Under the pieces are notes generated by a model that was given only the letters and a program-made list of their open reading frames with translations, had not been told where the DNA came from and made no database searches. This document shows positions 1 to 64,000 of a DNA stretch of 64,000 nt, one piece after another. Source of the DNA: Mesorhizobium onobrychidis (GTDB lineage: Bacteria; Pseudomonadota; Alphaproteobacteria; Rhizobiales; Rhizobiaceae); assembly GCF_024707545.1 (NCBI RefSeq), contig NZ_CP062229.1:4321501-4385500 (forward strand), read 5' to 3'. Positions within the stretch are counted from its first letter, which is position 1; the number at the start of each line of letters is the position of its first letter. Both the position numbers and the translations under genes were made by a program.

Positions 1-655
1 CCCGGACCTCAAGCTCAACGCCATCGCGCTCGAATTCCCAGGCATAGAGCCCGCCACTGGTGGTCTGGCGGTAGTTTGCGCAGTTGTGCTCGCTCAGATC
101 ACGCGGCGTTTGCGGAACTTTTCGCTTGGCAAAGTAGGATGGGGAGCCGACCACCGCCATGCGGATATCCGGGCTGACCCGAACCGATATCATATCCTTC
201 TGTACCTGCTCACCCAGGCGAACGCCGGCATCAAATCTTCCGGCGACGATATCCGTCAGGCCTTCATCAACACTGATCTCGACCGCAATGTCCGGATACT
301 CCGGCAGGAGTTTCACAAGCGCGGGCCAGAGCACCATTCTGGCGGCATGCCGGAAGGTCGTGATGCGGATCGTGCCGGCCGGCTTGTCGCGAAGTGCAGT
401 GAGCGCGGCGACTTCGCTGTCGATATGGTCGAATGCCGGGCGCAGGCTATGAAGCAGCCTTTCTCCAGCATCCGTCAAAGACAAACTGCGCGTCGTTCGC
501 GCGATCAATCGCAGTCCGAGCCGTTCTTCCAGCATGCGGACGGAATAGCTCAGAGCGGACTGGGAAAGGCCGAGCTTCGCGGCCGCACGTGTGAAGCTTC
601 CCTCCTCGGCAACCGCGATGAACGCGGCGAATTCACTGAAGTCGCCCTTTCTCAT
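1..655 (-). CDS. LysR-family transcriptional regulator (partial, 3' end outside window)
   Basis: The first 218 residues of a LysR-type regulator are visible; the stop codon lies left of the window. The start is the ATG at 653-655. Residues about 18-40 form the winged helix-turn-helix (AAAKLGLSQSALSYSI), followed by the linker helix and the beginning of the periplasmic-binding-protein-like effector domain (IRITTFRHAARMVLWPAL near residue 95). The gene is divergent from the iorAB-like molybdenum hydroxylase genes starting at 775, with 119 bases between the starts, so by the usual LysR arrangement it probably controls them and itself. The inducer is unknown. Family assignment is secure; the target is inferred. 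Confidence 0.9.
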   Translation of the reverse strand, partial: MRKGDFSEFAAFIAVAEEGSFTRAAAKLGLSQSALSYSVRMLEERLGLRLIARTTRSLSLTDAGERLLHSLRPAFDHIDSEVAALTALRDKPAGTIRITTFRHAARMVLWPALVKLLPEYPDIAVEISVDEGLTDIVAGRFDAGVRLGEQVQKDMISVRVSPDIRMAVVGSPSYFAKRKVPQTPRDLSEHNCANYRQTTSGGLYAWEFERDGVELEVR

Positions 656-677
656 TTATAAATCCCATTTCTAACTT

Positions 678-706
678 CATGCAAATTATAGCAGCTAATT
701 AGCATG
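678..706. promoter_or_regulatory. Candidate LysR operator between lysR and the iorAB-like genes
   Basis: Two 11-bp arms, CATGCAAATTA (678-688) and TAATTAGCATG (696-706), form an inverted repeat with 10 of 11 positions matching and a 7-base spacer. The right arm also overlaps the perfect palindrome GCTAATTAGC (694-703). The site is AT-rich, unlike its surroundings, and lies in the only spacer between the divergent genes. LysR regulators bind dyads of this general size; binding itself is inferred. Confidence 0.55.
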
Positions 707-774
707 CCCGTCCTCCGCTATTTGCTCTCCAACACCACACGTTGCGGCATCGGCAAACGGACGAGGACGAGTTC

Positions 775-1254
775 ATGGCATACGATCTCAACGTCAACGG
801 CGAGCAGCGCAGCGTCGAGGTAGATGGCGATACGCCGCTGCTCTGGGTTATCCGCGACGTGCTGGGAATGACCGGCACCAAGTACGGATGCGGCATTGCG
901 CAGTGCGGCGCCTGCACCGTCCACATCGATGGCGAACCGGCCCGGTCCTGCCAGACTCCGGTCGACAGCGTCGGCAGCTCCACGGTCACGACGATCGAGG
1001 CGATCCACAATACCCCGAGCGGCCTCAAGGTTCAGAAGGCCTGGCAGGATCTCGACGTGGTGCAGTGCGGATACTGCCAGTCCGGGCAGATCATGTCGGC
1101 GGCGGCTCTGCTGTCCGAGAAATCCAACCCGACGGATGCCGACATCGACGAGGCCATGTCGGGCAACATCTGTCGCTGTGGCACCTATGTCCGCATTCGC
1201 GAAGCGATCAAGTACGCCGCGAAGCTCGACGGCAACGCGAAGCAGGGGGGCTGA
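775..1254 (+). CDS. [2Fe-2S]-binding subunit of a xanthine dehydrogenase-family molybdenum hydroxylase (isoquinoline 1-oxidoreductase alpha type)
   Basis: This 159-residue protein is the small electron-transfer subunit of a two-subunit molybdenum hydroxylase. A plant-type [2Fe-2S] cluster is expected at C39, C44, C47 and C59 (motif CGIAQCGACTVH). The second, helical-domain cluster is expected at C98, C101, C133 and C135 (CGYCQSGQ and NICRCGTY). Length and domain order match IorA-like proteins. I chose the ATG at 775 because the protein then begins directly in the ferredoxin fold; an upstream in-frame start at 742 would add 11 unrelated residues. The stop is followed two bases later by the start of the large subunit, so the pair is co-transcribed. 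The substrate cannot be read from the sequence; quinoline-, isoquinoline- or aldehyde-oxidising roles are all possible. Confidence 0.9.
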   Translation: MAYDLNVNGEQRSVEVDGDTPLLWVIRDVLGMTGTKYGCGIAQCGACTVHIDGEPARSCQTPVDSVGSSTVTTIEAIHNTPSGLKVQKAWQDLDVVQCGYCQSGQIMSAAALLSEKSNPTDADIDEAMSGNICRCGTYVRIREAIKYAAKLDGNAKQGG

Positions 1255-1256
1255 AA

Positions 1257-3437
1257 ATGTATAAGGAGAATCGTTCATCCAACGCATTGCCCGTTGAGAC
1301 GCAATTGACTAGGCGTTCATTCCTGCGCGCCGGCGTTGCTGCCGGAAGCGGGTTGTTAATTTCCATCAATGCTCCGATGTTCGGTGCGGACAGCGCTGCT
1401 GCCGCTGACAAATCGGCGGCCGATTTCGCACCTGGTGCTTTCATCCGGATCGACAAGACCGGCCGGGTGACGGCGATCATTTCGCAGGTCGAAATCGGGC
1501 AAGGCATTCAGACGGCACTACCCATGCTGATTGCCGAAGAACTGGAAGTTGAAACCGCTCAGATTATCGTGGAACAGGCGCCGCCCAATGACGCCCTCTA
1601 TGCCAATCCGATGACGGGTTTTCAGAATACAGGCGGGTCCAACTCCGTTGGAGCCTTCTACGAGCCCTTCCGGCAGGCCGGCGCCTTGGCGCGCACGATG
1701 CTCGTTGCAGCGGCAGCAGAAACGTGGAGCGTTGATGCGGCCAGCTGCCGGGCTGAAAAGGGAACGGTAATTCACGACGCGACCCAGCGGACCATTTCCT
1801 ATGGGGATCTGACGACCAAGGCGGCTACGCTGCCGATGCCGGAGAAGGTCGCGCTGAAGGATCCCAAGGATTTCAAGATCATTGGAAAGTCGCTGAAGCG
1901 GCTAGATTCTGTCGACAAGACAACCGGCCGAGCCCGGTTCAGCATAGATTTCACAATGCCGGGCCTGAAGATCGCGATACCCCAGGCTTCGCCTGTCATC
2001 GGCGGCAAACTGGCCGGCATGGACGAGAAGGCCGCACTTGCCGTCGCTGGTGTTCGCCAAGTCATTCGTTTCGACGATCTCGTGGTGGTGGTTGCCGATC
2101 ACACGGGCGCGGCTAGAAAGGGGCTTGAGGCTCTCAACCCGCAATGGAGCGGTGGCGCTGCAACATTTTCGACGGCCCAACTCGTGAGCGACCTTGACAA
2201 CGCGATCGCCGGTGACGCGGTCGTCGCAACAAACGAGGGCGACGTCGCCACCGCTATGTCCGCCGGAGCCAAGACTTTGGAGGCTCGCTATCAATCGCCA
2301 CTGCTCGCCCACGCCACGATGGAGCCAATGAGTTGCACGATCTGGAACTCCGAGAACGGCTGTGAGGTCTGGGTCGGTTCGCAAGTTCTAACGCGTGCGC
2401 AGGCGGCGGTCGCCGAAGCCATGGGGCTTCCCGTGGAAAAGGTGACAGTCCACAACTTCCCTATGGGCGGTGGCTTCGGTCGCCGCCTGGAAACCGACTA
2501 TGTCGTACAGGCGGCACGGATCGCCAAACAAGTTTCCTTCCCTGTAAAGGTCATCTGGACTCGCGAAGAGGACTTCCGGAACGACTATTTCCGTCCCGCC
2601 TATGTGGACAAGCTTTCGGCGAGCCTTGATGCGGATGGGGCGCCGACGGGCTTTTCGCATCGCGTCGCTGGGTCGAGCATCATGGCGCGTTGGGCCCCGG
2701 CTTGGTTCAATAAGGGTTTGGATCCGGATAGTGTCGACGGGGCTGCCGGGCAATACAAATTCGCTAATGTGCTTACCGAGTATAGCCGTTCGGAACCCGC
2801 AGCGGGCCTGACGACCGGCTGGTGGCGGGGCGTTGGGGTGACCCATAATTCCTTCCCCGTCGAGGGCTTCATCGACGAGATGGCCGAAGCAGCGGGCAAG
2901 GATCCGGTTGCCTTCCGCAGAGAGCTGCTGACAGAGTCGCCCCGGGCTCTGGGAGTCCTGAACCTTGTCGCTGAAAAGGCCGGCTGGGGCACCCCCCTGG
3001 ATAAAGGACGGGCACGTGGTGTGTCGGTGATCCATCTGTTCGGTACGCATGCAGCGCAAGTGGCAGAAGTCTCGCTCAACGACAACGGCGAGATCCGACT
3101 TGACCGGGTCTTCTGCGCAATCGACTGCGGAAGAGTAGTCAACCCGACCGGTGCCAAGGCTCAGATTGAGGGGGGCATCATCTTCGGGGCCAGCGCGGCA
3201 CTCTATGATGCGATCGAGATCGAGAGCGGACAGGTCGCACAGACCAACTTCGACACCTACCGGGTCATGCGGATCGACGAGGCGCCAAAGATCGAGGTCT
3301 TTTTTGTCGACAATGATCAGCCACCCACCGGGACTGGCGAGCTTGGTACTGCGGCAATAGGAGCGGCAATCGGCAATGCAGCCTCCGCGCTGCTGGGCAA
3401 ACGGATCCGCAGCCTTCCGGTTGTGACTACCGCGTGA
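1257..3437 (+). CDS. Molybdopterin-binding large subunit of a xanthine dehydrogenase-family oxidoreductase (isoquinoline 1-oxidoreductase beta type)
   Basis: This 726-residue catalytic subunit carries the molybdenum cofactor. The N-terminus has a twin-arginine signal (TRRSFLRAG, arginines near residues 19-20) followed by a hydrophobic stretch and alanine-rich cleavage region, so the folded holoenzyme is probably exported to the periplasm. Family motifs include VEIGQGIQTALPML, the glycine-rich cofactor loop GGGFGRRLE, CAIDCGRVVNP and the C-terminal TGTGELGT, whose glutamate corresponds to the catalytic base of the xanthine dehydrogenase family. The ATG at 1257 is two bases after the small-subunit stop; longer in-frame readings run through that gene and lack family similarity. 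No cytochrome subunit follows, so the electron acceptor is unclear. Cofactor-synthesis genes mobA, mobB and moaA lie about 20 kb away. Confidence 0.9.
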   Translation: MYKENRSSNALPVETQLTRRSFLRAGVAAGSGLLISINAPMFGADSAAAADKSAADFAPGAFIRIDKTGRVTAIISQVEIGQGIQTALPMLIAEELEVETAQIIVEQAPPNDALYANPMTGFQNTGGSNSVGAFYEPFRQAGALARTMLVAAAAETWSVDAASCRAEKGTVIHDATQRTISYGDLTTKAATLPMPEKVALKDPKDFKIIGKSLKRLDSVDKTTGRARFSIDFTMPGLKIAIPQASPVIGGKLAGMDEKAALAVAGVRQVIRFDDLVVVVADHTGAARKGLEALNPQWSGGAATFSTAQLVSDLDNAIAGDAVVATNEGDVATAMSAGAKTLEARYQSPLLAHATMEPMSCTIWNSENGCEVWVGSQVLTRAQAAVAEAMGLPVEKVTVHNFPMGGGFGRRLETDYVVQAARIAKQVSFPVKVIWTREEDFRNDYFRPAYVDKLSASLDADGAPTGFSHRVAGSSIMARWAPAWFNKGLDPDSVDGAAGQYKFANVLTEYSRSEPAAGLTTGWWRGVGVTHNSFPVEGFIDEMAEAAGKDPVAFRRELLTESPRALGVLNLVAEKAGWGTPLDKGRARGVSVIHLFGTHAAQVAEVSLNDNGEIRLDRVFCAIDCGRVVNPTGAKAQIEGGIIFGASAALYDAIEIESGQVAQTNFDTYRVMRIDEAPKIEVFFVDNDQPPTGTGELGTAAIGAAIGNAASALLGKRIRSLPVVTTA

Positions 3438-4111
3438 GCGATCGATCTGTCTTTCCAGAATGGCAGGGTTCTGAAGGTCTCAGGGCAGGGCGTTCGGCAT
3501 CTCCAGAGGGGACCGAAAGCAACACAAGCAGGTTGTCGACAATCTAACAAGGACGATTGTCGGGATTCTGGTGGGACGCGCTTCGGGACCGGGTGCTGAT
3601 GCGTGCGGATGAGAACGCAGACCACGTCGGTGGGCGTGGAAGTCGCCTTTCGCGATTCAGCAGCGGTCTCCTCCGAGGGTCGTTCGTAGGAGTTCATTCT
3701 CAAAGCAAGGCTTGGTCGTCGCTGCCTTTCGTGTGTACCACGTGTGCATTGAGAAGTGAAATGTAGCCAAAAGGCTTGGCGGTGCGGCGGCTTAATCGTA
3801 AGTTTGGCTACGCTTCCATCGGTCTGCTGCATCGCAGTTCGATCAGGCGCCCCAACTTGCGTACTCGGGATCCAAACCGAATGTCCGCTCATGGTAGCGC
3901 AAAGCCGCCTGTTGCCTCTGCACCAACGGTGTCCGCTTTTGGGGATGGACGCGATAATTTCAATGACCGCCTTGCGGCGCAAATCGGACGTTGGCCACGT
4001 CCGACTCCAAGGGTGCCGTATGCGGTCATCACGCGGGTCCGCAATGGACTGGAATTTTACCATCTGAACCGGAACGAACAGGCAATGACTCGGGCCATTG
4101 AGGTACATTCA
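3438..4111. other. 674-base stretch without a recognisable gene
   Basis: Short open frames occur on both strands, but none has a plausible ribosome-binding site, sustained G/C third-position preference or a motif I recognise. It separates the convergent iorB-like and TPP-enzyme genes and probably holds decayed sequence. I saw no convincing terminator. Confidence 0.5.
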
Positions 4112-5695
4112 TCAAACTCGGGCCTCGATTAGAAACGGCCCATGGCGCGACAAGGCCGCGTCAAGCAGCGTACTGAACGTCTCGCAGGTGGTGGCAACTG
4201 CTGCCTCGACTCCCAAACCGCGCGCAAGGGAGACCCAATCGATTGGGGGATTATCGAGATCGAGCATTCGTTGAGCATTTGTCCCGATGGAGGCGACCCC
4301 CACGTTACGCATCTCGGCGTGGAGGATGGCGTAAGTCCGATTCGAGAAGATGATCGTCGTCACGTCGAGATGCTCGCGGGCTTGCGTCCAAAGCCCCTGC
4401 ACGGTGTACATGGCGCTCCCGTCGGCCTGGAGATTAATTACCTTTCGATCCGGGCACCCGATAGCAGCACCAGTTGCCAGAGGGATGCCGTCACCGATGG
4501 ATCCTCCCGTCGGCGAGATGAAGTCATGTGGAGCCGCAAAGGCGGAGAGCGCGAAGAACCGTCGGCCAGAGGTAATCGCCTCCTCGCATATGACGGCGTT
4601 CTCGGGAATTTTGTGCGCCACAATAACCGCAACCGCATCGTCGGTCAGTTGTGCAACTGGATAGCCTTCGTTCCCATTTGGCGTGATCAGTTGCAGCGAC
4701 TGCGTTCGCTTCACGCCGAGCTCGTCATGCAGTGCTTCCAGCGCTCCCTTCAAATCCTCGCCGTGCTTGGCCAAGGTCAGGACCGTACAACCATCCCGAA
4801 CCAGTCTGCCGGGCTTTCCGGGGTACGCGAAGAACGCCACCGGTTCCGGCGCGCCGACAAGAACTAGCAGGTCGACGTCCTTCAAGACTTCGAGCGCCAA
4901 GTCGATCGGATAAGGAATGCGCACCGGAGCGACTCGCCCGAGGCCACGCTGAGTGTGGGCTACCAACACTTCGTTGAAGAGCCGAACGTCGCACGCAATC
5001 GCGATCCGGCCTGCGATTGTAAGAGCGTCGGCGCGCGCAGCGGTTCCGCCGACAACCATTGCGACGCGCCCCGGATTGGCGCGGATGGCGCTTGCCACCG
5101 CTCGCACCGTTTGAGGATCGGGCGCGCGAGGTGCGTCGATCGATATCTTTCGCGAAGGCGAAGGCGTGGCAACTTCTCCCCACGCGGCATCGGCAGGCAG
5201 AATCATCGTTGCAACTCCTGGCGGCGACAACGAGGCACGATAGACCGCCTCAGCCGTAGGGCCGACATCCAGGGAACCGTTGACGCGACGCACCCAATTC
5301 GACATCGGCGCTGCCAGTCCTTCGATGTCCGTGGTCAATGGCGCGTCGAGCGGAAGGTGATAGGAAGCATGGTCACCCACGATATTTATCATCGGTGTGC
5401 GAGCGCGGCGGGCGTTGTGCAAATTGGCCAGCCCATTGGCCAGCCCTGGTCCTGTGTGAAGCAAGGTTGCGGCGGGGCGACCGGTCATTCGTGCGTAGCC
5501 GTCGGCAGCGCCGGTGACCACGCCCTCGCTGAGACCGAGCACGCATCGCAATTCGGGCTTGCGATCCAGCGCAGCAACGAAATGCATTTCAGAAGTTCCC
5601 GGATTGGCGAAGCATACAGTCACATCATTCGCCAAAAGCACTTCAGCGAGGACATCCGCCCCATTCATACGAACCGCTTGACTGTCTGCCCTCAC
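4112..5695 (-). CDS. Thiamine pyrophosphate-dependent enzyme, acetolactate synthase/benzoylformate decarboxylase-like
   Basis: This 527-residue protein has the three-domain layout of TPP-dependent 2-keto-acid enzymes. The N-terminal pyrimidine-binding domain contains the activating glutamate in GLSEGVVTGAADGYARM (E57). A central Rossmann-like domain spans about 190-330. The C-terminal pyrophosphate-binding domain has GGSIGDGIPLATGAAIG and then QADGSAMYTVQGLWTQA leading to IIFSNRTY. The usual GDG...NN cofactor motif here reads ADG...SN, which is tolerated in some relatives. Such proteins are often labelled acetolactate synthase large subunit but no regulatory subunit is nearby, so a decarboxylase or carboligase on another keto acid is as likely. 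The ATG at residue 9 (5671) is an alternative start. It stands alone, convergent with the iorB-like gene. Confidence 0.82.
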   Translation of the reverse strand: MRADSQAVRMNGADVLAEVLLANDVTVCFANPGTSEMHFVAALDRKPELRCVLGLSEGVVTGAADGYARMTGRPAATLLHTGPGLANGLANLHNARRARTPMINIVGDHASYHLPLDAPLTTDIEGLAAPMSNWVRRVNGSLDVGPTAEAVYRASLSPPGVATMILPADAAWGEVATPSPSRKISIDAPRAPDPQTVRAVASAIRANPGRVAMVVGGTAARADALTIAGRIAIACDVRLFNEVLVAHTQRGLGRVAPVRIPYPIDLALEVLKDVDLLVLVGAPEPVAFFAYPGKPGRLVRDGCTVLTLAKHGEDLKGALEALHDELGVKRTQSLQLITPNGNEGYPVAQLTDDAVAVIVAHKIPENAVICEEAITSGRRFFALSAFAAPHDFISPTGGSIGDGIPLATGAAIGCPDRKVINLQADGSAMYTVQGLWTQAREHLDVTTIIFSNRTYAILHAEMRNVGVASIGTNAQRMLDLDNPPIDWVSLARGLGVEAAVATTCETFSTLLDAALSRHGPFLIEARV

Positions 5696-6132
5696 GTGCG
5701 CCCCCCGATGATCTCACCACGGGCATCTTTGCATGTCTTCGCGGATCGTCCAGAATAAGTTTTGCTGATCCGCGAAATCGAGCGCTGGCACACCCCGAAA
5801 CACAAATCCCCATAGCTCACTGCGTGCGGGCCGCGGGTTCCTGCATGAGAGACTTTCGTACGCCTGACGGCACCCGAAACCCTTCAGCATTGCAGTCATT
5901 CCGACGGTCGCGTCCATTCCTCAAAAGCGGACGGCAACAGACAGCTTTGCGCCAGAAGGCAGACAACTTCCCGAGTTCAGCGAGGATCGCAGAACCCGAT
6001 TTGATGCCGTCGATGAAGCACAACGGCGACGAACCGGGAGAACGCCCGATGACCCGACATAGACCGATTGCACGCAGGACCGTGCCACGCCGGCACCGGC
6101 CAACCGGATGGTCTGTGGCCGGTGCCGTGGCG
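5696..6132. other. Gene-free stretch between the TPP enzyme and an IS remnant
   Basis: No frame here has a recognisable motif or consistent coding character. It may belong to the decayed mobile-element region that continues to about 7.1 kb. Confidence 0.45.
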
Positions 6133-6513
6133 CTTGCCGCCGACGAGTTCATCCACCGCTTCCTGCTCCATGTCCTGCCGCGTGGGTTCCACCGCATCCG
6201 TCACTATGGGCTGCTCGCCAGCTCCGCCCGCAAGCCAGCCTCGCACTCGCGCGCGAACTGCTGAACGTCGCTCCGCCGCCCGAATACGACACTCCGGAAG
6301 AACCGGCTGACGTCCGCCCGCCTTGCCCTTGCTGCGGCGGACGCATGGTCATCATCGAGACGTTCGAACGGCGGACGCAGCCGCGCGCGCCACCGGACAC
6401 CTGTCGCGACCTTCCGCATGGGGTGCGGTTGGCGTGTCGAGGAAGCGGCTTCCGGGCGATGCCGCAGAGCCTGTCGCAGTCATTCCGATGGTATTGGTGT
6501 GCATGACGACTGG
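6133..6513 (+). pseudogene. C-terminal fragment of an IS91-family transposase, inverted relative to its middle part
   Basis: On the plus strand the sequence encodes LAADEFIHRFLLHVLP, then GFHRIRHYGLLASSARK, continuing after a frameshift near 6230 with ALARELLNVAPP and the zinc-knuckle-like CPCCGGRMVIIETFER, to about 6397. This is the C-terminal third of IS91-type rolling-circle transposases. The matching middle part lies on the opposite strand at 6514-6801. Reversing 6133-6513 puts LAADEF directly after the AMT at which the other piece ends, so the element was probably one gene broken by a local inversion. The frameshift shows it is inactive. Confidence 0.75.
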
Positions 6514-6801
6514 CGTCATGGCGCGCTGGCGCTCGACACCATCGCGGCGATAGTCCTTGTAGCGGAAGGTGACTCCAGCCTCGTCGAAGGCGATCAGGCG
6601 GCGGTTCGAGATGGCGACCCGGTGAGTGTAGCGCGACAGGTAGGCGAGCACCGCTTGGGGTCCGGCGAAGGGCGGCTTGGCATAGACCACCCAGCGCTTG
6701 CTGCGAACAGGCTTCAGATGACGCAGGAAGGCCCGACGGTCGGCCAGGTGCGCCGCCGATCCGAAGAAGGCGAGCCGCGTGATCGGAGCATCGGTCGACA
6801 A
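6514..6801 (-). pseudogene. Central fragment of an IS91-family transposase
   Basis: The minus strand reads ITRLAFFGSAAHLADRRAF, then WVVYAKPPFAGPQAVLAYL, SRYTHRVAISNRRLIAFDE and VTFRYKDYRRDGVERQRAMT, ending at 6514. These are the conserved core motifs of IS91-family (Y2, HUH-type) transposases. The N-terminal part with the metal-binding and paired tyrosine motifs is absent, and beyond 6514 the frame continues into unrelated residues because the downstream segment is inverted. It cannot produce a working transposase. It lies in a gene-poor interval next to dusA. Confidence 0.78.
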
Positions 6802-7110
6802 GATAGCGATGGAAAGTTCCTTTCGTTGAAGGGAACTCCATGGTCAGATCAGGTGCATCACCACCCAAAGCCTAAAATGATCACGCGACCGCGCCGCTCG
6901 CACCCTCCCGCGAAGCGGGTTCGTGCATGGGCGCAAAGCTGCCGTTCAACAGACGCTGTGAGAAAGACCGGATTGGGCCAAAGCAGCCGTCGAGTGATAT
7001 CCAAAACGCTCCAGGAATGGACGCCCGGCAAGGCGTTCAGACGTCGTGGTGTTGATCAGCACAAAATGATTTCTTGTCGTCACAGTCAATGCTGAGCGCT
7101 ACAGCTGCAC
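6802..7110. other. 309-base gene-free stretch
   Basis: No supported gene or clear structured element. It lies between the transposase fragment and the PrtN-like gene and probably belongs to the same eroded accessory segment. Confidence 0.45.
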
Positions 7111-7383
7111 TCAGTTCCAACCGCTCATCTGGGAGAACTCCCTCTGGGCCACCTGTCTGCGCCTATCAATGTAGTCTGCCAAATCCTGCAAATGGACACC
7201 CTTGGCACATTTCTGACTTGTTTCTATTCGCATGAGCGGCAGGGCAATGTCGCCTGAACTGAGCTTGCGAAGAAATTTCGGGAGCGTCAGGTGCGAAAAG
7301 AAATCGCGACGGACCTCATCGAGCGGAATGATGGCCTTACCATTGTATTGTGCCATGAGCAGAAAAGCGGTGTTGAGTGACAT
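7111..7383 (-). CDS. PrtN-family (pyocin activator-like) DNA-binding protein
   Basis: This 90-residue protein matches the PrtN family, named for the activator of pyocin genes in Pseudomonas. It opens with FLLMAQYNGKAIIPLDEV, continues with RRDFFSHLTLPKFLRK and the strongly conserved SQKCAKGVHLQDLADYID. In Hyphomicrobiales such small proteins typically occur in prophages and genomic islands, where a role in activating or excising the element is plausible but unproven. It is transcribed away from dusA, whose start lies 103 bases beyond its own. Together with the transposase debris to its left this suggests the edge of an integrated element. The surrounding sequence is more AT-rich than the core genes, consistent with acquisition. 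Confidence 0.8.
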   Translation of the reverse strand: MSLNTAFLLMAQYNGKAIIPLDEVRRDFFSHLTLPKFLRKLSSGDIALPLMRIETSQKCAKGVHLQDLADYIDRRRQVAQREFSQMSGWN

Positions 7384-7485
7384 TGATGGTTACGCTTTGA
7401 AAAATAGAATGAAATGAGTCACATATCATAGAGGCCGGCAATGTCAGTCGGTCCAATCTCAGTGTGGTTTAAAAACTGTGGATAA

Positions 7486-8481
7486 ATGATTGAAAAATAT
7501 ATGAAATTCGCCGTTGCGCCGATGATGGATTGGACGGACCGGCATTGCCGGTTCCTCCATCGCCAGTTAACGCGCCGGGCATTGCTCTACACCGAGATGG
7601 TCGTGGCCGACGCGGTCATCCACGGCGCGCGCGAGCGCTTGCTCGGCTTCGATGGTACCGAACATCCGGTCGCGTTGCAGCTCGGCGGCTCCGATCCGCA
7701 GAAGCTTGCCGAGGCGGCCCGCATCGGCGAGGCCTTCGGCTATGATGAGATCAACCTCAATGTCGGCTGCCCGTCAGACCGCGTCCAGTCGGGTACGTTC
7801 GGCGCCTGCCTGATGAAAGCACCAGTTCTGGTCGCCGATTGCGTCGCGGCGATGAAGGCTTCTGTCAGCATTCCCGTCACCGTCAAATGCCGCATCGGCG
7901 TCGACGAGCAGGATCCTGAGCCGGCGCTCGATGCGCTGGCGGACGGGGTTTTCGCGGCCGGCGCCGACGCGCTGTGGGTGCATGCCCGCAAGGCGTGGCT
8001 GGAAGGGCTGAGCCCGAAGGAAAACCGCGACATCCCGCCGCTCGACTATGGTCGCGTGTATCGGCTGAAGGCCAAAAATCCAAACAAATTCATTGGTATC
8101 AACGGCGGCATTCAGTCCGTTGAAGAAGCGCTTCACCATCTTGATCATGTCGATGGTGCCATGCTTGGCCGCGCCGCCTATCACACGCCGGGCATTCTGG
8201 CAGGCGTCGACGCCGCGTTTTACGGCGGCAAACCCAACACGTTCGATTTTGCCGCGCTGATCGATGCGATGGCGGATTATGCGGCGCGCCATATCGAGCG
8301 AGGCGGGCGGCTTGGCCATGTCACCCGTCACATGGTCGGCTTGTTCCATGGCCTGCCCGGTGCGCGCCGCTACCGGCAGATCCTTTCGACCGATGCGACC
8401 ACGCCCGGCGCCGGACCGGATGTGCTGAAGGCGGCTTTCGCTGCAATCGATTTCGGCGGGACGGACGCCGAAGCGGCCTGA
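7486..8481 (+). CDS. dusA: tRNA-dihydrouridine synthase A
   Basis: This 331-residue FMN enzyme reduces specific uridines in the tRNA D-loop using NADPH. The TIM-barrel motifs are clear: FAVAPMMDWTDRHCR at the N-terminus, NLNVGCPSDRV, the catalytic cysteine in SGTFGACLM (C108), VTVKCRIGVDE, FIGINGGI and MLGRAAYHTP. Two starts are possible: 7486 (MIEKYMKF) or the ATG at 7501. Neither has a good Shine-Dalgarno sequence and the bases just upstream are unusually AT-rich. The 5' end of dusA is a documented integration site for islands and prophages, and the PrtN-like gene upstream fits that, so the first few codons may be supplied by an element. The 3' end meets the aspartic protease gene convergently with 4 bases between. 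Confidence 0.95.
   Translation: MIEKYMKFAVAPMMDWTDRHCRFLHRQLTRRALLYTEMVVADAVIHGARERLLGFDGTEHPVALQLGGSDPQKLAEAARIGEAFGYDEINLNVGCPSDRVQSGTFGACLMKAPVLVADCVAAMKASVSIPVTVKCRIGVDEQDPEPALDALADGVFAAGADALWVHARKAWLEGLSPKENRDIPPLDYGRVYRLKAKNPNKFIGINGGIQSVEEALHHLDHVDGAMLGRAAYHTPGILAGVDAAFYGGKPNTFDFAALIDAMADYAARHIERGGRLGHVTRHMVGLFHGLPGARRYRQILSTDATTPGAGPDVLKAAFAAIDFGGTDAEAA
7520..7550. other. Possible island attachment site within the 5' end of dusA
   Basis: The codons for PMMDWTDRHCR sit where dusA-specific integrases are known to recombine. Upstream sequence is AT-rich with a PrtN-like gene; downstream is ordinary core coding. I found no second copy of this core in 1-7485, so the left end is outside the window, mutated or absent. 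Exact att boundaries cannot be set from here. Confidence 0.35.
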
Positions 8482-8485
8482 CTGT

Positions 8486-9190
8486 TCAATCGCGCAAGAT
8501 CATGTGGTCGCCGCGCACGTCGAAACCGGACAGTGAGCCGATGAAATTCATGCCGAGCAGGCTCTGGCCGAGCATGCCGGGCGCGGCGATCATGACCGGC
8601 ATGTCCTTGCGTACGATCCCGCCGATCGCCATTTCGTCGGTTCTCACGGCGGCGGCGCGCGCCATGCCATTGGCGGTGGAAACCGGTATGGTGAAATTGA
8701 GAATGGCTGGATTGAACCCGGCCGCTTGCGCGTCCTGCGCGGTTAGCACGGTGCTGGTGGCGCCGGTATCGACCACGGCCCGGACCGGCGTGCCGTTGAC
8801 CATGATGCGCGCTTCGAAATGGCCATTGCCGGCCTTATCCAGGGTCACCGTGGCATGGCCGTCTTCGAGGCCCAATGCTAGCGGACTGCCGGGAACAAGG
8901 CCGGCAGTTACCCGGCTGGCGAAATCCTGCAATTCATAACGGTACTGGTAGCCGGCGATCAGTGCGAGCACGATGACGGTCCAGGTGCCGAGGTTGCGGG
9001 CCATCGTGCCCACGGGTCTGCCTGATCTGAGCAGGCCGGCGCCGATGAGTGCGACCAATGCGCCGAGCCAGATCAGCCGGCTGAAATCGTAATTCTCGAC
9101 GCCGAATGTGCTGCCGGCGGAATCGTTGAGCATGAGCAGGACCACGCCAGCCCCGATCACGATCATCAAAACCCAGAAAAATCGGTTCAT
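8486..9190 (-). CDS. Membrane-anchored retropepsin-like aspartic protease (TIGR02281 family)
   Basis: This 234-residue protein begins with two or three N-terminal membrane segments (FFWVLMIVIGAGVVLLML, LIWLGALVALIGAGLL and TWTVIVLALIAGYQ). A retroviral-type aspartic protease domain from about residue 105 to the end follows. The catalytic motif is VVDTGATSTVL, and the second half has GMARAAAVRTDEMAIG and LLGMNFIGSLSGFDV. Retropepsin-like bacterial proteins act as dimers; the physiological substrate is not known. I start it at the ATG 9188-9190, seven bases after the stop of the DUF1289 gene, rather than at a start 25 codons upstream that would overlap that gene. The two are likely one operon transcribed leftwards, convergent with dusA. 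Confidence 0.85.
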   Translation of the reverse strand: MNRFFWVLMIVIGAGVVLLMLNDSAGSTFGVENYDFSRLIWLGALVALIGAGLLRSGRPVGTMARNLGTWTVIVLALIAGYQYRYELQDFASRVTAGLVPGSPLALGLEDGHATVTLDKAGNGHFEARIMVNGTPVRAVVDTGATSTVLTAQDAQAAGFNPAILNFTIPVSTANGMARAAAVRTDEMAIGGIVRKDMPVMIAAPGMLGQSLLGMNFIGSLSGFDVRGDHMILRD

Positions 9191-9197
9191 ATATGGC

Positions 9198-9431
9198 TCA
9201 CGAGAGGGCGTCGCGTTCACGCGCAAGGCGGGTGCGGCGCGTTTCCCGGCGCGGTCTGCGTTCAACCGTTTCCAGCCGGGCCGGCAGCTCGGCCATGACG
9301 CTGCGGCGGGTTTCAGGGGTCATGTCGATCCAGGCGCCGATTTCCTCGCGTGTGCGGCCGCAACCGAAGCAGAAGCCGGTTTTCATATCGATCGAACAGA
9401 CCAGGATGCATGGGGATTCGATGGCCGTCAT
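9198..9431 (-). CDS. DUF1289 family cysteine-rich small protein
   Basis: This 77-residue protein starts with MTAIESPCILVC and has four cysteines, C8, C12, C21 and C24 (the second pair in FCFGCGRT), followed by EIGAWIDMTPE. This is the DUF1289 signature, and the cysteine spacing suggests a metal site. The C-terminal tail is basic (RRPRRETRRTRLARER). Function is not established for the family. It precedes the aspartic protease gene by seven bases and is divergent from cobT, an arrangement common in related rhizobia. The ATG at 9429-9431 is chosen because the family begins there; longer in-frame readings have no similarity. Confidence 0.85.
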   Translation of the reverse strand: MTAIESPCILVCSIDMKTGFCFGCGRTREEIGAWIDMTPETRRSVMAELPARLETVERRPRRETRRTRLARERDALS

Positions 9432-9591
9432 AATGTTCTCTTGTCTCGCCTCCACATGGTGTAACGGCAAGGCCAATGCAAGCCCTCCGGAATGCGCCGC
9501 CGGCAACCGCTTTCGCGTCAATGCAGGTAGTTGTGCCGGCTGAGCAAGGCGGCTATGCCGCTCACCAACTCTGGGAACGATCACCACCGAC

Positions 9592-10587
9592 ATGACCAGC
9601 GCGCTGCCCTTCGACGATTTTCGCAATCTTCTGGCGAGCCTGCCGCCGGCCGACACGGCGGCCGAAGCCCGCGTCCGTGCGCTGTTTGCCAAGGCCGACA
9701 AACCCAAAGGTTCGCTCGGCCGCATCGAGGACATCGCCGTGTGGCTCGCTGCCTGGAGCGGCCGTGCGCCGCCGGCGGTGAACCGGCCCCTGGTGGCGAT
9801 CTTCGCCGGCAATCATGGCGTCGCTCGGCACGGCATTTCGCCACGGCCTGTCGCTGCCACGGCGAACGCCGTCGAGCTTTGCGCGGCCGGGGGTGCGGCG
9901 GTCAACCAGATCTGCATCGCCAATGATCTCGGGCTGAAAGTGTTTGATCTAGCGCTGCACATTCCGACCGCCGACATCACCGCGGACGCAGCACTTGACG
10001 AGCGCGGCTGCGCGGCCACCATGGCCTTCGGTATGGAGGCGATCGCCGGCGGCACCGATCTGCTTTGCCTTGGCGACCTCGGCGTTGGCAATTCCACCGT
10101 TGCAGCGACTTTGTTTGCCGTACTGTTTGGCGGCAAGGGCGCCGATTGGGTCGGATCCGGATCGGGCGCCGATGCATCGATGCGGGCGCGCAAGGCGGAA
10201 GTGGTCGATGCCGCGCTAGCCTTCCACGGCACAGGTCTCAGGGACCCGCTGGAAGCGTTGCGCCGGGTTGGCGGCCGTGAATTCGCGGCGATCGCCGGCG
10301 CCATCCTGGCCGCCCGGATGCAGAAGATTCCCGCCCTGCTCGATGGGCTAGTTGCGACTGCCGCCGCCGCGACGCTGCATGCTGTCAACCCCGCCGCGCT
10401 CGACCATTGCCTGCTTGCCAGTCTGTCGCCAGAGCCTGCGCATGCTCGGGCCGCCGAGCGGCTCGGCTTGCGTCCGCTGCTTGATATCGGCGTGAGCCAC
10501 GGCGAGGGGGCAGGGGCGGCACTTGCCGCGGGCCTGGTCAAAGCCGCTGCGCTCACCAGCTCGGGCATGGCGGCGGCGGTTCGCTAA
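9592..10587 (+). CDS. cobT: Nicotinate-nucleotide--dimethylbenzimidazole phosphoribosyltransferase
   Basis: CobT transfers phosphoribose from nicotinate mononucleotide to 5,6-dimethylbenzimidazole, giving alpha-ribazole phosphate for the lower ligand of cobalamin. The 331 residues match the family in length. Visible motifs are KPKGSLGRIEDIAVWLAAW, AGNHGVARHGISPRPVAAT, CLGDLGVGNSTVAATLFAV and the C-terminal GVSHGEGAGAALA, whose glutamate (E305) is the expected catalytic base. In Pseudomonas-derived nomenclature the same enzyme is called CobU. It is divergent from the DUF1289 gene with a 160-base spacer in which I found no B12-riboswitch core. A cobalamin synthase gene often follows; here the next gene is a histidine kinase on the other strand. 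Confidence 0.95.
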   Translation: MTSALPFDDFRNLLASLPPADTAAEARVRALFAKADKPKGSLGRIEDIAVWLAAWSGRAPPAVNRPLVAIFAGNHGVARHGISPRPVAATANAVELCAAGGAAVNQICIANDLGLKVFDLALHIPTADITADAALDERGCAATMAFGMEAIAGGTDLLCLGDLGVGNSTVAATLFAVLFGGKGADWVGSGSGADASMRARKAEVVDAALAFHGTGLRDPLEALRRVGGREFAAIAGAILAARMQKIPALLDGLVATAAAATLHAVNPAALDHCLLASLSPEPAHARAAERLGLRPLLDIGVSHGEGAGAALAAGLVKAAALTSSGMAAAVR

Positions 10588-10591
10588 GCGT

Positions 10592-12112
10592 CTATCGCCG
10601 GCGCGCAGCAACGGCTTTGGTCGGCAGCGCCGGCAATTCCTCCATAACCCGGCTCAACGGGAAGATGGCGATCGCCTCGGTGCCTTCGCGCAGTTTGGAA
10701 TGGAGTTCGAACTCGCCGCCATGCATGGCGAGTAGGCTTTGGACGATCGGCAGTCCAAGCCCGGTGCCTTGTTCGGCGCTCTTGATAGCGATGGAGCCCT
10801 GGCCGAAAGCGGACAGCACGACCGGAATCTCGTCTTCCGGTATGCCGGGCCCATTGTCCTTGACGGAGAGGTATTGGCCGCCGCCCGCCGTCCAGCCGAC
10901 CCGCACGCGGATCTCGCCGCCAGTTCCGGTGAACTTGATGGCGTTCGACAAAAGATTGAGCGCGATCTGTCGCACCGCGCGTTCGTCGGCGAACAGGCGC
11001 GGCAAGGCGTTTTCGAAATCCTGGACGATCCGGATGTCCTTGTTGCGCGCCTTCAGCTCCATCATGTGACAGCAATCCTCGACGACGGACAGCAGCATCA
11101 TCGGCTCTTCGTTGAGCTGGTAGCGGCCCGCTTCGATGCGCGACAGGTCGAGGATTTCGTTGATCAGGTCGAGCAGGTGCTGGCCAGAGTCATGGACGTC
11201 GCGAGCGTAGTCGCGATAGGTCGGATTGCTCATCGGTCCGAGCACCTCGTTCGCCATCACCTCGGAGAAACCGAGAATGGCGTTGAGCGGCGTCCGCAAC
11301 TCGTGGCTCATCGAGGCCAAAAACCGCGACTTTGCCAGATTGGCGTCCTCCGCCCGCCGCCGCGCTTCGTCCGACATCGATTTCGCGGTGTCCAATTCGG
11401 CGATCAGCGCATCCTTTTCGGAGCGGAACGAGAGCAACATCAAGGACGAGCGATTGAGCTGGCGCGCCACATAGGCGAAGAAGGGCAGCGAGACGATCAG
11501 CAGCCCGGCCATGATCAGTTCGACCGGCATCCACTGCCTGGCGCCGGCATAGGCATAGGCCGCGACAGGAACGGCGAAGGTCGCCAGCAACGCACCGCGC
11601 AGCGATGACGCAGTGATCGCGGTCGCCGCCATGGCAAGCAGCAGCACCACCGCCTTGATCAACTGAAACTGGTCGACCTGGCAAGCATCGCAACCGAGCC
11701 AGGCGAACCAGGCCCAGCCCAGGCCGCAAAGGAAATGGCCTATCAGGAAATCACCGTGCGTTTGCAGCGGGTTGAGTTCGGCGGCTTCCGTTCGGTCGAC
11801 GCGCCTCGCCATGAACACGACGATCGTGTAGCAGATGAGTGTAAAAAGGGCCCAGACGCCAATTTCCTTACCCACTCCAGCAAACAGACCCGTGGCGGCG
11901 GCCGCCAGGACGAGAAGCGGAACGATGATCGCGCCGCCCATCATCGCACGGGCGTGGAGTTTCAAAAGCTCGCGGTCGAAATCAGGATTTCCGGCCTGCT
12001 GCGAAAGACGGTCGCGCGTCTTGCGCACCGCACGCGCCACATCGCTGTTGCGATGGGGTTTCCTGCGGTCCACAATAAACTTGTCCGCTGTGGTCGAGCG
12101 TTGCAAGGGCAT
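10592..12112 (-). CDS. Membrane sensor histidine kinase, PdhS/DivJ-like
   Basis: This 506-residue kinase has about six N-terminal membrane segments between residues 58 and 215. A short coiled linker with a SEKDALIAEL helix follows. The dimerisation/phosphoacceptor domain has FLASMSHELRTPLNAIL (phospho-accepting H270), and HDSGQHLLDLINEILDL follows it. The ATPase domain has N-box LNLLSNAIKFTG, G1 box VKDNGPGIPEDE and G2 box GTGLGLPIV. The DHp sequence resembles the PdhS/DivJ/PleC group that feeds DivK and PleD in alphaproteobacterial cell-cycle control, although PAS domains are replaced here by a membrane sensor. No response regulator is adjacent. It is convergent with cobT four bases away. 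The input signal is unknown. Confidence 0.85.
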   Translation of the reverse strand: MPLQRSTTADKFIVDRRKPHRNSDVARAVRKTRDRLSQQAGNPDFDRELLKLHARAMMGGAIIVPLLVLAAAATGLFAGVGKEIGVWALFTLICYTIVVFMARRVDRTEAAELNPLQTHGDFLIGHFLCGLGWAWFAWLGCDACQVDQFQLIKAVVLLLAMAATAITASSLRGALLATFAVPVAAYAYAGARQWMPVELIMAGLLIVSLPFFAYVARQLNRSSLMLLSFRSEKDALIAELDTAKSMSDEARRRAEDANLAKSRFLASMSHELRTPLNAILGFSEVMANEVLGPMSNPTYRDYARDVHDSGQHLLDLINEILDLSRIEAGRYQLNEEPMMLLSVVEDCCHMMELKARNKDIRIVQDFENALPRLFADERAVRQIALNLLSNAIKFTGTGGEIRVRVGWTAGGGQYLSVKDNGPGIPEDEIPVVLSAFGQGSIAIKSAEQGTGLGLPIVQSLLAMHGGEFELHSKLREGTEAIAIFPLSRVMEELPALPTKAVAARRR

Positions 12113-12187
12113 GGAGACTTCAATTTATGCGGGCAGCGGTTTCAAATTGTTAAGCTACGTTCGAATGATTAACCAACGGTTTGCCAT

Positions 12188-12811
12188 ATGAGCCGTTCGT
12201 GGTCGCGGCGACCGCGACAGCGATACGTCACGCCGCGGCCGCGAAGCCTTTGGCGCCGGCTGGTGGACTATGCACTGACGGTCATCGTCCTCGGTCTGCT
12301 GATCCTTCTGGCGGCGCGCCTTGACCGGATCGAGACGCGCAAGACGGAGGGTGCCGCCGTCGTCAATGACGGCGATACGATCACGCTCGGTATCGAGCGC
12401 ATCCGTATGCGCGGCATTGACGCGCCCGAATATTCGCAGGTCTGCCGCAAGGGCGGCGCCGGCTATCCCTGCGGCAAGCTGGCGCGGCAGTCGCTGGTGC
12501 GTCTGATATCAGGCAAACCCGTCTCCTGCACCGGCTGGCAGCGCGATCGCTACGGCCGGCTGCTCGGCGACTGCAACGCCGGCGGCAAGGATCTCAACCG
12601 CGCCCAGGTCGAGGCCGGCTGGGCAGTTGCCTATGGCGATTTCGAAACCGAAGAAGCCGCTGCCCGCTCCGGCAAGGCCGGCATCTGGGCCGGCACTTTC
12701 GACGAGCCGCACGATTGGCGCGAGAGCCACGATCACGAAGTGACCGAAAGGAAGCACGGCACTTTGGCTTCGATTGGCGATGCCTTGCGAGAAATTTTTC
12801 GCTTCCGGTGA
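12188..12811 (+). CDS. Membrane-anchored thermonuclease (SNase-like) family protein
   Basis: The 207-residue protein has a very basic N-terminus (SRSWSRRPRQR), one membrane segment at about residues 20-38 (ALTVIVLGLLILLAAR) and a staphylococcal-nuclease-like OB-fold. Characteristic pieces are NDGDTITLGIERIRMRGID, APEYSQVC, WQRDRYGRLLGDC and AGWAVAYGDF, with the arginines and acidic residues expected at the active site. The domain should face the periplasm. It may degrade DNA or RNA, but SNase-like domains can also be non-catalytic binders. It is divergent from the histidine kinase gene with 75 bases between starts. Confidence 0.85.
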   Translation: MSRSWSRRPRQRYVTPRPRSLWRRLVDYALTVIVLGLLILLAARLDRIETRKTEGAAVVNDGDTITLGIERIRMRGIDAPEYSQVCRKGGAGYPCGKLARQSLVRLISGKPVSCTGWQRDRYGRLLGDCNAGGKDLNRAQVEAGWAVAYGDFETEEAAARSGKAGIWAGTFDEPHDWRESHDHEVTERKHGTLASIGDALREIFRFR

Positions 12812-12898
12812 TGGTCAACCCTATAGTTTGTTGCAACAGACCTGATCAGAGCGACGTGCGTCCATTAGGACGCACAAGGCATGCGCTGGGATTCTTGA

Positions 12899-12943
12899 TT
12901 CGCATCATGCTTTCCGGAAATCGATTCCGGTTTTGGGCCGATC
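12899..12943. repeat. RIME-like palindromic intergenic repeat
   Basis: Sequence of the type ATGCTTTCCGGAAATCGATT, with CCGGAA (12914-12919) and TTCCGG (12925-12930) as inner inverted arms. It resembles short palindromic intergenic elements common in rhizobial genomes. The outer arms are poorly conserved. It lies just before the GST ribosome-binding site. Confidence 0.45.
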
Positions 12944-12959
12944 CGATAGGAGGAATGGA

Positions 12960-13571
12960 ATGAAACTCTTCGACGGCGGCCGGGCGCCCAATCCACGGCG
13001 GGTTCGCGTCTTCCTTGCCGAAAAGGGGCTTGAGGTTCCTCTGGTGCCCGTCGACATGGGCGCGCTGGAGCACAGAAAGCAGCCGGTCAGTTCGCGCAAC
13101 CCGCTGCAGCGCCTGCCGGTGCTCGAACTCGACGACGGCACCGTCATCACCGAATCCGTCGCCATCTGCCGCTATTTTGAGGAACTGCATCCGGAACCGG
13201 CTTTGTTCGGCCGCGGCGCGCTCGGCAAAGCGCTGGTCGAGATGTGGCAAAGACGCATGGAGCTCAACTTGCTCAGTTGCGTCACTGCCGCGTTCCGGCA
13301 CATCCATCCGGCGATGAAGGATTGGGAGATTCCACAAATCCCCGAATGGGGCGAGGCCAACAAGCCGAAAGCCGTCGGATTCCTGAAACTCCTCGACGAC
13401 GAGTTGGCGAACCGGGAATTCGTCGCCGGCGAAGCCTATTCGATCGCCGACATCACCGGGCTGATTGCCATCGACTTCATGAAGCCGGCGCGTATCAAGG
13501 TGCCGGAAGACTGTGCCAACGTGCTGCGCTGGCATCAGGCGATCTCCAGCCGGCCGAGCGCTGCCGCCTGA
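12960..13571 (+). CDS. Glutathione S-transferase family protein
   Basis: This 203-residue protein has an N-terminal thioredoxin-like half with the glutathione-binding signatures NPLQRLPVLELDDG and ITESVAICRYFEELHPE, and an all-helical C-terminal half (about 90-200) ending in the usual folding box around YSIADITGLIAIDF. Members conjugate glutathione to electrophiles or act as reductases; the substrate is unknown. The ATG at 12960 has an excellent AGGAGG at 12948-12953, which decides the start over an upstream in-frame ATG at 12933. The uracil-DNA glycosylase-like gene follows 16 bases later and may be co-transcribed. Confidence 0.9.
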   Translation: MKLFDGGRAPNPRRVRVFLAEKGLEVPLVPVDMGALEHRKQPVSSRNPLQRLPVLELDDGTVITESVAICRYFEELHPEPALFGRGALGKALVEMWQRRMELNLLSCVTAAFRHIHPAMKDWEIPQIPEWGEANKPKAVGFLKLLDDELANREFVAGEAYSIADITGLIAIDFMKPARIKVPEDCANVLRWHQAISSRPSAAA

Positions 13572-13587
13572 GAATGAGTTCCCGAGA

Positions 13588-14205
13588 ATGAGCGAAGAGC
13601 TGGAAAACTTCGCGGCGAGGGTACGCGCCTGCCGTATCTGCGTCGAAAACCCGATCGGCCGCCCGTTGCCGCACGAGCCGCGCCCGGTGCTCAGGCCGTC
13701 GTCGAGCGCCCGCATCCTGATTGCCAGCCAGGCACCGGGCACCAAGGTGCATATGTCAGGCATGCCGTTCACCGACGCCTCCGGCGATCGGTTGCGGAAC
13801 TGGCTGGGCGTCAGCAGCGAAGAATTCTACGACACGACAAAATTCGCCATCGTGCCGATGGGCTTTTGCTTTCCCGGCCAGGATGCCAAGGGCGGCGATC
13901 TGCCGCCGCGCCGCGAATGTGCACCAGCCTGGCGTGCGCCGCTGATGGCGCTGATGCCGCGCATCGACCTGGTGCTGACGATCGGCAGCTATGCACAATC
14001 CTGGCACATGGGCGCCGCGCGCCGGCCCTCGCTGACGGAAACCGTGAAGGATTGGAGCACCATCTGGGATGCGCCCAGCAACCCGAAAGTGCTGCCGCTA
14101 CCGCATCCGTCGTGGCGCAACACCGGCTGGTTGAAGCGCAATCCGTGGTTTGAAATGGATTTGCTGCCGTTTCTGAGATCGGAAATCCGCTATCGCCTCG
14201 GCTGA
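13588..14205 (+). CDS. Uracil-DNA glycosylase-like family protein
   Basis: The 205-residue protein belongs to the uracil-DNA glycosylase superfamily branch that carries ILIASQAPGTKVHMSG near the N-terminus, FAIVPMGFCFPGQDAKGG centrally and VLPLPHPSWRNTGWLKRNP at the C-terminus. The last motif corresponds to the DNA-intercalating HPS loop of true glycosylases. A CRICVENP segment near residue 17 has two cysteines, fewer than needed for the iron-sulfur cluster of family 4 enzymes. Base-excision activity is therefore likely but not certain. I start it at the ATG 13588; it follows the GST gene closely. Confidence 0.8.
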   Translation: MSEELENFAARVRACRICVENPIGRPLPHEPRPVLRPSSSARILIASQAPGTKVHMSGMPFTDASGDRLRNWLGVSSEEFYDTTKFAIVPMGFCFPGQDAKGGDLPPRRECAPAWRAPLMALMPRIDLVLTIGSYAQSWHMGAARRPSLTETVKDWSTIWDAPSNPKVLPLPHPSWRNTGWLKRNPWFEMDLLPFLRSEIRYRLG

Positions 14206-14325
14206 AGCGTAAGCAAGAAATCACTCGCTTTTGCGCCATCTGGCAGAATTTCTTTCTTGTGAATGGCCTAAATAAGAAGGACTATAGCCAATCTATTCCT
14301 AGTCTATCCCCGTGGGAGCACCGAA

Positions 14326-14817
14326 ATGGACCGCCTTGACAGAAAAATCCTCCGCCTCTTGCAGGAGGACGCGACGCTTGCGGTCGCCGATGTCGCCAAG
14401 AAAGTCGGACTGTCAACCACCCCCTGCTGGCGGCGCATCCAGAAGCTCGAGGAGGAAGGCGTGATCAAGCGGCGCGTCGCCATCCTCGATCATGAAAAGG
14501 TCAATGTGCGCGTCACTGTATTCGTGTCGATCCGCACGAATTCGCACAGCCATGAGTGGCTGCGGCGCTTTTCGGAGGTCATCCAGGAATTTCCGGAAGT
14601 GGTCGAGTTCTACCGCATGAGCGGTGACGTCGACTATCTCCTGCGCGTGGTAGTGCCCGATATCGCTGCTTACGACGCCTTCTACAAGCGGCTGATCGCC
14701 AAGATAGAGATCCGCGACGTCTCGTCGTCGTTTGCCATGGAGCAGATCAAGTACACCACCGAAATGCCGCTGGACTACATGGTTCTGGACAAGGAATCGG
14801 GCGCCCACGCCGCTTGA
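14326..14817 (+). CDS. Lrp/AsnC family transcriptional regulator
   Basis: The 163-residue protein has the N-terminal AsnC-type helix-turn-helix (MDRLDRKILRLLQEDATLAV, then VGLSTTPCWRRIQKLEEEGV) and a C-terminal RAM ligand-binding domain (about 70-150, with SGDVDYLLRVVVPDIAAYD). Such proteins form octamers and often sense amino acids. No divergent target gene is apparent: the gene to its left runs the same way, and the gene to its right (DUF3299) is convergent, 12 bases away. Its regulon is therefore not visible from context. Confidence 0.92.
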   Translation: MDRLDRKILRLLQEDATLAVADVAKKVGLSTTPCWRRIQKLEEEGVIKRRVAILDHEKVNVRVTVFVSIRTNSHSHEWLRRFSEVIQEFPEVVEFYRMSGDVDYLLRVVVPDIAAYDAFYKRLIAKIEIRDVSSSFAMEQIKYTTEMPLDYMVLDKESGAHAA

Positions 14818-14829
14818 GGATTTTTTTGA

Positions 14830-15405
14830 TTAGTTCTTCTTTTTGTTGAGAAAACGCCACGGCGAGTTTGCCGGCTGGGTGATGGTGTCCGGCACCACGT
14901 CGACATCCGCCACTGCCGCCTTGCGCACCGCGTAGCCCGATTGGATGACGCTGGCGCCGTCGAGGATGAAGAGCTGTGTCTTCTCCATGCCTGGCTCCAA
15001 TGCGCCGGTCACGGAGACCGGCTGGTAGGCCTCCGACATCCTGTAGGGGTGCGCGGGCGTGACGAGGACGATCTGATTTGGCGGCGGCGTCGGCATGTGG
15101 CTGCACGCACCCGTCCAAGGTACCAGCAGGAACTGGTAGACGAGATCGCCGTCGCGATCGACCGGCAGCGCATACCCCGCCAATTGGACGGTCTTGTCTC
15201 GCAAATTGAGAGACAGCGTCTCGCCACGGTCAGGCATTTTTGCCGCGACCATCGGCAATCCGACACTTTCGGCAGCGGGCTGGGTCGCCGGGCGCAGGTC
15301 CTTCCAGAATATGCGCGCGGTTTCGGCGGAAGCGGTGGCAATGGAAAGGCCCAGTGTCACAGCTAAGGCCGCGCCTGATTTGAGACGATTGTTCATTGGC
15401 TTCAT
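14830..15405 (-). CDS. DUF3299 family exported protein
   Basis: A predicted periplasmic protein of about 191 residues. The N-terminus is a signal peptide (basic start, LKSGAALAVTLGLSIATASA), and the mature part contains the DUF3299 hallmark VPWTGACSHMPTPPPNQIV plus LAGYALPVDRDGD. The family is uncharacterised, though members often neighbour metal or lipoprotein transport genes. I place the start at 15403-15405 (MKPMNNRLK); the ATG at 15394-15396 is equally possible. A longer in-frame reading from 15477 adds a hydrophilic stretch before the signal peptide and is less likely. It is convergent with the Lrp gene. Confidence 0.75.
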   Translation of the reverse strand: MKPMNNRLKSGAALAVTLGLSIATASAETARIFWKDLRPATQPAAESVGLPMVAAKMPDRGETLSLNLRDKTVQLAGYALPVDRDGDLVYQFLLVPWTGACSHMPTPPPNQIVLVTPAHPYRMSEAYQPVSVTGALEPGMEKTQLFILDGASVIQSGYAVRKAAVADVDVVPDTITQPANSPWRFLNKKKN

Positions 15406-15713
15406 TCTTCGCCAGTCCGTGGCTGGATCGGGTAAGCCCGTCGTGATCTCTGAAGTACCGGTAGCGGAGTGATCCACTTGTTATCGCAGAATACAACATC
15501 GAGTGCCATGACCGTGGGACCAAACCGTCGTTGGGCCTTCCAGCCACACTGAAGGGCGGAGCGGCGCCGGCGCGGGGAGTTCGATCCGAAGAAATGCAGG
15601 GAAATCGCCGAAAGCGTCTTGCCCGTTCGCCTCAGCGACGCAGAATAAGCCGACCAAGCGACGCCAGAAGACAGACCCCATCTTCGAATATCGCCAAAGT
15701 CTGGAGAAGTTCA

Positions 15714-17069
15714 ATGCCGGCCAGCCATGATCTCAACGGGCTGATGAAATTCCTCAGCCGTGACGAATGGCGCGAACGTTTCGCGGAAGTGTTCGACGAT
15801 CATTTCGGCCCGATCCTCGCCGACGGGGACATGGAATTCGAAGAACTCGCCGAAGTCCTCGGTGCCGACAGAGCAATGACCCTTTGGGGCTGCGCCTTCG
15901 AGGATTTCCTGACCCAGGATTTCGAGGGCGAACCCAGCAACATCGTCGATGAGTATCTCAAGCGCAGAGGCTGGAAGGAAAATGCGCAAACGAGAGCCTA
16001 TATGGGCGCGCTGCGTTCCTCCGTCATGAGCTTGTATGAGGTAAGCGACGTCGTTCCGGGACAATCGCTTATGGCGCGCGATCTTCTCCGCGGTGGCGAA
16101 CCGATCGCCGTCAAAGAGGGCACCGCCACCAAGACGTTGAAGCAGTGGGACAAGATCGCGGCCAGGATCGTGCCTGTCCTCGGGAAGAATATCCTTGCCG
16201 GCAGTCTTCTTCACTTCACCCGAGAGGCCACCGAATCCTTGTTTGATGGCCTGTTGGGCGTGTGCGGCAAAAGGAACGCAAGAAAGCTGCCTGCCATCAA
16301 GGATGAAGACCTGCGGGCGGTGGCGTCCATGTTCACGCTCGCATGGGTGTTCGACGCCCTTGGTAAGGCGATGGACATGCAGATGCTCCAAAATGCCGAA
16401 GGCGACGTATTCATGTTTCATGATGTCCGCTTTCCCTTGGCCGCCGGCGTGACGCAGAAGGACATCGCCGCCCGGCTGAACGGCATAGCGGGCATGTCGC
16501 AGGAAAATGCACAGTTCTGGAACTGGCTGGAATACATGCCGCAAGGCGAGGACAGACCTAAAGAGGCGGGCACGCTTTCCCTGGACACCGTGATGGACAA
16601 CGGTTTGCGCGTGTTGGGCAATGTCGAGTTGAAAGGCGGTTTCCTGTGTCTATCCGCCAATTCCGCCGAGCGGGCGGAAAAAGGGACGGCCCTGATCCGG
16701 CGAGCCTTCGGCGATCTGGTCCGAACACCTCTCACGGAAATCCGTACCATACAGCAGATGATGGCCGAACGGCCAGCCAAGGATGGCAAGACGCCCTCAT
16801 CGGAGATGCCGCCGGAACTCGCTGAACAGGTCATTCACGAATACCTGGATCAACACTATAGGGAAACCCTCGATCAGCCAGTCCGGATGCTTGGGGGTAA
16901 GACACCGCGTCAGGCCGTCAAGAGCCAAACCGGCCGGCAAAAGGTCGCCGAGTGGCTCAAATATTTGGAAAACCAGACCGCGAGGCAGCCTGACCGCGCC
17001 AATCCCACGGCCGCTTACAGTTTTGAGTGGATGTGGACGGAACTTGGTGTTCACGACCTACGCCGGTAG
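15714..17069 (+). CDS. Uncharacterised 451-residue protein with C-terminal LGGKTPRQAV motif
   Basis: I do not recognise a named family. The ATG at 15714 is preceded by GGAGA about eight bases upstream and begins MPASHDLNGLMKFLSRDEW; the preceding open frame looks non-coding. The protein is soluble and rich in helices, tryptophan and acidic residues. The C-terminal part carries LDQPVRMLGGKTPRQAV followed by GRQKVAEWLKYLENQ. Similar tails occur in SEC-C-associated proteins and in the MbcA/ParS/Xre antitoxin toxin-binding region, so a binding module is plausible. It stands alone, with 236 bases upstream and about 200 downstream lacking genes. Codon use is ordinary for the window. Confidence 0.7.
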   Translation: MPASHDLNGLMKFLSRDEWRERFAEVFDDHFGPILADGDMEFEELAEVLGADRAMTLWGCAFEDFLTQDFEGEPSNIVDEYLKRRGWKENAQTRAYMGALRSSVMSLYEVSDVVPGQSLMARDLLRGGEPIAVKEGTATKTLKQWDKIAARIVPVLGKNILAGSLLHFTREATESLFDGLLGVCGKRNARKLPAIKDEDLRAVASMFTLAWVFDALGKAMDMQMLQNAEGDVFMFHDVRFPLAAGVTQKDIAARLNGIAGMSQENAQFWNWLEYMPQGEDRPKEAGTLSLDTVMDNGLRVLGNVELKGGFLCLSANSAERAEKGTALIRRAFGDLVRTPLTEIRTIQQMMAERPAKDGKTPSSEMPPELAEQVIHEYLDQHYRETLDQPVRMLGGKTPRQAVKSQTGRQKVAEWLKYLENQTARQPDRANPTAAYSFEWMWTELGVHDLRR

Positions 17070-17273
17070 CGTCTGGCATCCTCAACGCTCCAAGCGCATC
17101 ACATGCCAGCGAGAGCCCGCCATCTCGCGAAAATCCCATGAAATTGTGGCTCGGCGATGCCTGGTTGACCAGATAGGCCCTTGATCGTCCTGGCGCATTT
17201 GGCCAAGGCGTGGTCTATGGCCGCGTCGAGCAGGGCGGCCGCCACGCAAGGCCCTCCGCACGCAGAGATCCCG

Positions 17274-17975
17274 TCAGCCTTTCCTGGCGAGCCGCTCGAG
17301 CGTTTTGGCGTCGGAAAGTTCCCTTGCAGCGTCCTTGCCGATCCAGCGCGCCGTCTTGTCGGTCGAGACGGCCAGCTTTTGTGCCAGGGCAAGGGCAGCG
17401 CCGTGCAAATTCAGCGATCGCTTGCCGATCGAACGAAGCGCCCAGTTCACCGCTTTCTTCACAAAATTACGGCCGTCGGTGGCATGCGCTTCGATGATCG
17501 AGAGGAAGTCGAGGAAGGTCGCCTCTGGCTCCTTCTTCCGGTGGACCACCGACCAGGCCATCATGGCAAAGGCTGTCCGTCGAACGAATTCCCGTTCGTC
17601 GGCTGCGAATTCGGCGATCAGTTCCCTCCAGGAATCCGTATCGACAAAGAGATCGGAGACGCCGTCGACGATATCCCATGAGTCGAAAGTCGCCGCCCAT
17701 CGTCTTGCATCCGCGGCAGAGAACCGCTTCGGATCGGCCGTGACGGAAGCGATGAACTGCGCTTCCATGATACCTGTCTGCCATAGCTCGAAGGCCCGCT
17801 CATGGTTGCGCGTGATTTTCCTGGCAATCTGCCGTTGCACGCCATGCGAGATGCCGAGCGCACGTTCGATCTTGATGCCGTAACGCAACATGCCGACGCG
17901 GTTCTCCTCCGAGCCGATCGAGCGCAGATGGTCGATAATTTCCTCGGCGCTGGATTGAGGGGACAGCTCGGCCAA
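17274..17975 (-). CDS. DNA alkylation repair protein (AlkD-like HEAT-repeat family)
   Basis: The 233-residue protein is built of HEAT-like helical repeats, as in AlkC/AlkD glycosylases that release alkylated bases without base flipping. Recognisable segments are VGMLRYGIKIERALGISHGV, WDIVDGVSDLFVD, FVRRTAFAMMAWSVVHRKK and DGRNFVKKAVNWALRSIGKR; the WDIVD and VKKAVNWALRxIGK segments are typical of the family. It is the downstream gene behind the NAD-dependent dehydrogenase, eight bases after that gene's stop. Glycosylase activity is inferred from family only. Confidence 0.88.
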   Translation of the reverse strand: MAELSPQSSAEEIIDHLRSIGSEENRVGMLRYGIKIERALGISHGVQRQIARKITRNHERAFELWQTGIMEAQFIASVTADPKRFSAADARRWAATFDSWDIVDGVSDLFVDTDSWRELIAEFAADEREFVRRTAFAMMAWSVVHRKKEPEATFLDFLSIIEAHATDGRNFVKKAVNWALRSIGKRSLNLHGAALALAQKLAVSTDKTARWIGKDAARELSDAKTLERLARKG

Positions 17976-17983
17976 GACGAAAC

Positions 17984-18853
17984 CTACTTTTCCAATCGCG
18001 CCAGCAAAGAGGACGTATCCCAGCGTTTGCCGCCCATCCCCTGCACATCCTTGTAGAATTGGTCGACAAGTGCCGTCACCGGCAGCTTGGCGCCGTTGCG
18101 GTCGGCCTCCGCCAGGCAGATGCCGAGATCCTTGCGCATCCAGTCGACGGCGAAGCCGAAATCATATTTGCCGGCATTCATCGTCTTGTGGCGGTTCTCC
18201 ATCTGCCATGAGCCGGCCGCGCCCTTGGAGATCACCTCGATGACTTTTTCGATGTCGAGCCCGGCCTTCTTGCCGAAATGGATGCCCTCGGCCAGCCCTT
18301 GGACAAGACCGGCGATGCAGATCTGGTTGATCATCTTGGTGAGCTGGCCGGAGCCGGCCGGACCCATCAGCCCGACCATGCGGGCATAGGCATCGATGAC
18401 GGGCTTTGCTTTGTCGAAGGCTTTCTGTTCGCCGCCGACCATGACGGTCAGCACGCCGTTTTCGGCGCCGGCCTGACCGCCGGAGACCGGTGCGTCGAGG
18501 AACGAGAAACCGCGCACTTGCGCCTTCTCAGCCAGTTCGCGCGCAACTTCAGCCGAGGCCGTGGTGTTGTCGATGAAGATGGCTCCCTTCTTCATCGACT
18601 GGAACGCACCCTCGGCTCCAATCGTCACCGCGCGCAGGTCGTCATCATTGCCAACACAGGAAAAGACAAAGTCCTTGCCGTCAGCCGCTTCAGCCGGCGT
18701 GTTGGCGACACTCCCGCCATGCTGGGCAACCCATTGCTCGGCCTTTGCCTTGGTGCGGTTATAGACGGTGACGTAGTGGCCGCCCTTGTTCCTGAGATGT
18801 CCGGCCATTGGATAGCCCATGACGCCAAGACCGAGAAATGCCACCGATGCCAT
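17984..18853 (-). CDS. NAD(P)-dependent beta-hydroxyacid dehydrogenase (3-hydroxyisobutyrate dehydrogenase-like)
   Basis: This 289-residue protein matches the 3-hydroxyisobutyrate/tartronate semialdehyde reductase family. It has the Rossmann dinucleotide motif AFLGLGVMGYPMAGHL at the N-terminus, the substrate motif DAPVSGGQAGAENG and the catalytic lysine in GSGQLTKMINQI. Substrate (hydroxyisobutyrate, tartronate semialdehyde, threonate or another) cannot be settled by reading. I choose the ATG at 18851-18853 (MASVAFLG), which has GAAGGGA upstream. The AlkD-like gene follows on the same strand. Confidence 0.88.
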   Translation of the reverse strand: MASVAFLGLGVMGYPMAGHLRNKGGHYVTVYNRTKAKAEQWVAQHGGSVANTPAEAADGKDFVFSCVGNDDDLRAVTIGAEGAFQSMKKGAIFIDNTTASAEVARELAEKAQVRGFSFLDAPVSGGQAGAENGVLTVMVGGEQKAFDKAKPVIDAYARMVGLMGPAGSGQLTKMINQICIAGLVQGLAEGIHFGKKAGLDIEKVIEVISKGAAGSWQMENRHKTMNAGKYDFGFAVDWMRKDLGICLAEADRNGAKLPVTALVDQFYKDVQGMGGKRWDTSSLLARLEK

Positions 18854-18916
18854 GTTTTCGAATCCCTTCAAGCCTGTTTTCCGGCCTTCTTAGCGGATCA
18901 GGCAAAGCTATGGGAG

Positions 18917-19750
18917 TCAGCGGTGCAGATGTATGGTAATGCGCCGTTCTATCCACTCGACCGCGTGGCGGAGTATCTCGACAATGATCAGATAGATGAT
19001 CGCCGCCCAGATATAGGACTGGAAGTCGAAAGTGCGCGAATAGGTGAGCTTCGTAATGCCCATCAGATCATAGACGGTGATGAGGGCCACGATGGCGGAG
19101 CCTTTGATCATCAGGATGATCTCGTTGCCATAGGGACGCAGCGCCACGATCAGCGCCTGTGGCAGGATGACCTTGCGCAGTGTTTGCAGTTTGTGCAGGC
19201 CAAGCGAGGCAGCGCCTTCCCACTGACCTCTGGGGACGCTCTCGATAGCGCCGCGCAGGATCTCAGCCTGATAGGCTGCTGTATTGAGGGTGAACGAGAA
19301 AATGGCGCAGTACCAGGCTTCACGAAAAAAGCCCCACAGGCCGACAGCTTCAAGTGCCGGTCGAAACGAACCCACTCCATAGTAGATAAGAAAGACTTGT
19401 GTCAAAAGCGGAGTGCCGCGAAAGAAATAGACATAAGCGTAGGCAACGCTGGACAGGATCCGGTTCCTGGACATCCGCGCGTAGGCGACAGGAACTGAAA
19501 GGACGGCTCCCAACACGATCGACACAGCGACAAGCGTGAGCGTCACGCCAAGGCCAGAGATGTAGCCCGGGGCGTATTTTTGGAAGAGTTCGGAATTCCA
19601 AGCCTCGACCAAGTATACAATCATGCCGATGCCGAGCACGATCCAGAGACCGACCAACGCATATCCCAATACACGTTGCCGGGACCAGCCGCGCGGGATT
19701 GCTGGCGGTTTTTCGACCTTGGTCGCCACGTCGGCCGCTGCCGCACTCAT
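18917..19750 (-). CDS. Polar amino-acid ABC transporter permease (HisM-like)
   Basis: The 277-residue inner-membrane protein is one of two permeases of an amino-acid uptake system. After a hydrophilic N-terminus there is a first membrane helix (VLGYALVGLWIVLGIGMIVY), then a typical five-helix permease core. Signatures are FFRGTPLLTQVFLIYYG, and YQAEILRGAIESVPRGQWE with LPQALIVALRPYGNEI downstream, the latter being the coupling-helix region that contacts the ATPase. Its start overlaps the stop of the partner permease by four bases, so the two are translationally coupled. It is the last gene of the operon; no ATPase gene follows. Confidence 0.93.
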   Translation of the reverse strand: MSAAAADVATKVEKPPAIPRGWSRQRVLGYALVGLWIVLGIGMIVYLVEAWNSELFQKYAPGYISGLGVTLTLVAVSIVLGAVLSVPVAYARMSRNRILSSVAYAYVYFFRGTPLLTQVFLIYYGVGSFRPALEAVGLWGFFREAWYCAIFSFTLNTAAYQAEILRGAIESVPRGQWEGAASLGLHKLQTLRKVILPQALIVALRPYGNEIILMIKGSAIVALITVYDLMGITKLTYSRTFDFQSYIWAAIIYLIIVEILRHAVEWIERRITIHLHR

Positions 19751-20460
19751 CGTTGCACCTGTTGTCGGCCAACCCTGCGTTCAATGGCATTGATGCCGAA
19801 GGACGAGATGACGGCGAGGAGCAGATAGATAAGAGCAGCGACCCCAAAAAACAGGAATGCATGCTTGGTGACGCGGGCGGCGACGCCCGCTTGCCGCAAT
19901 ATGTCGGCAAGACCGATGGCGGATACCAGCGCTGTATCCTTGAGGAGGATGAGCCACAGATTGGCAAGACCCGGCAGGGCAATACGGATAAGCTGCGGCA
20001 GCACCACCAGTCGCATCGTCTGCCAGCCCGACAGGCCAACCGAATAGCCGCCCTCATACTGTCCCTTCGGAATGGCGCGGAACGCGGAGAGGAAGACCTC
20101 GCTGGCATAGGACGAGAAGACGACGCCGAGCGCGATCATGCCGGAAACAAATGCGTTCACTTCGACCGCAGCGGTCGGGTCATACAGACGCATCAATTGC
20201 TGGATGCCGATTTGCGCGCCGTAAAAGATCATGAACAGGGTCAGCAGCTCGGGCAATCCACGAAAGATCGTGGTGTAAATATTGCCGGCCAGCCGCAGCG
20301 ACGGCTCGTTGGATTGCTTGGCCAGTGCGACCAGGAAGCCGATCACCAGACCGACAGGCAGGGTCGCGGCTGCAAGCGAAACGGTGATGAAAACACCATA
20401 GGCGATGTCGTCGAGCCAGCCTTCGGGTCCCCAACTGAGCAGCGTCCAAACGCTTTGCAT
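19747..20460 (-). CDS. Polar amino-acid ABC transporter permease (HisQ-like)
   Basis: The 237-residue permease partners the HisM-like protein. It contains VFITVSLAAATLPVGLVIGF, FRGLPELLTLFMIFYGAQIG, YASEVFLSAFRAIPKGQYEG and VVLPQLIRIALPGLANL, all typical of polar amino-acid permeases. About five membrane helices are predicted. It lies between the binding-protein gene (upstream, 112-base gap with a hairpin) and the second permease (4-base overlap). Arginine, lysine, ornithine or histidine are the likely substrates, judging from the binding protein. Confidence 0.93.
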   Translation of the reverse strand: MQSVWTLLSWGPEGWLDDIAYGVFITVSLAAATLPVGLVIGFLVALAKQSNEPSLRLAGNIYTTIFRGLPELLTLFMIFYGAQIGIQQLMRLYDPTAAVEVNAFVSGMIALGVVFSSYASEVFLSAFRAIPKGQYEGGYSVGLSGWQTMRLVVLPQLIRIALPGLANLWLILLKDTALVSAIGLADILRQAGVAARVTKHAFLFFGVAALIYLLLAVISSFGINAIERRVGRQQVQR

Positions 20461-20530
20461 CCGCCTGCCTGTTCTCCTCTATGGCTTTTTGAGAGCGCGG
20501 CGTCGCGCCTCGCGCGCCGCTCCTTGCGCA

Positions 20531-20553
20531 AACGGCGGGGATGTCCCGCCGTT
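20531..20553 (-). promoter_or_regulatory. Intra-operon hairpin after the amino-acid binding-protein gene
   Basis: Perfect 9-bp arms AACGGCGGG and CCCGCCGTT with a 5-base loop lie about 20 bases past the binding-protein stop and before the permeases, without a clear T-run. Hairpins here typically protect the upstream mRNA or attenuate read-through, giving more binding protein than permease. The role is inferred. Confidence 0.55.
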
Positions 20554-20572
20554 CGCTGTCAACCCGGAAGGA

Positions 20573-21355
20573 TTAGGACTCGCCGCCGTAGACGTCGTAC
20601 TTGAAGTACTTGTCGTTGATTTCCTTGTACTTTCCGTTGGCGCGGATGGCGTCGATCGCCTTATTGAATTGATTGACCAGTTCGGTCTCGCCCTTGCGTA
20701 CCGCGATGCCGGCGCCCGGACCATGGATCTCGATGTCGGGCGTGATCGAACCGATCAGCTTGCAGCAGGCGCCGTCCGGCGTGGCAAGCCAGCCTTCGAG
20801 AACAGTGATATCGTCATTGACCGCATCAACGCGGCCATTGGCGAGATCGAGCTGATATTCCTGGGCGGTCGGGTACGGCTTGATTGTACTGTCGGTATAA
20901 GCCTTGGTTGAATAATTGAAGTGGGTGGTGGACGCCTGCACGCCGATCGTCTTGCCGGCGAGATCTTCCTTGGTCACGCCCTTGATGTCGCTGTCCTTGG
21001 GCGCGGCGATCGCCGGCGGCGTGTTGTAGTATTTGTTGGTGAAGTCGACCTTCTCGGCACGCTCCGGCGTGATCGACATCGAGGCGACGATGGCGTCGAA
21101 CTTGCCGGCCTGAAGCGCCGGGATAATGCCGTCCCAATCCTGCGCGACGAAAGTGCATTTCACCTTCATCTCGCCGCAAAGCGCCTTGGCGATATCGATA
21201 TCGAAGCCCACGAGCTGGCCATCAGCGGTCAGGTTGTTGAACGGCGGATAGGCTCCCTCCGTGCCGATCCTCAAAGTTTTCTCCTGAGCCTGGGCAACAC
21301 CCAATGTCAGCAGCGCGGCCGATGCGGCGAGCGCAATACGCAGTGCAGTACGCAT
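20573..21355 (-). CDS. Polar amino-acid ABC transporter substrate-binding protein (ArgT/HisJ-like)
   Basis: A 260-residue periplasmic binding protein with a signal peptide ending near residue 23 (GVAQA, then QEKTLRIG). The mature domain opens with the family pattern TEGAYPPFNNLTADGQLVGF, then DIDIAKALCGEMKVKCTF, and has DWDGIIPALQAGKFDAIVAS, typical of lysine/arginine/ornithine binding proteins. The ATG at 21353-21355 has GAGAGGA just upstream; the longer open frame before it has no signal-like features. It is the first gene of the operon, so its promoter lies within 21356-21569. Confidence 0.93.
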   Translation of the reverse strand: MRTALRIALAASAALLTLGVAQAQEKTLRIGTEGAYPPFNNLTADGQLVGFDIDIAKALCGEMKVKCTFVAQDWDGIIPALQAGKFDAIVASMSITPERAEKVDFTNKYYNTPPAIAAPKDSDIKGVTKEDLAGKTIGVQASTTHFNYSTKAYTDSTIKPYPTAQEYQLDLANGRVDAVNDDITVLEGWLATPDGACCKLIGSITPDIEIHGPGAGIAVRKGETELVNQFNKAIDAIRANGKYKEINDKYFKYDVYGGES

Positions 21356-21569
21356 GATGGTCCTCTCTGTATGTTCCCGGCCGTCGTTCCAAACGGCTCT
21401 GTGGGCGGTTCTTTTGACCGCCCGCTGGCGCGATACTCCCATTCTTTCCCAAGAAAAAGCAACTGTAAAACCGTTGCTTGCGGGTTTCGCATTCCCAGAC
21501 AATGCTGACGTTGCGGCAGGCATACCAACGAGGAAATAGGGGGCGGCCGATGCTCCTTCGGCAGTACCC

Positions 21570-22079
21570 TCAGCGCGTCAAACCTGTCGCGCGCTCGATG
21601 AAGTCGGCTATCGATTTCGTGTCGTCGAGATCGAAGACAGGCAGGCTTTCGTCCGCTATGGCGAAGTCGGCGGCGATGGCGACGATATGCGGATCATTTG
21701 CCGAAAGCGGTGCCAGGTCCTTAGCCTCCAGACGCCGCGTCTCGATCTTGCTGTGCGCCTCGCGCTTGTAACCTTCGACCAGCACGATGTCGGAGGTGCC
21801 GAGCCGCGACAGGATCGCGTCCAGCGTCGGCTCGTCCTCGTCGCGCAATTCGTGCATCAGGGCCCAGCGCCTGTCCGACACGATGGCGACTTCCGTGGCT
21901 CCGGCCTGTCGGTGGCGAAAGCTGTCCGCTCCCGGCTTGTCGATGTCGAAATCATGATGGGCGTGTTTCACCGTCGAGACTTTCCAACCACGCCGAACGA
22001 GTTCGGCGACCAGCTTTTCGGTTAGTGTCGTCTTGCCGGAATTCTTCCAACCGGTGATACCGAAGACGCGTCTCATCAT
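21570..22079 (-). CDS. mobB: Molybdopterin-guanine dinucleotide biosynthesis protein B
   Basis: The 169-residue GTP-binding protein assists MobA in attaching GMP to molybdopterin. The P-loop is GWKNSGKTTL near residue 10, followed by KVSTVKHAHHDFDIDKPGAD and HRQAGATEVAIVS, both conserved in MobB. Its start overlaps the mobA stop by four bases, so the two are coupled. The cofactor produced could serve the molybdenum hydroxylase encoded at 775-3437 if that enzyme uses a dinucleotide form; MCD-using members would need a different transferase. Confidence 0.93.
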   Translation of the reverse strand: MMRRVFGITGWKNSGKTTLTEKLVAELVRRGWKVSTVKHAHHDFDIDKPGADSFRHRQAGATEVAIVSDRRWALMHELRDEDEPTLDAILSRLGTSDIVLVEGYKREAHSKIETRRLEAKDLAPLSANDPHIVAIAADFAIADESLPVFDLDDTKSIADFIERATGLTR

Positions 22080-22708
22080 GGCTCCATGGTCTGCAACAGA
22101 CGTTCGGCCCGAACAAGGTCGTCTGAAGTATTGATGTTGAAGAAGGGGTCGTGCAGATGGCCTCCCGAGGTCAACATCGGGAATTCCACATCGAAAAAGT
22201 CATGCCGGTCGATAAAAGCGGAAACCCGCCTGATATCCTCATCGACCAGAAAACGCCGCAGAGCCTGGTGGAGCCCCAGCGGCCAGAGCGCGAATGTCGG
22301 ATGCCGTTTGCCGCCGGAACAGGCGACGGCGATCGCGCCGGGACGTTCGTCGACCGCCGCGGCCAGCCGTTCAACCAGATTTTCGGGCAGGAACGGTGTA
22401 TCGCCCGCAGCCGTGACAAGGGCCTCGCAAGTCGTATTCGCGGCAGCCCATTCGAGGCCGGTCAGGATCCCGGCGAGCGGTCCGGCATGACCTTTCACCG
22501 TATCGGCAAACACCGGAAGCCCGACCCCGGCAAACCGTGCCGGGTCGCCATTGGCGCTGAGCACCAGCGGACCGACCTGCGGAGCAAAGCGCGCAACGAC
22601 ATGGTCCAGCAGGCTGCCGCCGCCAAGCGCAAGCAGGCCCTTGTCGCCGCCGCCCATTCGCCGCGACTGGCCACCGGCCAGAATGACGCCGGCAATCTCT
22701 TTAGTCAT
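22076..22708 (-). CDS. mobA: Molybdenum cofactor guanylyltransferase
   Basis: The 210-residue nucleotidyltransferase starts with the GTP-binding signature VILAGGQSRRMGGGDKGLL and continues with the Rossmann-like fold; TAAGDTPFLPENLV holds the metal-binding aspartate region and DPFFNINTSDDL marks the C-terminus. It converts molybdopterin to the guanine dinucleotide form used by DMSO-reductase-family enzymes. It is followed by mobB with a 4-base overlap, and preceded 40 bases away by an EamA transporter gene on the same strand. Confidence 0.93.
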   Translation of the reverse strand: MTKEIAGVILAGGQSRRMGGGDKGLLALGGGSLLDHVVARFAPQVGPLVLSANGDPARFAGVGLPVFADTVKGHAGPLAGILTGLEWAAANTTCEALVTAAGDTPFLPENLVERLAAAVDERPGAIAVACSGGKRHPTFALWPLGLHQALRRFLVDEDIRRVSAFIDRHDFFDVEFPMLTSGGHLHDPFFNINTSDDLVRAERLLQTMEP

Positions 22709-22748
22709 CGTCTATCGTCCATGCGGTCACTCGCCGCGAACGGCAGGC

Positions 22749-23717
22749 CTATATGCCGTCCGGCGCCATATCAGGTCCAGCGCTTTCGGCGGCTGTCTTT
22801 CGCCGGCCGACGATCCGTTCGCGGTAAAGTGCGTAGAGGCCGGAGCCGACGATGACGATGGCGCCGAGGATCATCGGCAGGTCGGGGACGTCGCCGAAGA
22901 TGAACAGGCCAAGCAGGATCGACCAGAGCAGGGCTGTGTAGCGGAACGGCGCGATGAACGAGATGTCGCCCACCCGCATCGCCATGATGATGAACTGGTA
23001 ACCGATGACCACGAGCACTGCCGCCAATGCCAGGAACGCCGTGCTTTCACCCGTCATCGGTGTCCACCCGCCCATTGGCAAAAGCAGCGCCGCGCCGAGC
23101 ATTGTCATGGCGAGTGCCGTGGTGGTCGACACCAGCAATGTCGGAATGGCTTGCGGTATCCGCTTGGTGGCCAGGTCACGCACCGCACAACAGGCGACAC
23201 AGGCCAGCGCCAGCAGCGAATAGATGCTGAACCCCTCGAAGCCTGGTCGCACGATGATCAGCACGCCGGCAAAACCGATGGCGATGGCCAGCCAGCGCCG
23301 CCAGCCGACGCCTTCGTTGAACACAAGTGCTGCGCCCATCGTCACGGCCAGCGGCAGCGCCTGCAGCACGGCCGAGACATTGGCAATCGGCAGATGGGCA
23401 AGGGCGATGAGAAACGACACGGTAGCACCGGCTTCGCCGGCGACGCGCACCGCAACCATCGGTTGCAGCATCGAGCCGGGCAGGGCAAGCGCACCGCGTT
23501 GCCAGGCAAGCAGGCCCACGAAAAGCGAAGCGAAGGCACCGCGGATCAGCATGACCTGCGCCATGTTCATGGATTCCGACGAGACTTTGGTGATCGCGTC
23601 GTTGAGGGTGAAACCAATCATGGCCACCACCATGAACAGCGCGCCGCGAAGATTTGGGGAAAGAAGCAAAGGCGATACCGGTTGTGCTTTTGCATCAAGC
23701 CTGTAGCAGCCGGTCAT
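22749..23717 (-). CDS. DMT superfamily (EamA) transporter
   Basis: The 322-residue membrane protein has about ten hydrophobic helices in two EamA repeats (roughly residues 25-155 and 170-300). Segments include LFMVVAMIGFTLNDAITK, GWRRWLAIAIGFAGVLIIV and FRYTALLWSILLGLFIFGD. Drug/metabolite exporters of this type move amino acids, purines or other small molecules; the substrate is unknown. It sits between moaA and mobA on the same strand, so co-transcription is likely, but a link to molybdenum metabolism is only suggested by position. Confidence 0.88.
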   Translation of the reverse strand: MTGCYRLDAKAQPVSPLLLSPNLRGALFMVVAMIGFTLNDAITKVSSESMNMAQVMLIRGAFASLFVGLLAWQRGALALPGSMLQPMVAVRVAGEAGATVSFLIALAHLPIANVSAVLQALPLAVTMGAALVFNEGVGWRRWLAIAIGFAGVLIIVRPGFEGFSIYSLLALACVACCAVRDLATKRIPQAIPTLLVSTTTALAMTMLGAALLLPMGGWTPMTGESTAFLALAAVLVVIGYQFIIMAMRVGDISFIAPFRYTALLWSILLGLFIFGDVPDLPMILGAIVIVGSGLYALYRERIVGRRKTAAESAGPDMAPDGI

Positions 23718-23819
23718 AAGACAGCAACGTTAAAGGGCTGGGCCACAGCCTTTCGCGTGGCCCGTTGCATCCTTCTCGCAAGAGCGGCAGGATTTATTTC
23801 GGCGTTGTGACCGAGAAGA

Positions 23820-24815
23820 TCAGCCGCCGGTGACACTCATGTGCCGCGACACCGAGGGACGGTTGGTACGGCGGTCGATGATGAAATCATGGCCCTTGGG
23901 CTTGCGGCCAATGGCTTCATCGATGGCGTCGGCGACCAGTTCATTGCCTTCGGATGCACGCAACGGCGCGCGCAGATCGGCGGCATCCTCCTGGCCGAGG
24001 CACATATAGAGCGTGCCGGTGCAGGTCAGCCGGACGCGGTTGCAGCTCTCGCAGAAATTATGCGTCATCGGCGTGATGAAGCCGAGCCTGCCACCAGTCT
24101 CGGCGACGTGGACGTAGCGGGCCGGACCACCGGTCTTGTAGGGGATATCGGTCAGCGTGAACTGCCGCTCAAGTGCTGCGCGCAGCAGCGACAGCGGCAG
24201 ATACTGGTCGGTGCGGTCGGCGTCGATCTCGCCCATCGGCATGGTTTCGATGACCGTCAACTCCATGCCGCGGCCGTGCGCCCAGCGCAGCATCTCCGGC
24301 AGCTCGGCGTCATTGAAATCCTTCAGCGCCACCGCATTGAGCTTTACCTTCAGCCCCGCTGCCTGCGCGGCGTCGATGCCGTCCATGACCTTGTCGAGAT
24401 TGCCCCAGCGGGTAATCTGGCGGAATTTTTCCGGGTCCAGCGTGTCGAGCGAGACGTTGATGCGCTTGACCCCGCAATCGGCGAGATCAGCGGCAAAGCG
24501 CGAAAGCTGCGAGCCGTTGGTGGTCAGCGTCAGTTCTTCCAGAGCGCCGCTCTCGAGATGACGCGAAATCTGACGCACCAGATGCATGATGTTCTTGCGC
24601 ACCAGCGGCTCGCCGCCGGTAAGACGCAGTTTCCTGACGCCCTTTTCGATGAAAACCGTGCATAGTCGGTCGAGCTCTTCCAGCGACAGCAGATCCTTCT
24701 TGGGAAGGAACGCCATGTCCTCGGCCATGCAATAGGTACAGCGGAAGTCGCAGCGGTCGGTGACCGACACGCGCAGATAGCTGATCGTGCGACCAAAAGG
24801 ATCGATCATGTCCAT
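23820..24815 (-). CDS. moaA: GTP 3',8-cyclase
   Basis: MoaA is the radical SAM enzyme that opens molybdenum cofactor synthesis by converting GTP to 3',8-cyclo-7,8-dihydro-GTP. The N-terminal cluster motif is CDFRCTYC (C22, C26, C29), followed by [14 protein letters not shown]. The second cluster lies in [20 protein letters not shown], and the protein ends in the conserved GG tail (MSVTGG) needed for activation by MoaA chemistry. I choose the ATG at 24813-24815 ([12 protein letters not shown]), giving 331 residues, the usual length; 24809 is an alternative. It is divergent from the DUF971 gene. Confidence 0.93.
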
Positions 24816-25014
24816 GCTGGTGCGTTTCCCGTGGCTGCGAACGGCTTCGTTATATATGGCTATGTGATACGATCCAACCTGCGATTCAAGATAAGAAGTT
24901 TCGATCCTAGGCAACATCGCGCCGCCGACAGATCGTGTCGGAAGTTTCGAAGCGGCCTTTTCCCGCTGCGCGAAGCGGCGTAGGGAAAGGACAGATGATG
25001 CGGAACTTATCACT

Positions 25015-25368
25015 ATGACGGCGCCGAAGGAACTCAGGGTCTCGAAGGACCGCAGGCTGCTTACCGTGACATTCCCGGACCATCAGCCATTCGAACTGCC
25101 GGCGGAGCTGCTGCGGGTGGCCTCGCCATCGGCCGAAGTGCAGGGACATTCGCCCGAACAGCGCGTGACCGTTCCCGGCAAGCGCAACGTTGCGATCCTG
25201 AAGATCGAGCCGGTCGGCAACTATGCCGTACGCATCACCTTCGACGATTTTCACGATACCGGCATCTTCACCTGGAATTACCTGCATACGCTGGGTCATG
25301 AGAAGGACGCACGCTGGGCCGCCTATCTCGCCGAGCTGGAAGAGAAGGGGCTAAGCCGCGATCGTTGA
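25015..25368 (+). CDS. DUF971 (gamma-butyrobetaine hydroxylase-like N-terminal domain) protein
   Basis: This 117-residue protein consists of the small DUF971 domain alone: [20 protein letters not shown], then [20 protein letters not shown] and [12 protein letters not shown]. The domain is also the N-terminal part of gamma-butyrobetaine and trimethyllysine hydroxylases; standalone versions are linked to iron-sulfur or cofactor proteins by neighbourhood in many bacteria, without a firm role. It is divergent from moaA across a 199-base spacer, a frequent association in alphaproteobacteria. Confidence 0.85.
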
Positions 25369-25390
25369 ATGGTTTCCGCGGGACGCTCGG

Positions 25391-25816
25391 TCAACGCAGG
25401 ATCGCCAGTATTTCGCTGGTGTCGTAATAAAACGGCGTGCCTTCGATCAGCCGGTCATCCTTGAAGCGCAAGACTTCGGCAAACGGCTGTTTGATGGTTG
25501 CACCATTGGCCCGCGATGTCAGCGAAAGTGTGCAGCTCATGAATACCATGTCATCGTTTTGGGCAGCTTGAAGGCTCTCTACGGTCACGTCGCTCCAGAT
25601 TTCCCGCATCTTGCGGAAAAGGGCGCCAACGCCGTCGAGGCCATTCCAGTCACCGGCATAGGGCAGGGACTGCGGCTCATGCACGACAACTTCCGCGTGA
25701 AATGCGCTGGCAAGCATATCGAGGCTCTCCGACCCTGATTGCAGGAAGCGCATTTCAGCCTCGAACATATTTTCAAGAAGTTCCATGGCGACGCGTCGTC
25801 CTTGAGGTTTATCCAT
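25391..25816 (-). CDS. NTF2-like / SnoaL-type small protein
   Basis: The 141-residue protein has the cone-shaped NTF2-like fold pattern: an N-terminal helical part (FEAEMRFLQSGSESLDMLAS), VVVHEPQSLPYAGDWNGLDG and C-terminal strands ending in RFKDDRLIEGTPFYYDT. The family includes polyketide cyclases, ester isomerases and non-enzymatic binders; no catalytic assignment is possible here. It is divergent from the PPOX-type flavoprotein gene with about 170 bases between starts. Confidence 0.75.
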   Translation of the reverse strand: MDKPQGRRVAMELLENMFEAEMRFLQSGSESLDMLASAFHAEVVVHEPQSLPYAGDWNGLDGVGALFRKMREIWSDVTVESLQAAQNDDMVFMSCTLSLTSRANGATIKQPFAEVLRFKDDRLIEGTPFYYDTSEILAILR

Positions 25817-25986
25817 TTTCGGTTCTCCGTGTTCGGCAGCACGATCAGTATCGTCCTATCAACGCGGCTTGCCCTTAATATTGGTGGTTCGACACCCGTT
25901 TCCAGACGGCCGAACTGACGTGCAGCAGGTGTCGTCAAAACGTCACGGATTTGGAGTAGCGCCGGCAAAGGTTCGGAGACGAAAAC

Positions 25987-26598
25987 ATGTCCGTCATCAC
26001 CACGGTCGAACAGCTCGAAGCACTCTATGGCCTGCCCGGCGAGACCTCGTTGGTCAAGGAACTCGACCATGTGATCCCCGAATACGCCGCCTTCATCGAG
26101 GCCTCGCCTTTTGCCGCGCTCGCGACCAGCGGGCCGGAAGGGCTGGATTGCTCGCCGCGCGGCGATCTCGCCGGCTTCGTCCGCATCCACGATCCGAAAA
26201 CCCTGATGATGCCGGACCGGCGCGGCAACAACCGTGCCGATTCGCTAAAAAACATCATTCGCGATCCGCGCGTCGGCCTGTTGTTCCTGGTCCCAGGCTC
26301 CGGCACGACGCTACGCGTCAACGGCCGCGCCCACATCACCACGGACGCCGCGCTCTGTGCCTCGTTCGGCGTCGACGGCCGACCGGCGCGTTCGGTCACG
26401 GTCATCGATGTCGATTCGGTCTATTTCCAGTGCGCTCGCGCCGTCCATCGGTCGGAACTGTGGAACCCGGCGAGGCATGTCGACCCGAAGTCGCTGCCGA
26501 CACCTGGAAAAATCCTGGAAATCACCAGCCGGAAAGGCGTTGACGGCGAGGCATACGACAAGGAATGGCCGGAGCGCGCGAAAAAGTCGATGTGGTGA
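25987..26598 (+). CDS. FMN-dependent PPOX-type (pyridoxamine 5'-phosphate oxidase-like) flavoprotein
   Basis: The 203-residue split-barrel protein resembles the MSMEG_1061-type PPOX subfamily. Conserved parts are FAALATSGPEGLDCSPRGDL, RIHDPKTLMMPDRRGNNRAD, DPRVGLLFLVPGSGTTLRVNG and CARAVHRSELWNPARHVD. It probably binds FMN or F420 and acts in a detoxifying reduction or oxidation; the substrate is unknown. It is followed by a palindromic repeat and then the convergent MarR gene. Confidence 0.85.
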   Translation: MSVITTVEQLEALYGLPGETSLVKELDHVIPEYAAFIEASPFAALATSGPEGLDCSPRGDLAGFVRIHDPKTLMMPDRRGNNRADSLKNIIRDPRVGLLFLVPGSGTTLRVNGRAHITTDAALCASFGVDGRPARSVTVIDVDSVYFQCARAVHRSELWNPARHVDPKSLPTPGKILEITSRKGVDGEAYDKEWPERAKKSMW

Positions 26599-26630
26599 GC
26601 GGATCGCTCCACGAGCTCCATCCTTTGTTT

Positions 26631-26678
26631 GAGCATCGGATTTTCCCAAAACCGGTTTCCACTTTGGGTCCGATGCTC
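26631..26678. repeat. RIME-like 48-bp palindromic repeat
   Basis: Perfect 10-bp outer arms GAGCATCGGA (26631-26640) and TCCGATGCTC (26669-26678) enclose second arms CCCAAA (26645-26650) and TTTGGG (26663-26668). This two-tier palindrome is the form of intergenic mosaic elements common in Mesorhizobium. It sits between two convergent genes and could also fold as a bidirectional terminator. Confidence 0.7.
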
Positions 26679-26681
26679 CAG

Positions 26682-27134
26682 TCACGCTTCCTTGAGCACG
26701 TCGGCAATCTTGCGCATCTGCTCGCCGATCATGTCGCATTGCTCCGGCGTCGACTGGCTCATCGCTTTCTCGATCAGCGCCATATGGACCTTCAGCGCCT
26801 GCATCAGCAGTTCCGTGCCGGCTTCGGTCAAGATCAGTCGCAGCACCCGCTTGTCTTTCTGATCGCCTTCGCGGCGCAGCAGGCCGCGTGTCTCGAGTTG
26901 CGGCAAAAGCATGGTGATGTTGGAGCGGCCGACCAGCAGTCGGCGGGCGAGATCGTGCTGCGACATGCCGGGATGGCGGTACAGGTTCATCAGCACGTCG
27001 AGTTGCGCCGGCTTCAAGTCCAGCGGCGCGAGCTTCACCGCCAGCGTGCGCTCCAGCACATGGCAGGCGCGCGCCACCGCGACCCAGTTGCGAAAACGCG
27101 GGTTGTCCCAGGGTAGCTCTTGTTTAATGTTCAT
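26682..27134 (-). CDS. MarR-family transcriptional regulator
   Basis: The 150-residue protein has the MarR winged-helix layout: a helical dimer region with CHVLERTLAVKLAPLDLKPA, the recognition helix MSQHDLARRLLVGRSNITML and the wing TRGLLRREGDQKDKRVLRL. It is divergent from an alpha/beta hydrolase gene, with 47 bases between start codons. Two tandem palindromes lie in that spacer, one covering its own start codon, so autorepression and control of the hydrolase are likely. The ligand is not known. Confidence 0.9.
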   Translation of the reverse strand: MNIKQELPWDNPRFRNWVAVARACHVLERTLAVKLAPLDLKPAQLDVLMNLYRHPGMSQHDLARRLLVGRSNITMLLPQLETRGLLRREGDQKDKRVLRLILTEAGTELLMQALKVHMALIEKAMSQSTPEQCDMIGEQMRKIADVLKEA

Positions 27135-27162
27135 GTTTGAACTATTATGTTCATGCTTGAAC
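27129..27162. promoter_or_regulatory. Tandem palindromic operators for the MarR regulator
   Basis: GTTCATGTTTGAAC (27129-27142) and GTTCATGCTTGAAC (27149-27162) are two copies of the palindrome GTTCA-N4-TGAAC, 20 bases centre to centre, about two helical turns. The first spans the marR start codon. Position, symmetry and spacing fit cooperative MarR dimer binding; binding is inferred. Confidence 0.65.
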
Positions 27163-27181
27163 GAATGGATGGATCGCCACT

Positions 27182-28093
27182 ATGGCATCATTTGGATTGA
27201 AGGTCATCCGGAGCGTGTTTGCTGCCGCCGAACACGTGGCTCCTCGCCTTACAGGGCGCGCGGCGTTCGAACTGTTCTGCCGCACGCCGAACGCCAACGT
27301 TCTCAGCGACGGCGAGCGACGCGCCGTCGACCGCGCCGCCGGCTTCATGGCCGAGGCGCGCCATCATCGGCTGAAGACCAAAAACGGGTGCGTCATGGTG
27401 CATGAATTCAGGCCAGAGCCGGGCAGGCGGGCCGCCGGCACGGTGCTCGTCATCCATGGCTGGCGTTCGCGCACCGAATATATGCGCACGCTGATCGAAG
27501 CCTATCGTGACGCCGGTTATAAGGTTGTCTCGCTCGACCTGCCGGGCCACGGCCAATCGCAGGGCCGCCGGCTCACACTGGTCAGCGCTGTCGAAGCCGC
27601 ACGGCTGACCGGCGAATGGTTCGGCCCGTTCGTGGCGGTCGTCGGCCATTCCTTCGGCGGTGCCGTCGCCGCCAATGCCGTCGTCGGTTCGGTCAAGAAC
27701 ATTCCGCCACTGGCGGCCGAGCGGCTGGTGCTGATCGCGGCGCCGAGCTCCCTGCCGGCGATCTTCAATGATTTCAGCCGCATGCTCAGTGTCGGCCCAC
27801 GCTCGCAGGCCGCAATGGCCGACCGCGTCGAACGCATCGCCGGCCGACCGCTGCACGAATTCACCGGCGACCGCCAGCTTGCCAGCACGCCGGTGCCAAC
27901 GCTGGTCATCCATGCGCCAGACGACCGCGAAGTGTCCGCCGACCATGCAAGGCTCTATGCCGGCGCCGGCGACCATGTGCGGCTTTACTGGGCCGATGGG
28001 CTCGGCCATCGCCGCATTCTCGCCGATAGGGGCGTGGTCGAGCGTGCGATCGGTTTCGTCGCCGAACACCGGGAACCGTCGCTGCTGCATTGA
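27182..28093 (+). CDS. Alpha/beta hydrolase
   Basis: The 303-residue protein carries the alpha/beta-hydrolase core: oxyanion region VLVIHGWRSRTEYM, SLDLPGHGQSQGR, nucleophile elbow VVGHSFGGAVAAN (S157), acidic residue in VIHAPDDREV and histidine in DGLGHRRIL. It resembles carboxylesterases or lysophospholipase-like enzymes; substrate unknown. It is divergent from the MarR gene and shares the tandem operator site, so expression is probably induced by the MarR ligand, perhaps a substrate ester or a toxic compound. Confidence 0.88.
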   Translation: MASFGLKVIRSVFAAAEHVAPRLTGRAAFELFCRTPNANVLSDGERRAVDRAAGFMAEARHHRLKTKNGCVMVHEFRPEPGRRAAGTVLVIHGWRSRTEYMRTLIEAYRDAGYKVVSLDLPGHGQSQGRRLTLVSAVEAARLTGEWFGPFVAVVGHSFGGAVAANAVVGSVKNIPPLAAERLVLIAAPSSLPAIFNDFSRMLSVGPRSQAAMADRVERIAGRPLHEFTGDRQLASTPVPTLVIHAPDDREVSADHARLYAGAGDHVRLYWADGLGHRRILADRGVVERAIGFVAEHREPSLLH

Positions 28094-28156
28094 CCTGAAT
28101 ATCTTGTTTTTGTCCCGGGCCAACCGGGAGTCCAGCCGCCATAACGGTCGGGGTTG

Positions 28157-28771
28157 TCATGCCGCGTCCGTGCCGGCCATCACCTTCCACGCCGCCATGG
28201 CCCCGGCCACCGTCGCCAGAAGGGCGGTGCGCGATGCGCCGTCGCGCGCCTGGATCGACATGCCGTGCTGGACGGTCGCATAGAAGGTCGCAGCCGTGCG
28301 GCAGTCGAAATTTTCCGGCAATTCGCCTTCCGCCACGCCGCGTTTCAGCCGTCTCAGCAAGGCTGCGCGGTTTTCGGCGCGACGGCGGCGCAGGTCGTCG
28401 CAGATGGCGCCGCGGCTTGAGTCCTGATGCAGCGCGCCGAGTGCGATCAGACAGCCTTGCGGACGATCGGTTTGCGAATAGGCCTTGGCCGTCTGGCGCA
28501 GGAAGCGCTCGACCGCCTGGCGCGCCGTCGGCGACTTTTCCAGTGCGGACCAGATATCGGTGCCTTCGACCTGCGTGTAGAGCTCGACCGCTTCGAGGAA
28601 GAGCGCTTCCTTGCTGCCGAACGCGGCGTAGAGGCTGGGCGAGTTGATGCCCATCGCCGCGGTCAGCTCGCTCATCGATGCGCCCTCGTAGCCCTTGGCC
28701 CAAAACACCTCCATTGCGCGCCGCAAGGCAGCGGTTCGATCGAAGGTGCGGGGACGGCCTCGTTCGGGCAT
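28157..28771 (-). CDS. TetR/AcrR-family transcriptional regulator
   Basis: The 204-residue regulator has an N-terminal TetR helix-turn-helix (RTFDRTAALRRAMEVFWAKG, then SMSELTAAMGINSPSLYAAF) and a C-terminal domain of the type seen in YcdC/AcrR-like proteins. It is divergent from an SDR gene with 99 bases between starts; a long perfect inverted repeat in that spacer probably contains its operators. It likely represses the SDR gene and itself until a small ligand binds. Confidence 0.9.
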   Translation of the reverse strand: MPERGRPRTFDRTAALRRAMEVFWAKGYEGASMSELTAAMGINSPSLYAAFGSKEALFLEAVELYTQVEGTDIWSALEKSPTARQAVERFLRQTAKAYSQTDRPQGCLIALGALHQDSSRGAICDDLRRRRAENRAALLRRLKRGVAEGELPENFDCRTAATFYATVQHGMSIQARDGASRTALLATVAGAMAAWKVMAGTDAA

Positions 28772-28787
28772 GGCATCCTTTCTGTGT

Positions 28788-28850
28788 TGATTGATACATA
28801 AATCTGTTGACGCACCCGGGCAAGGCTGGCAGACATTTATGTATCAATCA
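28788..28850. promoter_or_regulatory. Paired TetR operators (16-bp perfect inverted repeat)
   Basis: TGATTGATACATAAAT (28788-28803) and ATTTATGTATCAATCA (28835-28850) are exact reverse complements separated by 31 bases. Each copy sits near one of the two divergent genes: one next to the tetR start, one just before the SDR ribosome-binding site. This fits a regulator binding twice, facing each promoter. The AT-rich arms stand out from the GC-rich surroundings. Confidence 0.65.
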
Positions 28851-28870
28851 TTACAAAAAAGGAGAAACGA

Positions 28871-29617
28871 ATGTCATCGCAAGGCTTGAACGGCAAGGCT
28901 GCGCTCGTCACCGGCGGCAGCCGCGGCATCGGCGCAGCGATTGCGCGAAGGCTCGCGGCCGACGGCGCCAGCGTCGCGCTCACTTACGTGAATGGCGAGG
29001 AGCAGGCCCGCGCTGTCGTCGGGGAAATCGAGGCAGCCGGCGGTCGCGCCATTGCCATCAAAGCCGACAATCGCGATGCTGCCGCGATCCAGGAGGCGGT
29101 CAGCGAGGCCGTGAAGACCTTCGGGCGACTGGACATCCTCGTCAACAGCGCCGGTATCTGGCGCGCCGCGCCGATCGATGAATTGCCGCTCGCCGACTTC
29201 GATGAAACCATGGAGGTCAATGTCAGAGCCCCGTTCGTGGCCTCGAAGGCGGCAGCCGTGCATATGGGCGAGGGTGGCAGGATCATCTCGATCGGCAGCA
29301 ATCTGGCGGAGCGTGTCACCGACACCAGCCTCAGCGCCTACTCGGCCAGCAAGGCGGCATTGGTCGGCTTGACCAAGGCATTGGCGCGCGACCTCGGTTC
29401 GCGCGGCATCACCGCCAACGTCGTTCATCCTGGCTCGACCGATACCGATATGAACCCGGCCAGTGGCCCGCACGCCGAGCACCAGCGACAGAAGATGGCG
29501 ACGCCTGTCACAAAGCGCCCTTCGGGACCTGCCAGCCAGGCGACCATGCCGGCGATCTCTTCAGCCTTGCCGAAGCGGGGCGCCGCACTGACTATCGACG
29601 GCGGCGCCAACGCCTGA
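28871..29617 (+). CDS. SDR-family oxidoreductase carrying an internal 80-bp inversion near its 3' end
   Basis: The first 210 residues are a normal short-chain dehydrogenase: NAD(P) motif VTGGSRGIGAAIA, VNSAGIWRAAPI, catalytic serine region RIISIGSN, and Y157/K161 in AYSASKAALVG, then HPGSTDTDMNPASGPHAEHQ. The expected next segment is missing; residues after KMA read ATPVTKRPSGPASQAT and so on, until normal sequence returns at AALTIDGGANA. The opposite strand of 29501-29580 encodes the missing RFGKAEEIAGMVAWLAG and GPEGRFVTG. The segment is thus inverted in frame. The product is full length but about 27 residues near the substrate lid and dimer helix are replaced, so activity is doubtful. Start has AGGAG upstream. 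Confidence 0.85.
   Translation: MSSQGLNGKAALVTGGSRGIGAAIARRLAADGASVALTYVNGEEQARAVVGEIEAAGGRAIAIKADNRDAAAIQEAVSEAVKTFGRLDILVNSAGIWRAAPIDELPLADFDETMEVNVRAPFVASKAAAVHMGEGGRIISIGSNLAERVTDTSLSAYSASKAALVGLTKALARDLGSRGITANVVHPGSTDTDMNPASGPHAEHQRQKMATPVTKRPSGPASQATMPAISSALPKRGAALTIDGGANA
29501..29580 (-). other. 80-bp inverted segment inside the SDR gene
   Basis: Read on the minus strand this segment encodes PRFGKAEEIAGMVAWLAG and GPEGRFVTG, the conserved C-terminal helix of SDRs. Placed back in reverse it joins KMA upstream and AALTIDGG downstream in frame, with at most one extra residue. The ends abut GGCG (29497-29500) and CGCC (29581-29584), a 4-bp inverted repeat. Confidence 0.8.
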
Positions 29618-29830
29618 CCCGTGCACTATTTTCGGGAACCGGAGCGGGCCCAATTCGCTTTGGTTGTCACGGTGTTGTGAAACTGTTCTGCAACAGGAAA
29701 GCCGAAATTTATGGAAGCTTAACGAAATCGGTATGAATCGGTGTGGTCGCGTCTTACATCCCGCCGTGCGGTGGGCGAGACCGTCAAGCGATGCGGAACG
29801 GGAACCGGTTGCAGCCGGAGCGGGTGATCC

Positions 29831-31711
29831 ATGAAATTCCTCGGAAACAAAGCAACCGTGATGCCGCTTGCGGTTGTCACGGTAATGCTGGCCTTCGGCA
29901 TGCCGCAGGCGGACGCGCAAGGGCTTTTCGAGAGGCTTTTCGGCGGTGGTATCAGGCGCGCGCCCCAAGGTGATTTCCCTCCGCCGCCGAAGCACAGACC
30001 GAGGCCGAAAGAATTCGCTGGTGGTGGCAGCAGGATCAACAGCCCGTCCTACTACACCTATAAGGCCGACCGGCTGGTGCTTGTCGATTTTGCGACACTG
30101 ATGGCAGCACCACAGCCGGTGGCACCACAGGACGCTGCCTTTGTACCGTCGCTCACCAGCGACGCCTTCCGCGAAGCGATTGCCGGGCTCGGCGACTACG
30201 AGCTTTATGCCGAACCTGACATTGCCAAGGCGTTGATCGCCTATTACTCGGCCAATCCGGATTTCATCTGGGTGACCGGGACCGGCCCAAACGGTCGCGC
30301 GCAGGATGCGGTGCGGGTGCTTGGCGAGGCGACGAGCTATGGCCTGACGCCGGCCGACTATTCGGTTGAAGTGCCCGCCGCCGGCGCATCGACCGGCGGG
30401 GCCGATGCGCGGCTGCAGGAGCTCGTCCGCTTCGAGATGGCGCTGTCGGCGCGCGTCTTGCGCTATGTCCACGACGCGCAAAGCGGCCGCGTCGATCCCA
30501 ATCGCATCACCGGCTACTATGATTTCCCGGCCAAGCCGCTCGACATGGAAGGCGTGCTGAAAACGCTGGTGCGCACCCAGCAAGTGCGCACCTATCTCGA
30601 ATCACGGCATCCGCAGAATGCGGAATACCAGGCGCTGCGCGTCGAACTGGAATCACTTCAGGCCAGCGCCGAAGACGAGATCGTCGTTGACCCCAAGCTG
30701 TTGCTGAAACCGGGGCAGACCAGCCCCGAACTGCCGAAGCTTCTGGCGAAGATCGCGCGCAATCTCGACGATGAGATGGGCGGCGCCTATGGCGAGATAT
30801 TGGCCAGGCTCGCCACCAGCGAGGTCTATGATCCGGAACTGGTGCCGGTTATCAAGGCAGTGCAGAAGAAGGCTGGCATGAAGGGCGACAGCGTCATCGG
30901 TCCGCGCACCGTCGCGGCGCTGGTCGGGACGTCCAAGGCCGACAAGATTCAAAAGGTGCAGGTCGCGCTGGAGGAGTTGCGTTGGCTGCCATCCGACCTC
31001 GGCAGTCCGCGCGTCTTCATCAACCAGCCGGCCTTCACGGCGAGCTACATCGAAAATGGCGAGGAGAAGCTGAAGACCCGCGCCGTCATCGGCAAGACCA
31101 CCAACCAGACTTCCTTCTTCTACGATCAGGTCGAGCAGGTCGACTTCCATCCCTATTGGGGCGTGCCGCAGTCGATCCTCGTCAACGAGATGCTGCCCCG
31201 GCTGCGCAGGGATCCCGGCTATCTCGACCGCGCCGGCTACGAAGTGGTCAACGCGCGCGGCAAGCGCATTCCCTCCTCCTCGGTCAATTGGGGTGCCTAT
31301 GGCGCGAAAGTACCTTATGGCGTGCGCCAGCTGCCGAGCGAGGCCAATGCGCTGGGCGAACTGAAGATTCTGTTCCCCAACAAGCACGCAATCTACATGC
31401 ACGATACGCCGCAAAAGTCGTTTTTCCAGCGTGACATGCGCGCGCTCAGCCATGGCTGCGTTCGTCTGCAGAATCCGCGCGGCATGGCGGCGGCCGTGCT
31501 CGGCACCTCGGTCGACTACATTGCGGAGAAGCTGAAGCACGGACATTCGACCGAAAAGGTGGCGCGCACGATCCCGATCTATGTCGCCTATTTCACCGCC
31601 TGGCCTGATATGTCCGGCAAAGTCGAATATTTCAGCGACGTCTATGACCGCGACACGCGGCTGCAGCAGGCACTCGACAGCACGGAAGCGGTGCGCTCGC
31701 CGGCGAGCTGA
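29831..31711 (+). CDS. L,D-transpeptidase (YcbB/LdtD-like) with peptidoglycan-binding domain
   Basis: The 626-residue exported protein makes or edits 3-3 crosslinks, or links protein to peptidoglycan, in the periplasm. A signal peptide ends near residue 29 (MPQADA). A scaffold region with ANPDFIWVTGTGPNGRAQDA is followed by a peptidoglycan-binding domain at about 330-375 (VIKAVQKKAGMKGDSVIGPR) and the catalytic YkuD domain at about 395-560. Its active-site signature is MRALSHGCVRLQNPRGMA with the catalytic cysteine at about residue 543. Length and order match the YcbB type. Alphaproteobacteria of this order rely heavily on L,D-crosslinks and polar growth. The stop is five bases from the convergent membrane-protein gene. 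Confidence 0.93.
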   Translation: MKFLGNKATVMPLAVVTVMLAFGMPQADAQGLFERLFGGGIRRAPQGDFPPPPKHRPRPKEFAGGGSRINSPSYYTYKADRLVLVDFATLMAAPQPVAPQDAAFVPSLTSDAFREAIAGLGDYELYAEPDIAKALIAYYSANPDFIWVTGTGPNGRAQDAVRVLGEATSYGLTPADYSVEVPAAGASTGGADARLQELVRFEMALSARVLRYVHDAQSGRVDPNRITGYYDFPAKPLDMEGVLKTLVRTQQVRTYLESRHPQNAEYQALRVELESLQASAEDEIVVDPKLLLKPGQTSPELPKLLAKIARNLDDEMGGAYGEILARLATSEVYDPELVPVIKAVQKKAGMKGDSVIGPRTVAALVGTSKADKIQKVQVALEELRWLPSDLGSPRVFINQPAFTASYIENGEEKLKTRAVIGKTTNQTSFFYDQVEQVDFHPYWGVPQSILVNEMLPRLRRDPGYLDRAGYEVVNARGKRIPSSSVNWGAYGAKVPYGVRQLPSEANALGELKILFPNKHAIYMHDTPQKSFFQRDMRALSHGCVRLQNPRGMAAAVLGTSVDYIAEKLKHGHSTEKVARTIPIYVAYFTAWPDMSGKVEYFSDVYDRDTRLQQALDSTEAVRSPAS

Positions 31712-31716
31712 GGACC

Positions 31717-32193
31717 CTAACGTAGGGAGAGCGGGCGCCGGAAGCCGGCCTCGCGCCCGGCAATCAGCCAGTAGACCAGACCGGCGACCAGGCCGGCGGC
31801 GGCGATGATGCCGATATCGGCCCAGCGCTCGTGGCTCAGGTCCTCCGGCGCGCTCGGCCAGATCAGGAAGAAGCCGGCAGCCGCTGCTGCGGCGCCGAAG
31901 ACCATATGCAGCCAAAAACTGCGCAGCGAAAACAATTCGGCGATCAGCGCGAAGATCAGCGTCTGCAGGCCGGTCATCATGATCGTCAGGAAATAGATCA
32001 ACATGCCGAGCGGCGGCACGACCAGCGCCGCGATGGGGGAGATCCCCATGAGATCGAAATACGCCGGTGCATCAGGCAGCGAACTCAATGCACCATACAT
32101 CGTGGCCACGGCAATCAGCCCGACCAGCACCGCAACGAAATAGCCGGCGAGCATCATCAGAACGCGTTTCGCCACATGCTTTGCCGTCGCCAT
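31717..32193 (-). CDS. Small integral membrane protein of unknown function
   Basis: About 158 residues with four predicted membrane helices: VLMMLAGYFVAVLVGLIAV, ISPIAALVVPPLGMLIYFL, MVFGAAAAAAGFFLIW and DIGIIAAAGLVAGLVYWLI. I do not recognise a named family. I prefer the ATG at 32191-32193 (MATAKHVAKR), which has GGGGGTGGG just upstream, over an in-frame start seven codons earlier. It is convergent with the L,D-transpeptidase gene. Confidence 0.65.
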   Translation of the reverse strand: MATAKHVAKRVLMMLAGYFVAVLVGLIAVATMYGALSSLPDAPAYFDLMGISPIAALVVPPLGMLIYFLTIMMTGLQTLIFALIAELFSLRSFWLHMVFGAAAAAAGFFLIWPSAPEDLSHERWADIGIIAAAGLVAGLVYWLIAGREAGFRRPLSLR

Positions 32194-32413
32194 GCCCACC
32201 CCCGTACGGCTCAATGATCACGCCGCAGTCAGCCTTCAAAGGCGCATCGGCGCAAGGGGATGCCGTAAAGCGTGCAGGAAGTCTTAGTGAAGCTACGCCG
32301 CCGCCCCCTTCCGAGGGATCGTCCCCAGGCTGCGCTGTAACCTGCCGGAATTATTCCGGGTCCTTCAAGAGAAAGCCGGCCGCACGTATCGGCTGGGGGA
32401 AGATGGCCGTGAT

Positions 32414-32671
32414 CTATTTCGGCTCGGCTGTCACCGGATCGTAGGTGATTTCGACCTTCGCCTTGTCGGTCGTGTAATAGGTGACGGTGTACGCGCCGCT
32501 GTCCCAGCCGACCTCGTCGACGTAGCGAAAGTCGTCGCGCTGCTCGACCTTGGCGATTATTTCGGACAGTTTCCTGGCATTCTGCGGCGGCAACGGGCTT
32601 CCGTCTGCGGCAAGGGCCGGTCCGCCGAGAAGGAGAACTACGACACCCGTCGCCAAAACACGTCTGGACAT
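32414..32671 (-). CDS. Small exported PepSY-like protein
   Basis: An 85-residue protein with a signal peptide (VLATGVVVLLLGGPALA, cleavage near residue 21) and a short mature domain. The pattern KLSEIIAKVEQRDDFRYVDE, then WDSGAYTVTYYTTDKAKVEI and DPVTAEPK fits a PepSY-type fold, found in protease inhibitors and periplasmic sensors. It lies downstream of the sugar ABC transporter ATPase gene on the same strand, 114 bases away, but is probably separate from that operon. Confidence 0.7.
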   Translation of the reverse strand: MSRRVLATGVVVLLLGGPALAADGSPLPPQNARKLSEIIAKVEQRDDFRYVDEVGWDSGAYTVTYYTTDKAKVEITYDPVTAEPK

Positions 32672-32785
32672 GGCTTTCCCTCACTCTTCGAGGAGTAGAA
32701 ACTCGCGGCCATGCAGGTTTGTTCCGGGGTTCTGGAATGGACACTCGCGAATCGCGCCGATGCGTCGCGTTGTCGTTGCTCACGT

Positions 32786-33871
32786 TTACGGCGTCTGCAG
32801 ATCGCCCTCCTCGGGGAAGAGATGGGCTAAGGCCGTGTCGAACGTGAGCTCCAGGGCGTCACCCGGTTCAAGGATCTTGTCTTCATCGAAGGCTGCAATG
32901 AGCTCGTGATCGTCGCGAAGTGTCAGGTCCACGACCGTCTCGCTGCCCAACCGCTCGGTATGTGCCACGATGCCATGCAGCATGCCTTCTCCAGGCTGCG
33001 CCGCCCGGAGGTACTGCGGACGGATACCCAGGATGGCCTTGCCGTCTTTCCGGAAGGAGCGCCTTCTGGTCGCTACCCTGATCGGCTCCAGGGATTGATT
33101 GCCAACCATTGCCGCTTCGCCATCGAGGTCGAGGACGTCGACATTCAGGAAATTCATCGACGGGGCTCCTAGAAAACCGGCTACGAACCTGTTGGCCGGC
33201 TCGTGATAGAGCTCCATCGGCGCTCCGATCTGCATGACTTGACCGTCCTTGAGGACGACGATCCTGTCAGCCAGCGTCATCGCCTCGACCTGGTCATGGG
33301 TGACATAGATCATCGTTGTGCCCAGTTGCCTGCGCAGCCGGCCGATTTCCATACGCATGTCCATGCGCAGTGCGGCGTCGAGGTTGGAGAGCGGCTCGTC
33401 AAACAGGAATACAGCCGGTTTCCGCGTGATTGCGCGCCCGATAGCGACTCGCTGGCGCTGGCCGCCCGAAAGCTGACTTGGGCGGCGGTCGAGCAAATGT
33501 TCCATTTGCAGAATGCGTGCGGCCTCGGCCACCTTCTGCTGCTTTTCCTGCTTGGTAGCGCCCGCGATCGTAAGACCGAACGCGATATTCTCGCGCACGG
33601 TCATGTGCGGAAAGATGGCATAGTTCTGGAACACCATCGCAACACCGCGTTGCTTGGGCTGGAGCTGGTTGACCACCCGGCCTCCGATCTCGAGGGTGCC
33701 TTCGGTTATGTCCTCGAGTCCGGCGATCATGCGGAGCAAGGTGGACTTCCCGCAGCCCGACGGTCCGACAAAGACGACGAACTCGCCATCGTTGATGTGG
33801 ATATCGACGCCTTTGATGACGTCGACGCGACCGAAGGATTTCTTGACGCCCTTGAGTGAGACCTCAGCCAT
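32786..33871 (-). CDS. Sugar ABC transporter ATP-binding protein (UgpC/MsmK-like)
   Basis: The 361-residue ATPase powers the carbohydrate importer encoded just upstream. Walker A is GPSGCGKST (36-44), the ABC signature LSGGQRQRVAIGRA (from 134) and Walker B FLFDEPLSNLDA (from 155). A C-terminal OB-type regulatory domain (from about 240, with AILGIRPQYLRAAQPGEG) marks it as the MalK/UgpC type that is shared by CUT1 sugar systems. It is the last gene of the binding protein-permease-permease-ATPase set, all on the minus strand. Confidence 0.94.
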   Translation of the reverse strand: MAEVSLKGVKKSFGRVDVIKGVDIHINDGEFVVFVGPSGCGKSTLLRMIAGLEDITEGTLEIGGRVVNQLQPKQRGVAMVFQNYAIFPHMTVRENIAFGLTIAGATKQEKQQKVAEAARILQMEHLLDRRPSQLSGGQRQRVAIGRAITRKPAVFLFDEPLSNLDAALRMDMRMEIGRLRRQLGTTMIYVTHDQVEAMTLADRIVVLKDGQVMQIGAPMELYHEPANRFVAGFLGAPSMNFLNVDVLDLDGEAAMVGNQSLEPIRVATRRRSFRKDGKAILGIRPQYLRAAQPGEGMLHGIVAHTERLGSETVVDLTLRDDHELIAAFDEDKILEPGDALELTFDTALAHLFPEEGDLQTP

Positions 33872-34020
33872 GAGCGATGGCTCCCGTTTCCTGATTCATG
33901 TGCGGCAATTCGGGGTCACCGATCGGTCTATCGGCCTTGAGGAATAGCCGTGCCAGCGCTTGCCGTAATGGGCAGACCGGCCGTCCCAGATCCACGGGTG
34001 TTCGAGCGCGAACCATGTAT
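33872..34020. other. Spacer with possible small or eroded coding sequence
   Basis: Between permease and ATPase genes the minus strand has an open frame encoding EHPWIWDGRSAHYGKRWHGY with high G/C at third positions but no start codon, suggesting the tail of a lost gene. A second frame (34016 to 33864, 50 codons) has an ATG and ends overlapping the ATPase start. I cannot name either. Confidence 0.35.
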
Positions 34021-34896
34021 TCAGCCCTTCACGCCGGTCGAGGCGATCGACGCGATGAAGGCGCGCTGCAGCAAGAGGTAGAAGATCAGCACCGGGACGG
34101 TGATAAGGGTGAGATACGCCATGACTTCGCCCCAGGCGACGTTGAGTTGAAAGAAGTAGCCGAGGCCGACCATGACCGGGCGATAGCTTTCCTGCTGCAC
34201 CACGATGAGCGGCCAGAGATATTGGTTGTACATGACGAGGAATTTCAGGATGGCGGCAGTCGCCAGAACCGGCCCTGAAAGCGGCATGACGACGCGATAG
34301 TAGACCTGCCACCAATTCGCGCCCTCCACCCGGCTTGCCTCGATCAGCTCGCCCGGCAGCCCTTTGAAATACTGCACGAACAGGAAGATCGTCAGCCCGT
34401 CGGCGATCCAGGGGATGATCTGCACCCGGTAGGTATTGAGCCAGCCCCAATGCAGCCCATCAAGCCCGATCCAGGGCAATTTCGAGACCAGGAGCAGGAG
34501 CGGGATAGCGATGGTCTCGAAAGGGATGATCAGCGTCGCGATGACGATCGAGAGCAGGACATCGCGCCCCTTCCACCGCAGGAAAGCAAAGGAGAATGCG
34601 GCCAGCGAACAGATCAGCAACGAGAGAAGGACGGTCGCCCCGGTGACCAGAACCGAGTTTAGGACGAACAGGCCGACAGGCGCCCGCCGGAACGCTCCGA
34701 AATAGTTGTTGAGGCTGATGTCCCCGACGGGCAGGAAAGCACGCAGGCTGGAGGTGTCCGCGAGGAGCTGATTGTCGGGCTTGAAGCTCGAGTTGATCAT
34801 GAACACGAGCGGAAAGATGAAGATCAAGGCGATCAGGCACAGCACCAGATAGCGGACGAAGAGCCTCAGGCCGTAGTTGTCGGGATTAAAGGCCAT
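34021..34896 (-). CDS. Carbohydrate ABC transporter permease (MalG/UgpE-like)
   Basis: This 291-residue inner-membrane protein is the second permease of the CUT1 sugar system. Six helices are predicted, starting with LVLCLIALIFIFPLVFMINS. The ATPase-coupling motif is ELIEASRVEGANWWQVYYRV with PLSGPVLATAAILKFLV after it, as in MalG-type permeases. It begins one base after the stop of the first permease, so the two are coupled. A 149-base spacer separates it from the ATPase gene. Confidence 0.93.
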   Translation of the reverse strand: MAFNPDNYGLRLFVRYLVLCLIALIFIFPLVFMINSSFKPDNQLLADTSSLRAFLPVGDISLNNYFGAFRRAPVGLFVLNSVLVTGATVLLSLLICSLAAFSFAFLRWKGRDVLLSIVIATLIIPFETIAIPLLLLVSKLPWIGLDGLHWGWLNTYRVQIIPWIADGLTIFLFVQYFKGLPGELIEASRVEGANWWQVYYRVVMPLSGPVLATAAILKFLVMYNQYLWPLIVVQQESYRPVMVGLGYFFQLNVAWGEVMAYLTLITVPVLIFYLLLQRAFIASIASTGVKG

Positions 34897-34897
34897 C

Positions 34898-35965
34898 TTA
34901 ACGCTCCCGTGTCAGCCAGCGCTGAGTGAGTGAGATCGCCAGCACGAGCGCGAACAGGATGACCGAGATGGTCGAGCCGCCCGAGATGTCCTGCTTGCCA
35001 TAGCCGCGCTCGACTGCCTGGAAGACGAGGGTCTGGGTGCTGTCGAGCGGACCGCCATTGGTCATCACGTCGATCTGGGCGAAGAGGGCGAAACCCTGCA
35101 TGGTGATCACGACAAGGACGAGCACGGCGGTATTGCGCAGGCCCGGCCAGGTGACATAGCGGAAGGTCTGCCATTTCGAAGCACCCTCGATCGCGGCGGC
35201 CTCATAGAGCGTGGGACTGATCATCTGCAACCCGGCTAGCCAGATGACCATGTGGAAGCCTACAGCCTGCCAGATCGACATGGCCATGACCGCGGGCAGC
35301 GCGGTCGAGGGGTTGCCCAGCCAGTCGACGGGCTGGAAGAGGCCGAAGGTGAGCCCCTGGAGGATGCTGTTCAACAGCCCGTTCTGGCCGTCATAGATGA
35401 ACCGCCAGAGGAGCGAGACCACGACGATGGAGACCACCACCGGCATGAAGTAGATGGTCCGGAACAGGTTGATGCCCGTGACCTTGTGGTTGATCAGCAA
35501 AGCAAGCATCAGCGCGAGGCTGCCCTGCACCGGCGCCACGACCAGGACGAACAGGAAGGTGTTTACCAGCGCCTTCATGAACACAACGTCGCTGGCGATG
35601 ACAACCATGACGTTCTCGCCGGACTGCCAGCGGAACCACTCGCGCATGCCGCGATACTGGGGATAGGCCTCGCTACGGGTGATCTCACGCAGGCGGGGAT
35701 ACTGGATTTCGCCGGCCTCGTTTCGGACCACTTCGCCAGCATCGTCGCGCTCTGGTTCGAGGGTCACCACCCCAAGGCCCAGGAGCTGACGATAGTTTTC
35801 CAACCCGACGAACTGGGTGGCATTCGGTGACAGCAGCCGCTGATTTGTCAATGAGAGACCGATCGCGAAGAAAAACGGCAGGACGATGAATATGACGATG
35901 AGTGCGAAACCCGGCAGGGCGAATGTCCAGCCCGTCCGGTTCGACAGGGTTAGTTTCGATGCCAT
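34898..35965 (-). CDS. Carbohydrate ABC transporter permease (MalF/UgpA-like)
   Basis: The 355-residue permease has a first helix (FALPGFALIVIFIVLPFFFA) and then a long extracytoplasmic insertion (about residues 45-125, rich in charged residues such as EPERDDAGEVVRNEAGEIQY). A conventional six-helix core follows, with coupling motif LYEAAAIEGASKWQTFRYVT. The insertion is larger than in UgpA and recalls the periplasmic domain of MalF, though shorter. It sits 60 bases downstream of the binding-protein gene and one base before the second permease. Confidence 0.92.
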   Translation of the reverse strand: MASKLTLSNRTGWTFALPGFALIVIFIVLPFFFAIGLSLTNQRLLSPNATQFVGLENYRQLLGLGVVTLEPERDDAGEVVRNEAGEIQYPRLREITRSEAYPQYRGMREWFRWQSGENVMVVIASDVVFMKALVNTFLFVLVVAPVQGSLALMLALLINHKVTGINLFRTIYFMPVVVSIVVVSLLWRFIYDGQNGLLNSILQGLTFGLFQPVDWLGNPSTALPAVMAMSIWQAVGFHMVIWLAGLQMISPTLYEAAAIEGASKWQTFRYVTWPGLRNTAVLVLVVITMQGFALFAQIDVMTNGGPLDSTQTLVFQAVERGYGKQDISGGSTISVILFALVLAISLTQRWLTRER

Positions 35966-36025
35966 TTGCGATATCCGCCAGAAAGCGTGGAGTCCGCGGC
36001 TGGCGGGGACCCCGGCGCGACAGAA

Positions 36026-37288
36026 CTACCGGTGACCGTAGCCGCCGTTGCTTTCGATGTCGGCGTCGATCTCGTCGACCGCAGCATCAAGCGTGTCGGC
36101 CACGTCGGCGCCATTGGCGATGTCGGCCAGTGCCTTGGTGAAGACCTTGGCCTGGACCACGTAGCCCGGGGTGACCGGGCGCACCAGAGCTTGTGCTTTG
36201 GAGAGGTCGAAGAACACCGCGAGCGGGCCGCCATCCTTGTAGTTCTTCGTCATCTGTGCCGCCGAGGGCGTCGGCGGGATCAGGCCGATGCCGTCGGAAA
36301 AGGCGGCCAGGTACTTGTCCTGCGCGGCGAACTTGATGAACTCGGCAGCACCTTCCGGATGCTTGGACTTGGCCGAGACGCCGAACTGCCAGGAGCCCGC
36401 GCCGATCTTGTTGCCCGCGCCGAAATCGGGGGCTGGAAGGAAGACAACGTCATCCACGGCTTCCATCGTCGCCACCGCGCGCCAGTTGCCGTTCCACTGG
36501 AAGGCGAACTTGCCGTCGATGAAGCCGGTCTGCTGATCGGCGGGGTCCTCGCTGGTGCCAGGCGCATAGCCTCCGTTAAACAGCGATTGCCACCACTTGC
36601 CAAAGGCCTGCGCAGCCTCGCCGTTCAGCGCGCCTTCCGCGGTCTTGTAGGTCGAACGGTCGACAATGTCTCCGCCGAAGCTCTGCAGGAACGGCGAGAA
36701 GGCATAGGAGTACCACTCGGCTTGGTCGTTCATGCCGAGATCAAGGGCGAATTCATATTTGCCGGAGGCCTTGGCGGCATCAAGCGCGGCCATGAGTTCC
36801 TCTCTCGACCAGGGCTTGTCGAGGCTCGGGGTGCGCAGGCCCAGCTCGTCCAGCGTCGATTGGCGTGCAAAAAGCGCCACCGCCGCGTCCCACAGACCGA
36901 CCGAATAGAGCTTGCCGTCCCACACGCCTTTGGTGCCGGGCAGGAAGTCGGCGAAGTCGCTCTCGTCGATCGGCAGCGGCTGCAGATAGCCGGCCCAGGC
37001 CCAATTGGGCATGACGGGCCCGTCCACATCCAAGATGTCGGGCAGGTTGCCCGCCAGGGCCGCCGCCGCGACGGAATCGTTGTAGCTCTTCTCTGGGAAG
37101 CTCTCGATGGTCACCGCCCAATCGGACTGGCTGGCGTTGAAGTCGGAGACGATCTGGTTGAGGGTTCGCGACTCCACCTCGTTGCCGGCGCCGTGATACC
37201 ACATGGTCAACTTCGTCTGCGCCAGCGCGGGCACACACAGACAGGTCGACGCGATCACCACACCGGCAAGGTGTTTTGTCAGGTTCAT
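36026..37288 (-). CDS. Sugar ABC transporter substrate-binding protein (family 1)
   Basis: The 420-residue periplasmic protein has a signal peptide ending near residue 23 (CLCVPALA) and starts its mature part with QTKLTMWYHGAGNEVESRTL, a typical opening for family 1 sugar-binding proteins. Further markers are GNLPDILDVDGPVMPNWA and FAFQWNGNWRAVATMEAVDD. It is the first gene of the operon. The sugar cannot be inferred; no catabolic enzyme or regulator lies next to it. Confidence 0.92.
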   Translation of the reverse strand: MNLTKHLAGVVIASTCLCVPALAQTKLTMWYHGAGNEVESRTLNQIVSDFNASQSDWAVTIESFPEKSYNDSVAAAALAGNLPDILDVDGPVMPNWAWAGYLQPLPIDESDFADFLPGTKGVWDGKLYSVGLWDAAVALFARQSTLDELGLRTPSLDKPWSREELMAALDAAKASGKYEFALDLGMNDQAEWYSYAFSPFLQSFGGDIVDRSTYKTAEGALNGEAAQAFGKWWQSLFNGGYAPGTSEDPADQQTGFIDGKFAFQWNGNWRAVATMEAVDDVVFLPAPDFGAGNKIGAGSWQFGVSAKSKHPEGAAEFIKFAAQDKYLAAFSDGIGLIPPTPSAAQMTKNYKDGGPLAVFFDLSKAQALVRPVTPGYVVQAKVFTKALADIANGADVADTLDAAVDEIDADIESNGGYGHR

Positions 37289-37748
37289 CGATTATTCCTC
37301 CCTTTTGACTTCAAGGTCGCTGGCTGGATTCAAGGTCATCCCCGAGGCCCGCCAGGACACCGGGCCGGAAGACAGCGTCCTGGTTTCGGGCCGGCCGCTA
37401 CGGGCCATTGATGGGTTCAGCAATGTTTGCGGAAGCCGGAAGCATTTGCAATTGCGTTGTTTCACCTAGTCGGAGCAGGAGGTCGACGGCGATTTCCCCT
37501 CGTTAGTTCCCGGGTACCGCCACGGAGATAGCAGCTCACCTAGGACGGTTTTATCGTCCGTCAACTTTCTCCCGGCCGCGTTCAATGTGCAGCTTGAGCG
37601 ATTCCAAGGGTAGACAGCGCTTAGTGATGTGTACCCAGCTGCCTGGCGAATCGCATGAACCGGGTCATGGCAAACCTAACGATGAGGCGGAAGTTCGAAG
37701 CGTAGGCGGCTGCGAAGCGGATGGTAGCTTTGTACCGGAAGCGGGTAT
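37289..37748. other. 460-base gene-free stretch upstream of the sugar ABC operon
   Basis: This should hold the promoter of the sugar operon (minus strand). On the minus strand around 37620-37740 a short frame reads RYKATIRFAAAYASNF, which could be a degenerate gene end, but there is no start codon or longer context. Confidence 0.4.
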
Positions 37749-37823
37749 TGGTGGGCGATGCAGGGATTGAACCTGCGACCCCACCCGTGTGAAGGGTGTG
37801 CTCTCCCGCTGAGCTAATCGCCC
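37749..37823 (-). tRNA. tRNA-Val (anticodon CAC)
   Basis: The minus strand folds as a 75-base tRNA including an encoded CCA. Acceptor arms are GGGCGAT and ATCGCCC; the D arm starts TAGCTCAGCGGGAGAGC; the anticodon stem is CACCC/GGGTG around loop TTCACAC, anticodon CAC, which reads GUG valine codons; the T arm contains GGTTCAATCC. It lies between the sugar ABC operon and gph. Confidence 0.97.
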
Positions 37824-37949
37824 GCTCGTTGCCCGAAGGCCAAGCGCGCCGCGATATAAGGGAGGCCGGCCGGGGAAGTCAAGGCGATGTCCGGGCGTTC
37901 CGACGAAGACCGAATGCAACTCCGCCGGGAGCGACCCGGTCGCCGTCGT

Positions 37950-38633
37950 TCAGTGCCCCGCAGCGGCAATCAGGCGTTCGGCCAGACCAAGCGTCAGCGC
38001 ATCGAAATGCGAGATCACCGCCGACGGTTCGAATTCGCGCACATGGCGGTCGGTGTAGCCGAAATCGACCGCCACCACGGGAATGCCGGCGGCTTTCGCC
38101 GTATCGATGTCGGTCTGCGAATCACCCACCATCAGCGCGCGGTGCGGATCGCCGCCGGCCAGCACGATGGTTTCGGTCAGATGGCGCGGGTCGGGCTTGC
38201 GGAACGAAAACGTGTCCTGACCGCAAATCGCCGCGAAATGCTTCGCCAGGCCGAGCGCCTCGATCAGCGCCACCGAGTTGGCTTCGTATTTGTTCGTGCA
38301 GACGGCCAGGAGATAACCGGCTGCTTCGAATCGGGCGATCGTCTCGACGGCGCCGGGGTAGGGGCGCGATTTACCCGGGATGTTGTCGGTGTAATGATCG
38401 AGAAACAGTTTCAGCAAGCGATCATGCTCCTGGGTTTCCAGCGATCTCTGCTGCGCGGCATGCGCGCGCTCGATCATCACCCGTCCACCATGGCCGACGA
38501 AGCGCTTGAAGCCAGCCTCATCGACGGCTGCCAGTTCGCTCGCGGCAAGGCTGTGGTTGAGGCTGTCGAGCAGGTCTGGCGCTGTATCGATCAGCGTCCC
38601 GTCGAGGTCGAACACGATGATCGGTCGGGTCAT
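37950..38633 (-). CDS. gph: Phosphoglycolate phosphatase (HAD superfamily)
   Basis: The 227-residue HAD hydrolase removes phosphate from 2-phosphoglycolate, a product of oxidative DNA-end repair and of oxygenase reactions. Motif I is VFDLDGTLIDTAPDL (nucleophile D9, acid D11), motif II is VCTNKYEANS, the lysine motif FSFRKPDPRHL and motif IV VGDSQTDIDTAKAAG. A four-helix cap domain lies between motifs I and II, as in Gph. It is divergent from rpiA across about 150 bases, a common arrangement in related genomes. Confidence 0.92.
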   Translation of the reverse strand: MTRPIIVFDLDGTLIDTAPDLLDSLNHSLAASELAAVDEAGFKRFVGHGGRVMIERAHAAQQRSLETQEHDRLLKLFLDHYTDNIPGKSRPYPGAVETIARFEAAGYLLAVCTNKYEANSVALIEALGLAKHFAAICGQDTFSFRKPDPRHLTETIVLAGGDPHRALMVGDSQTDIDTAKAAGIPVVAVDFGYTDRHVREFEPSAVISHFDALTLGLAERLIAAAGH

Positions 38634-38785
38634 GGCCTGTCCTGTGACGATTGCGCTGCCGGCAGGCGATAGCCGCTGCAGCCCATCCAGGCAAGCAGTG
38701 CTTGGTCAATCCACAGGGCAAAGTCTTTGACCGGGCGGGCAAAGATGCTAGGAGCGCCGAAACAAATTGGGGCGCGACACACGGC

Positions 38786-39514
38786 ATGGATGCGAGACAA
38801 TTGAAGGTCGAAGCCGCACGGGCAGCGCTTGCCCATGTGAGCGACGGCATGCGGCTTGGCATCGGCACCGGCTCGACGGCCGAAGAGTTCGTTCGGCTGC
38901 TCGCCGAAAAGGTCGCCACCGGCCTCACCATTATCGGCGTGCCGACCTCGGAGCGCACCGCCATCCTTTGCGGCGAGCTTGGCGTGCCGCTGTCGACGCT
39001 GGAAAAAACGCCCGAACTCGACCTTACCATCGACGGCGCCGACGAGATCGATCCGGCGCTGACATTGATCAAGGGCGGCGGCGGTGCGCTGCTACGCGAA
39101 AAGATCGTAGCGGCGGCTTCCGCTCGCATGATCGTCATTGCCGACCGTTCGAAAATGGTCGAGACGCTCGGCCGTTTTCCACTGCCCATCGAGGTCAACC
39201 CGTTCGGCCTGCGTGCCACGGAAATCGCGGTCGCCGCGGCGGCCGAAAGGCTCGGCCTTTCCGGTCCCGTCACATTGAGGATGACGGGGGGCCAGCCTTT
39301 TGTTACAGACGGCGGCCATTTTATCCTCGATGCATCTTTTGGCCGCATTCCGGATACAAGAGCGCTTTCGAATGCTCTCCATGCCATTCCGGGCGTGGTC
39401 GAGCATGGTCTTTTCATCGGGCTGGCATCAGCGGCCATCATAGCCGGCGACGGCATCCAAACCGTCCATGCCGCCCGAAAACCAGGGAGTTCTATCGATC
39501 ATGATGTTGCATAA
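38786..39514 (+). CDS. rpiA: Ribose-5-phosphate isomerase A
   Basis: RpiA interconverts ribose 5-phosphate and ribulose 5-phosphate in the pentose phosphate pathway. The 242 residues show the phosphate loop [13 protein letters not shown], the motif [12 protein letters not shown] with its active-site aspartates, and [15 protein letters not shown] with the catalytic lysine region. I start at the ATG 38786 ([12 protein letters not shown]); the longer open frame has no similarity. The downstream DUF2059 gene starts 14 bases inside rpiA, so they are probably co-translated. Confidence 0.94.
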
Positions 39515-40067
39515 CCGGGTTCGCCGTTTTTCTGCCATTCTGGCAGCTTCAGCCGTCTTTGCGTTTTCATCGCCGGCGTTCTCACAGGACGTCACCGACG
39601 GGCATCTGAAGGCGGCCCGCGCCGCGGTCGCGGCGATCCACGCGACGGACCCGTTCGACAACATCCTGCCGCAGGCCGCCGCCGCGCTTCAGCAGCAGCT
39701 TATCCAAAAGAACCCGGACATGCAGGAACTGATCGGCAGAACGGTCAGCGAAAAGGCTCTGGCGCTGGCCTCGCGCCGCGCCGATCTCGAGAAGGAAGCG
39801 GCCATGGCCTATGCCAAGGTATTTTCCGAAAAAGAGCTTACCGAAATCGCCGCTTTCTATAATTCCGATTCCGGCAAAAAGCTGCTCGACAGCGGCCCGG
39901 CCGTGACGCGTGACCTGCTCAAGGCCGCCGACATCTGGCAGAACGGCGTCGCTCGCGATCTCGCCCAACAGGTCGGCGAAACGCTGGCCGCGGCAGCAAA
40001 GGCCACAGCGCCGGCAAATGCCGCGGCTCCTGCGGCTGGTACGGAGCCGGAAGCACCGAAGAACTGA
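39501..40067 (+). CDS. DUF2059 family exported protein
   Basis: A 188-residue protein with an N-terminal signal peptide ([19 protein letters not shown]) and a helical DUF2059 domain: [20 protein letters not shown], then [20 protein letters not shown]. The C-terminal tail is alanine/proline-rich and likely disordered. The family is uncharacterised but commonly lies between rpiA and the glutathione reductase gene in rhizobia, as it does here. I choose the ATG at 39501; the one at 39504 is equally possible. Confidence 0.82.
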
Positions 40068-40103
40068 GTATATTTTCCGGCGGAGTTATCGCTGCTGGAC
40101 CGG

Positions 40104-40165
40104 AAAGCCCGGCCTCCGTCGCGCGTCTGACAACATACGCGGCGCGGTGGTCCGGGCTTTTCTTT
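40104..40165 (+). terminator. Branched terminator-like hairpin between the DUF2059 gene and gor
   Basis: AAAGCCCGG (40104-40112) pairs with CCGGGCTTT (40152-40160), followed by TCTTTT. The 39-base interior contains GC-rich segments that could pair as a second stem. This would end rpiA-DUF2059 transcription before gor, which would then have its own promoter. Confidence 0.5.
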
Positions 40166-40219
40166 TGGTGGTTTGCAGCCTACCTGTCTCAAACATTTTG
40201 AAGGGCAAGGAGCGGCACC

Positions 40220-41608
40220 ATGGCCGGTTACGACTACGATCTTTTCGTCATCGGCGGCGGCTCCGGTGGGGTGAGGGCGGCGCGCGTGGCGGCGGCACTC
40301 GGCAAACGTGTCGGCATTGCCGAGGAATACCGCTATGGCGGCACCTGCGTCATTCGCGGCTGCGTGCCGAAGAAGCTCTATGTCTATGCCTCGCAATTTC
40401 CCGAACATTTTGCCGACGCCGCAGGTTATGGCTGGACCGTGCCGCAGGCGAGCTTCGACTGGCAGACATTGGTTGCCAACAAGGATCGCGAGATCAGCCG
40501 GCTGGAAGCCATCTACAGGAAGAATGTCCAAGGCGCCGGCGGCGAGACGTTTCAGTCACGCGCCATGCTGGTCGATCCGCATGTGGTGCATCTTCTCGGC
40601 GAGGACCGCACCGTCACCGCCGACCAGCTTCTCATCGCCACCGGCGGTCGCCCGGCGCCGCACCCGGCTCTGCCCGGCCATGAGCACTGCTTCTTTTCCA
40701 ACGAGGCGTTCGATCTCAAGGAATTGCCGAAGGCGATCATGATCGAGGGCGGCGGCTATATTGCCGTCGAATTCGCCAACATCTTTCACGGCCTCGGCGT
40801 CGACACAACGCTGGTCTATCGCGGCAAGGAGATTCTCTCCCGCTTCGACATGGATCTCAGGCGCATGCTGCACGAGACGATGGAAAAGAAGGGGATAAAA
40901 ATCCTCTGCCATGCCGTATCCGAATGGATCAGGAAGCGTCCGGACGGGCGCCTCGACGCTGTCGTCACCGGCGGCAAGGTGCTGACGGTCGATCAGGTCA
41001 TGCTCGCCATCGGGCGTCTCCCCAACACCGAAAACATGGGTCTTGAGGGCGTCGGCATCGAGATGACCAAGACCGGCGCGATCCATGTCGACCAATATTC
41101 GCGCACCAACGTCGACAACATCTGGGCGATTGGTGACGTCACCAACCGCGTGCAATTGACGCCGGTGGCGATCCACGAGGCAATGTGCTTCATCGAGACC
41201 GCCTTCAAGGGCAACCCGACCGCGCCCGACCATGATACGATCGCCACCGCGGTCTTCTCGCAGCCCGAGATCGGCACGGTCGGCCTGTCGGAAGACGAGG
41301 CCATAAAGCGTTTTTCCGATGTTGAGGTTTACCGCGCCACCTTCCGGCCGATGCGGCACACACTGTCCGGCCGCGACGAAAAGATGCTGATGAAGCTGGT
41401 GGTCGACGGCGCCTCGAAAAAAGTGCTCGGCGCCCATATCCTCGGGCCTGATGCCGGCGAGATGGCACAGCTTCTCGGCATTCCGCTGAAAGCGGGGCTG
41501 ACCAAGGATGACTTCGACCGCACGATGGCCGTGCACCCGACCGCGGCGGAAGAACTCGTCACCATGTACAAGCCGACCTACCGGGTGAAGCACGGCGAGC
41601 GCGTCTGA
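40220..41608 (+). CDS. gor: Glutathione-disulfide reductase
   Basis: The 462-residue flavoenzyme reduces oxidised glutathione with NADPH. The FAD motif is LFVIGGGSGGVRAARVAA, the redox-active disulfide is in GGTCVIRGCVPKKLYVYAS (C43, C48), the NADPH-binding Rossmann is IEGGGYIAVEFANIFHGLG, and the second FAD motif is IWAIGDVTNRVQLTPVA. The C-terminal catalytic pair is in HPTAAEE (H439, E444). The start has AGGAG eight bases upstream. It follows rpiA and the DUF2059 gene on the same strand, consistent with redox supply by the pentose phosphate pathway. Confidence 0.95.
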   Translation: MAGYDYDLFVIGGGSGGVRAARVAAALGKRVGIAEEYRYGGTCVIRGCVPKKLYVYASQFPEHFADAAGYGWTVPQASFDWQTLVANKDREISRLEAIYRKNVQGAGGETFQSRAMLVDPHVVHLLGEDRTVTADQLLIATGGRPAPHPALPGHEHCFFSNEAFDLKELPKAIMIEGGGYIAVEFANIFHGLGVDTTLVYRGKEILSRFDMDLRRMLHETMEKKGIKILCHAVSEWIRKRPDGRLDAVVTGGKVLTVDQVMLAIGRLPNTENMGLEGVGIEMTKTGAIHVDQYSRTNVDNIWAIGDVTNRVQLTPVAIHEAMCFIETAFKGNPTAPDHDTIATAVFSQPEIGTVGLSEDEAIKRFSDVEVYRATFRPMRHTLSGRDEKMLMKLVVDGASKKVLGAHILGPDAGEMAQLLGIPLKAGLTKDDFDRTMAVHPTAAEELVTMYKPTYRVKHGERV

Positions 41609-41756
41609 CGTTTTGCCCGTGCCGTCGCCAACGGAGCATTCCATGCACGCAAGCGATGGTGCAACTGGCCGGCAGGCCTGACTTGTGCCCTGCTGCCGGC
41701 CGTGGCGGGCATGGCAGGATCACTAGCGACGCTGGGCAACGATATTGTGTTCGCCG

Positions 41757-43748
41757 CTATTTCTGCCTCATGCGGCGAGGGAAGCGCAGCCATCTTTCCT
41801 CGACCGGCCTTGGGTGCTCGAGGATTGTGGTGAGCTCCACCGGCAGGCTCGGCGCCAGCGGCTTTTTGGTCGCGACGCCATCTGCGATCGTAACGATGCT
41901 GTGGTAGAATTCGGCGCCTGAAAGCGATCTTGGCGGCAAGGCCTCGTGCATGATTGAGATCACCGTGACGTCGGGACAATTGTCCTTGATCGCTTGATGG
42001 AAGGCGATCTTCCCTTCGGGATCGAGCGCGCCGGTCGCTTCGTCGAGGAACAGCAGTCCGGGCTGCTGCAGCACGATACGAGCGACAACCAGCTTCTGTT
42101 TCTGGCCGCCCGAAAGCACCTGGTCCCAGTTCATTCCCTCGCGGCTTTCATCGGCCATGTGTTCGATGAAATCGCCAAGGCCCGCTCTGTGCAGAGCCGA
42201 TGCAACCTGCGTGTCGGTGTGATCGCGCTCTGAGCCGGGCAGGCAGACCAGTTGCTTCAGCGAGACCTGCTGCAGCTTGACCTCCTGGGCGGCATAGAAA
42301 CTTTCGACCCCTTCCGGGAAGACGATGGTACCGCGGCCATAGGGCCACAAGCCGTTGATTGCCTTGATCAGCGATGTCTTGCCGCAACCCGATTCGCCCT
42401 TCAGGAACGTCCACTCACCGCGTCGGAAGCGCAAATTCGCAGCGCTCAGGAAGGGCGTGGCGTCCTCGCCCTGATGGGTCAGCTCCAGCTTCTGGATGGT
42501 CAAACCGAAAACCGGGTTCTGGCGGTCGTAGCGGAAATCGGAGCAGCCGGTGAGGCTGTAGAATTCCTGCGGGTGCTGGACGTTTTCGATCGCGTTGGCG
42601 AGTTCGGTGACGCGTTGGCTGTTGGCCCGCAGAGCCGCAATGGAAGGCATGACATGGATGAACCACGAACACTGACTGATCAGCGAGTTGACCATCTCGG
42701 AGCCGGTTATGTAGCCCTTGAGATCGAAACGGTTGTGGATGTAGGGCACGAGGCCGGGCCCGTAGGCGACAATGCGGGCGCCGATGAAATTGTAGACCAA
42801 CTCGAACGAACGGTAGCCGGTGTTGACAATGTTCAGCCGCGCCCAAGTGCGGTCGATGTCGACATAAAGCCGGTCGTGCATCGTCTTTTGCACGTTCTCG
42901 CCCTGTGATGCGGCGACGTGGAAACTGCGACGCAGGAACGTCGTCAACTCGCCGCGATAACTGCCTTCGGACTGCTGCATCCGGATGTTGATCCGCTCCA
43001 GCAGTCTGCCGAGCTTCACCGCGATCCAGGTGTTCAGCGGCACGTATATGGCGACCGCCAGGAAAGCCAGGACCGCGCTGCCATAGCTGCCGAGGAACTC
43101 CAGCCCTTTCACCTCCGCCGAGGTTTCAAGCAGTTTCCGGCCGACGAAATAAAGCGATGTGGCGACAGCCATGACCCCCATGGCTAGGCCGATGGCTCCG
43201 CCGGTCATGTCCTTGATCGATTCCTGAACGCGCTGGTCGATGTTGTCGGGAGCAGCAGTGCCGGAGGAACCATGCTGGGCATGGAAGTGCGTGTGATTGG
43301 TGTCGAGAAGCGCTTCGTTGAAACGGCTGTCCAGCCAACCGCGCCATTTGCGATGCAGCGTTGCGGAAACAAAGGTGCGGATGCCGGTAAAGCCCGCGTC
43401 CTTGAGCACGACCAGAAGGATGAGCATGCCGGCATTGGTGAGCAGCGATGCGAGCGGCGTGGTGTTCGCGGCATCGTGGTAAAAGGCGATCGAGTTGACC
43501 AGTTCCCCGGATGCTTCGGCGAACCAGACGCCGGCTTTGCTGGAGAGCGCGGTAAACAGCGCTATGACCAGCGTCAGCGTCCAGGCCTCCACCCAGCGGT
43601 CCGAGAACCAGTAGGCCCGCATCAGTCCCCAGAAGCTGCGCATCGAGGAAACCGGTGTCAGGAGCGGCGGCCTTGCGGCACCGCGGAGCCATTTTTCCGA
43701 TATTGAATGTCGCTCTGGTCTACCGACCCGAATCACAATCCCGCCCAA
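41757..43748 (-). CDS. SbmA/BacA-like ABC transporter with fused ATPase domain
   Basis: A fused permease-ATPase of about 663 residues. The N-terminal half has about six helices and the SbmA/BacA-type pattern (FTGIRTFVSATLHRKWRGWL, RVQESIKDMTGGAIGLAMG, FVAASQG-like FHVAASQGENVQ). The C-terminal ATPase has Walker A GESGCGKTSLIKA (near residue 451), signature LSGGQKQKLVVAR and Walker B LLFLDEATGALD. Relatives include BclA and ExsE-like proteins of rhizobia, which move peptides, siderophores or fatty-acid derivatives. The start is uncertain: the frame opens with a TTG at 43748, and the first ATG in frame is at 43643, giving 628 residues. A small cysteine-containing ORF lies divergently upstream. 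Confidence 0.85.
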   Translation of the reverse strand: MGGIVIRVGRPERHSISEKWLRGAARPPLLTPVSSMRSFWGLMRAYWFSDRWVEAWTLTLVIALFTALSSKAGVWFAEASGELVNSIAFYHDAANTTPLASLLTNAGMLILLVVLKDAGFTGIRTFVSATLHRKWRGWLDSRFNEALLDTNHTHFHAQHGSSGTAAPDNIDQRVQESIKDMTGGAIGLAMGVMAVATSLYFVGRKLLETSAEVKGLEFLGSYGSAVLAFLAVAIYVPLNTWIAVKLGRLLERINIRMQQSEGSYRGELTTFLRRSFHVAASQGENVQKTMHDRLYVDIDRTWARLNIVNTGYRSFELVYNFIGARIVAYGPGLVPYIHNRFDLKGYITGSEMVNSLISQCSWFIHVMPSIAALRANSQRVTELANAIENVQHPQEFYSLTGCSDFRYDRQNPVFGLTIQKLELTHQGEDATPFLSAANLRFRRGEWTFLKGESGCGKTSLIKAINGLWPYGRGTIVFPEGVESFYAAQEVKLQQVSLKQLVCLPGSERDHTDTQVASALHRAGLGDFIEHMADESREGMNWDQVLSGGQKQKLVVARIVLQQPGLLFLDEATGALDPEGKIAFHQAIKDNCPDVTVISIMHEALPPRSLSGAEFYHSIVTIADGVATKKPLAPSLPVELTTILEHPRPVEERWLRFPRRMRQK

Positions 43749-44038
43749 CCCTCTTTTAGTTTTGTTACAGACAGTAACACCAATTGATCATTTTCCATTA
43801 TCTTTTCTCGGCCTGCGAAGGATTGATCCGCTCGCCGTTGCCATCAAGCAACAGAATTCAGGACTGCAATGTCATGCCATGTCGTTCCCTAAGGAACGTT
43901 ATCTTTGTAATTTCAATGGTTTGCTGATCCGTTCGTGCGGGCGCCGGCATCTTCCCTTAGGGAAGCTCTTTCCACAGTTTTGTGAAGGCAAGAGCGAGGC
44001 CGATCAGCCGATTTTTATGCTGCGGAAGATGGACGCGC

Positions 44039-44236
44039 ATGAAAAAGTGCCGTCTTCGACACGTCTTTGTTGCCATGTCGGACCTGGCGGCGGCCGGAAA
44101 AGTAACCGGAATGGCGTTGGCTGAAGCGCTGCGCGGCGATGCCGCCAAGCTCGCCTACGGAAACAGCTGCAGCAAGGGGTCGCTTTCCTGCAAGGCGTCA
44201 ACCAAGGGCGCCTGCACCAGCAGCAACGGGCACTGA
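44039..44236 (+). CDS. Small cysteine-containing protein of unknown function
   Basis: The last 53 codons show strong G/C preference at third positions, so this looks like a real gene. From the ATG at 44075 the product reads MSDLAAAGKVTGMALAEALR and ends AYGNSCSKGSLSCKAS then TKGACTSSNGH, with three cysteines spaced C-x6-C-x7-C. An in-frame ATG at 44039 has GGAAG ten bases upstream and gives 65 residues; I list this longer version. No family is recognised. The helical N-half and polar Cys/Ser/Gly tail are reminiscent of a secreted or modified peptide precursor, but no modifying enzyme is adjacent. It is divergent from an SbmA-like transporter; the spacer between them (43749-44038) shows nothing else. 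Confidence 0.5.
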   Translation: MKKCRLRHVFVAMSDLAAAGKVTGMALAEALRGDAAKLAYGNSCSKGSLSCKASTKGACTSSNGH

Positions 44237-44279
44237 TTTTTCGTCAGCAACGCCAAGATAACGGTGGAGTAGCGCCTCT

Positions 44280-44960
44280 TCAGTTCGCTTTCTCCAACTC
44301 GCCCCGCGCCTTGGCCGCCGCAACCTGGCGAATGGCGTCGGTGAGCGTGTCGGCGTCCTGCGCGCCCATCACCGCATACTTGCCCTCAAGCAGGAAGCAC
44401 GGCACGCCCGTGATACCCATGCGCGAAGCGGTGGCGATTTCGGTGCGCACCGCCTCGACATCGGCGTCAGTCGGCAAAAGCGTCTCGACCACGGATGCAT
44501 CCATGCCGGCCTCGCGGGCGGCGTTGATCAGAACGGCATGATCGCCGAGATTGGCGCCTTCCTCGAAATTCAATTGGAACAGACGTCGCACCAGCCGGTT
44601 CTGCATGACCTCGCCGGCGGCACCAGCCCAGCGGATGACGCGGTGCGCGTCCAGCGTGTTGGGCGCGACCTTGATGGCGGCGAAGGCGAAGTTGATCCCC
44701 TCGGCTTCGCCCAGTGGCTCGATGCGGGCGTGGATCTCGCGGACGCGTTCGTCGCTGCCGAACTTGGCCACCATGTATTCGCGGCGATCCTTGCCTTCGG
44801 GCGGGATGGTCGGGTCGAGCTGGAACGGCCGCCAGCGTATGTGCACGTCGACATCGCTTGCCGCGGCGATCGCCTTGTCGAGCCGCTTCTGGCCGATGAA
44901 GCACCACGGACAGACGACGTCGGAGACCACATCGACGGTAATCGACTTCTCGTCGCTCAT
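44280..44960 (-). CDS. DsbA-family (FrnE-like) oxidoreductase
   Basis: The 226-residue cytoplasmic thioredoxin-fold protein has an active-site CPWC near the N-terminus (DVVSDVVCPWCFIGQKRLDK, C17 and C20) with the large helical insertion of the DsbA family, then GITGVPCFLLEGKYAVMGAQ near the C-terminus, where the cis-proline loop lies. It matches the FrnE group of protein-disulfide isomerase or polyketide-related oxidoreductases. It has no signal peptide. The ATG at 44958-44960 has GGAGATCAAG upstream. The gene is 23 bases after the YejA-like binding-protein gene. Confidence 0.88.
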   Translation of the reverse strand: MSDEKSITVDVVSDVVCPWCFIGQKRLDKAIAAASDVDVHIRWRPFQLDPTIPPEGKDRREYMVAKFGSDERVREIHARIEPLGEAEGINFAFAAIKVAPNTLDAHRVIRWAGAAGEVMQNRLVRRLFQLNFEEGANLGDHAVLINAAREAGMDASVVETLLPTDADVEAVRTEIATASRMGITGVPCFLLEGKYAVMGAQDADTLTDAIRQVAAAKARGELEKAN

Positions 44961-44983
44961 CTTGATCTCCTGTGCCGAAGAGG

Positions 44984-46804
44984 TCACTTCGGCTTGCGCC
45001 ACCATGTCGGCAGTCGATAGCCTGATATGGGCGTCTTTTGCGGATGTTCCAGGTAGCTCCAGTAGGCGAGCCATTGCTGCGTGTTGTGCTGCATCGGAAC
45101 CATGTAGTGGCCGGAGATCAACAACCTGTCGAGGACCCGGACGGCGGCAACATAATCTTCGCGGCTGCGGGCGTCGAGCATCGCCTCTAGTGCGGCATCT
45201 ATCGCCGGATCGGCGACGCCGGCAAGGTTGAATGACCCTTCGGCATTGGCGGCAGCTGATCCCCAGCGCCCGAGCTGCTCGATGCCCGGCGACAGCGAGT
45301 TCTCGAAGCCGCTGGCGCCGATCAGCACATCGAAATCGAAACGTTGCTTGCGCGACTGGATCTGGTCGCCGTCAAGGCTGCGGATGGTGACAGCGATGCC
45401 GATCTTCGCCAGCGTGCGCTGGTAGATGGCGGCAAGGCGCTCCTCGTTCTGCGAGGCGGTCAGGATCTCGAAGCCGAAGGGTTTCCCCTCGGGATCGAGC
45501 ATCACTCCATCCTGCAAGGTATAGCCCGCGCCCTTCAATATGTCGAAGGCAGCTTTCAGCACCTTGCGGTCCTGGCCCGAGCCGTCGGTGACGGGTGGCC
45601 GCCAGGTGCCGTCCATGACATCGGCTGGCACACGACCCGGGTAGGGTGCCAGAAGCGCCTTTTCCCTGTCGTCGGCCGGATGGCCGAGCGCGGAAAGATC
45701 GGAATTCTGCCAATAGCTCATGGTGCGCATATACTTGCCGCCAAACAAGTTCTTGTTGGCCCATTCGAAGTCGTAGAGCATGCCGAGCGCGCGTCGAACG
45801 ACCGGATTGGAAAACTTCTGCAGCCGTGTGTTGAACAGGAACCCCGTCACCACTGGCGGGATGCCGGTGTCGAACGTTTCGGCGATCACGTCGCCCTTGT
45901 GGAAGGCCGGGAAGTCGAGATCGCGCTCGCGCTTGACCGGATCGCTGTCGTCATCGATGGCGCAGATGCCTTTCTTGAAAGCTTCCAGCTTGGCGTTGGC
46001 ATTGAGGAAATATTCGATGGTGATCTGGTCGTAATTGTCGAAACCGCGCTTGGCGGGGATGTCCTTGCCCCAATAATTTGGGTTGCGCTTGAACACGATG
46101 CGCTGGCCAGGCGCCACGTGCGCCACGGTGTACGGGCCGCTGCCGATCACAGGTTTCAGCGTGGTCCTGTCGAAGGTCTCCTTGTCGAAAGCGTGCTTCG
46201 GTACGATTGGCGTCATCGCGATAACCAACGGAGTCTCGCGGTTAGCCTTGTCATTGAATGTAAAGCGCACGCTGCGGTCGCCGATTTTTTCGAGTTTGGC
46301 GACCATGCTCATACGGGCGCTGTAGGGTGGCCGGCCTTTCTCGGTAAAGACCTCGTAAGTGAACAGTACGTCTTCCGCAGTCATCGGTTGGCCATCAGAC
46401 CACTTGGCCCTCGGATCGAGGTGGAATTCGATGCTCTTGCGCTCCGGATCCATGTCGGCAGTGTCGGCAAGCAGGCCATAAAGACTGAAGGCTTCATCGT
46501 CATTGCGCTGCATCAACGGCTCGAAGACGAGATTGCCGAAGATCCTATCGATCATGCCGCGTGCCGTCGTGCGCAGGCTTTTCAGGATGAATGGGTTGAG
46601 ATTGTCGAAGCTGCCGACGACGCAATAGGTGATGCTGCCGCCCTTCGGCGCATCGGGATTGACGTAGTTGAAATGCGTATAGTCGGCCGGCAGCGCCGGC
46701 TCGCCTTGCATGGCGATCGCGTGTTTCGGCTCCGATACAGCTGGCTGAAGCGAAAGTGTGATAGACGAGATCGCGGCGATCAGCCAAACAAGAACGCGGC
46801 CCAT
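44984..46804 (-). CDS. Peptide ABC transporter substrate-binding protein (YejA-like, family 5)
   Basis: This is a periplasmic binding protein of 606 residues with a signal peptide (LVWLIAAISSITLSLQPAVS). The mature part has the family 5 pattern FNYVNPDAPKGGSITYCVVG, DRIFGNLVFEPLMQRNDDEA, VIGSGPYTVAHVAPGQRIVF and YWGKDIPAKRGFDNYDQI. The wording matches YejA-type proteins that bind oligopeptides or microcin C-like compounds. The usual permease and ATPase genes (yejBEF) are not next to it, so it must work with a system encoded elsewhere. The ATG at 46802-46804 has AAGGAGA upstream. Confidence 0.9.
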   Translation of the reverse strand: MGRVLVWLIAAISSITLSLQPAVSEPKHAIAMQGEPALPADYTHFNYVNPDAPKGGSITYCVVGSFDNLNPFILKSLRTTARGMIDRIFGNLVFEPLMQRNDDEAFSLYGLLADTADMDPERKSIEFHLDPRAKWSDGQPMTAEDVLFTYEVFTEKGRPPYSARMSMVAKLEKIGDRSVRFTFNDKANRETPLVIAMTPIVPKHAFDKETFDRTTLKPVIGSGPYTVAHVAPGQRIVFKRNPNYWGKDIPAKRGFDNYDQITIEYFLNANAKLEAFKKGICAIDDDSDPVKRERDLDFPAFHKGDVIAETFDTGIPPVVTGFLFNTRLQKFSNPVVRRALGMLYDFEWANKNLFGGKYMRTMSYWQNSDLSALGHPADDREKALLAPYPGRVPADVMDGTWRPPVTDGSGQDRKVLKAAFDILKGAGYTLQDGVMLDPEGKPFGFEILTASQNEERLAAIYQRTLAKIGIAVTIRSLDGDQIQSRKQRFDFDVLIGASGFENSLSPGIEQLGRWGSAAANAEGSFNLAGVADPAIDAALEAMLDARSREDYVAAVRVLDRLLISGHYMVPMQHNTQQWLAYWSYLEHPQKTPISGYRLPTWWRKPK

Positions 46805-47035
46805 GACCGTCTCCTTACTGGGTCGGCTTGATGATTCGGAGCGCACCCTAGCATGAGCCGGCCGCCTCCCGGTCAATCGCGAGTTCAAGAATTGCGAGTA
46901 TCGGGCTGGATTCGGCACCGCTGGCAGTGTAACACGCCGTCCGAGTCATTCTGTTGCCTCATTTCAGCAACAGGTAGCTGGACCACACGGCGCGAAGAAG
47001 CCGGTCCTGGGATCATTTGAGAGGAAGTTCACGAT

Positions 47036-47665
47036 ATGACGAGCCTGAACAGCAACGCGTACCGCCTGTCGGTCCTGGCCGCTGGCGTGGTCGGCTTTCT
47101 GGGCACACAACTTCCAGCAGCTCTTGCGCAACAGCAACAGCAGATTCCGCAGGGTTGGTTCAAAGCCTGCACCAAGCAGGAAGACGTCGACATCTGCAAT
47201 GTCCAGAACATCACCACTGCCGGTAACGGCCAGCTCGTCACCGGCGTCAGCCTGATCGAATTGAAGGGCAAGATAAACCGCAAGGTGTTCCAGGTGACGG
47301 TTCCGACCGGTCGCCTGGTTCCTCCCGGCATTGGCCTTCAAATCGATACCGGGAAGGCGCAGAAGCTCGATTATGTGATCTGCTTCCCCGACCGCTGCGT
47401 GGCGGAAGTCCCGCTGACCGACCAGCTCGTCGCCTCCTTCAAGAAGGGTTCGAACCTGACGCTGACCTCGGTCAATTTCCAGAACCAGCCGAACCCGATC
47501 AAGATCGCGCTGACCGGCTTCAGCGGCGCCTTCGACGGGCCGCCGCTGCAGCAGTCGGACATCGAGGATCGGCAGAAGAAGCTTCAGGATTTCGTTGCCA
47601 AGAACAATCAGGACTTCGCCAAGAAGCTCAAGGAAGAGCAGGACAAGGCGAAGACCGCCAACTGA
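47036..47665 (+). CDS. Invasion-associated locus B (IalB) family protein
   Basis: The 209-residue exported protein has a signal peptide ending near residue 31 (QLPAALA), then a glutamine run and the IalB-family domain: GWFKACTKQEDVDICNVQN (cysteine pair C45/C54), GRLVPPGIGLQIDTGK, LDYVICFPDRCVAEVPLT (second pair). The C-terminus is a lysine-rich helix (AKNNQDFAKKLKEEQDKA). The family was named in Bartonella for erythrocyte invasion, but it is widespread in soil rhizobia, where the role is unknown. A good terminator follows. Confidence 0.9.
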   Translation: MTSLNSNAYRLSVLAAGVVGFLGTQLPAALAQQQQQIPQGWFKACTKQEDVDICNVQNITTAGNGQLVTGVSLIELKGKINRKVFQVTVPTGRLVPPGIGLQIDTGKAQKLDYVICFPDRCVAEVPLTDQLVASFKKGSNLTLTSVNFQNQPNPIKIALTGFSGAFDGPPLQQSDIEDRQKKLQDFVAKNNQDFAKKLKEEQDKAKTAN

Positions 47666-47705
47666 TCGCCCCTCGGGGCGAATAAGACAATTTCTCAAGC
47701 CAAGG

Positions 47706-47733
47706 AAAAAGCGGGGTCATGCCCCGCTTTTTT
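47706..47733 (+). terminator. Rho-independent terminator after the IalB-family gene
   Basis: AAAAAGCGGGG and CCCCGCTTTTTT flank a five-base loop (TCATG), 40 bases after the stop codon. A strong stem followed by a T-run marks an intrinsic terminator; the symmetry also allows it to serve the convergent hspQ. Confidence 0.9.
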
Positions 47734-47781
47734 GTTCCGGCCGGCCATTTCTTGAGCCCATCAGGCCCGCAATCCGTCAGG

Positions 47782-48108
47782 TCAATGTCTTGACTGGCGT
47801 CTCGGCTCGTAGCGGCCGTCCGGCCTCTTGTCGAACATCTCGCCGATCTCCGGATGCCGCACCGGTTCGCCAGACTGATCCTCGAGCAAGTTCTGCTCAG
47901 ACACATAGGCGATGTATTCCGTTTCCGAATTCTCGGCGAGCAAGTGGTAGAAGGGCTGGTCCTTGCGCGGCCGCACATCCGCGGGGATCGCCTCGTACCA
48001 TTCGTCGGTGTTGGCGAATTGCGGGTCGACATCAAAAATGATGCCGCGGAACGGAAACAGCCGGTGGCGAACCACCTGTCCGATCGAGAATTTGGCTGTT
48101 TTCATCAT
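47782..48108 (-). CDS. hspQ: Heat shock protein HspQ
   Basis: HspQ is a small hemimethylated-DNA-binding/YccV-like protein that modulates Lon protease in enterobacteria. The 108 residues include FSIGQVVRHRLFPFRGIIFD, VDPQFANTDEWYEAIPADVR and QPFYHLLAENSETEYIAYVS, all typical. I place the start at the ATG 48106-48108 with GGTGAG upstream; the next codon is also ATG, and an in-frame GTG lies at 48118-48120. It is convergent with the IalB gene. Confidence 0.88.
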   Translation of the reverse strand: MMKTAKFSIGQVVRHRLFPFRGIIFDVDPQFANTDEWYEAIPADVRPRKDQPFYHLLAENSETEYIAYVSEQNLLEDQSGEPVRHPEIGEMFDKRPDGRYEPRRQSRH

Positions 48109-48333
48109 CGTACTCACCACTAAGTCCTAGGAGTGCCGCGCCCTTGGAATGCGCAAAGACTCTCTAAGACTTTGAATTTACGCATTACGCTTCAAAAAAT
48201 CGAGCCCGACTTATGGCGGATGCCTGACCCTCCTTGACGCAGACGCCGCATCAATTCAATGCCGAAGTGCCTGATCAATGCCGAAGCGCTTGACGGCACG
48301 TCAAGCTATGGGCCAGCCCGCCCGAGGGGCGTG

Positions 48334-49545
48334 CTACCGCCGGACTTGTTTCCATAAGCCACCGGCGAGCGCGGCAAAACCACTGCCGGGCCGCAGCCCC
48401 TCGCGCATGAAAAAGGCGCGAAGCGGCGCGAAGCCGCCGAGCACGCCGAGGCCGGCGCTGCGCGCCATCTGTGCCGGCAGCATGTCCGAGAGCAGCGACT
48501 TGTTGAGCAGGTTGACCGCGCCGCTGCGTGCCAGAATGTCGGGCCGCCGCCTGAAATCGTAAGCCGCGAGCGCCTTGACGGCACCTGGATCGGTTCTGTT
48601 TTCGCAAGCAATCCCAATAAGATCGTCGATATCCCTGATACCAAGGTTGAGACCTTGCGCGCCGATCGGCGGGAACACATGGGCGGCTTCGCCGACAAGT
48701 GCCACCCGGTTGCGCGCGAAGCACCGCGGCGTCACGCCCGAAAGCGCGTAGATCTGCCGGCCCGGCTCGACAGACACCCGGCCCAGCATCGATTGCATCC
48801 GCTGTTCGACCCGCATCGAAAGCGTCGCATCGTCCAGTGCGACGAGTTCCTTCGCCATTTCCGGTTCTACCACCCAGACAAGGCTGGACCGATTGCCGGG
48901 CAGGGGAACCTGGGTGAACGGGCCGGTCTCGGTGTGGAATTCGGTCGAGGTGAAAGCGTGGTCGCTGCGGTGGCCGAAATTGAGAACCAGTGCCGCCTGC
49001 GGATAGGACCGGGCGGATGTCGAGATGCCGGCAGCCTCGCGGGCCGGCGACAGGCGCCCGTCGGCAGCGACCGCCAGCGATGCTGCAACCTCGCTGCCGT
49101 CAGACAGGATCGCATGGGCATGATCGGCGTCGAGGCGCCAGGTCGCCACCATCGATTTTCGCCATTCGATGCCTGAATGCGCGGCTACCGCCCCGGCAAG
49201 TGCGGGATTGAGCGCGCTGTTGGGTAAATTCAGCCCGAACTGCTGCTCGCCGATTTCGCTGGCGCGAAAAATGACCACCGGGCTGCGGATCAGCCGGTTG
49301 GTTGCATCGACGATGCGCATAACCTTCAGCGATGCGGCTTTGGACCTCACCTCATCAAGGACGCCCAACCGTCCGAGGATCTTCAGGGCTGGGTTCATCA
49401 AGGCCGTCGTTCGGCCGTCTTGGCCATTTGCCTCAGGTCCGACGAGCGTCACCGGAAAGCCGGCATCCGCGAAGCCAAGCGCTGCGATCAGCCCTGCCGG
49501 GCCACTGCCGGCAACCAGTATCCGTGCTGTTTGCTGATGGTCCAA
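48334..49545 (-). CDS. UbiH/UbiF/VisC/COQ6-family FAD-dependent hydroxylase
   Basis: The 403-residue monooxygenase probably hydroxylates a ubiquinone precursor. The FAD dinucleotide motif is ILVAGSGPAGLIAALGF near residue 9, the DG motif is LAVAADGRLSPAREAAGI and the second FAD motif is RVALVGEAAHVFPPIGAQGL, then NLGIRDIDDLIGIA, matching the UbiH family. Which ring position it modifies cannot be read; alphaproteobacteria may use UbiL or UbiM-like enzymes for several positions. It is divergent from the DUF2182 gene with 104 bases between the starts. Confidence 0.88.
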   Translation of the reverse strand: MDHQQTARILVAGSGPAGLIAALGFADAGFPVTLVGPEANGQDGRTTALMNPALKILGRLGVLDEVRSKAASLKVMRIVDATNRLIRSPVVIFRASEIGEQQFGLNLPNSALNPALAGAVAAHSGIEWRKSMVATWRLDADHAHAILSDGSEVAASLAVAADGRLSPAREAAGISTSARSYPQAALVLNFGHRSDHAFTSTEFHTETGPFTQVPLPGNRSSLVWVVEPEMAKELVALDDATLSMRVEQRMQSMLGRVSVEPGRQIYALSGVTPRCFARNRVALVGEAAHVFPPIGAQGLNLGIRDIDDLIGIACENRTDPGAVKALAAYDFRRRPDILARSGAVNLLNKSLLSDMLPAQMARSAGLGVLGGFAPLRAFFMREGLRPGSGFAALAGGLWKQVRR

Positions 49546-49649
49546 GTTCGCTTCCGGATTGTGATGCCAGGCGGTCGGTCCGACCTGATAAGCATATAGG
49601 TCAGATCATACGGCTTGATCAACGCGGCGATTCGGCCCATTCGATTGCC

Positions 49650-50546
49650 ATGATCGGCCAAGACCATGATTTCAGCCATCTCGACCGTTTCGGCCGCGCC
49701 ATGGCGAGCGTCTCGCGCAATCCCCGACTGGCGGTGAGCATCATTTTGGGCGCAGGCGTCCTCCTGGCCTGGCTGCTTCTCGGCGCCATGGCGATTCGCG
49801 GCGCCGAAAGCCGGGTTCCGGGCATCGATGTGCCCGGCGACATGATGCTCAGATATCTGCCGCAGCTGCCGCTGCCGGATTTTCTCGAGCGCTTCTTCAC
49901 CCTTTGTCTTGCACCCGCGCCGCTCGACGGAGGCGTCGGCGCGCAGGCCGGAGCGCTCATCGTCATGTGGTTCCTGATGGCGATCGCCACCATGCTGCCC
50001 TCGGCGGCGCCGATGATCCGCACCTATTGCGAGATTGCCGATACTGCGCGGATCAAGGGCGAACCGGTCGTCCATCCGCTGGTCCTGGTCGCCGGTTACC
50101 TCAGCGTGTGGTTGGCCGCGTCGGCAGTGTTTGCGGCGCTGACGCTCATCGTCCACGCCTTCGCCTCACCTGTGCAGATGCTCGATCCGGTGGTCGGAGC
50201 GACCGGAGCAGTCGCGCTTTTGGTTGCCGGCCTCTACCAGTTCAGCGGCCTGAAGGAAGCCTGCCTGACAAAGTGCAAGAACCCGTTCTCGATCCTGTTT
50301 TCGAACTGGAGCGCGAGGCCCGGCCGCATTTTCCGGCTCGGCGTGGAGCAGGGCGTCTGGTGCCTCGGCTGCTGCTGGGCGCTGATGCTGGTGACGTTCG
50401 CCGTCGGTGTGATGAACGTGTTCTGGATGGCGCTGATCGGCCTGTTCACCTTGATCGAAAAACAGACGGCGGGCAGGCTGCCAACCCGGATCGCCGGTGC
50501 GATACTGCTTGTCTGGGCAACCGCCCTGCTAGTAGTCTCGGCATAG
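49650..50546 (+). CDS. DUF2182 family integral membrane protein
   Basis: The 298-residue membrane protein has about seven helices. Two cysteine motifs stand out: GLKEACLTKCKNP (C205, C209) and VWCLGCCWALMLV (C238, C241, C242), together with MWFLMAIATMLPSAAPM. DUF2182 proteins are described as predicted metal-binding membrane proteins. The gene is followed 12 bases later by a DUF1326 gene, the usual partner. I start at the ATG 49650 (MIGQDHDFSHL); longer readings upstream cross the divergent promoter. Confidence 0.85.
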   Translation: MIGQDHDFSHLDRFGRAMASVSRNPRLAVSIILGAGVLLAWLLLGAMAIRGAESRVPGIDVPGDMMLRYLPQLPLPDFLERFFTLCLAPAPLDGGVGAQAGALIVMWFLMAIATMLPSAAPMIRTYCEIADTARIKGEPVVHPLVLVAGYLSVWLAASAVFAALTLIVHAFASPVQMLDPVVGATGAVALLVAGLYQFSGLKEACLTKCKNPFSILFSNWSARPGRIFRLGVEQGVWCLGCCWALMLVTFAVGVMNVFWMALIGLFTLIEKQTAGRLPTRIAGAILLVWATALLVVSA

Positions 50547-50558
50547 GGAGAGAATTCT

Positions 50559-51173
50559 ATGGCAGATCAAGACTGGGCAATGAAGGGAGAGCTGGTGCTC
50601 TCCTGCAATTGCACGGTTTTTTGCCCTTGCGTGCTGTCTCTCGGCAGTCATCCGCCGACCGAGGGCTATTGTCAGACCTGGGCGGGGTTCCGCATCGATG
50701 CCGGCCATTTCGGCGAGGTCGACCTATCCGGCCTCAACCTTGGGCTGGTCATGGAAATCCCCGGCTATATGAGCCGCGGCAACTGGACCGCCGGACTGTT
50801 CATCGACAAGCGCGCCTCAGTCTACGCGGTAAAGGCGCTGACCAGGATTTTTACCGGCAAGGCTGGCGGAACCACCTCGCTGCTCTCCATCCTGGTCGGA
50901 AAGTTCCTCGGCGTCGAGCAAGCGCCGGTCACCTATGAGACGCGCGACAGGACGCGGATCTTCCAGATTCCGAAGATCATCGACGGGGCGGTGACACCGA
51001 TCCCAGGCAAAGACCGCGACAAGGATACGGTGATCAGCAATTCAGAGTACTGGATCGCACCGGAAATCATCGTCGCCAAGTCCGACAAGAGCAAGATGCG
51101 GGCCTTCGGCCGCAACTGGAATTTTGCCGGCCGCTCGGCCGAAATCTGCAAGCTGGACTGGCGGGGCCCGTGA
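50559..51173 (+). CDS. DUF1326 domain protein
   Basis: The 204-residue soluble protein has a dense cysteine motif near the N-terminus, VLSCNCTVFCPCVLSLG (C16, C18, C22, C24), plausible for binding copper or another soft metal, followed by a beta-rich domain with EIPGYMSRGNWTAGLFIDKR. It pairs with DUF2182 in many proteobacteria. There is no signal peptide, so it probably acts at the cytoplasmic face. GAGAG lies before the start. Its stop overlaps the GTG start of the phosphatidylcholine synthase gene by four bases. Confidence 0.85.
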   Translation: MADQDWAMKGELVLSCNCTVFCPCVLSLGSHPPTEGYCQTWAGFRIDAGHFGEVDLSGLNLGLVMEIPGYMSRGNWTAGLFIDKRASVYAVKALTRIFTGKAGGTTSLLSILVGKFLGVEQAPVTYETRDRTRIFQIPKIIDGAVTPIPGKDRDKDTVISNSEYWIAPEIIVAKSDKSKMRAFGRNWNFAGRSAEICKLDWRGP

Positions 51174-51976
51174 GCAAAAAAACAACGGCCAGGAAAATCA
51201 CGGACAGGATTCCGAGGCCGAAGAAGAAAGTCACTTGGCCGCAGGCGCGCGCGTTCTCGGTCCATCTGCTGACCGCGTCGGGCTCGTTCCTGGCGTTCCT
51301 GTCGCTGGTGGCGGCGAGCGAGCAGCGCTGGACCGCGATGTTCTGGTGGCTGGGACTGGCGCTGTTCGTCGACGGTATCGACGGGCCGATCGCCAGGAAA
51401 CTCGAGGTCAAGGAAATCCTGCCGACATGGTCGGGCGAACTCCTCGACAACATCATCGACTATGTCACCTACGTGCTGATACCGGCCTTCGCGCTTTACC
51501 AGCGCGGCTTCATGGGTGAGGGCCTGTCGTTCCTGTCGGCGGCGATCATCGTCGTGTCGAGCGCGATCTACTATGCCGACACCGGCATGAAGACGAAGGA
51601 AAATTTCTTCAAGGGGTTTCCGGTGGTCTGGAACATGGTGGTGTTCACGCTGTTCGTCATCGATCCGGGACAGTGGGTTTCCTTCGCCGTCGTCGTGGTG
51701 GCCGGCATTCTGACCTTCGTGCCGATCAATTTCATCCACCCGGTGCGGGTGGTGCGGCTGCGCCCGATCAACCTTGGGATGACGCTGCTATGGTGCGCTT
51801 TCGGAGCGCTGGCGCTGGCGCAGGCAGCTCTTGCCGCCTTCTACGACCAGATCGGCGTCTTGGGCGAGCAGGTGAGTGTCTTCACCAAGATCGGCATCAC
51901 GGTCACCGGACTTTACCTCGCATGCATCGGCGGTATCATGCAGCTCTTTCCAACGCTCGGCGCCAAGAAATCCTGA
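51170..51976 (+). CDS. pcs: Phosphatidylcholine synthase
   Basis: Pcs condenses CDP-diacylglycerol with choline to give phosphatidylcholine, an important membrane lipid of rhizobia for host interaction. The 268-residue membrane protein has a basic N-terminus and about eight helices, with the CDP-alcohol phosphotransferase motif DGIDGPIARKLEV followed by TWSGELLDNIIDYVTYV; spacing between AR and the Gly/Asp residues is that of Pcs rather than of PgsA. The start is a GTG overlapping the previous stop (GTGA), a sign of translational coupling to the DUF1326 gene. Confidence 0.95.
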   Translation: MSKKTTARKITDRIPRPKKKVTWPQARAFSVHLLTASGSFLAFLSLVAASEQRWTAMFWWLGLALFVDGIDGPIARKLEVKEILPTWSGELLDNIIDYVTYVLIPAFALYQRGFMGEGLSFLSAAIIVVSSAIYYADTGMKTKENFFKGFPVVWNMVVFTLFVIDPGQWVSFAVVVVAGILTFVPINFIHPVRVVRLRPINLGMTLLWCAFGALALAQAALAAFYDQIGVLGEQVSVFTKIGITVTGLYLACIGGIMQLFPTLGAKKS

Positions 51977-51996
51977 TCCCAACAGAAGTCTGGTCA

Positions 51997-52974
51997 ATGT
52001 CCAAAGCAATACGCATCCACGCGAATGGCGGTCCGGAGGTTCTGACCTATGAGGACACCGATCCGGGCCAACCCGGCTCGGGACAAATCCTGGTCAAGCA
52101 CACGGCGATCGGCCTCAATTTCATCGACGTCTATCATCGCTCCGGCCTTTATCCGCCGCCAGGCGGTTTTCCGCTGATCCCCGGCAGCGAGGCGGCCGGG
52201 GTGGTGGTGGAAGTGGGCGCGGATATCGACTGGCTGAAGCCGGGCGATCGCATCGCCTATGCCGTGACGACTGGCGCCTATGCCGAGCAGCGCGTGATCG
52301 CCGCCGACCGCGTGGTGAGGGTGCCGGACGGCATCAGCGACGAGCAGGCGGCCGCCATGATGCTGAAAGGGATGACGGCGGAGTATCTGCTGCGCCGTAC
52401 CTTTAAGGTGAAGGCGGGCGACACGATCCTGTTTCACGCGGCGGCCGGGGGCGTCGGACTGATCCTCGGCCAATGGGCCAAGCACCTTGGCGCAACCGTG
52501 ATCGGCACCGCCAGCTCCACCGACAAGATCGAGCTCGCCAAGGCGCATGGCTTCGACCATGTCATCAACTACCGCGAGCAGGACTTCGTCGCCGGCGTCC
52601 TCGCCATCACCGGCGGCAAGAAATGCGACGTCGTCTATGACTCGGTAGGCAACGACACCTTTCCGGCCTCGCTCGACTGCCTGAAGCCCCTCGGCATGTT
52701 CGCCAGCTTCGGTCAATCGTCAGGACCGATCCCGCCGTTCAGCATGTCGTTGCTGGCCCAGAAAGGTTCGCTGTTTGCAACCCGGCCGACGCTGTTCGTC
52801 TACAACGCCAAGCGCGAAGACCTGGAGGCGTCCGCCGCCGCGTTGTTCGAAATCGTGCTCAGCGGCGCGGTCGAGATCAAGATCAACCAGCGCTACGCGC
52901 TCAAGGATGCCGGCAAGGCGCATTCCGACCTTGAAGGCCGCAGGACGACCGGGACAACCATTCTTATCCCTTGA
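51997..52974 (+). CDS. NADPH:quinone oxidoreductase (QOR-like, zinc-free MDR family)
   Basis: The 325-residue medium-chain dehydrogenase/reductase starts KAIRIHANGGPEVLTYED, has GLNFIDVYHRSGLYPP and PLIPGSEAAGVVVEVGA of the quinone reductase branch, and the nucleotide-binding loop LFHAAAGGVGLILGQWAKHL, followed by STDKIELAKAHGFDHVI. No structural-zinc cysteine cluster is seen, consistent with one-electron quinone reductases. It follows pcs by 20 bases and may be co-transcribed. The physiological substrate is unknown. Confidence 0.9.
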   Translation: MSKAIRIHANGGPEVLTYEDTDPGQPGSGQILVKHTAIGLNFIDVYHRSGLYPPPGGFPLIPGSEAAGVVVEVGADIDWLKPGDRIAYAVTTGAYAEQRVIAADRVVRVPDGISDEQAAAMMLKGMTAEYLLRRTFKVKAGDTILFHAAAGGVGLILGQWAKHLGATVIGTASSTDKIELAKAHGFDHVINYREQDFVAGVLAITGGKKCDVVYDSVGNDTFPASLDCLKPLGMFASFGQSSGPIPPFSMSLLAQKGSLFATRPTLFVYNAKREDLEASAAALFEIVLSGAVEIKINQRYALKDAGKAHSDLEGRRTTGTTILIP

Positions 52975-53111
52975 GCCTTGCTATCCCTTGAGTTTCCGCT
53001 GAAATTCTTGAAGCTCTTTCAAGACGGGTGCCGCTTTGCGATGACAGCAGGCCGCGCATACCATGCCTGCGGGAACACAGAACATATCTGGCAAACCAGA
53101 TGGGAGGCACT

Positions 53112-54677
53112 GTGAGTGCAAATCAGGACGACGCAAACCTGCTCGAGGTTCGTGGCCTTACCAAGACGTTCGGCACGCTGACCGCGTGCGACCATATCGA
53201 TCTCAACGTCGCAAAAGGCGAAATCCACGCATTGCTCGGCGAGAACGGCGCCGGCAAGTCGACGCTCGTCAAAATGCTGTTCGGAACATTGGAGCCCAAT
53301 TCGGGCGAGATTTTCTGGAACGATCAGGCGGTCACGATCACCAATCCCGGCTTTGCGAAGAAGCTCGGCATCGGCATGGTGTTCCAGCATTTTTCGTTGT
53401 TCGAGGCACTGACGGCGGCCGAGAACATCGCGTTGTCATTGGACGACGGTTCGCCGATCAGCACGATCGCCGCGAAGGCGAGGGCGCTTTCCTACAGCTA
53501 CGGCCTGCCGCTCGACCCGCAGTCGCTGGTCGGCGATCTCTCGGTCGGTGAGCGCCAGCGTATCGAGATCATCCGTTGTCTTCTGCAGATGCCGCAGCTC
53601 ATCATTCTCGACGAGCCGACTTCGGTGCTGACGCCGCAGGAAGCCGACAAGCTGTTCGAAACGCTCGAACGGTTGCGCTCGGAAGGAAAGTCCATCCTCT
53701 ACATTTCGCACCGGCTGGAAGAGGTCAAGCGCATCTGCGACCGCGCCACCGTGCTGCGCCACGGCAAGGTGGTTGGCCATTGCAACCCGCGCAAGGAAAC
53801 CGCGGCATCGCTGGCACGCATGATGGTCGGCAACGACGTTCAGGCCGTGGTGCGCGCGCCGGTTCAGGGTATTGAGAGCGCGCAGCCGCTGCTTGAAATT
53901 CGCGCACTCAGCCGCAGGCCGGCAACGCCGTTCTCGATCCCGCTCAGGAATATCAACCTGACGGTACGCGCCGGCGAAGTGATCGGCATTGCAGGCGTTG
54001 CCGGCAACGGCCAGGGCGAGTTCTTCGAATCCGTTTCCGGCGAGGTGCCGCAGCAGGATGCCGCCTCGGTGCGCATACGCGGCAAGGATGCCGGCGGCCT
54101 CAGCATCACCGGCAGGCGGCTGATGGGCGCTGCCTTCGTGCCGGAAGAGCGGCTCGGCCACGGTGCAGCACCCCGCATGAAGCTTTCGGAAAACCTGCTT
54201 CTGTCGCGCCATGCCACCGACGGCAAGGTGTTTGTCGGCGCCGGCGGAATGGTCAAAAGCGATGCGATCTATGCCGCTGCCCAGCGCATCATCAAGGCGA
54301 TGGATGTGCGCAAGAGCGCTCCGGACCCGGAGGCGGCAGCGCTTTCAGGCGGCAATCTGCAGAAATTCATTGTCGGCCGCGAACTCGACCGCAGGCCAAG
54401 TGTCATGGTCGTCAATCAGCCGACATGGGGCGTCGACGCCGGTGCCGCCGCCCACATTCGCCAGACGCTGATCGAATTGGCGCGCAGCGGCTCGGCAGTG
54501 CTGGTCATCAGTCAGGATCTCGACGAATTGTTCGAGATATCCGACGCGATCGCGGTGATGCACAATGGCGAATTGTCGAAGCCTTTGCCGAGCGCCGAGG
54601 CCACGTTCGAAAAGATAGGACTGCTGATGGGCGGGGCCGAGCCAGGCCACGCCGAACACGCTCTGGAGACGTCATGA
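53112..54677 (+). CDS. BMP-type ABC transporter ATP-binding protein (two ATPase domains)
   Basis: This 521-residue protein has tandem ATPase domains as in nucleoside and sugar importers of the YufO/NupA class. Domain 1 has Walker A GENGAGKST (43-51), LSVGERQRIEIIRCL and LIILDEPTSVLTPQ. Domain 2 starts near residue 260, lacks a normal Walker A (GIAGVAGNGQGEFFE) and has LSGGNLQKFIVGREL. I choose a GTG start at 53112 because GGGAGG sits five bases upstream; the ATG at 53100 would overlap that site and has none of its own. It heads a four-gene operon with two permeases and a BMP-family binding protein. Confidence 0.92.
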   Translation: MSANQDDANLLEVRGLTKTFGTLTACDHIDLNVAKGEIHALLGENGAGKSTLVKMLFGTLEPNSGEIFWNDQAVTITNPGFAKKLGIGMVFQHFSLFEALTAAENIALSLDDGSPISTIAAKARALSYSYGLPLDPQSLVGDLSVGERQRIEIIRCLLQMPQLIILDEPTSVLTPQEADKLFETLERLRSEGKSILYISHRLEEVKRICDRATVLRHGKVVGHCNPRKETAASLARMMVGNDVQAVVRAPVQGIESAQPLLEIRALSRRPATPFSIPLRNINLTVRAGEVIGIAGVAGNGQGEFFESVSGEVPQQDAASVRIRGKDAGGLSITGRRLMGAAFVPEERLGHGAAPRMKLSENLLLSRHATDGKVFVGAGGMVKSDAIYAAAQRIIKAMDVRKSAPDPEAAALSGGNLQKFIVGRELDRRPSVMVVNQPTWGVDAGAAAHIRQTLIELARSGSAVLVISQDLDELFEISDAIAVMHNGELSKPLPSAEATFEKIGLLMGGAEPGHAEHALETS

Positions 54678-55786
54678 TGCGCCTCGAACTCGTCAAACGG
54701 CCACAGCGCTCAATGCTGTTCTCGGCGCTGTCGCCCTTCATTGCATTCGTGTTGACGATCATTGCCGGCGCGATCCTGTTCGCACTGCTTGGCGTCAATC
54801 CTTTGAAGGCGTTCCAAATTTACTTCCTCGAGCCGGTCAGTCAGGTCTGGCAGCTGCATGAGCTGGCGATCAAGGCGGCACCGCTCATCCTGATCGGGGT
54901 CGGCCTGTCGGTTTGCTACAGGGCCAACATCTGGAACATCGGCGCGGAAGGCCAATTCATCCTGGGCGGCATCGTCGGCTCGAGCATTCCGGTGCTGTTT
55001 CCGCAGTTTGAAGGGCCGCTGGTGCTGCCGCTTATGCTGCTGTTCGGCATGGTCGGCGGTGCCGCCTACGCCGCCATTCCCGCCTTGCTCAAGACGCGCT
55101 TCAACACCAACGAGATTCTGACCAGCCTGATGCTGGTCTATGTCGCGCAGCTGTTCCTCGACTGGCTGGTGCGCGGGCCGTGGCGCGATCCGAAGGGTTT
55201 TAATTTCCCGCAGACGATACAGTTCAACGACTCGGCCATATTGCCGGAACTGATGCCGGCCTCCGGCCGTGCCAATTGGGGTTTCGTGTTCGCGCTGGTC
55301 GCGGCGGTGCTGGTATGGATCCTGATGAGCCGCATGCTGAAAGGCTTTGAGGTTCGCGTGCTCGGCTCAAGCCCCAGGGCAGGGCGCTTCGCCGGCTTCG
55401 GTATCAACCGGATGGTGTTCTTCGCCTTCATGCTGTCTGGTGCACTGGCCGGACTTGCCGGCATCTCGGAAGTCTCCGGCGCTATCGGCCAGCTGCAGCC
55501 GGTGATTTCACCCGGCTACGGCTTTGCCGCCATCATCGTGGCGTTCCTCGGCCGGCTCAATCCACTAGGCATCGTTGCGGCGGGCCTGGTGCTGGCGCTG
55601 ACCTATCTCGGCGGCGAAGCGGTGCAAAGCGCGCTCGGCATCTCCGACAAGGTGGCGCGCGTGTTCCAGGGCATGCTCCTGTTCTTCGTGCTCGGCTGCG
55701 ACACCCTCATTCACTACCGTATTCGTCTGATCGGCTTTGCCGCGCCGAAGCTTGAATCCGCGCCGAAGCTGGAGGAGGCCCGCTGA
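54674..55786 (+). CDS. BMP-type ABC transporter permease 1 (YufP-like)
   Basis: The 370-residue permease resembles branched-chain/ribose-type (BPD_transp_2) permeases of nucleoside importers. It has about ten helices: SPFIAFVLTIIAGAILFALL, then VGLSVCYRANIWNIGAEGQF, FNTNEILTSLMLVYVAQLFL and PGYGFAAIIVAFLGRLNPLG. The ATG at 54674 overlaps the ATPase stop by four bases. It forms the channel with the second permease, which starts at its last base. Confidence 0.93.
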   Translation: MMRLELVKRPQRSMLFSALSPFIAFVLTIIAGAILFALLGVNPLKAFQIYFLEPVSQVWQLHELAIKAAPLILIGVGLSVCYRANIWNIGAEGQFILGGIVGSSIPVLFPQFEGPLVLPLMLLFGMVGGAAYAAIPALLKTRFNTNEILTSLMLVYVAQLFLDWLVRGPWRDPKGFNFPQTIQFNDSAILPELMPASGRANWGFVFALVAAVLVWILMSRMLKGFEVRVLGSSPRAGRFAGFGINRMVFFAFMLSGALAGLAGISEVSGAIGQLQPVISPGYGFAAIIVAFLGRLNPLGIVAAGLVLALTYLGGEAVQSALGISDKVARVFQGMLLFFVLGCDTLIHYRIRLIGFAAPKLESAPKLEEAR

Positions 55787-56706
55787 TGGACATCACCGTC
55801 AACATTCTTTTGACCATCGCAACCGCGGCGACGCCTTTGCTGATCGCGGCAATCGGCGAGTTGGTGGTCGAACGTTCCGGCGTGCTCAATCTCGGTGTCG
55901 AAGGCATGATGATCATGGGGGCGGTCGGCGGTTTCGGCGCCGGCTATCTCACCGGATCGCCGTGGATCGGGTTGTTGGCGGCGATCGCCTTGGGTGCGGT
56001 GTTTTCGCTGCTGTTCGCCGTCATGACGCTGTCGCTGGCCACCAACCAGGTGGCGACCGGCCTGTCGCTGACATTGCTCGGCCTCGGACTTTCCGGCATG
56101 ATGGGCACCAGCTTTGTCGGCCAGCCCGGCGCGAGGCTGCCAAACCTCGACATTCCCGGCCTGACAGCGATCCCCGTCATCGGCAGGTTGTTGTTCGGCC
56201 AGGACCCGATCTTCTACATCTCGATCGCATTGACCGCCGCCGTCATGTGGTTCCTGTTCAAGACCCGCACCGGGCTCACGCTGCGTTCGATCGGCGACAG
56301 CCACACATCGGCCCATGCGCTTGGCATCGAGGTCATCCGCTACCGCTATCTGGCGGTGATTTTCGGCGGCGCCTGTGCAGGCCTTGCCGGAGGCCACCTG
56401 TCGCTGGTCTATACGCCGCAATGGGTGGAGAACATGACCGCCGGACGCGGCTGGATCGCGCTGGCGCTGGTCGTGTTCGCATCATGGCGGCCATGGCGGG
56501 TGCTGGCTGGCGCCTATATCTTCGGCGCGGTATGGATCGGCCAACTTCATGCACAGGCTTTTGGCATTCCGGTTCCCTCGCAACTGCTTTCTTCGTTGCC
56601 CTATCTGGCAACCATCGTGGTTCTCGTTCTAATCTCGCGCAACAAGCGTTTGACGATGATGAACACACCGGCTTCCTTGGGGCAGCCATTCGTTCCGGAT
56701 CGTTGA
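55786..56706 (+). CDS. BMP-type ABC transporter permease 2 (YufQ-like)
   Basis: The 306-residue partner permease has about nine helices and the family signature [20 protein letters not shown] near its N-terminus, followed by [20 protein letters not shown] and [18 protein letters not shown]. Its start codon shares the last base of the previous stop (TGATG), so the two permeases are coupled. The BMP-type binding-protein gene follows 51 bases later. Confidence 0.93.
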
Positions 56707-56757
56707 GAATAAAAGACAAACGGGAAGCTCCAAGGCTTAACTCAGAGAGGTAACACG

Positions 56758-57825
56758 ATGAAAAAACTGCTTATTGCGCTGATGGCCACGGCGGTAGCAT
56801 TGTCGCTGGCGGCGACCGCCGAAGCGCAGGAAAAGCTGAAAGCCTGTTGGGTCTATACCGGCCCGATTGGTGATTTCGGTTATTCGTACCAGCATGACCA
56901 GGGCCGCCTGGACGTAGAGAAGGCACTCGGCGACAAGGTCGAGACTGCGTATCTGGAGAACGTCTCCGAGGGTCCCGATGCCGATCGTGCCTTCGAGCGC
57001 CTGGCGCGCGAAGGCTGCAAGATCATTTTCGGCACGTCCTTCGGCTTCATGGACCCCGAAGTGAAGGTCGCCAAGAAGTTCCCCGACGTGATGTTCGAGC
57101 ACGCGACCGGCTACAAGACGGCTGAAAATCTCGGCATCTACAACGCACGTTTCTACGAAGGCCGCTACATCCTCGGCCAGATCGCCGCCAAGCAATCGAA
57201 GTCGGGCGTCGCCGGCTACATCGTTTCGTTCCCGATTCCCGAGGTGGTCATGGGCATCAATTCCTTCATGCTCGGCGCCCAGTCAATCAAGCCGGATTTC
57301 AAGGCGAAGATCGTCTGGGTCAATTCATGGTTCGATCCGGGCAAGGAAGCCGATGCCGCCAAGGCTCTGTTCGACCAGGGCGCCGACATCATCGTCCAGC
57401 ACACCGACTCGACCGCTCCCCTGCAAGTCGCCGAAGAGCGCGGACTGCAGGGCTTCGGCCAGTCTTCGGACATGATCAAGTTCGCTCCCAAGGCACAGTT
57501 GACCTCGATCGTCGACGATTGGGGGCCGTATTATATCGGCCGGGTGAAGGCTGCACTCGACGGCACCTGGAAGCCCGGCAATGTCTGGCTGGGTATCAAG
57601 GACGGCGCCGTTAAGATGGCCCCTTACACCAACATGCCCGACGACGTGAAGGCGATGGCGGAAGCCACCGAGAAGAAGATTATCGACGGATGGAATCCTT
57701 TCACCGGGCCGATTGCCAAGCAGGACGGAACGCCGTGGCTGAAGGACGGCGAAGTCGCCGACGACGCCACGCTGCTCGGCATGAACTTCTACGTCAAGGG
57801 CGTCGACGACAAGCTGCCGCAGTAA
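56758..57825 (+). CDS. BMP-family ABC transporter substrate-binding protein
   Basis: The 355-residue periplasmic protein has a signal peptide cleaved near residue 23 (LAATAEA, then QEKLKACW). The mature part shows the basic-membrane-protein pattern VYTGPIGDFGYSYQHDQG, IIFGTSFGFMDPEVKVAKKF, FEHATGYKTAENLGIYNARF and SGVAGYIVSFPIPEVVMGIN. Such proteins bind nucleosides, mainly purines, in characterised examples. It lacks a lipobox cysteine, unlike Treponema and Bacillus relatives. A strong terminator follows, closing the four-gene operon. Confidence 0.93.
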   Translation: MKKLLIALMATAVALSLAATAEAQEKLKACWVYTGPIGDFGYSYQHDQGRLDVEKALGDKVETAYLENVSEGPDADRAFERLAREGCKIIFGTSFGFMDPEVKVAKKFPDVMFEHATGYKTAENLGIYNARFYEGRYILGQIAAKQSKSGVAGYIVSFPIPEVVMGINSFMLGAQSIKPDFKAKIVWVNSWFDPGKEADAAKALFDQGADIIVQHTDSTAPLQVAEERGLQGFGQSSDMIKFAPKAQLTSIVDDWGPYYIGRVKAALDGTWKPGNVWLGIKDGAVKMAPYTNMPDDVKAMAEATEKKIIDGWNPFTGPIAKQDGTPWLKDGEVADDATLLGMNFYVKGVDDKLPQ

Positions 57826-57864
57826 GCGCAAGCCTTGGCTCGGCCGGCTTTCGCCGGAACAGGA

Positions 57865-57888
57865 GAGGCGCCTTTGGGCGCCTCTTTT
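57865..57888 (+). terminator. Rho-independent terminator of the BMP-type ABC operon
   Basis: GAGGCGCC (57865-57872), loop TTTG, GGCGCCTC (57877-57884) and TTTT. Perfect 8-bp stem 40 bases after the binding-protein stop. Confidence 0.92.
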
Positions 57889-57944
57889 CATCTGCAGAGC
57901 TTCGAAGGTTAACCTGCCCGGCTGCGAATCCCATTCACGAAAGT

Positions 57945-59252
57945 TCAGCGGGTGTGAACGCCCGTAGGCAGCCTGATACGATCCGATGTGGGAGCGAGCG
58001 CCGGGCGCCCATCCGTCGTGATCTGCCATATCTCGACGGCGCCGCCAAGCGGCGCTTCCTCATTGCGGTAACGGTTCACGCCAACGAAGAGCTTTTGTCC
58101 CGTGCGATCAAAAGCGAGTCCTTGCGGCAGCACGCCTGCGAGCGGCCATTCGCCGTGCGGCGATAGCCGTCCTGTTTCAGAGTCCAGCTGATAGAGGCTG
58201 AGCGACGCGTGCTCCGTCCAGTCGCGCGAGCCATCTTGCTTACCGGTGCCGCGAAGATTGGACGTGACAAGAAAGCGGCCGTCGGGGCTGAAGGCGATCG
58301 TCTCGGCGCCCCAGCCACCAAGCGCGATGTGAGGCACGGTGTGCCTTGCTGCGTCGCCCGTCGTCCCGACATCGGCAAGCCGGACTGTGGTGAGAATGCC
58401 CTCCTGAACGCCATAGAAACCAGCCGTATCGATTCCCCATTGAACATCGGAGGTGATGTAGTAGCGGCCGTCCGGCGAAAAGCGGCCGACAAAGGGGAAC
58501 TTGTTCGTCTGGATGCGATTGCCCCAGGGACGAATAGCAGAAACCGCTCCGTCCTCTCCGCGCAGCACCTCGTAGAAGGCAACCTGACCACGGTCGACGA
58601 GATTGACCCCGACATACCGGCCGCTTGGATGCCACTGCACCCAGGTCGCCTTCAATGGAATGAAACCCGTTGACGGCTCAAGACCGAGACCGAAGCTGGA
58701 TGCTTGGCCGAACCGACCCTCCCTGACCGGAACGAAAGTGAGTTCGTGTTCGGCGTCGGCAGTAATTGCGGCGATGAGATCGCCAGCAGGATTGAGATGG
58801 ATCGCCTGCGGCTGGATTCCGATCCTCACGCTGTCGGCCACCGCCGAGTGGCCGCCATCGAACTGGAGCGATCGGATCGTGTCGCCTTGCTGCAACTCGT
58901 CGAGGCGGGTCGCCCGTTCGGAGCGTTGACGGAAGGTTTCGGCGACGAAAACGAACTGGCCATCCAGGGAGACGTCTAGTGCTCCGGGCGGCCCATAGGT
59001 CGAATTCGAAACCTCCTTCAGCGCAACAGAGCGAGACCGCTCTGTCGGCGAGGTGATGATGGACAGCGTATCCCGATAGTGAGGATCTGGAGGCCCGAGC
59101 TCGCCCGTCTCGTAGACGGTCGGCACCATATCGACATCCGACAACGCGAAGACGGTCCCTCCGCGACTTTCGGCCGGCTGAGCGCTTGAGAGGTTCGGCA
59201 TCAGGAATAGAACAATAGCAGCGAGAGAACAGCGTCGCATCGATGTCGCCAT
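57945..59252 (-). CDS. Exported beta-propeller protein (lactonase/YVTN-like)
   Basis: A 435-residue protein with a signal peptide (LAAIVLFLMPNLSSA) and repeated propeller blades of about 45-60 residues carrying motifs such as LDVSLDGQFVFVAETF, AIHLNPAGDLIAAIT, VQWHPSGRYVGVNL, VGRFSPDGRYYITSD, IAFSPDGRFLVTSN and LAFDRTGQKLFVGVN. This is the pattern of seven-bladed lactonase-like or YVTN propellers. No enzyme activity can be assigned. It is divergent from a LysR gene, and the 100-base spacer holds a clean inverted repeat, so it is likely the regulator's target. Confidence 0.78.
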   Translation of the reverse strand: MATSMRRCSLAAIVLFLMPNLSSAQPAESRGGTVFALSDVDMVPTVYETGELGPPDPHYRDTLSIITSPTERSRSVALKEVSNSTYGPPGALDVSLDGQFVFVAETFRQRSERATRLDELQQGDTIRSLQFDGGHSAVADSVRIGIQPQAIHLNPAGDLIAAITADAEHELTFVPVREGRFGQASSFGLGLEPSTGFIPLKATWVQWHPSGRYVGVNLVDRGQVAFYEVLRGEDGAVSAIRPWGNRIQTNKFPFVGRFSPDGRYYITSDVQWGIDTAGFYGVQEGILTTVRLADVGTTGDAARHTVPHIALGGWGAETIAFSPDGRFLVTSNLRGTGKQDGSRDWTEHASLSLYQLDSETGRLSPHGEWPLAGVLPQGLAFDRTGQKLFVGVNRYRNEEAPLGGAVEIWQITTDGRPALAPTSDRIRLPTGVHTR

Positions 59253-59292
59253 ATCGATTGAAGGCGCCTATTTTCGGGGTTCGCTTTCAGTC

Positions 59293-59310
59293 GTCAAATC
59301 GATATTTGAC
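59293..59310. promoter_or_regulatory. Candidate LysR operator between the propeller gene and lysR
   Basis: GTCAAAT (59293-59299) and ATTTGAC (59304-59310) are perfect 7-bp inverted arms with spacer CGAT, roughly midway between the two divergent starts. It contains a T-N11-A core, as expected of LysR sites. Binding is inferred. Confidence 0.6.
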
Positions 59311-59352
59311 ATCTCAATATTCCTCTCAGTAATAAGATCTCGGAGGTCCAGC

Positions 59353-60261
59353 ATGAATCTGGCTTCGATCGATCTGAACCTGCTTGTCGCCTTCGACGCT
59401 CTGCTCAGTGAAGGCAGCGTGAGCGGGGCGGCAGCCCGTATCGGGCTCAGCCAGCCAGCGATGAGCAAGCGCCTCGCCCATCTGCGTCGGCTTTTCGCCG
59501 ATGATCTTTTCTTCCGTCATGCCGATGGCGTGCGGCCGACCGAAAAGGCGCTCGACCTCGCCGATCCGATCCGGGCCGCGCTACGGCAGATCCAGGATGC
59601 GCTGGGAGGGTTCGGCCAGTTCTCGCCGGAGCGATCGGGTCGCATCTTCAGGATCGCGACCACCGATCACATCGCGGCGACTTTAATGCCCAGACTGATG
59701 CCGGTGCTCCGTTCAGCGGCGCCGAGAATTTCGATCGTCCTGCGCAGCCTACACCGACAGGAAATCGTCGATTGTCTCGAGAAGGGCTCGATAGACCTTG
59801 CGATCACTATCCTGCCCGATGCGCCGACGACGATCAAACGTGCATCACTCTTCCACGTGAACTGGCTATCGATCGTCTCGGCCGAGCATCCTGAGATCCG
59901 CGACGCGATGACGCTCGAACTCTTTCTGAAGTATCCGCACTTGCTGGTCACTCATGTCGGCGACCTGAAGGGCTACATTGATCGCCTTCTGGACGACCGC
60001 GGCCTGAAGCGGACCGTTGCAATGAGCCTGCCTTATGCGCTCGCCGTGCCGGCGATCATCGCCCAGACGGACATGATCTGCACCTTGTCGGCAAACGTGA
60101 TCCGGCTGACGAATTGGCCGCGCGTGCGCTCCTTTCCGCTGCCCTTCGACTACTTCGGTTATCAGGAAACTCTGCTATGGCATCGGAGGAACGACAGCGA
60201 CCCCGGTCACGCTTGGCTCAGGCGGATGCTTATCCGTGCAAGCGAAACAGTCACGTCCTAG
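59353..60261 (+). CDS. LysR-family transcriptional regulator
   Basis: The 302-residue regulator has the LysR helix-turn-helix (DLNLLVAFDALLSEGSVSGA, then RIGLSQPAMSKRLAHLRRLF), a linker helix and an effector-binding domain from about residue 95 (FRIATTDHIAATLMPRLMP). The N-terminus resembles the NodD/NahR/LinR-like group. GGAGG precedes the start by five bases. It is divergent from the propeller gene and presumably regulates it. The inducer is unknown. A RIME-like repeat follows the stop codon at once. Confidence 0.9.
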   Translation: MNLASIDLNLLVAFDALLSEGSVSGAAARIGLSQPAMSKRLAHLRRLFADDLFFRHADGVRPTEKALDLADPIRAALRQIQDALGGFGQFSPERSGRIFRIATTDHIAATLMPRLMPVLRSAAPRISIVLRSLHRQEIVDCLEKGSIDLAITILPDAPTTIKRASLFHVNWLSIVSAEHPEIRDAMTLELFLKYPHLLVTHVGDLKGYIDRLLDDRGLKRTVAMSLPYALAVPAIIAQTDMICTLSANVIRLTNWPRVRSFPLPFDYFGYQETLLWHRRNDSDPGHAWLRRMLIRASETVTS

Positions 60262-60363
60262 AGCGCTTTGCGTTTTTGGTCGAACCAAAACCGCGCTCTA
60301 ACTCTCTATTTTAACGCATTTTGTCGGACGCCAAACGAAGACGTTTGGCTGCAAAATGCTCTA
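60259..60363. repeat. RIME1-like element of about 105 bp with two palindromes
   Basis: First palindrome: TAGAGCGC (60259-60266) with GCGCTCTA (60293-60300) and inner TTTTGGT/ACCAAAA. Second palindrome: GCATTTTG (60316-60323) with CAAAATGC (60352-60359) and inner GCCAAAC (60330-60336) with GTTTGGC (60343-60349). Two large palindromes in about 105 bp is the layout of the rhizobial intergenic mosaic element RIME1. It lies between convergent lysR and rimO. Confidence 0.75.
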
Positions 60364-60391
60364 GCAGAAGGGGTCTTCGCCCCGCCGGCGA

Positions 60392-61705
60392 TCAGACCGC
60401 CGAACCGTAGAGATCGTAGGCGTCGGCGCGGTCGATCTTGACCGTGACGATGTCGCCGGCACGCAATGGGCGCCGCGACTGGATATGCACCGAGCCATCG
60501 ATTTCGGGTGCGTCGTATTTGGTTCGGCCCTTCGCCGAGGTACCATGGGCCTCGTCGATCAGGACTGGCAGGCGCTTGCCGACCTTCCTTGCGAGCTGCG
60601 TCGCCGAGATCTTCTGCTGGCGCTGCATGAAGCGGTGCCAGCGCGCTTCCTTGATCTCCTGCGGTACCTGTTCGAGGCCGAGATCATTGGAGCGGGCGCC
60701 CCTGACCGGCTCGTATTTGAAACAGCCGGCGCGATCGATCTTGGCTTCGTCCAGCCAGTCGAGCAGCATCTCGAAATCGTCGTCCGTCTCGCCGGGAAAG
60801 CCGACGATGAAGGTGGAGCGGATGGCAAGATCCGGACAGATTTCGCGCCAGCCGCGAATGCGGTCGAGCGTCTTTTCGCCATGGGCGGGCCGACGCATGT
60901 TCTTCAGCACCTGCGGCGAGGCGTGCTGGAACGGGATGTCGAGATAGGGAAGGATCTTTCCTTCGGCCATCAGCGGGATGACATCGGCGACATGCGGGTA
61001 GGGGTAGACGTAGTGCATGCGTACCCAGACGCCGAGCTTGCCGAGTTCCTCCGACAGATCGAGGAATTTCGCCCGCACTTCGCGATCGCCGAACATGCTG
61101 CTCTGGTACTTGATGTCGATGCCGTAGGCGCTGGTGTCCTGCGAAATGACCAGGATTTCCTTGACGCCGGCCTTGGCCAGTTTCTCGGCCTCGCGCAGCA
61201 CGTCGGCCGCCGGCCGCGAGACGAGATCGCCGCGCAGCGCCGGGATGATGCAGAAGGTGCAGCGGTTGTTGCAGCCTTCCGAAATCTTGAGATAGGCATA
61301 GTGGCGCGGCGTGAGCTTGACGCCTTGCGGCGGCAACAGGTCGACATAGGGATCGTGGCTCGGGGGCGCGGCCTCATGCACTGCAGCCATCACGCTCTCG
61401 TAAGCCTGGGGACCGGTGATGGCGAGAACGTTGGGATGTTTTTCGCGGATGACGTGCGGTTCGGCGCCGAGACAGCCGGTGACGATGACCCTGCCGTTCT
61501 CCGAAAGGGCGGAGCCGATGGCAGTGAGCGATTCATCGCGAGCCGAATCGAGAAAGCCGCAGGTGTTGACGACGACCAGATCGGCGCCGTCATGCTTGCG
61601 CGCGATCTCATAGCCCTCGGCGCGCAGGCGCGTGATGATGCGCTCCGAATCCACGAGGGCTTTCGGGCATCCAAGGCTGACGAAGCTGACGCGAGGAGCG
61701 GACAT
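60392..61705 (-). CDS. rimO: Ribosomal protein S12 methylthiotransferase
   Basis: RimO adds a methylthio group to the conserved aspartate of ribosomal protein S12. The 437 residues show the N-terminal UPF0004 domain with [17 protein letters not shown] (C13) and [18 protein letters not shown], the radical SAM cluster motif [20 protein letters not shown] and a C-terminal TRAM domain (from about 365). The SLGCPKN-like opening (here SLGCPKA) and S12-type spacing distinguish it from MiaB. I start at the ATG 61703-61705; a longer frame upstream has no similarity. Confidence 0.94.
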
Positions 61706-61841
61706 AAAGGTTTTCCGGCTTTTCGGGATTGGCGGCGCAGTACCACACTTATTGCGGCATTGGTATGGGCCCGCGGCAACCGCGACGAAACGCACGATGA
61801 ATGTATCGGTGCCGACGACGGAAGCGGCGGGACAGGCGGCG

Positions 61842-62501
61842 TTAGCTCACCGCGTTGTTCAGATGTGGCCAGACTTCCAGCGCGCCTCGATAGACCATAT
61901 CGAGCGCGACATACAGGATGATCAGCAGGCCGATATAGGCAATCCAGCGGTGGCGGTGCAACAGCCTGGCGATAAAGCTCGCGGCCAGACCCATCAATGC
62001 AATCGACAGCACGAGGCCGATGATCAGCACGGAGAAATGGTCGCGTGCGGCACCAGCGACCGCCAGCACATTGTCGAGCGACATCGAAACGTCGGCGACG
62101 ACGATCTGCAGTGCTGCCTGGCCAAGCGTCTTGCGCGGCGACTTGCCAGCCACGGCATTGTCATTGTCGAGATCGGCATTCGCCAGCGCCTCGGTCGCTT
62201 CCAGCTCGTCGGCATGCGAGGTGCGCAGTTCGCGCCACATCTTCCAGCAAACCCACAAAAGCAGGATGCCACCAGCCAGCAGCAGACCGACGATCAAGAG
62301 CAGTTGAACGGTTACTGCTGCAAAACATATGCGCAGCACGGTCGCCGCCAGCACGCCAATGAGGATGGCTTTCTTGCGCTGTTCGGCCGGCAGGCCGGCC
62401 GCAGCGAGGCCGATGACGATGGCGTTGTCGCCTGCAAGTACGAGGTCGATGGCGATAACCTGGAGCAGGGCCGAGAAGCCTGCGGCGGTAAAAATTTCCA
62501 T
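61842..62501 (-). CDS. TerC-family integral membrane protein (YjbE-like)
   Basis: The 219-residue protein has about seven helices and the two acidic TerC membrane motifs: [18 protein letters not shown] (aspartates at 19 and 25) and [17 protein letters not shown] (D137, D143). A charged cytoplasmic loop of about 30 residues ([15 protein letters not shown]) separates the halves. TerC proteins are linked to metal ion export, particularly manganese, and to tellurium resistance. A Mn-exporter role is plausible but no manganese riboswitch-like structure was noticed upstream. Confidence 0.9.
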
Positions 62502-62889
62502 CAGCTGGAATTTCCTTGCTTGGTCGCCAATCGTTCGTGCCCGGACGCCCTAACGTGTATGGTTCCCGCGCGTCAAGAGACGGCTTGAGAACAAGGCCGG
62601 CAAACCGCCTGATCGGAGTGGAAATCGCCGTGATCGAGATACGTTAGTGCATGATCCCGGAAACCGAAGACCGGTCTCCGAAAAGGATCATGGCCGATGT
62701 CGCGGGCGCCGACATTGTTGACGAAGTATCGAGCCGGCCGCGGATCATTGCGGATATCAGCGACCACGGTGCGGCCGGCGGAACCACAACTGGGGTTGAA
62801 GCACGCCGCCGTCGCAATAGATTTCGGGGGCCGAACAGTACGATGCCTGCGTACGATGCCTGCGAAAGTGCTCCTCACAGGAGAGGCTC
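62502..62889. other. 388-base intergenic region with one palindromic repeat
   Basis: Between the divergent terC-like and AraC-type genes. It contains a RIME-like repeat at 62650-62692 and short open frames with no supporting features. Promoters for both neighbours should lie here. Confidence 0.5.
62650..62692. repeat. RIME-like palindromic repeat
   Basis: CATGATCC (62650-62657) and GGATCATG (62685-62692) are perfect 8-bp arms around a 27-base centre containing CCGAAGACCGGTCTCCG. The sequence type matches the common Mesorhizobium intergenic palindrome. Confidence 0.65.
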
Positions 62890-63687
62890 GTGACGTCTGA
62901 CGACAACACACCCGTCCTTTCCGGGGCGCCAATCCTTTCCGGGGCGATTGGGGAATACCGCGAGTTCGATCCTCCGGCCGCACTCGAAGGGCATTTCCAG
63001 TGTGTCTGGTCCAATACATTGCGCCCGGACGCGGGGAGCTTGTCGGCCGTGGTCCCCGACGGCTGCGTCGACATCACCTGGATCGACGGCGATCTGGTCG
63101 TAGCAGGCCCCGACGTGGCGGTTGCCCTGTCTGCGCTGACACCCGGCTCTACTGTGATAGGCACCCGGTTCCGACCGGGGGCGGCAAGCCGATGGCTCGG
63201 CCTGCCGATGTCGGAGATCGTTGGCGGCCGCGTGGCACTCAGCCACTTCTGGGGAGCACTGGCGCGCGAAATCGCCCAGAGAATTGGCGATGCGTCCTCC
63301 ACGACGGAGCGGATGCGGGCGATGCAAGCCGCATTCTCCAGTCTTGCGCCCGATGTCGAGCCGCCGCCTCCGGACATGGGATTTGCCTTCAACGCGCTGA
63401 AAACGGAATCCGCCGGTCCGGGAATGGCGGTGATCCTCGACCGGCTCGACGTTAGCCCGCGAACGCTTCGCCGCCGCTGCCAGGAGGCTTTCGGCTATGG
63501 CCCGAAGACGCTCGACCGCATTCTCCGCTTCCAGCGGTTTCTGAACCTGGCGCGGCAGTCCGCCGAGCCGCGCCTGGCCGATCTTGCGTTCGAGGCGGGT
63601 TATTCCGACCAGGCGCATCTCACGCGCGAGGTGCGGCGCCTGTCGGGATTCTCGCCCGCGACGGTTCTGCGACAGCTCGGCGCCTGA
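62890..63687 (+). CDS. AraC-family transcriptional regulator with DUF6597-like N-terminal domain
   Basis: The 265-residue regulator has an N-terminal sensor domain with VVPDGCVDITWIDGDLVVAG and VIGTRFRPGAASRWLGLPMS, typical of the DUF6597 class, and a C-terminal AraC DNA-binding domain: LDVSPRTLRRRCQEAFGYGP, then ILRFQRFLNLAR and DLAFEAGYSDQAHLTREVRR. The GTG start at 62890 has GGAGAGG upstream. It likely controls the SRPBCC gene that starts 69 bases downstream. The ligand is unknown. Confidence 0.9.
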   Translation: MTSDDNTPVLSGAPILSGAIGEYREFDPPAALEGHFQCVWSNTLRPDAGSLSAVVPDGCVDITWIDGDLVVAGPDVAVALSALTPGSTVIGTRFRPGAASRWLGLPMSEIVGGRVALSHFWGALAREIAQRIGDASSTTERMRAMQAAFSSLAPDVEPPPPDMGFAFNALKTESAGPGMAVILDRLDVSPRTLRRRCQEAFGYGPKTLDRILRFQRFLNLARQSAEPRLADLAFEAGYSDQAHLTREVRRLSGFSPATVLRQLGA

Positions 63688-63755
63688 GCTGGCCGTTTCG
63701 TTCAATACGCCACCGCCAACTCCGCCTAGTCTGCCTTCGTTGAAAGGAGGCAGAT

Positions 63756-64000
63756 ATGACGATCTACAAATCCCGCATCATCACCGTGTCCATCGACCGG
63801 GACTGGCGCGAAGTCTATGACTTCGCCTCCATCCCGGAGAATTTCCAGCGCTGGGCGGCAGGCCTCGGCAGGCGCTTCGAAAGATCGGGCGAGGAGTGGA
63901 CCGCGGAGGATCCCGACGGCCGGTCCATCCGCATCCGCTTCTCCCGGCCCAACGAACTCGGTGTCCTCGATCACATCGTCTTTGCCGAGGGCAAGGAAAC
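63756..64000 (+). CDS. SRPBCC (START-like) family protein, truncated by the window end
   Basis: The first 81 residues are visible: MTIYKSRIITVSIDRDWREV, YDFASIPENFQRWAAGLG and DEDPDGRSIRIRFS-like strand segments ending in NELGVLDHIVFAEGKE. The opening of charged beta strand and helix around an amphipathic pocket matches polyketide cyclase/dehydrase or SRPBCC proteins. GAAAGGAGG at 63742-63750 is a strong ribosome-binding site. It follows the AraC regulator on the same strand and may be its target or operon partner. Confidence 0.75.
   Translation, partial: MTIYKSRIITVSIDRDWREVYDFASIPENFQRWAAGLGRRFERSGEEWTAEDPDGRSIRIRFSRPNELGVLDHIVFAEGKE

Follow-up and report, generated by a model that had tools for sequence, protein, structure and literature searches.

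The question raised by this locus of Mesorhizobium onobrychidis is why a classical SDR oxidoreductase gene encodes a protein whose residues 213-236 are unlike those of its family, and what kind of event could have put that stretch there. The original prediction, made from the letters of the window (the whole stretch of 64,000 nucleotides that was analysed), was that a short in-frame microinversion had replaced the normal coding sequence, and it offered an inactivating mutation, a reversible switch and an assembly error as possible causes. Comparison with related genomes confirmed that the SDR gene carries an in-frame inversion and that the stretch is not a product of chance (Table 1).

Table 1. 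Positions in the window of the inversion-bearing SDR gene, its inverted segment and the adjoining regulatory features
Feature	Position	Strand	Remarks
Divergent TetR-family regulator gene	28157..28771	-	PF00440, 51.1 bits; PF16925, 34.2 bits
Perfect 16-bp inverted repeat between TetR and SDR genes, left half	28788..28803	+	Same letters in G181
Perfect 16-bp inverted repeat between TetR and SDR genes, right half	28835..28850	+	Same letters in G181
Classical SDR oxidoreductase gene, 248 aa, bearing the inversion	28871..29617	+	PF00106, residues 9-198; PF13561, to residue 211
Inverted unit with its two 4-bp arms, 81 bp	29502..29582	-	Widest of the tested intervals whose flipping restores the relatives' sequence
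Inverted core, 73 bp	29506..29578	-	Reverse complement identical to G181
Left arm, CGCC	29502..29505	+	End of imperfect 8-bp arm GCGACGCC, 29498-29505
Right arm, GGCG	29579..29582	+	Start of imperfect 8-bp arm GGCGCCGC, 29579-29586

Ends, Arms and Purity of the Inversion

DNA searches were run against 101 genomes and against 146 genomes of the genus, the window's own included, and many relatives on the minus strand were among the matches listed. The closest relative among these matches, G181, was used as the reference for the ends of the inversion and for identity. The inverted stretch aligns with G181 in minus orientation, at 98% identity along 89 bp (E 5.1e-37). Five intervals, 29502-29582 being the widest and 29506-29578 the narrowest, were turned back one at a time, and each gave agreement with G181 at all of the 200 bases around the site and at 743 of the 747 bases of the whole SDR gene (99.5%); turning back 29501-29583, one base wider, leaves 198 of 200. 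The interval first given, 29501-29580, was right in location and off by up to 2 bases at its limits, the largest extent being 29502-29582 and the core 29506-29578. The claim that flipping restores a near-canonical protein holds with these corrected ends, since every tested interval between them yields MATPRFGKAEEIAGMVAWLAGPEGRFVTGAALT, the same as in relatives, whereas the interval first given yields MAPRFG...VTGVAALT, with small errors at both joints.

The 4-bp inverted repeat that had been noticed is real and lies, as CGCC and GGCG, at the corrected ends. It is nested in an imperfect 8-bp inverted repeat, GCGACGCC/GGCGCCGC, in which 7 of 8 positions match, and the mismatch of the longer arms is unchanged, so the exchange was confined to the 4-bp arms. 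The reverse complement of the core is identical to G181 at 73 of 73 bases, with no difference inside the inverted stretch. On the assembly as given, the window contains a pure inversion with defined ends, and it has the features of a microinversion in the sense of PMC8755829, namely a reverse complement in place, collinear flanks and inverted repeats exactly at the edges.

Arm pairs of this kind are common in the SDR gene: at spacers of 40-120, 4-bp windows form 368 inverted pairs and 8-bp windows, when one mismatch is allowed, form 61. Therefore only the exact position of the arms at the edges counts. A hairpin was considered as the cause and rejected, because neither state folds with unusual stability on either strand (z 0.15, 0.27, 0.48 and 0.64); the minimum-energy fold of the G181 minus strand pairs both arms, with an unexceptional energy. 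With commonplace arms and an ordinary fold, the analysis offers no reason for an inversion at this particular site. The frame does stay open in the inverted state, as had been pointed out, and this is an ordinary outcome, since the frame also survived in 5133 of 8606 inversions of 73-85 bp tried in the SDR gene and in 264 of the 368 bounded by 4-bp inverted repeats. The open frame is thus not meaningful as a sign of design.

Distribution among Relatives and Age

The locus was read in the 50 other genomes with loci returned by the two DNA searches (58 loci, 8 genomes being read twice), of which 49 belong to the same genus and one, G093, to the same order. The genus, Mesorhizobium, is consistent with the source names carried by close protein matches. 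In 46 of the 50, the core is oriented opposite to the window; G004, G015, G058 and G093 gave no nucleotide match to the core at the cut-off used and have a canonical protein tail. The window orientation was found in 0 of the 50. Orthologues sharing the present reading frame, which the original prediction had named as evidence against itself, were absent from all of these genomes, which strongly supports the microinversion.

A degenerate pattern covering one junction of the flipped form detected no such form at the SDR gene outside the window's genome. It matched in 5 of the 146 genus genomes, own included, and this SDR gene lay at the pattern only in the own genome; in genome_contigs, a collection that may omit the window's own genome, it had 29 matches. 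L070 and L095 were considered as flipped forms and rejected, the SDRs concerned being distant ones elsewhere on the stretch and not at the junction pattern. When relatives of the flipped C-terminus (residues 206-248) were sought among cluster representatives, 31 candidates were returned, none at E 10 or better. Because the flipped state occurs only in the window's genome among those read, it is taken as derived, the assembly again being granted.

Outside the inversion, the SDR gene differs from that of G181 in four codons, three of them synonymous and the fourth giving V130L, a position at which the window and G052 have the same residue. In the adjacent genes and intergenic stretches, identity to G181 is 98-99%. 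With only four codons differing outside the inversion, the event is recent, and the missing further decay therefore says nothing about function.

Predicted Effect on the SDR Protein

Classical SDRs are recognized by a TGxxxGxG motif and by N-S-Y-K residues. The window protein possesses TGGSRGIG at residues 14-21, and its N117, S143, Y157 and K161 occupy invariant alignment columns. PF00106 matches it with 184.7 bits over the residues given in Table 1. The PF13561 match (164.3 bits) stops at residue 211, compared with residue 247 in the G181 protein (200.5 bits), and by this measure the C-terminal part of the SDR domain is incomplete. The best NCBIfam model, NF009383, covers residues 7-247 in both proteins, with 188.3 bits in the window and 233.5 bits in G181. 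The two proteins are identical at 225 of 248 residues, and apart from V130L all differences fall within residues 213-236, where 22 of 24 are changed. Among the residues replaced are W226, L227, F234 and V235, near-invariant positions in the family alignment, and the changed stretch presumably takes the place of the C-terminal helix and of the segment leading into the last strand of the SDR fold. The top-scoring solved relative, 3v2g, has a canonical tail.

The window form is likely to have lost its enzyme activity wholly or in large part, a prediction based on the change of 22 of 24 residues at 213-236, with the upstream cofactor and catalytic regions untouched. Since NF009383 still aligns to residue 247, with a lower score, a partly working enzyme is possible. 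To judge from the gene's state in relatives, it seems dispensable: the SDR frame is broken or truncated in 5 of the 50 genomes (G037, G120, G160, G152 and G126), although draft errors may be involved, most of all in G152. With the frame apparently disrupted in several congeners, the inversion is probably neutral or nearly so. In G017 (C33:195064-195386) and G050 (C9:24276-24724), the match pattern suggests that the TetR-SDR pair has been largely deleted, with parts of both genes left.

The original prediction also placed the gene under a TetR regulator with strong operators. The TetR-family gene and a perfect 16-bp inverted repeat between the two genes are present; the repeat is probably an operator, to judge from its sequence and position, and the regulator may act there as a repressor.

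Other Small Inversions in the Same Genome

A screen for small inversions covered 270,675 aligned columns between the window's genome (G000) and G181, 206,362 between G181 and G145, and 211,091 plus a further 112,791 between G000 and G145; its patch method failed to detect the 322-bp inversion that other comparisons revealed. Between G000 and G181, seven in-place minus-strand matches were found, and three of these are inversions, of 81, 234 and 322 bp. Two more, of 72 and 37 bp, were rejected as inversions, being palindromic with good plus-strand matches in place, and one of 49 bp (82%) lies in a repeat-rich stretch where G145 suggests that the change occurred on the G181 side. Only the 81- and 322-bp events were found between G000 and G145 in the 211,091 columns, and the further 112,791 columns contained no small inversion. 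For G181 and G145, the matches consisted of a palindromic one of 79 bp and two that overlap each other at the 49-bp site. The seventh match between G000 and G181, outside the window at G000:C1:4392478-4392609, is a 132-bp minus-strand match (99%) that stands at the end of a collinear block and could be part of a larger rearrangement.

The 234- and 322-bp inversions both lie at locus L127, about 110 kb from the event in the window. The former (G000:C1:4238485-4238718) is opposite in G181 (97%) and G152 (96%), and also in G052, G185 and G120 by weaker matches of 74-78%. Beside it, G181 has about 360 bp extra that are absent from G152, and part of the 234-bp stretch recurs at G000:C1:5922660-5922932, which indicates that a repeated sequence is involved. 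The latter (G000:C1:4243856-4244177) is opposite in G181 and G145; the order across G000:C1:4243242-4244177 is A-C-(-B)-D, against A-B-C-D in both relatives, and it appears to break a gene pair predicted to encode a solute-binding protein and a transporter. Judged by the orientations in these relatives, the two inversions are derived in the window's genome, like the 81-bp one.

Three events on the side of the window's genome, compared with one low-identity candidate on the G181 side over 270,675 columns, are suggestive only. That the lineage has an unusually active process flipping short DNA at inverted microhomology is quite doubtful, and the idea is further weakened because the 234-bp event adjoins repeated sequence. 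If it were true, bacterial genes may be recoded by recombinase-free inversion more often than annotation shows.

Origin of the Inversion

The best explanation of the altered SDR gene is a recent, pure microinversion generated by templated copying at 4-bp microhomology and probably inactivating the SDR, for which the probability is put at about 0.78. Of the readings first offered, the recent inactivating mutation is thus the best supported, its inactivating effect being a prediction, and the reversible switch gained no positive support. Under this explanation, the 73-bp core between CGCC and GGCG was exchanged, on the lineage of the window's genome, for a precise reverse complement without loss or gain of bases; a single act of templated synthesis at the 4-bp microhomology is the most likely means. 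The polymerase could have switched to the opposite strand and back at a fork, or a break could have undergone microhomology-mediated repair. Templated copying at microhomology is the most likely class of mechanism, with no firm choice between fork switching and break repair.

According to the available text of PMC8755829, 45 of 59 human-chimpanzee microinversions are pure, and their flanking repeats are 3-75 nt long and often imperfect. Template switching is considered there to be hard to apply to repeats of 3-4 nt or to imperfect repeats, for the reason that it is known to turn imperfect repeats perfect, and microhomology-mediated break-induced replication is proposed instead. As far as that text goes, its argument counts against the fork-switching route and for the break-repair route, and the kept arm mismatch fits what it says of imperfect repeats. 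In yeast genes, the available text of PMC8604942 describes spacer inversions only with arms over 9 bp.

It is unlikely that the strain has a canonical gene and that the flip was introduced in assembly or sequencing. Such an artefact would agree with the restriction of the flip to the window's genome among the genomes read or searched and with the presence, about 110 kb off in the same assembly, of two further small inversions. It is opposed by an assembly in 2 contigs, which suggests long reads, and by ends that fall exactly on inverted microhomology without base loss, as in documented microinversions; moreover, the genome holds one full-length copy of the SDR gene, the 13 other matches all being short.

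A reversible, intragenic inverton-like switch that turns an active SDR into an inactive or altered one and back is very improbable. Described invertons have repeats of 10-40 nt and an invertase, often encoded nearby (PMC11892184, in its available part), whereas the arms here measure 4 bp, or 8 bp if one mismatch is allowed, and repeats of 10-40 nt are absent. A search for two recombinase families, PF00239 and PF00589, found no match in the 64-kb window; the genome has 10 and 41 matches, respectively, the nearest lying about 73 kb and about 255 kb away. The adjoining TetR-family gene and the purity and recency of the inversion would suit a switch, as would a frame open in both orientations, although that is the outcome of 5133 of 8606 trial flips. 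The absence of the flipped orientation from the 50 other genomes read, the junction pattern at the SDR gene in the own genome only and a flipped C-terminus without a relative at E 10 or better among cluster representatives all argue against switching. Adaptive recoding, in which selection favours something novel that the inverted C-terminus brings to the SDR, is hardly credible, since the intact ORF and the lack of subsequent change in the inverted stretch, which would fit such recoding, are set against a new stretch without relatives in the C-terminus search, the replacement of near-invariant W226 and L227, and an event too recent for the lack of decay to carry meaning.

Comparison with Known Systems

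Documented eukaryotic microinversions resemble the microinversion in the SDR gene in that a sequence is replaced by its reverse complement, mostly purely, between short perfect or imperfect inverted repeats. They differ in being 17-33 nt long, the exonic one lying outside coding sequence, whereas the present event measures 73-81 bp and lies inside bacterial coding sequence. For bacteria, a study in coli by Schofield, Agbunag and Miller (1992) is said, by its title, to deal with inversion at short inverted repeats, and Chanin et al. (2024) are cited on intragenic invertons. A search of the literature recognized no paper on bacterial intragenic inversion at 4-bp arms, which is not a claim of absence.

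The inversions of inverted-repeat spacers by template switching in S. cerevisiae likewise flip coding sequence between inverted repeats and change amino acids; in the available text of PMC8604942, their arms exceed 9 bp, and Table 2 there lists spacers of 2-5 bp, compared with 4-bp arms and a 73-bp core in the window. Invertons and intragenic invertons, as described in the available part of PMC11892184, share with the window a flipped segment inside a bacterial gene but have 10-40-nt repeats and an invertase; neither such repeats at the site nor a PF00239 or PF00589 match in the window was found, and a single orientation is known in this genome. The event looks like a real, recent microinversion of an established type, of considerable length given arms of 4 bp, and it lies inside a bacterial coding sequence. 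It provides a clean natural example of bacterial intragenic inversion at 4-bp arms, with the frame open and a relative that is 99.5% identical over the gene. The ORF itself bears no mark of damage, its length being kept and its SDR family scores still good, and such events can be found through minus-strand matches within collinear alignments.
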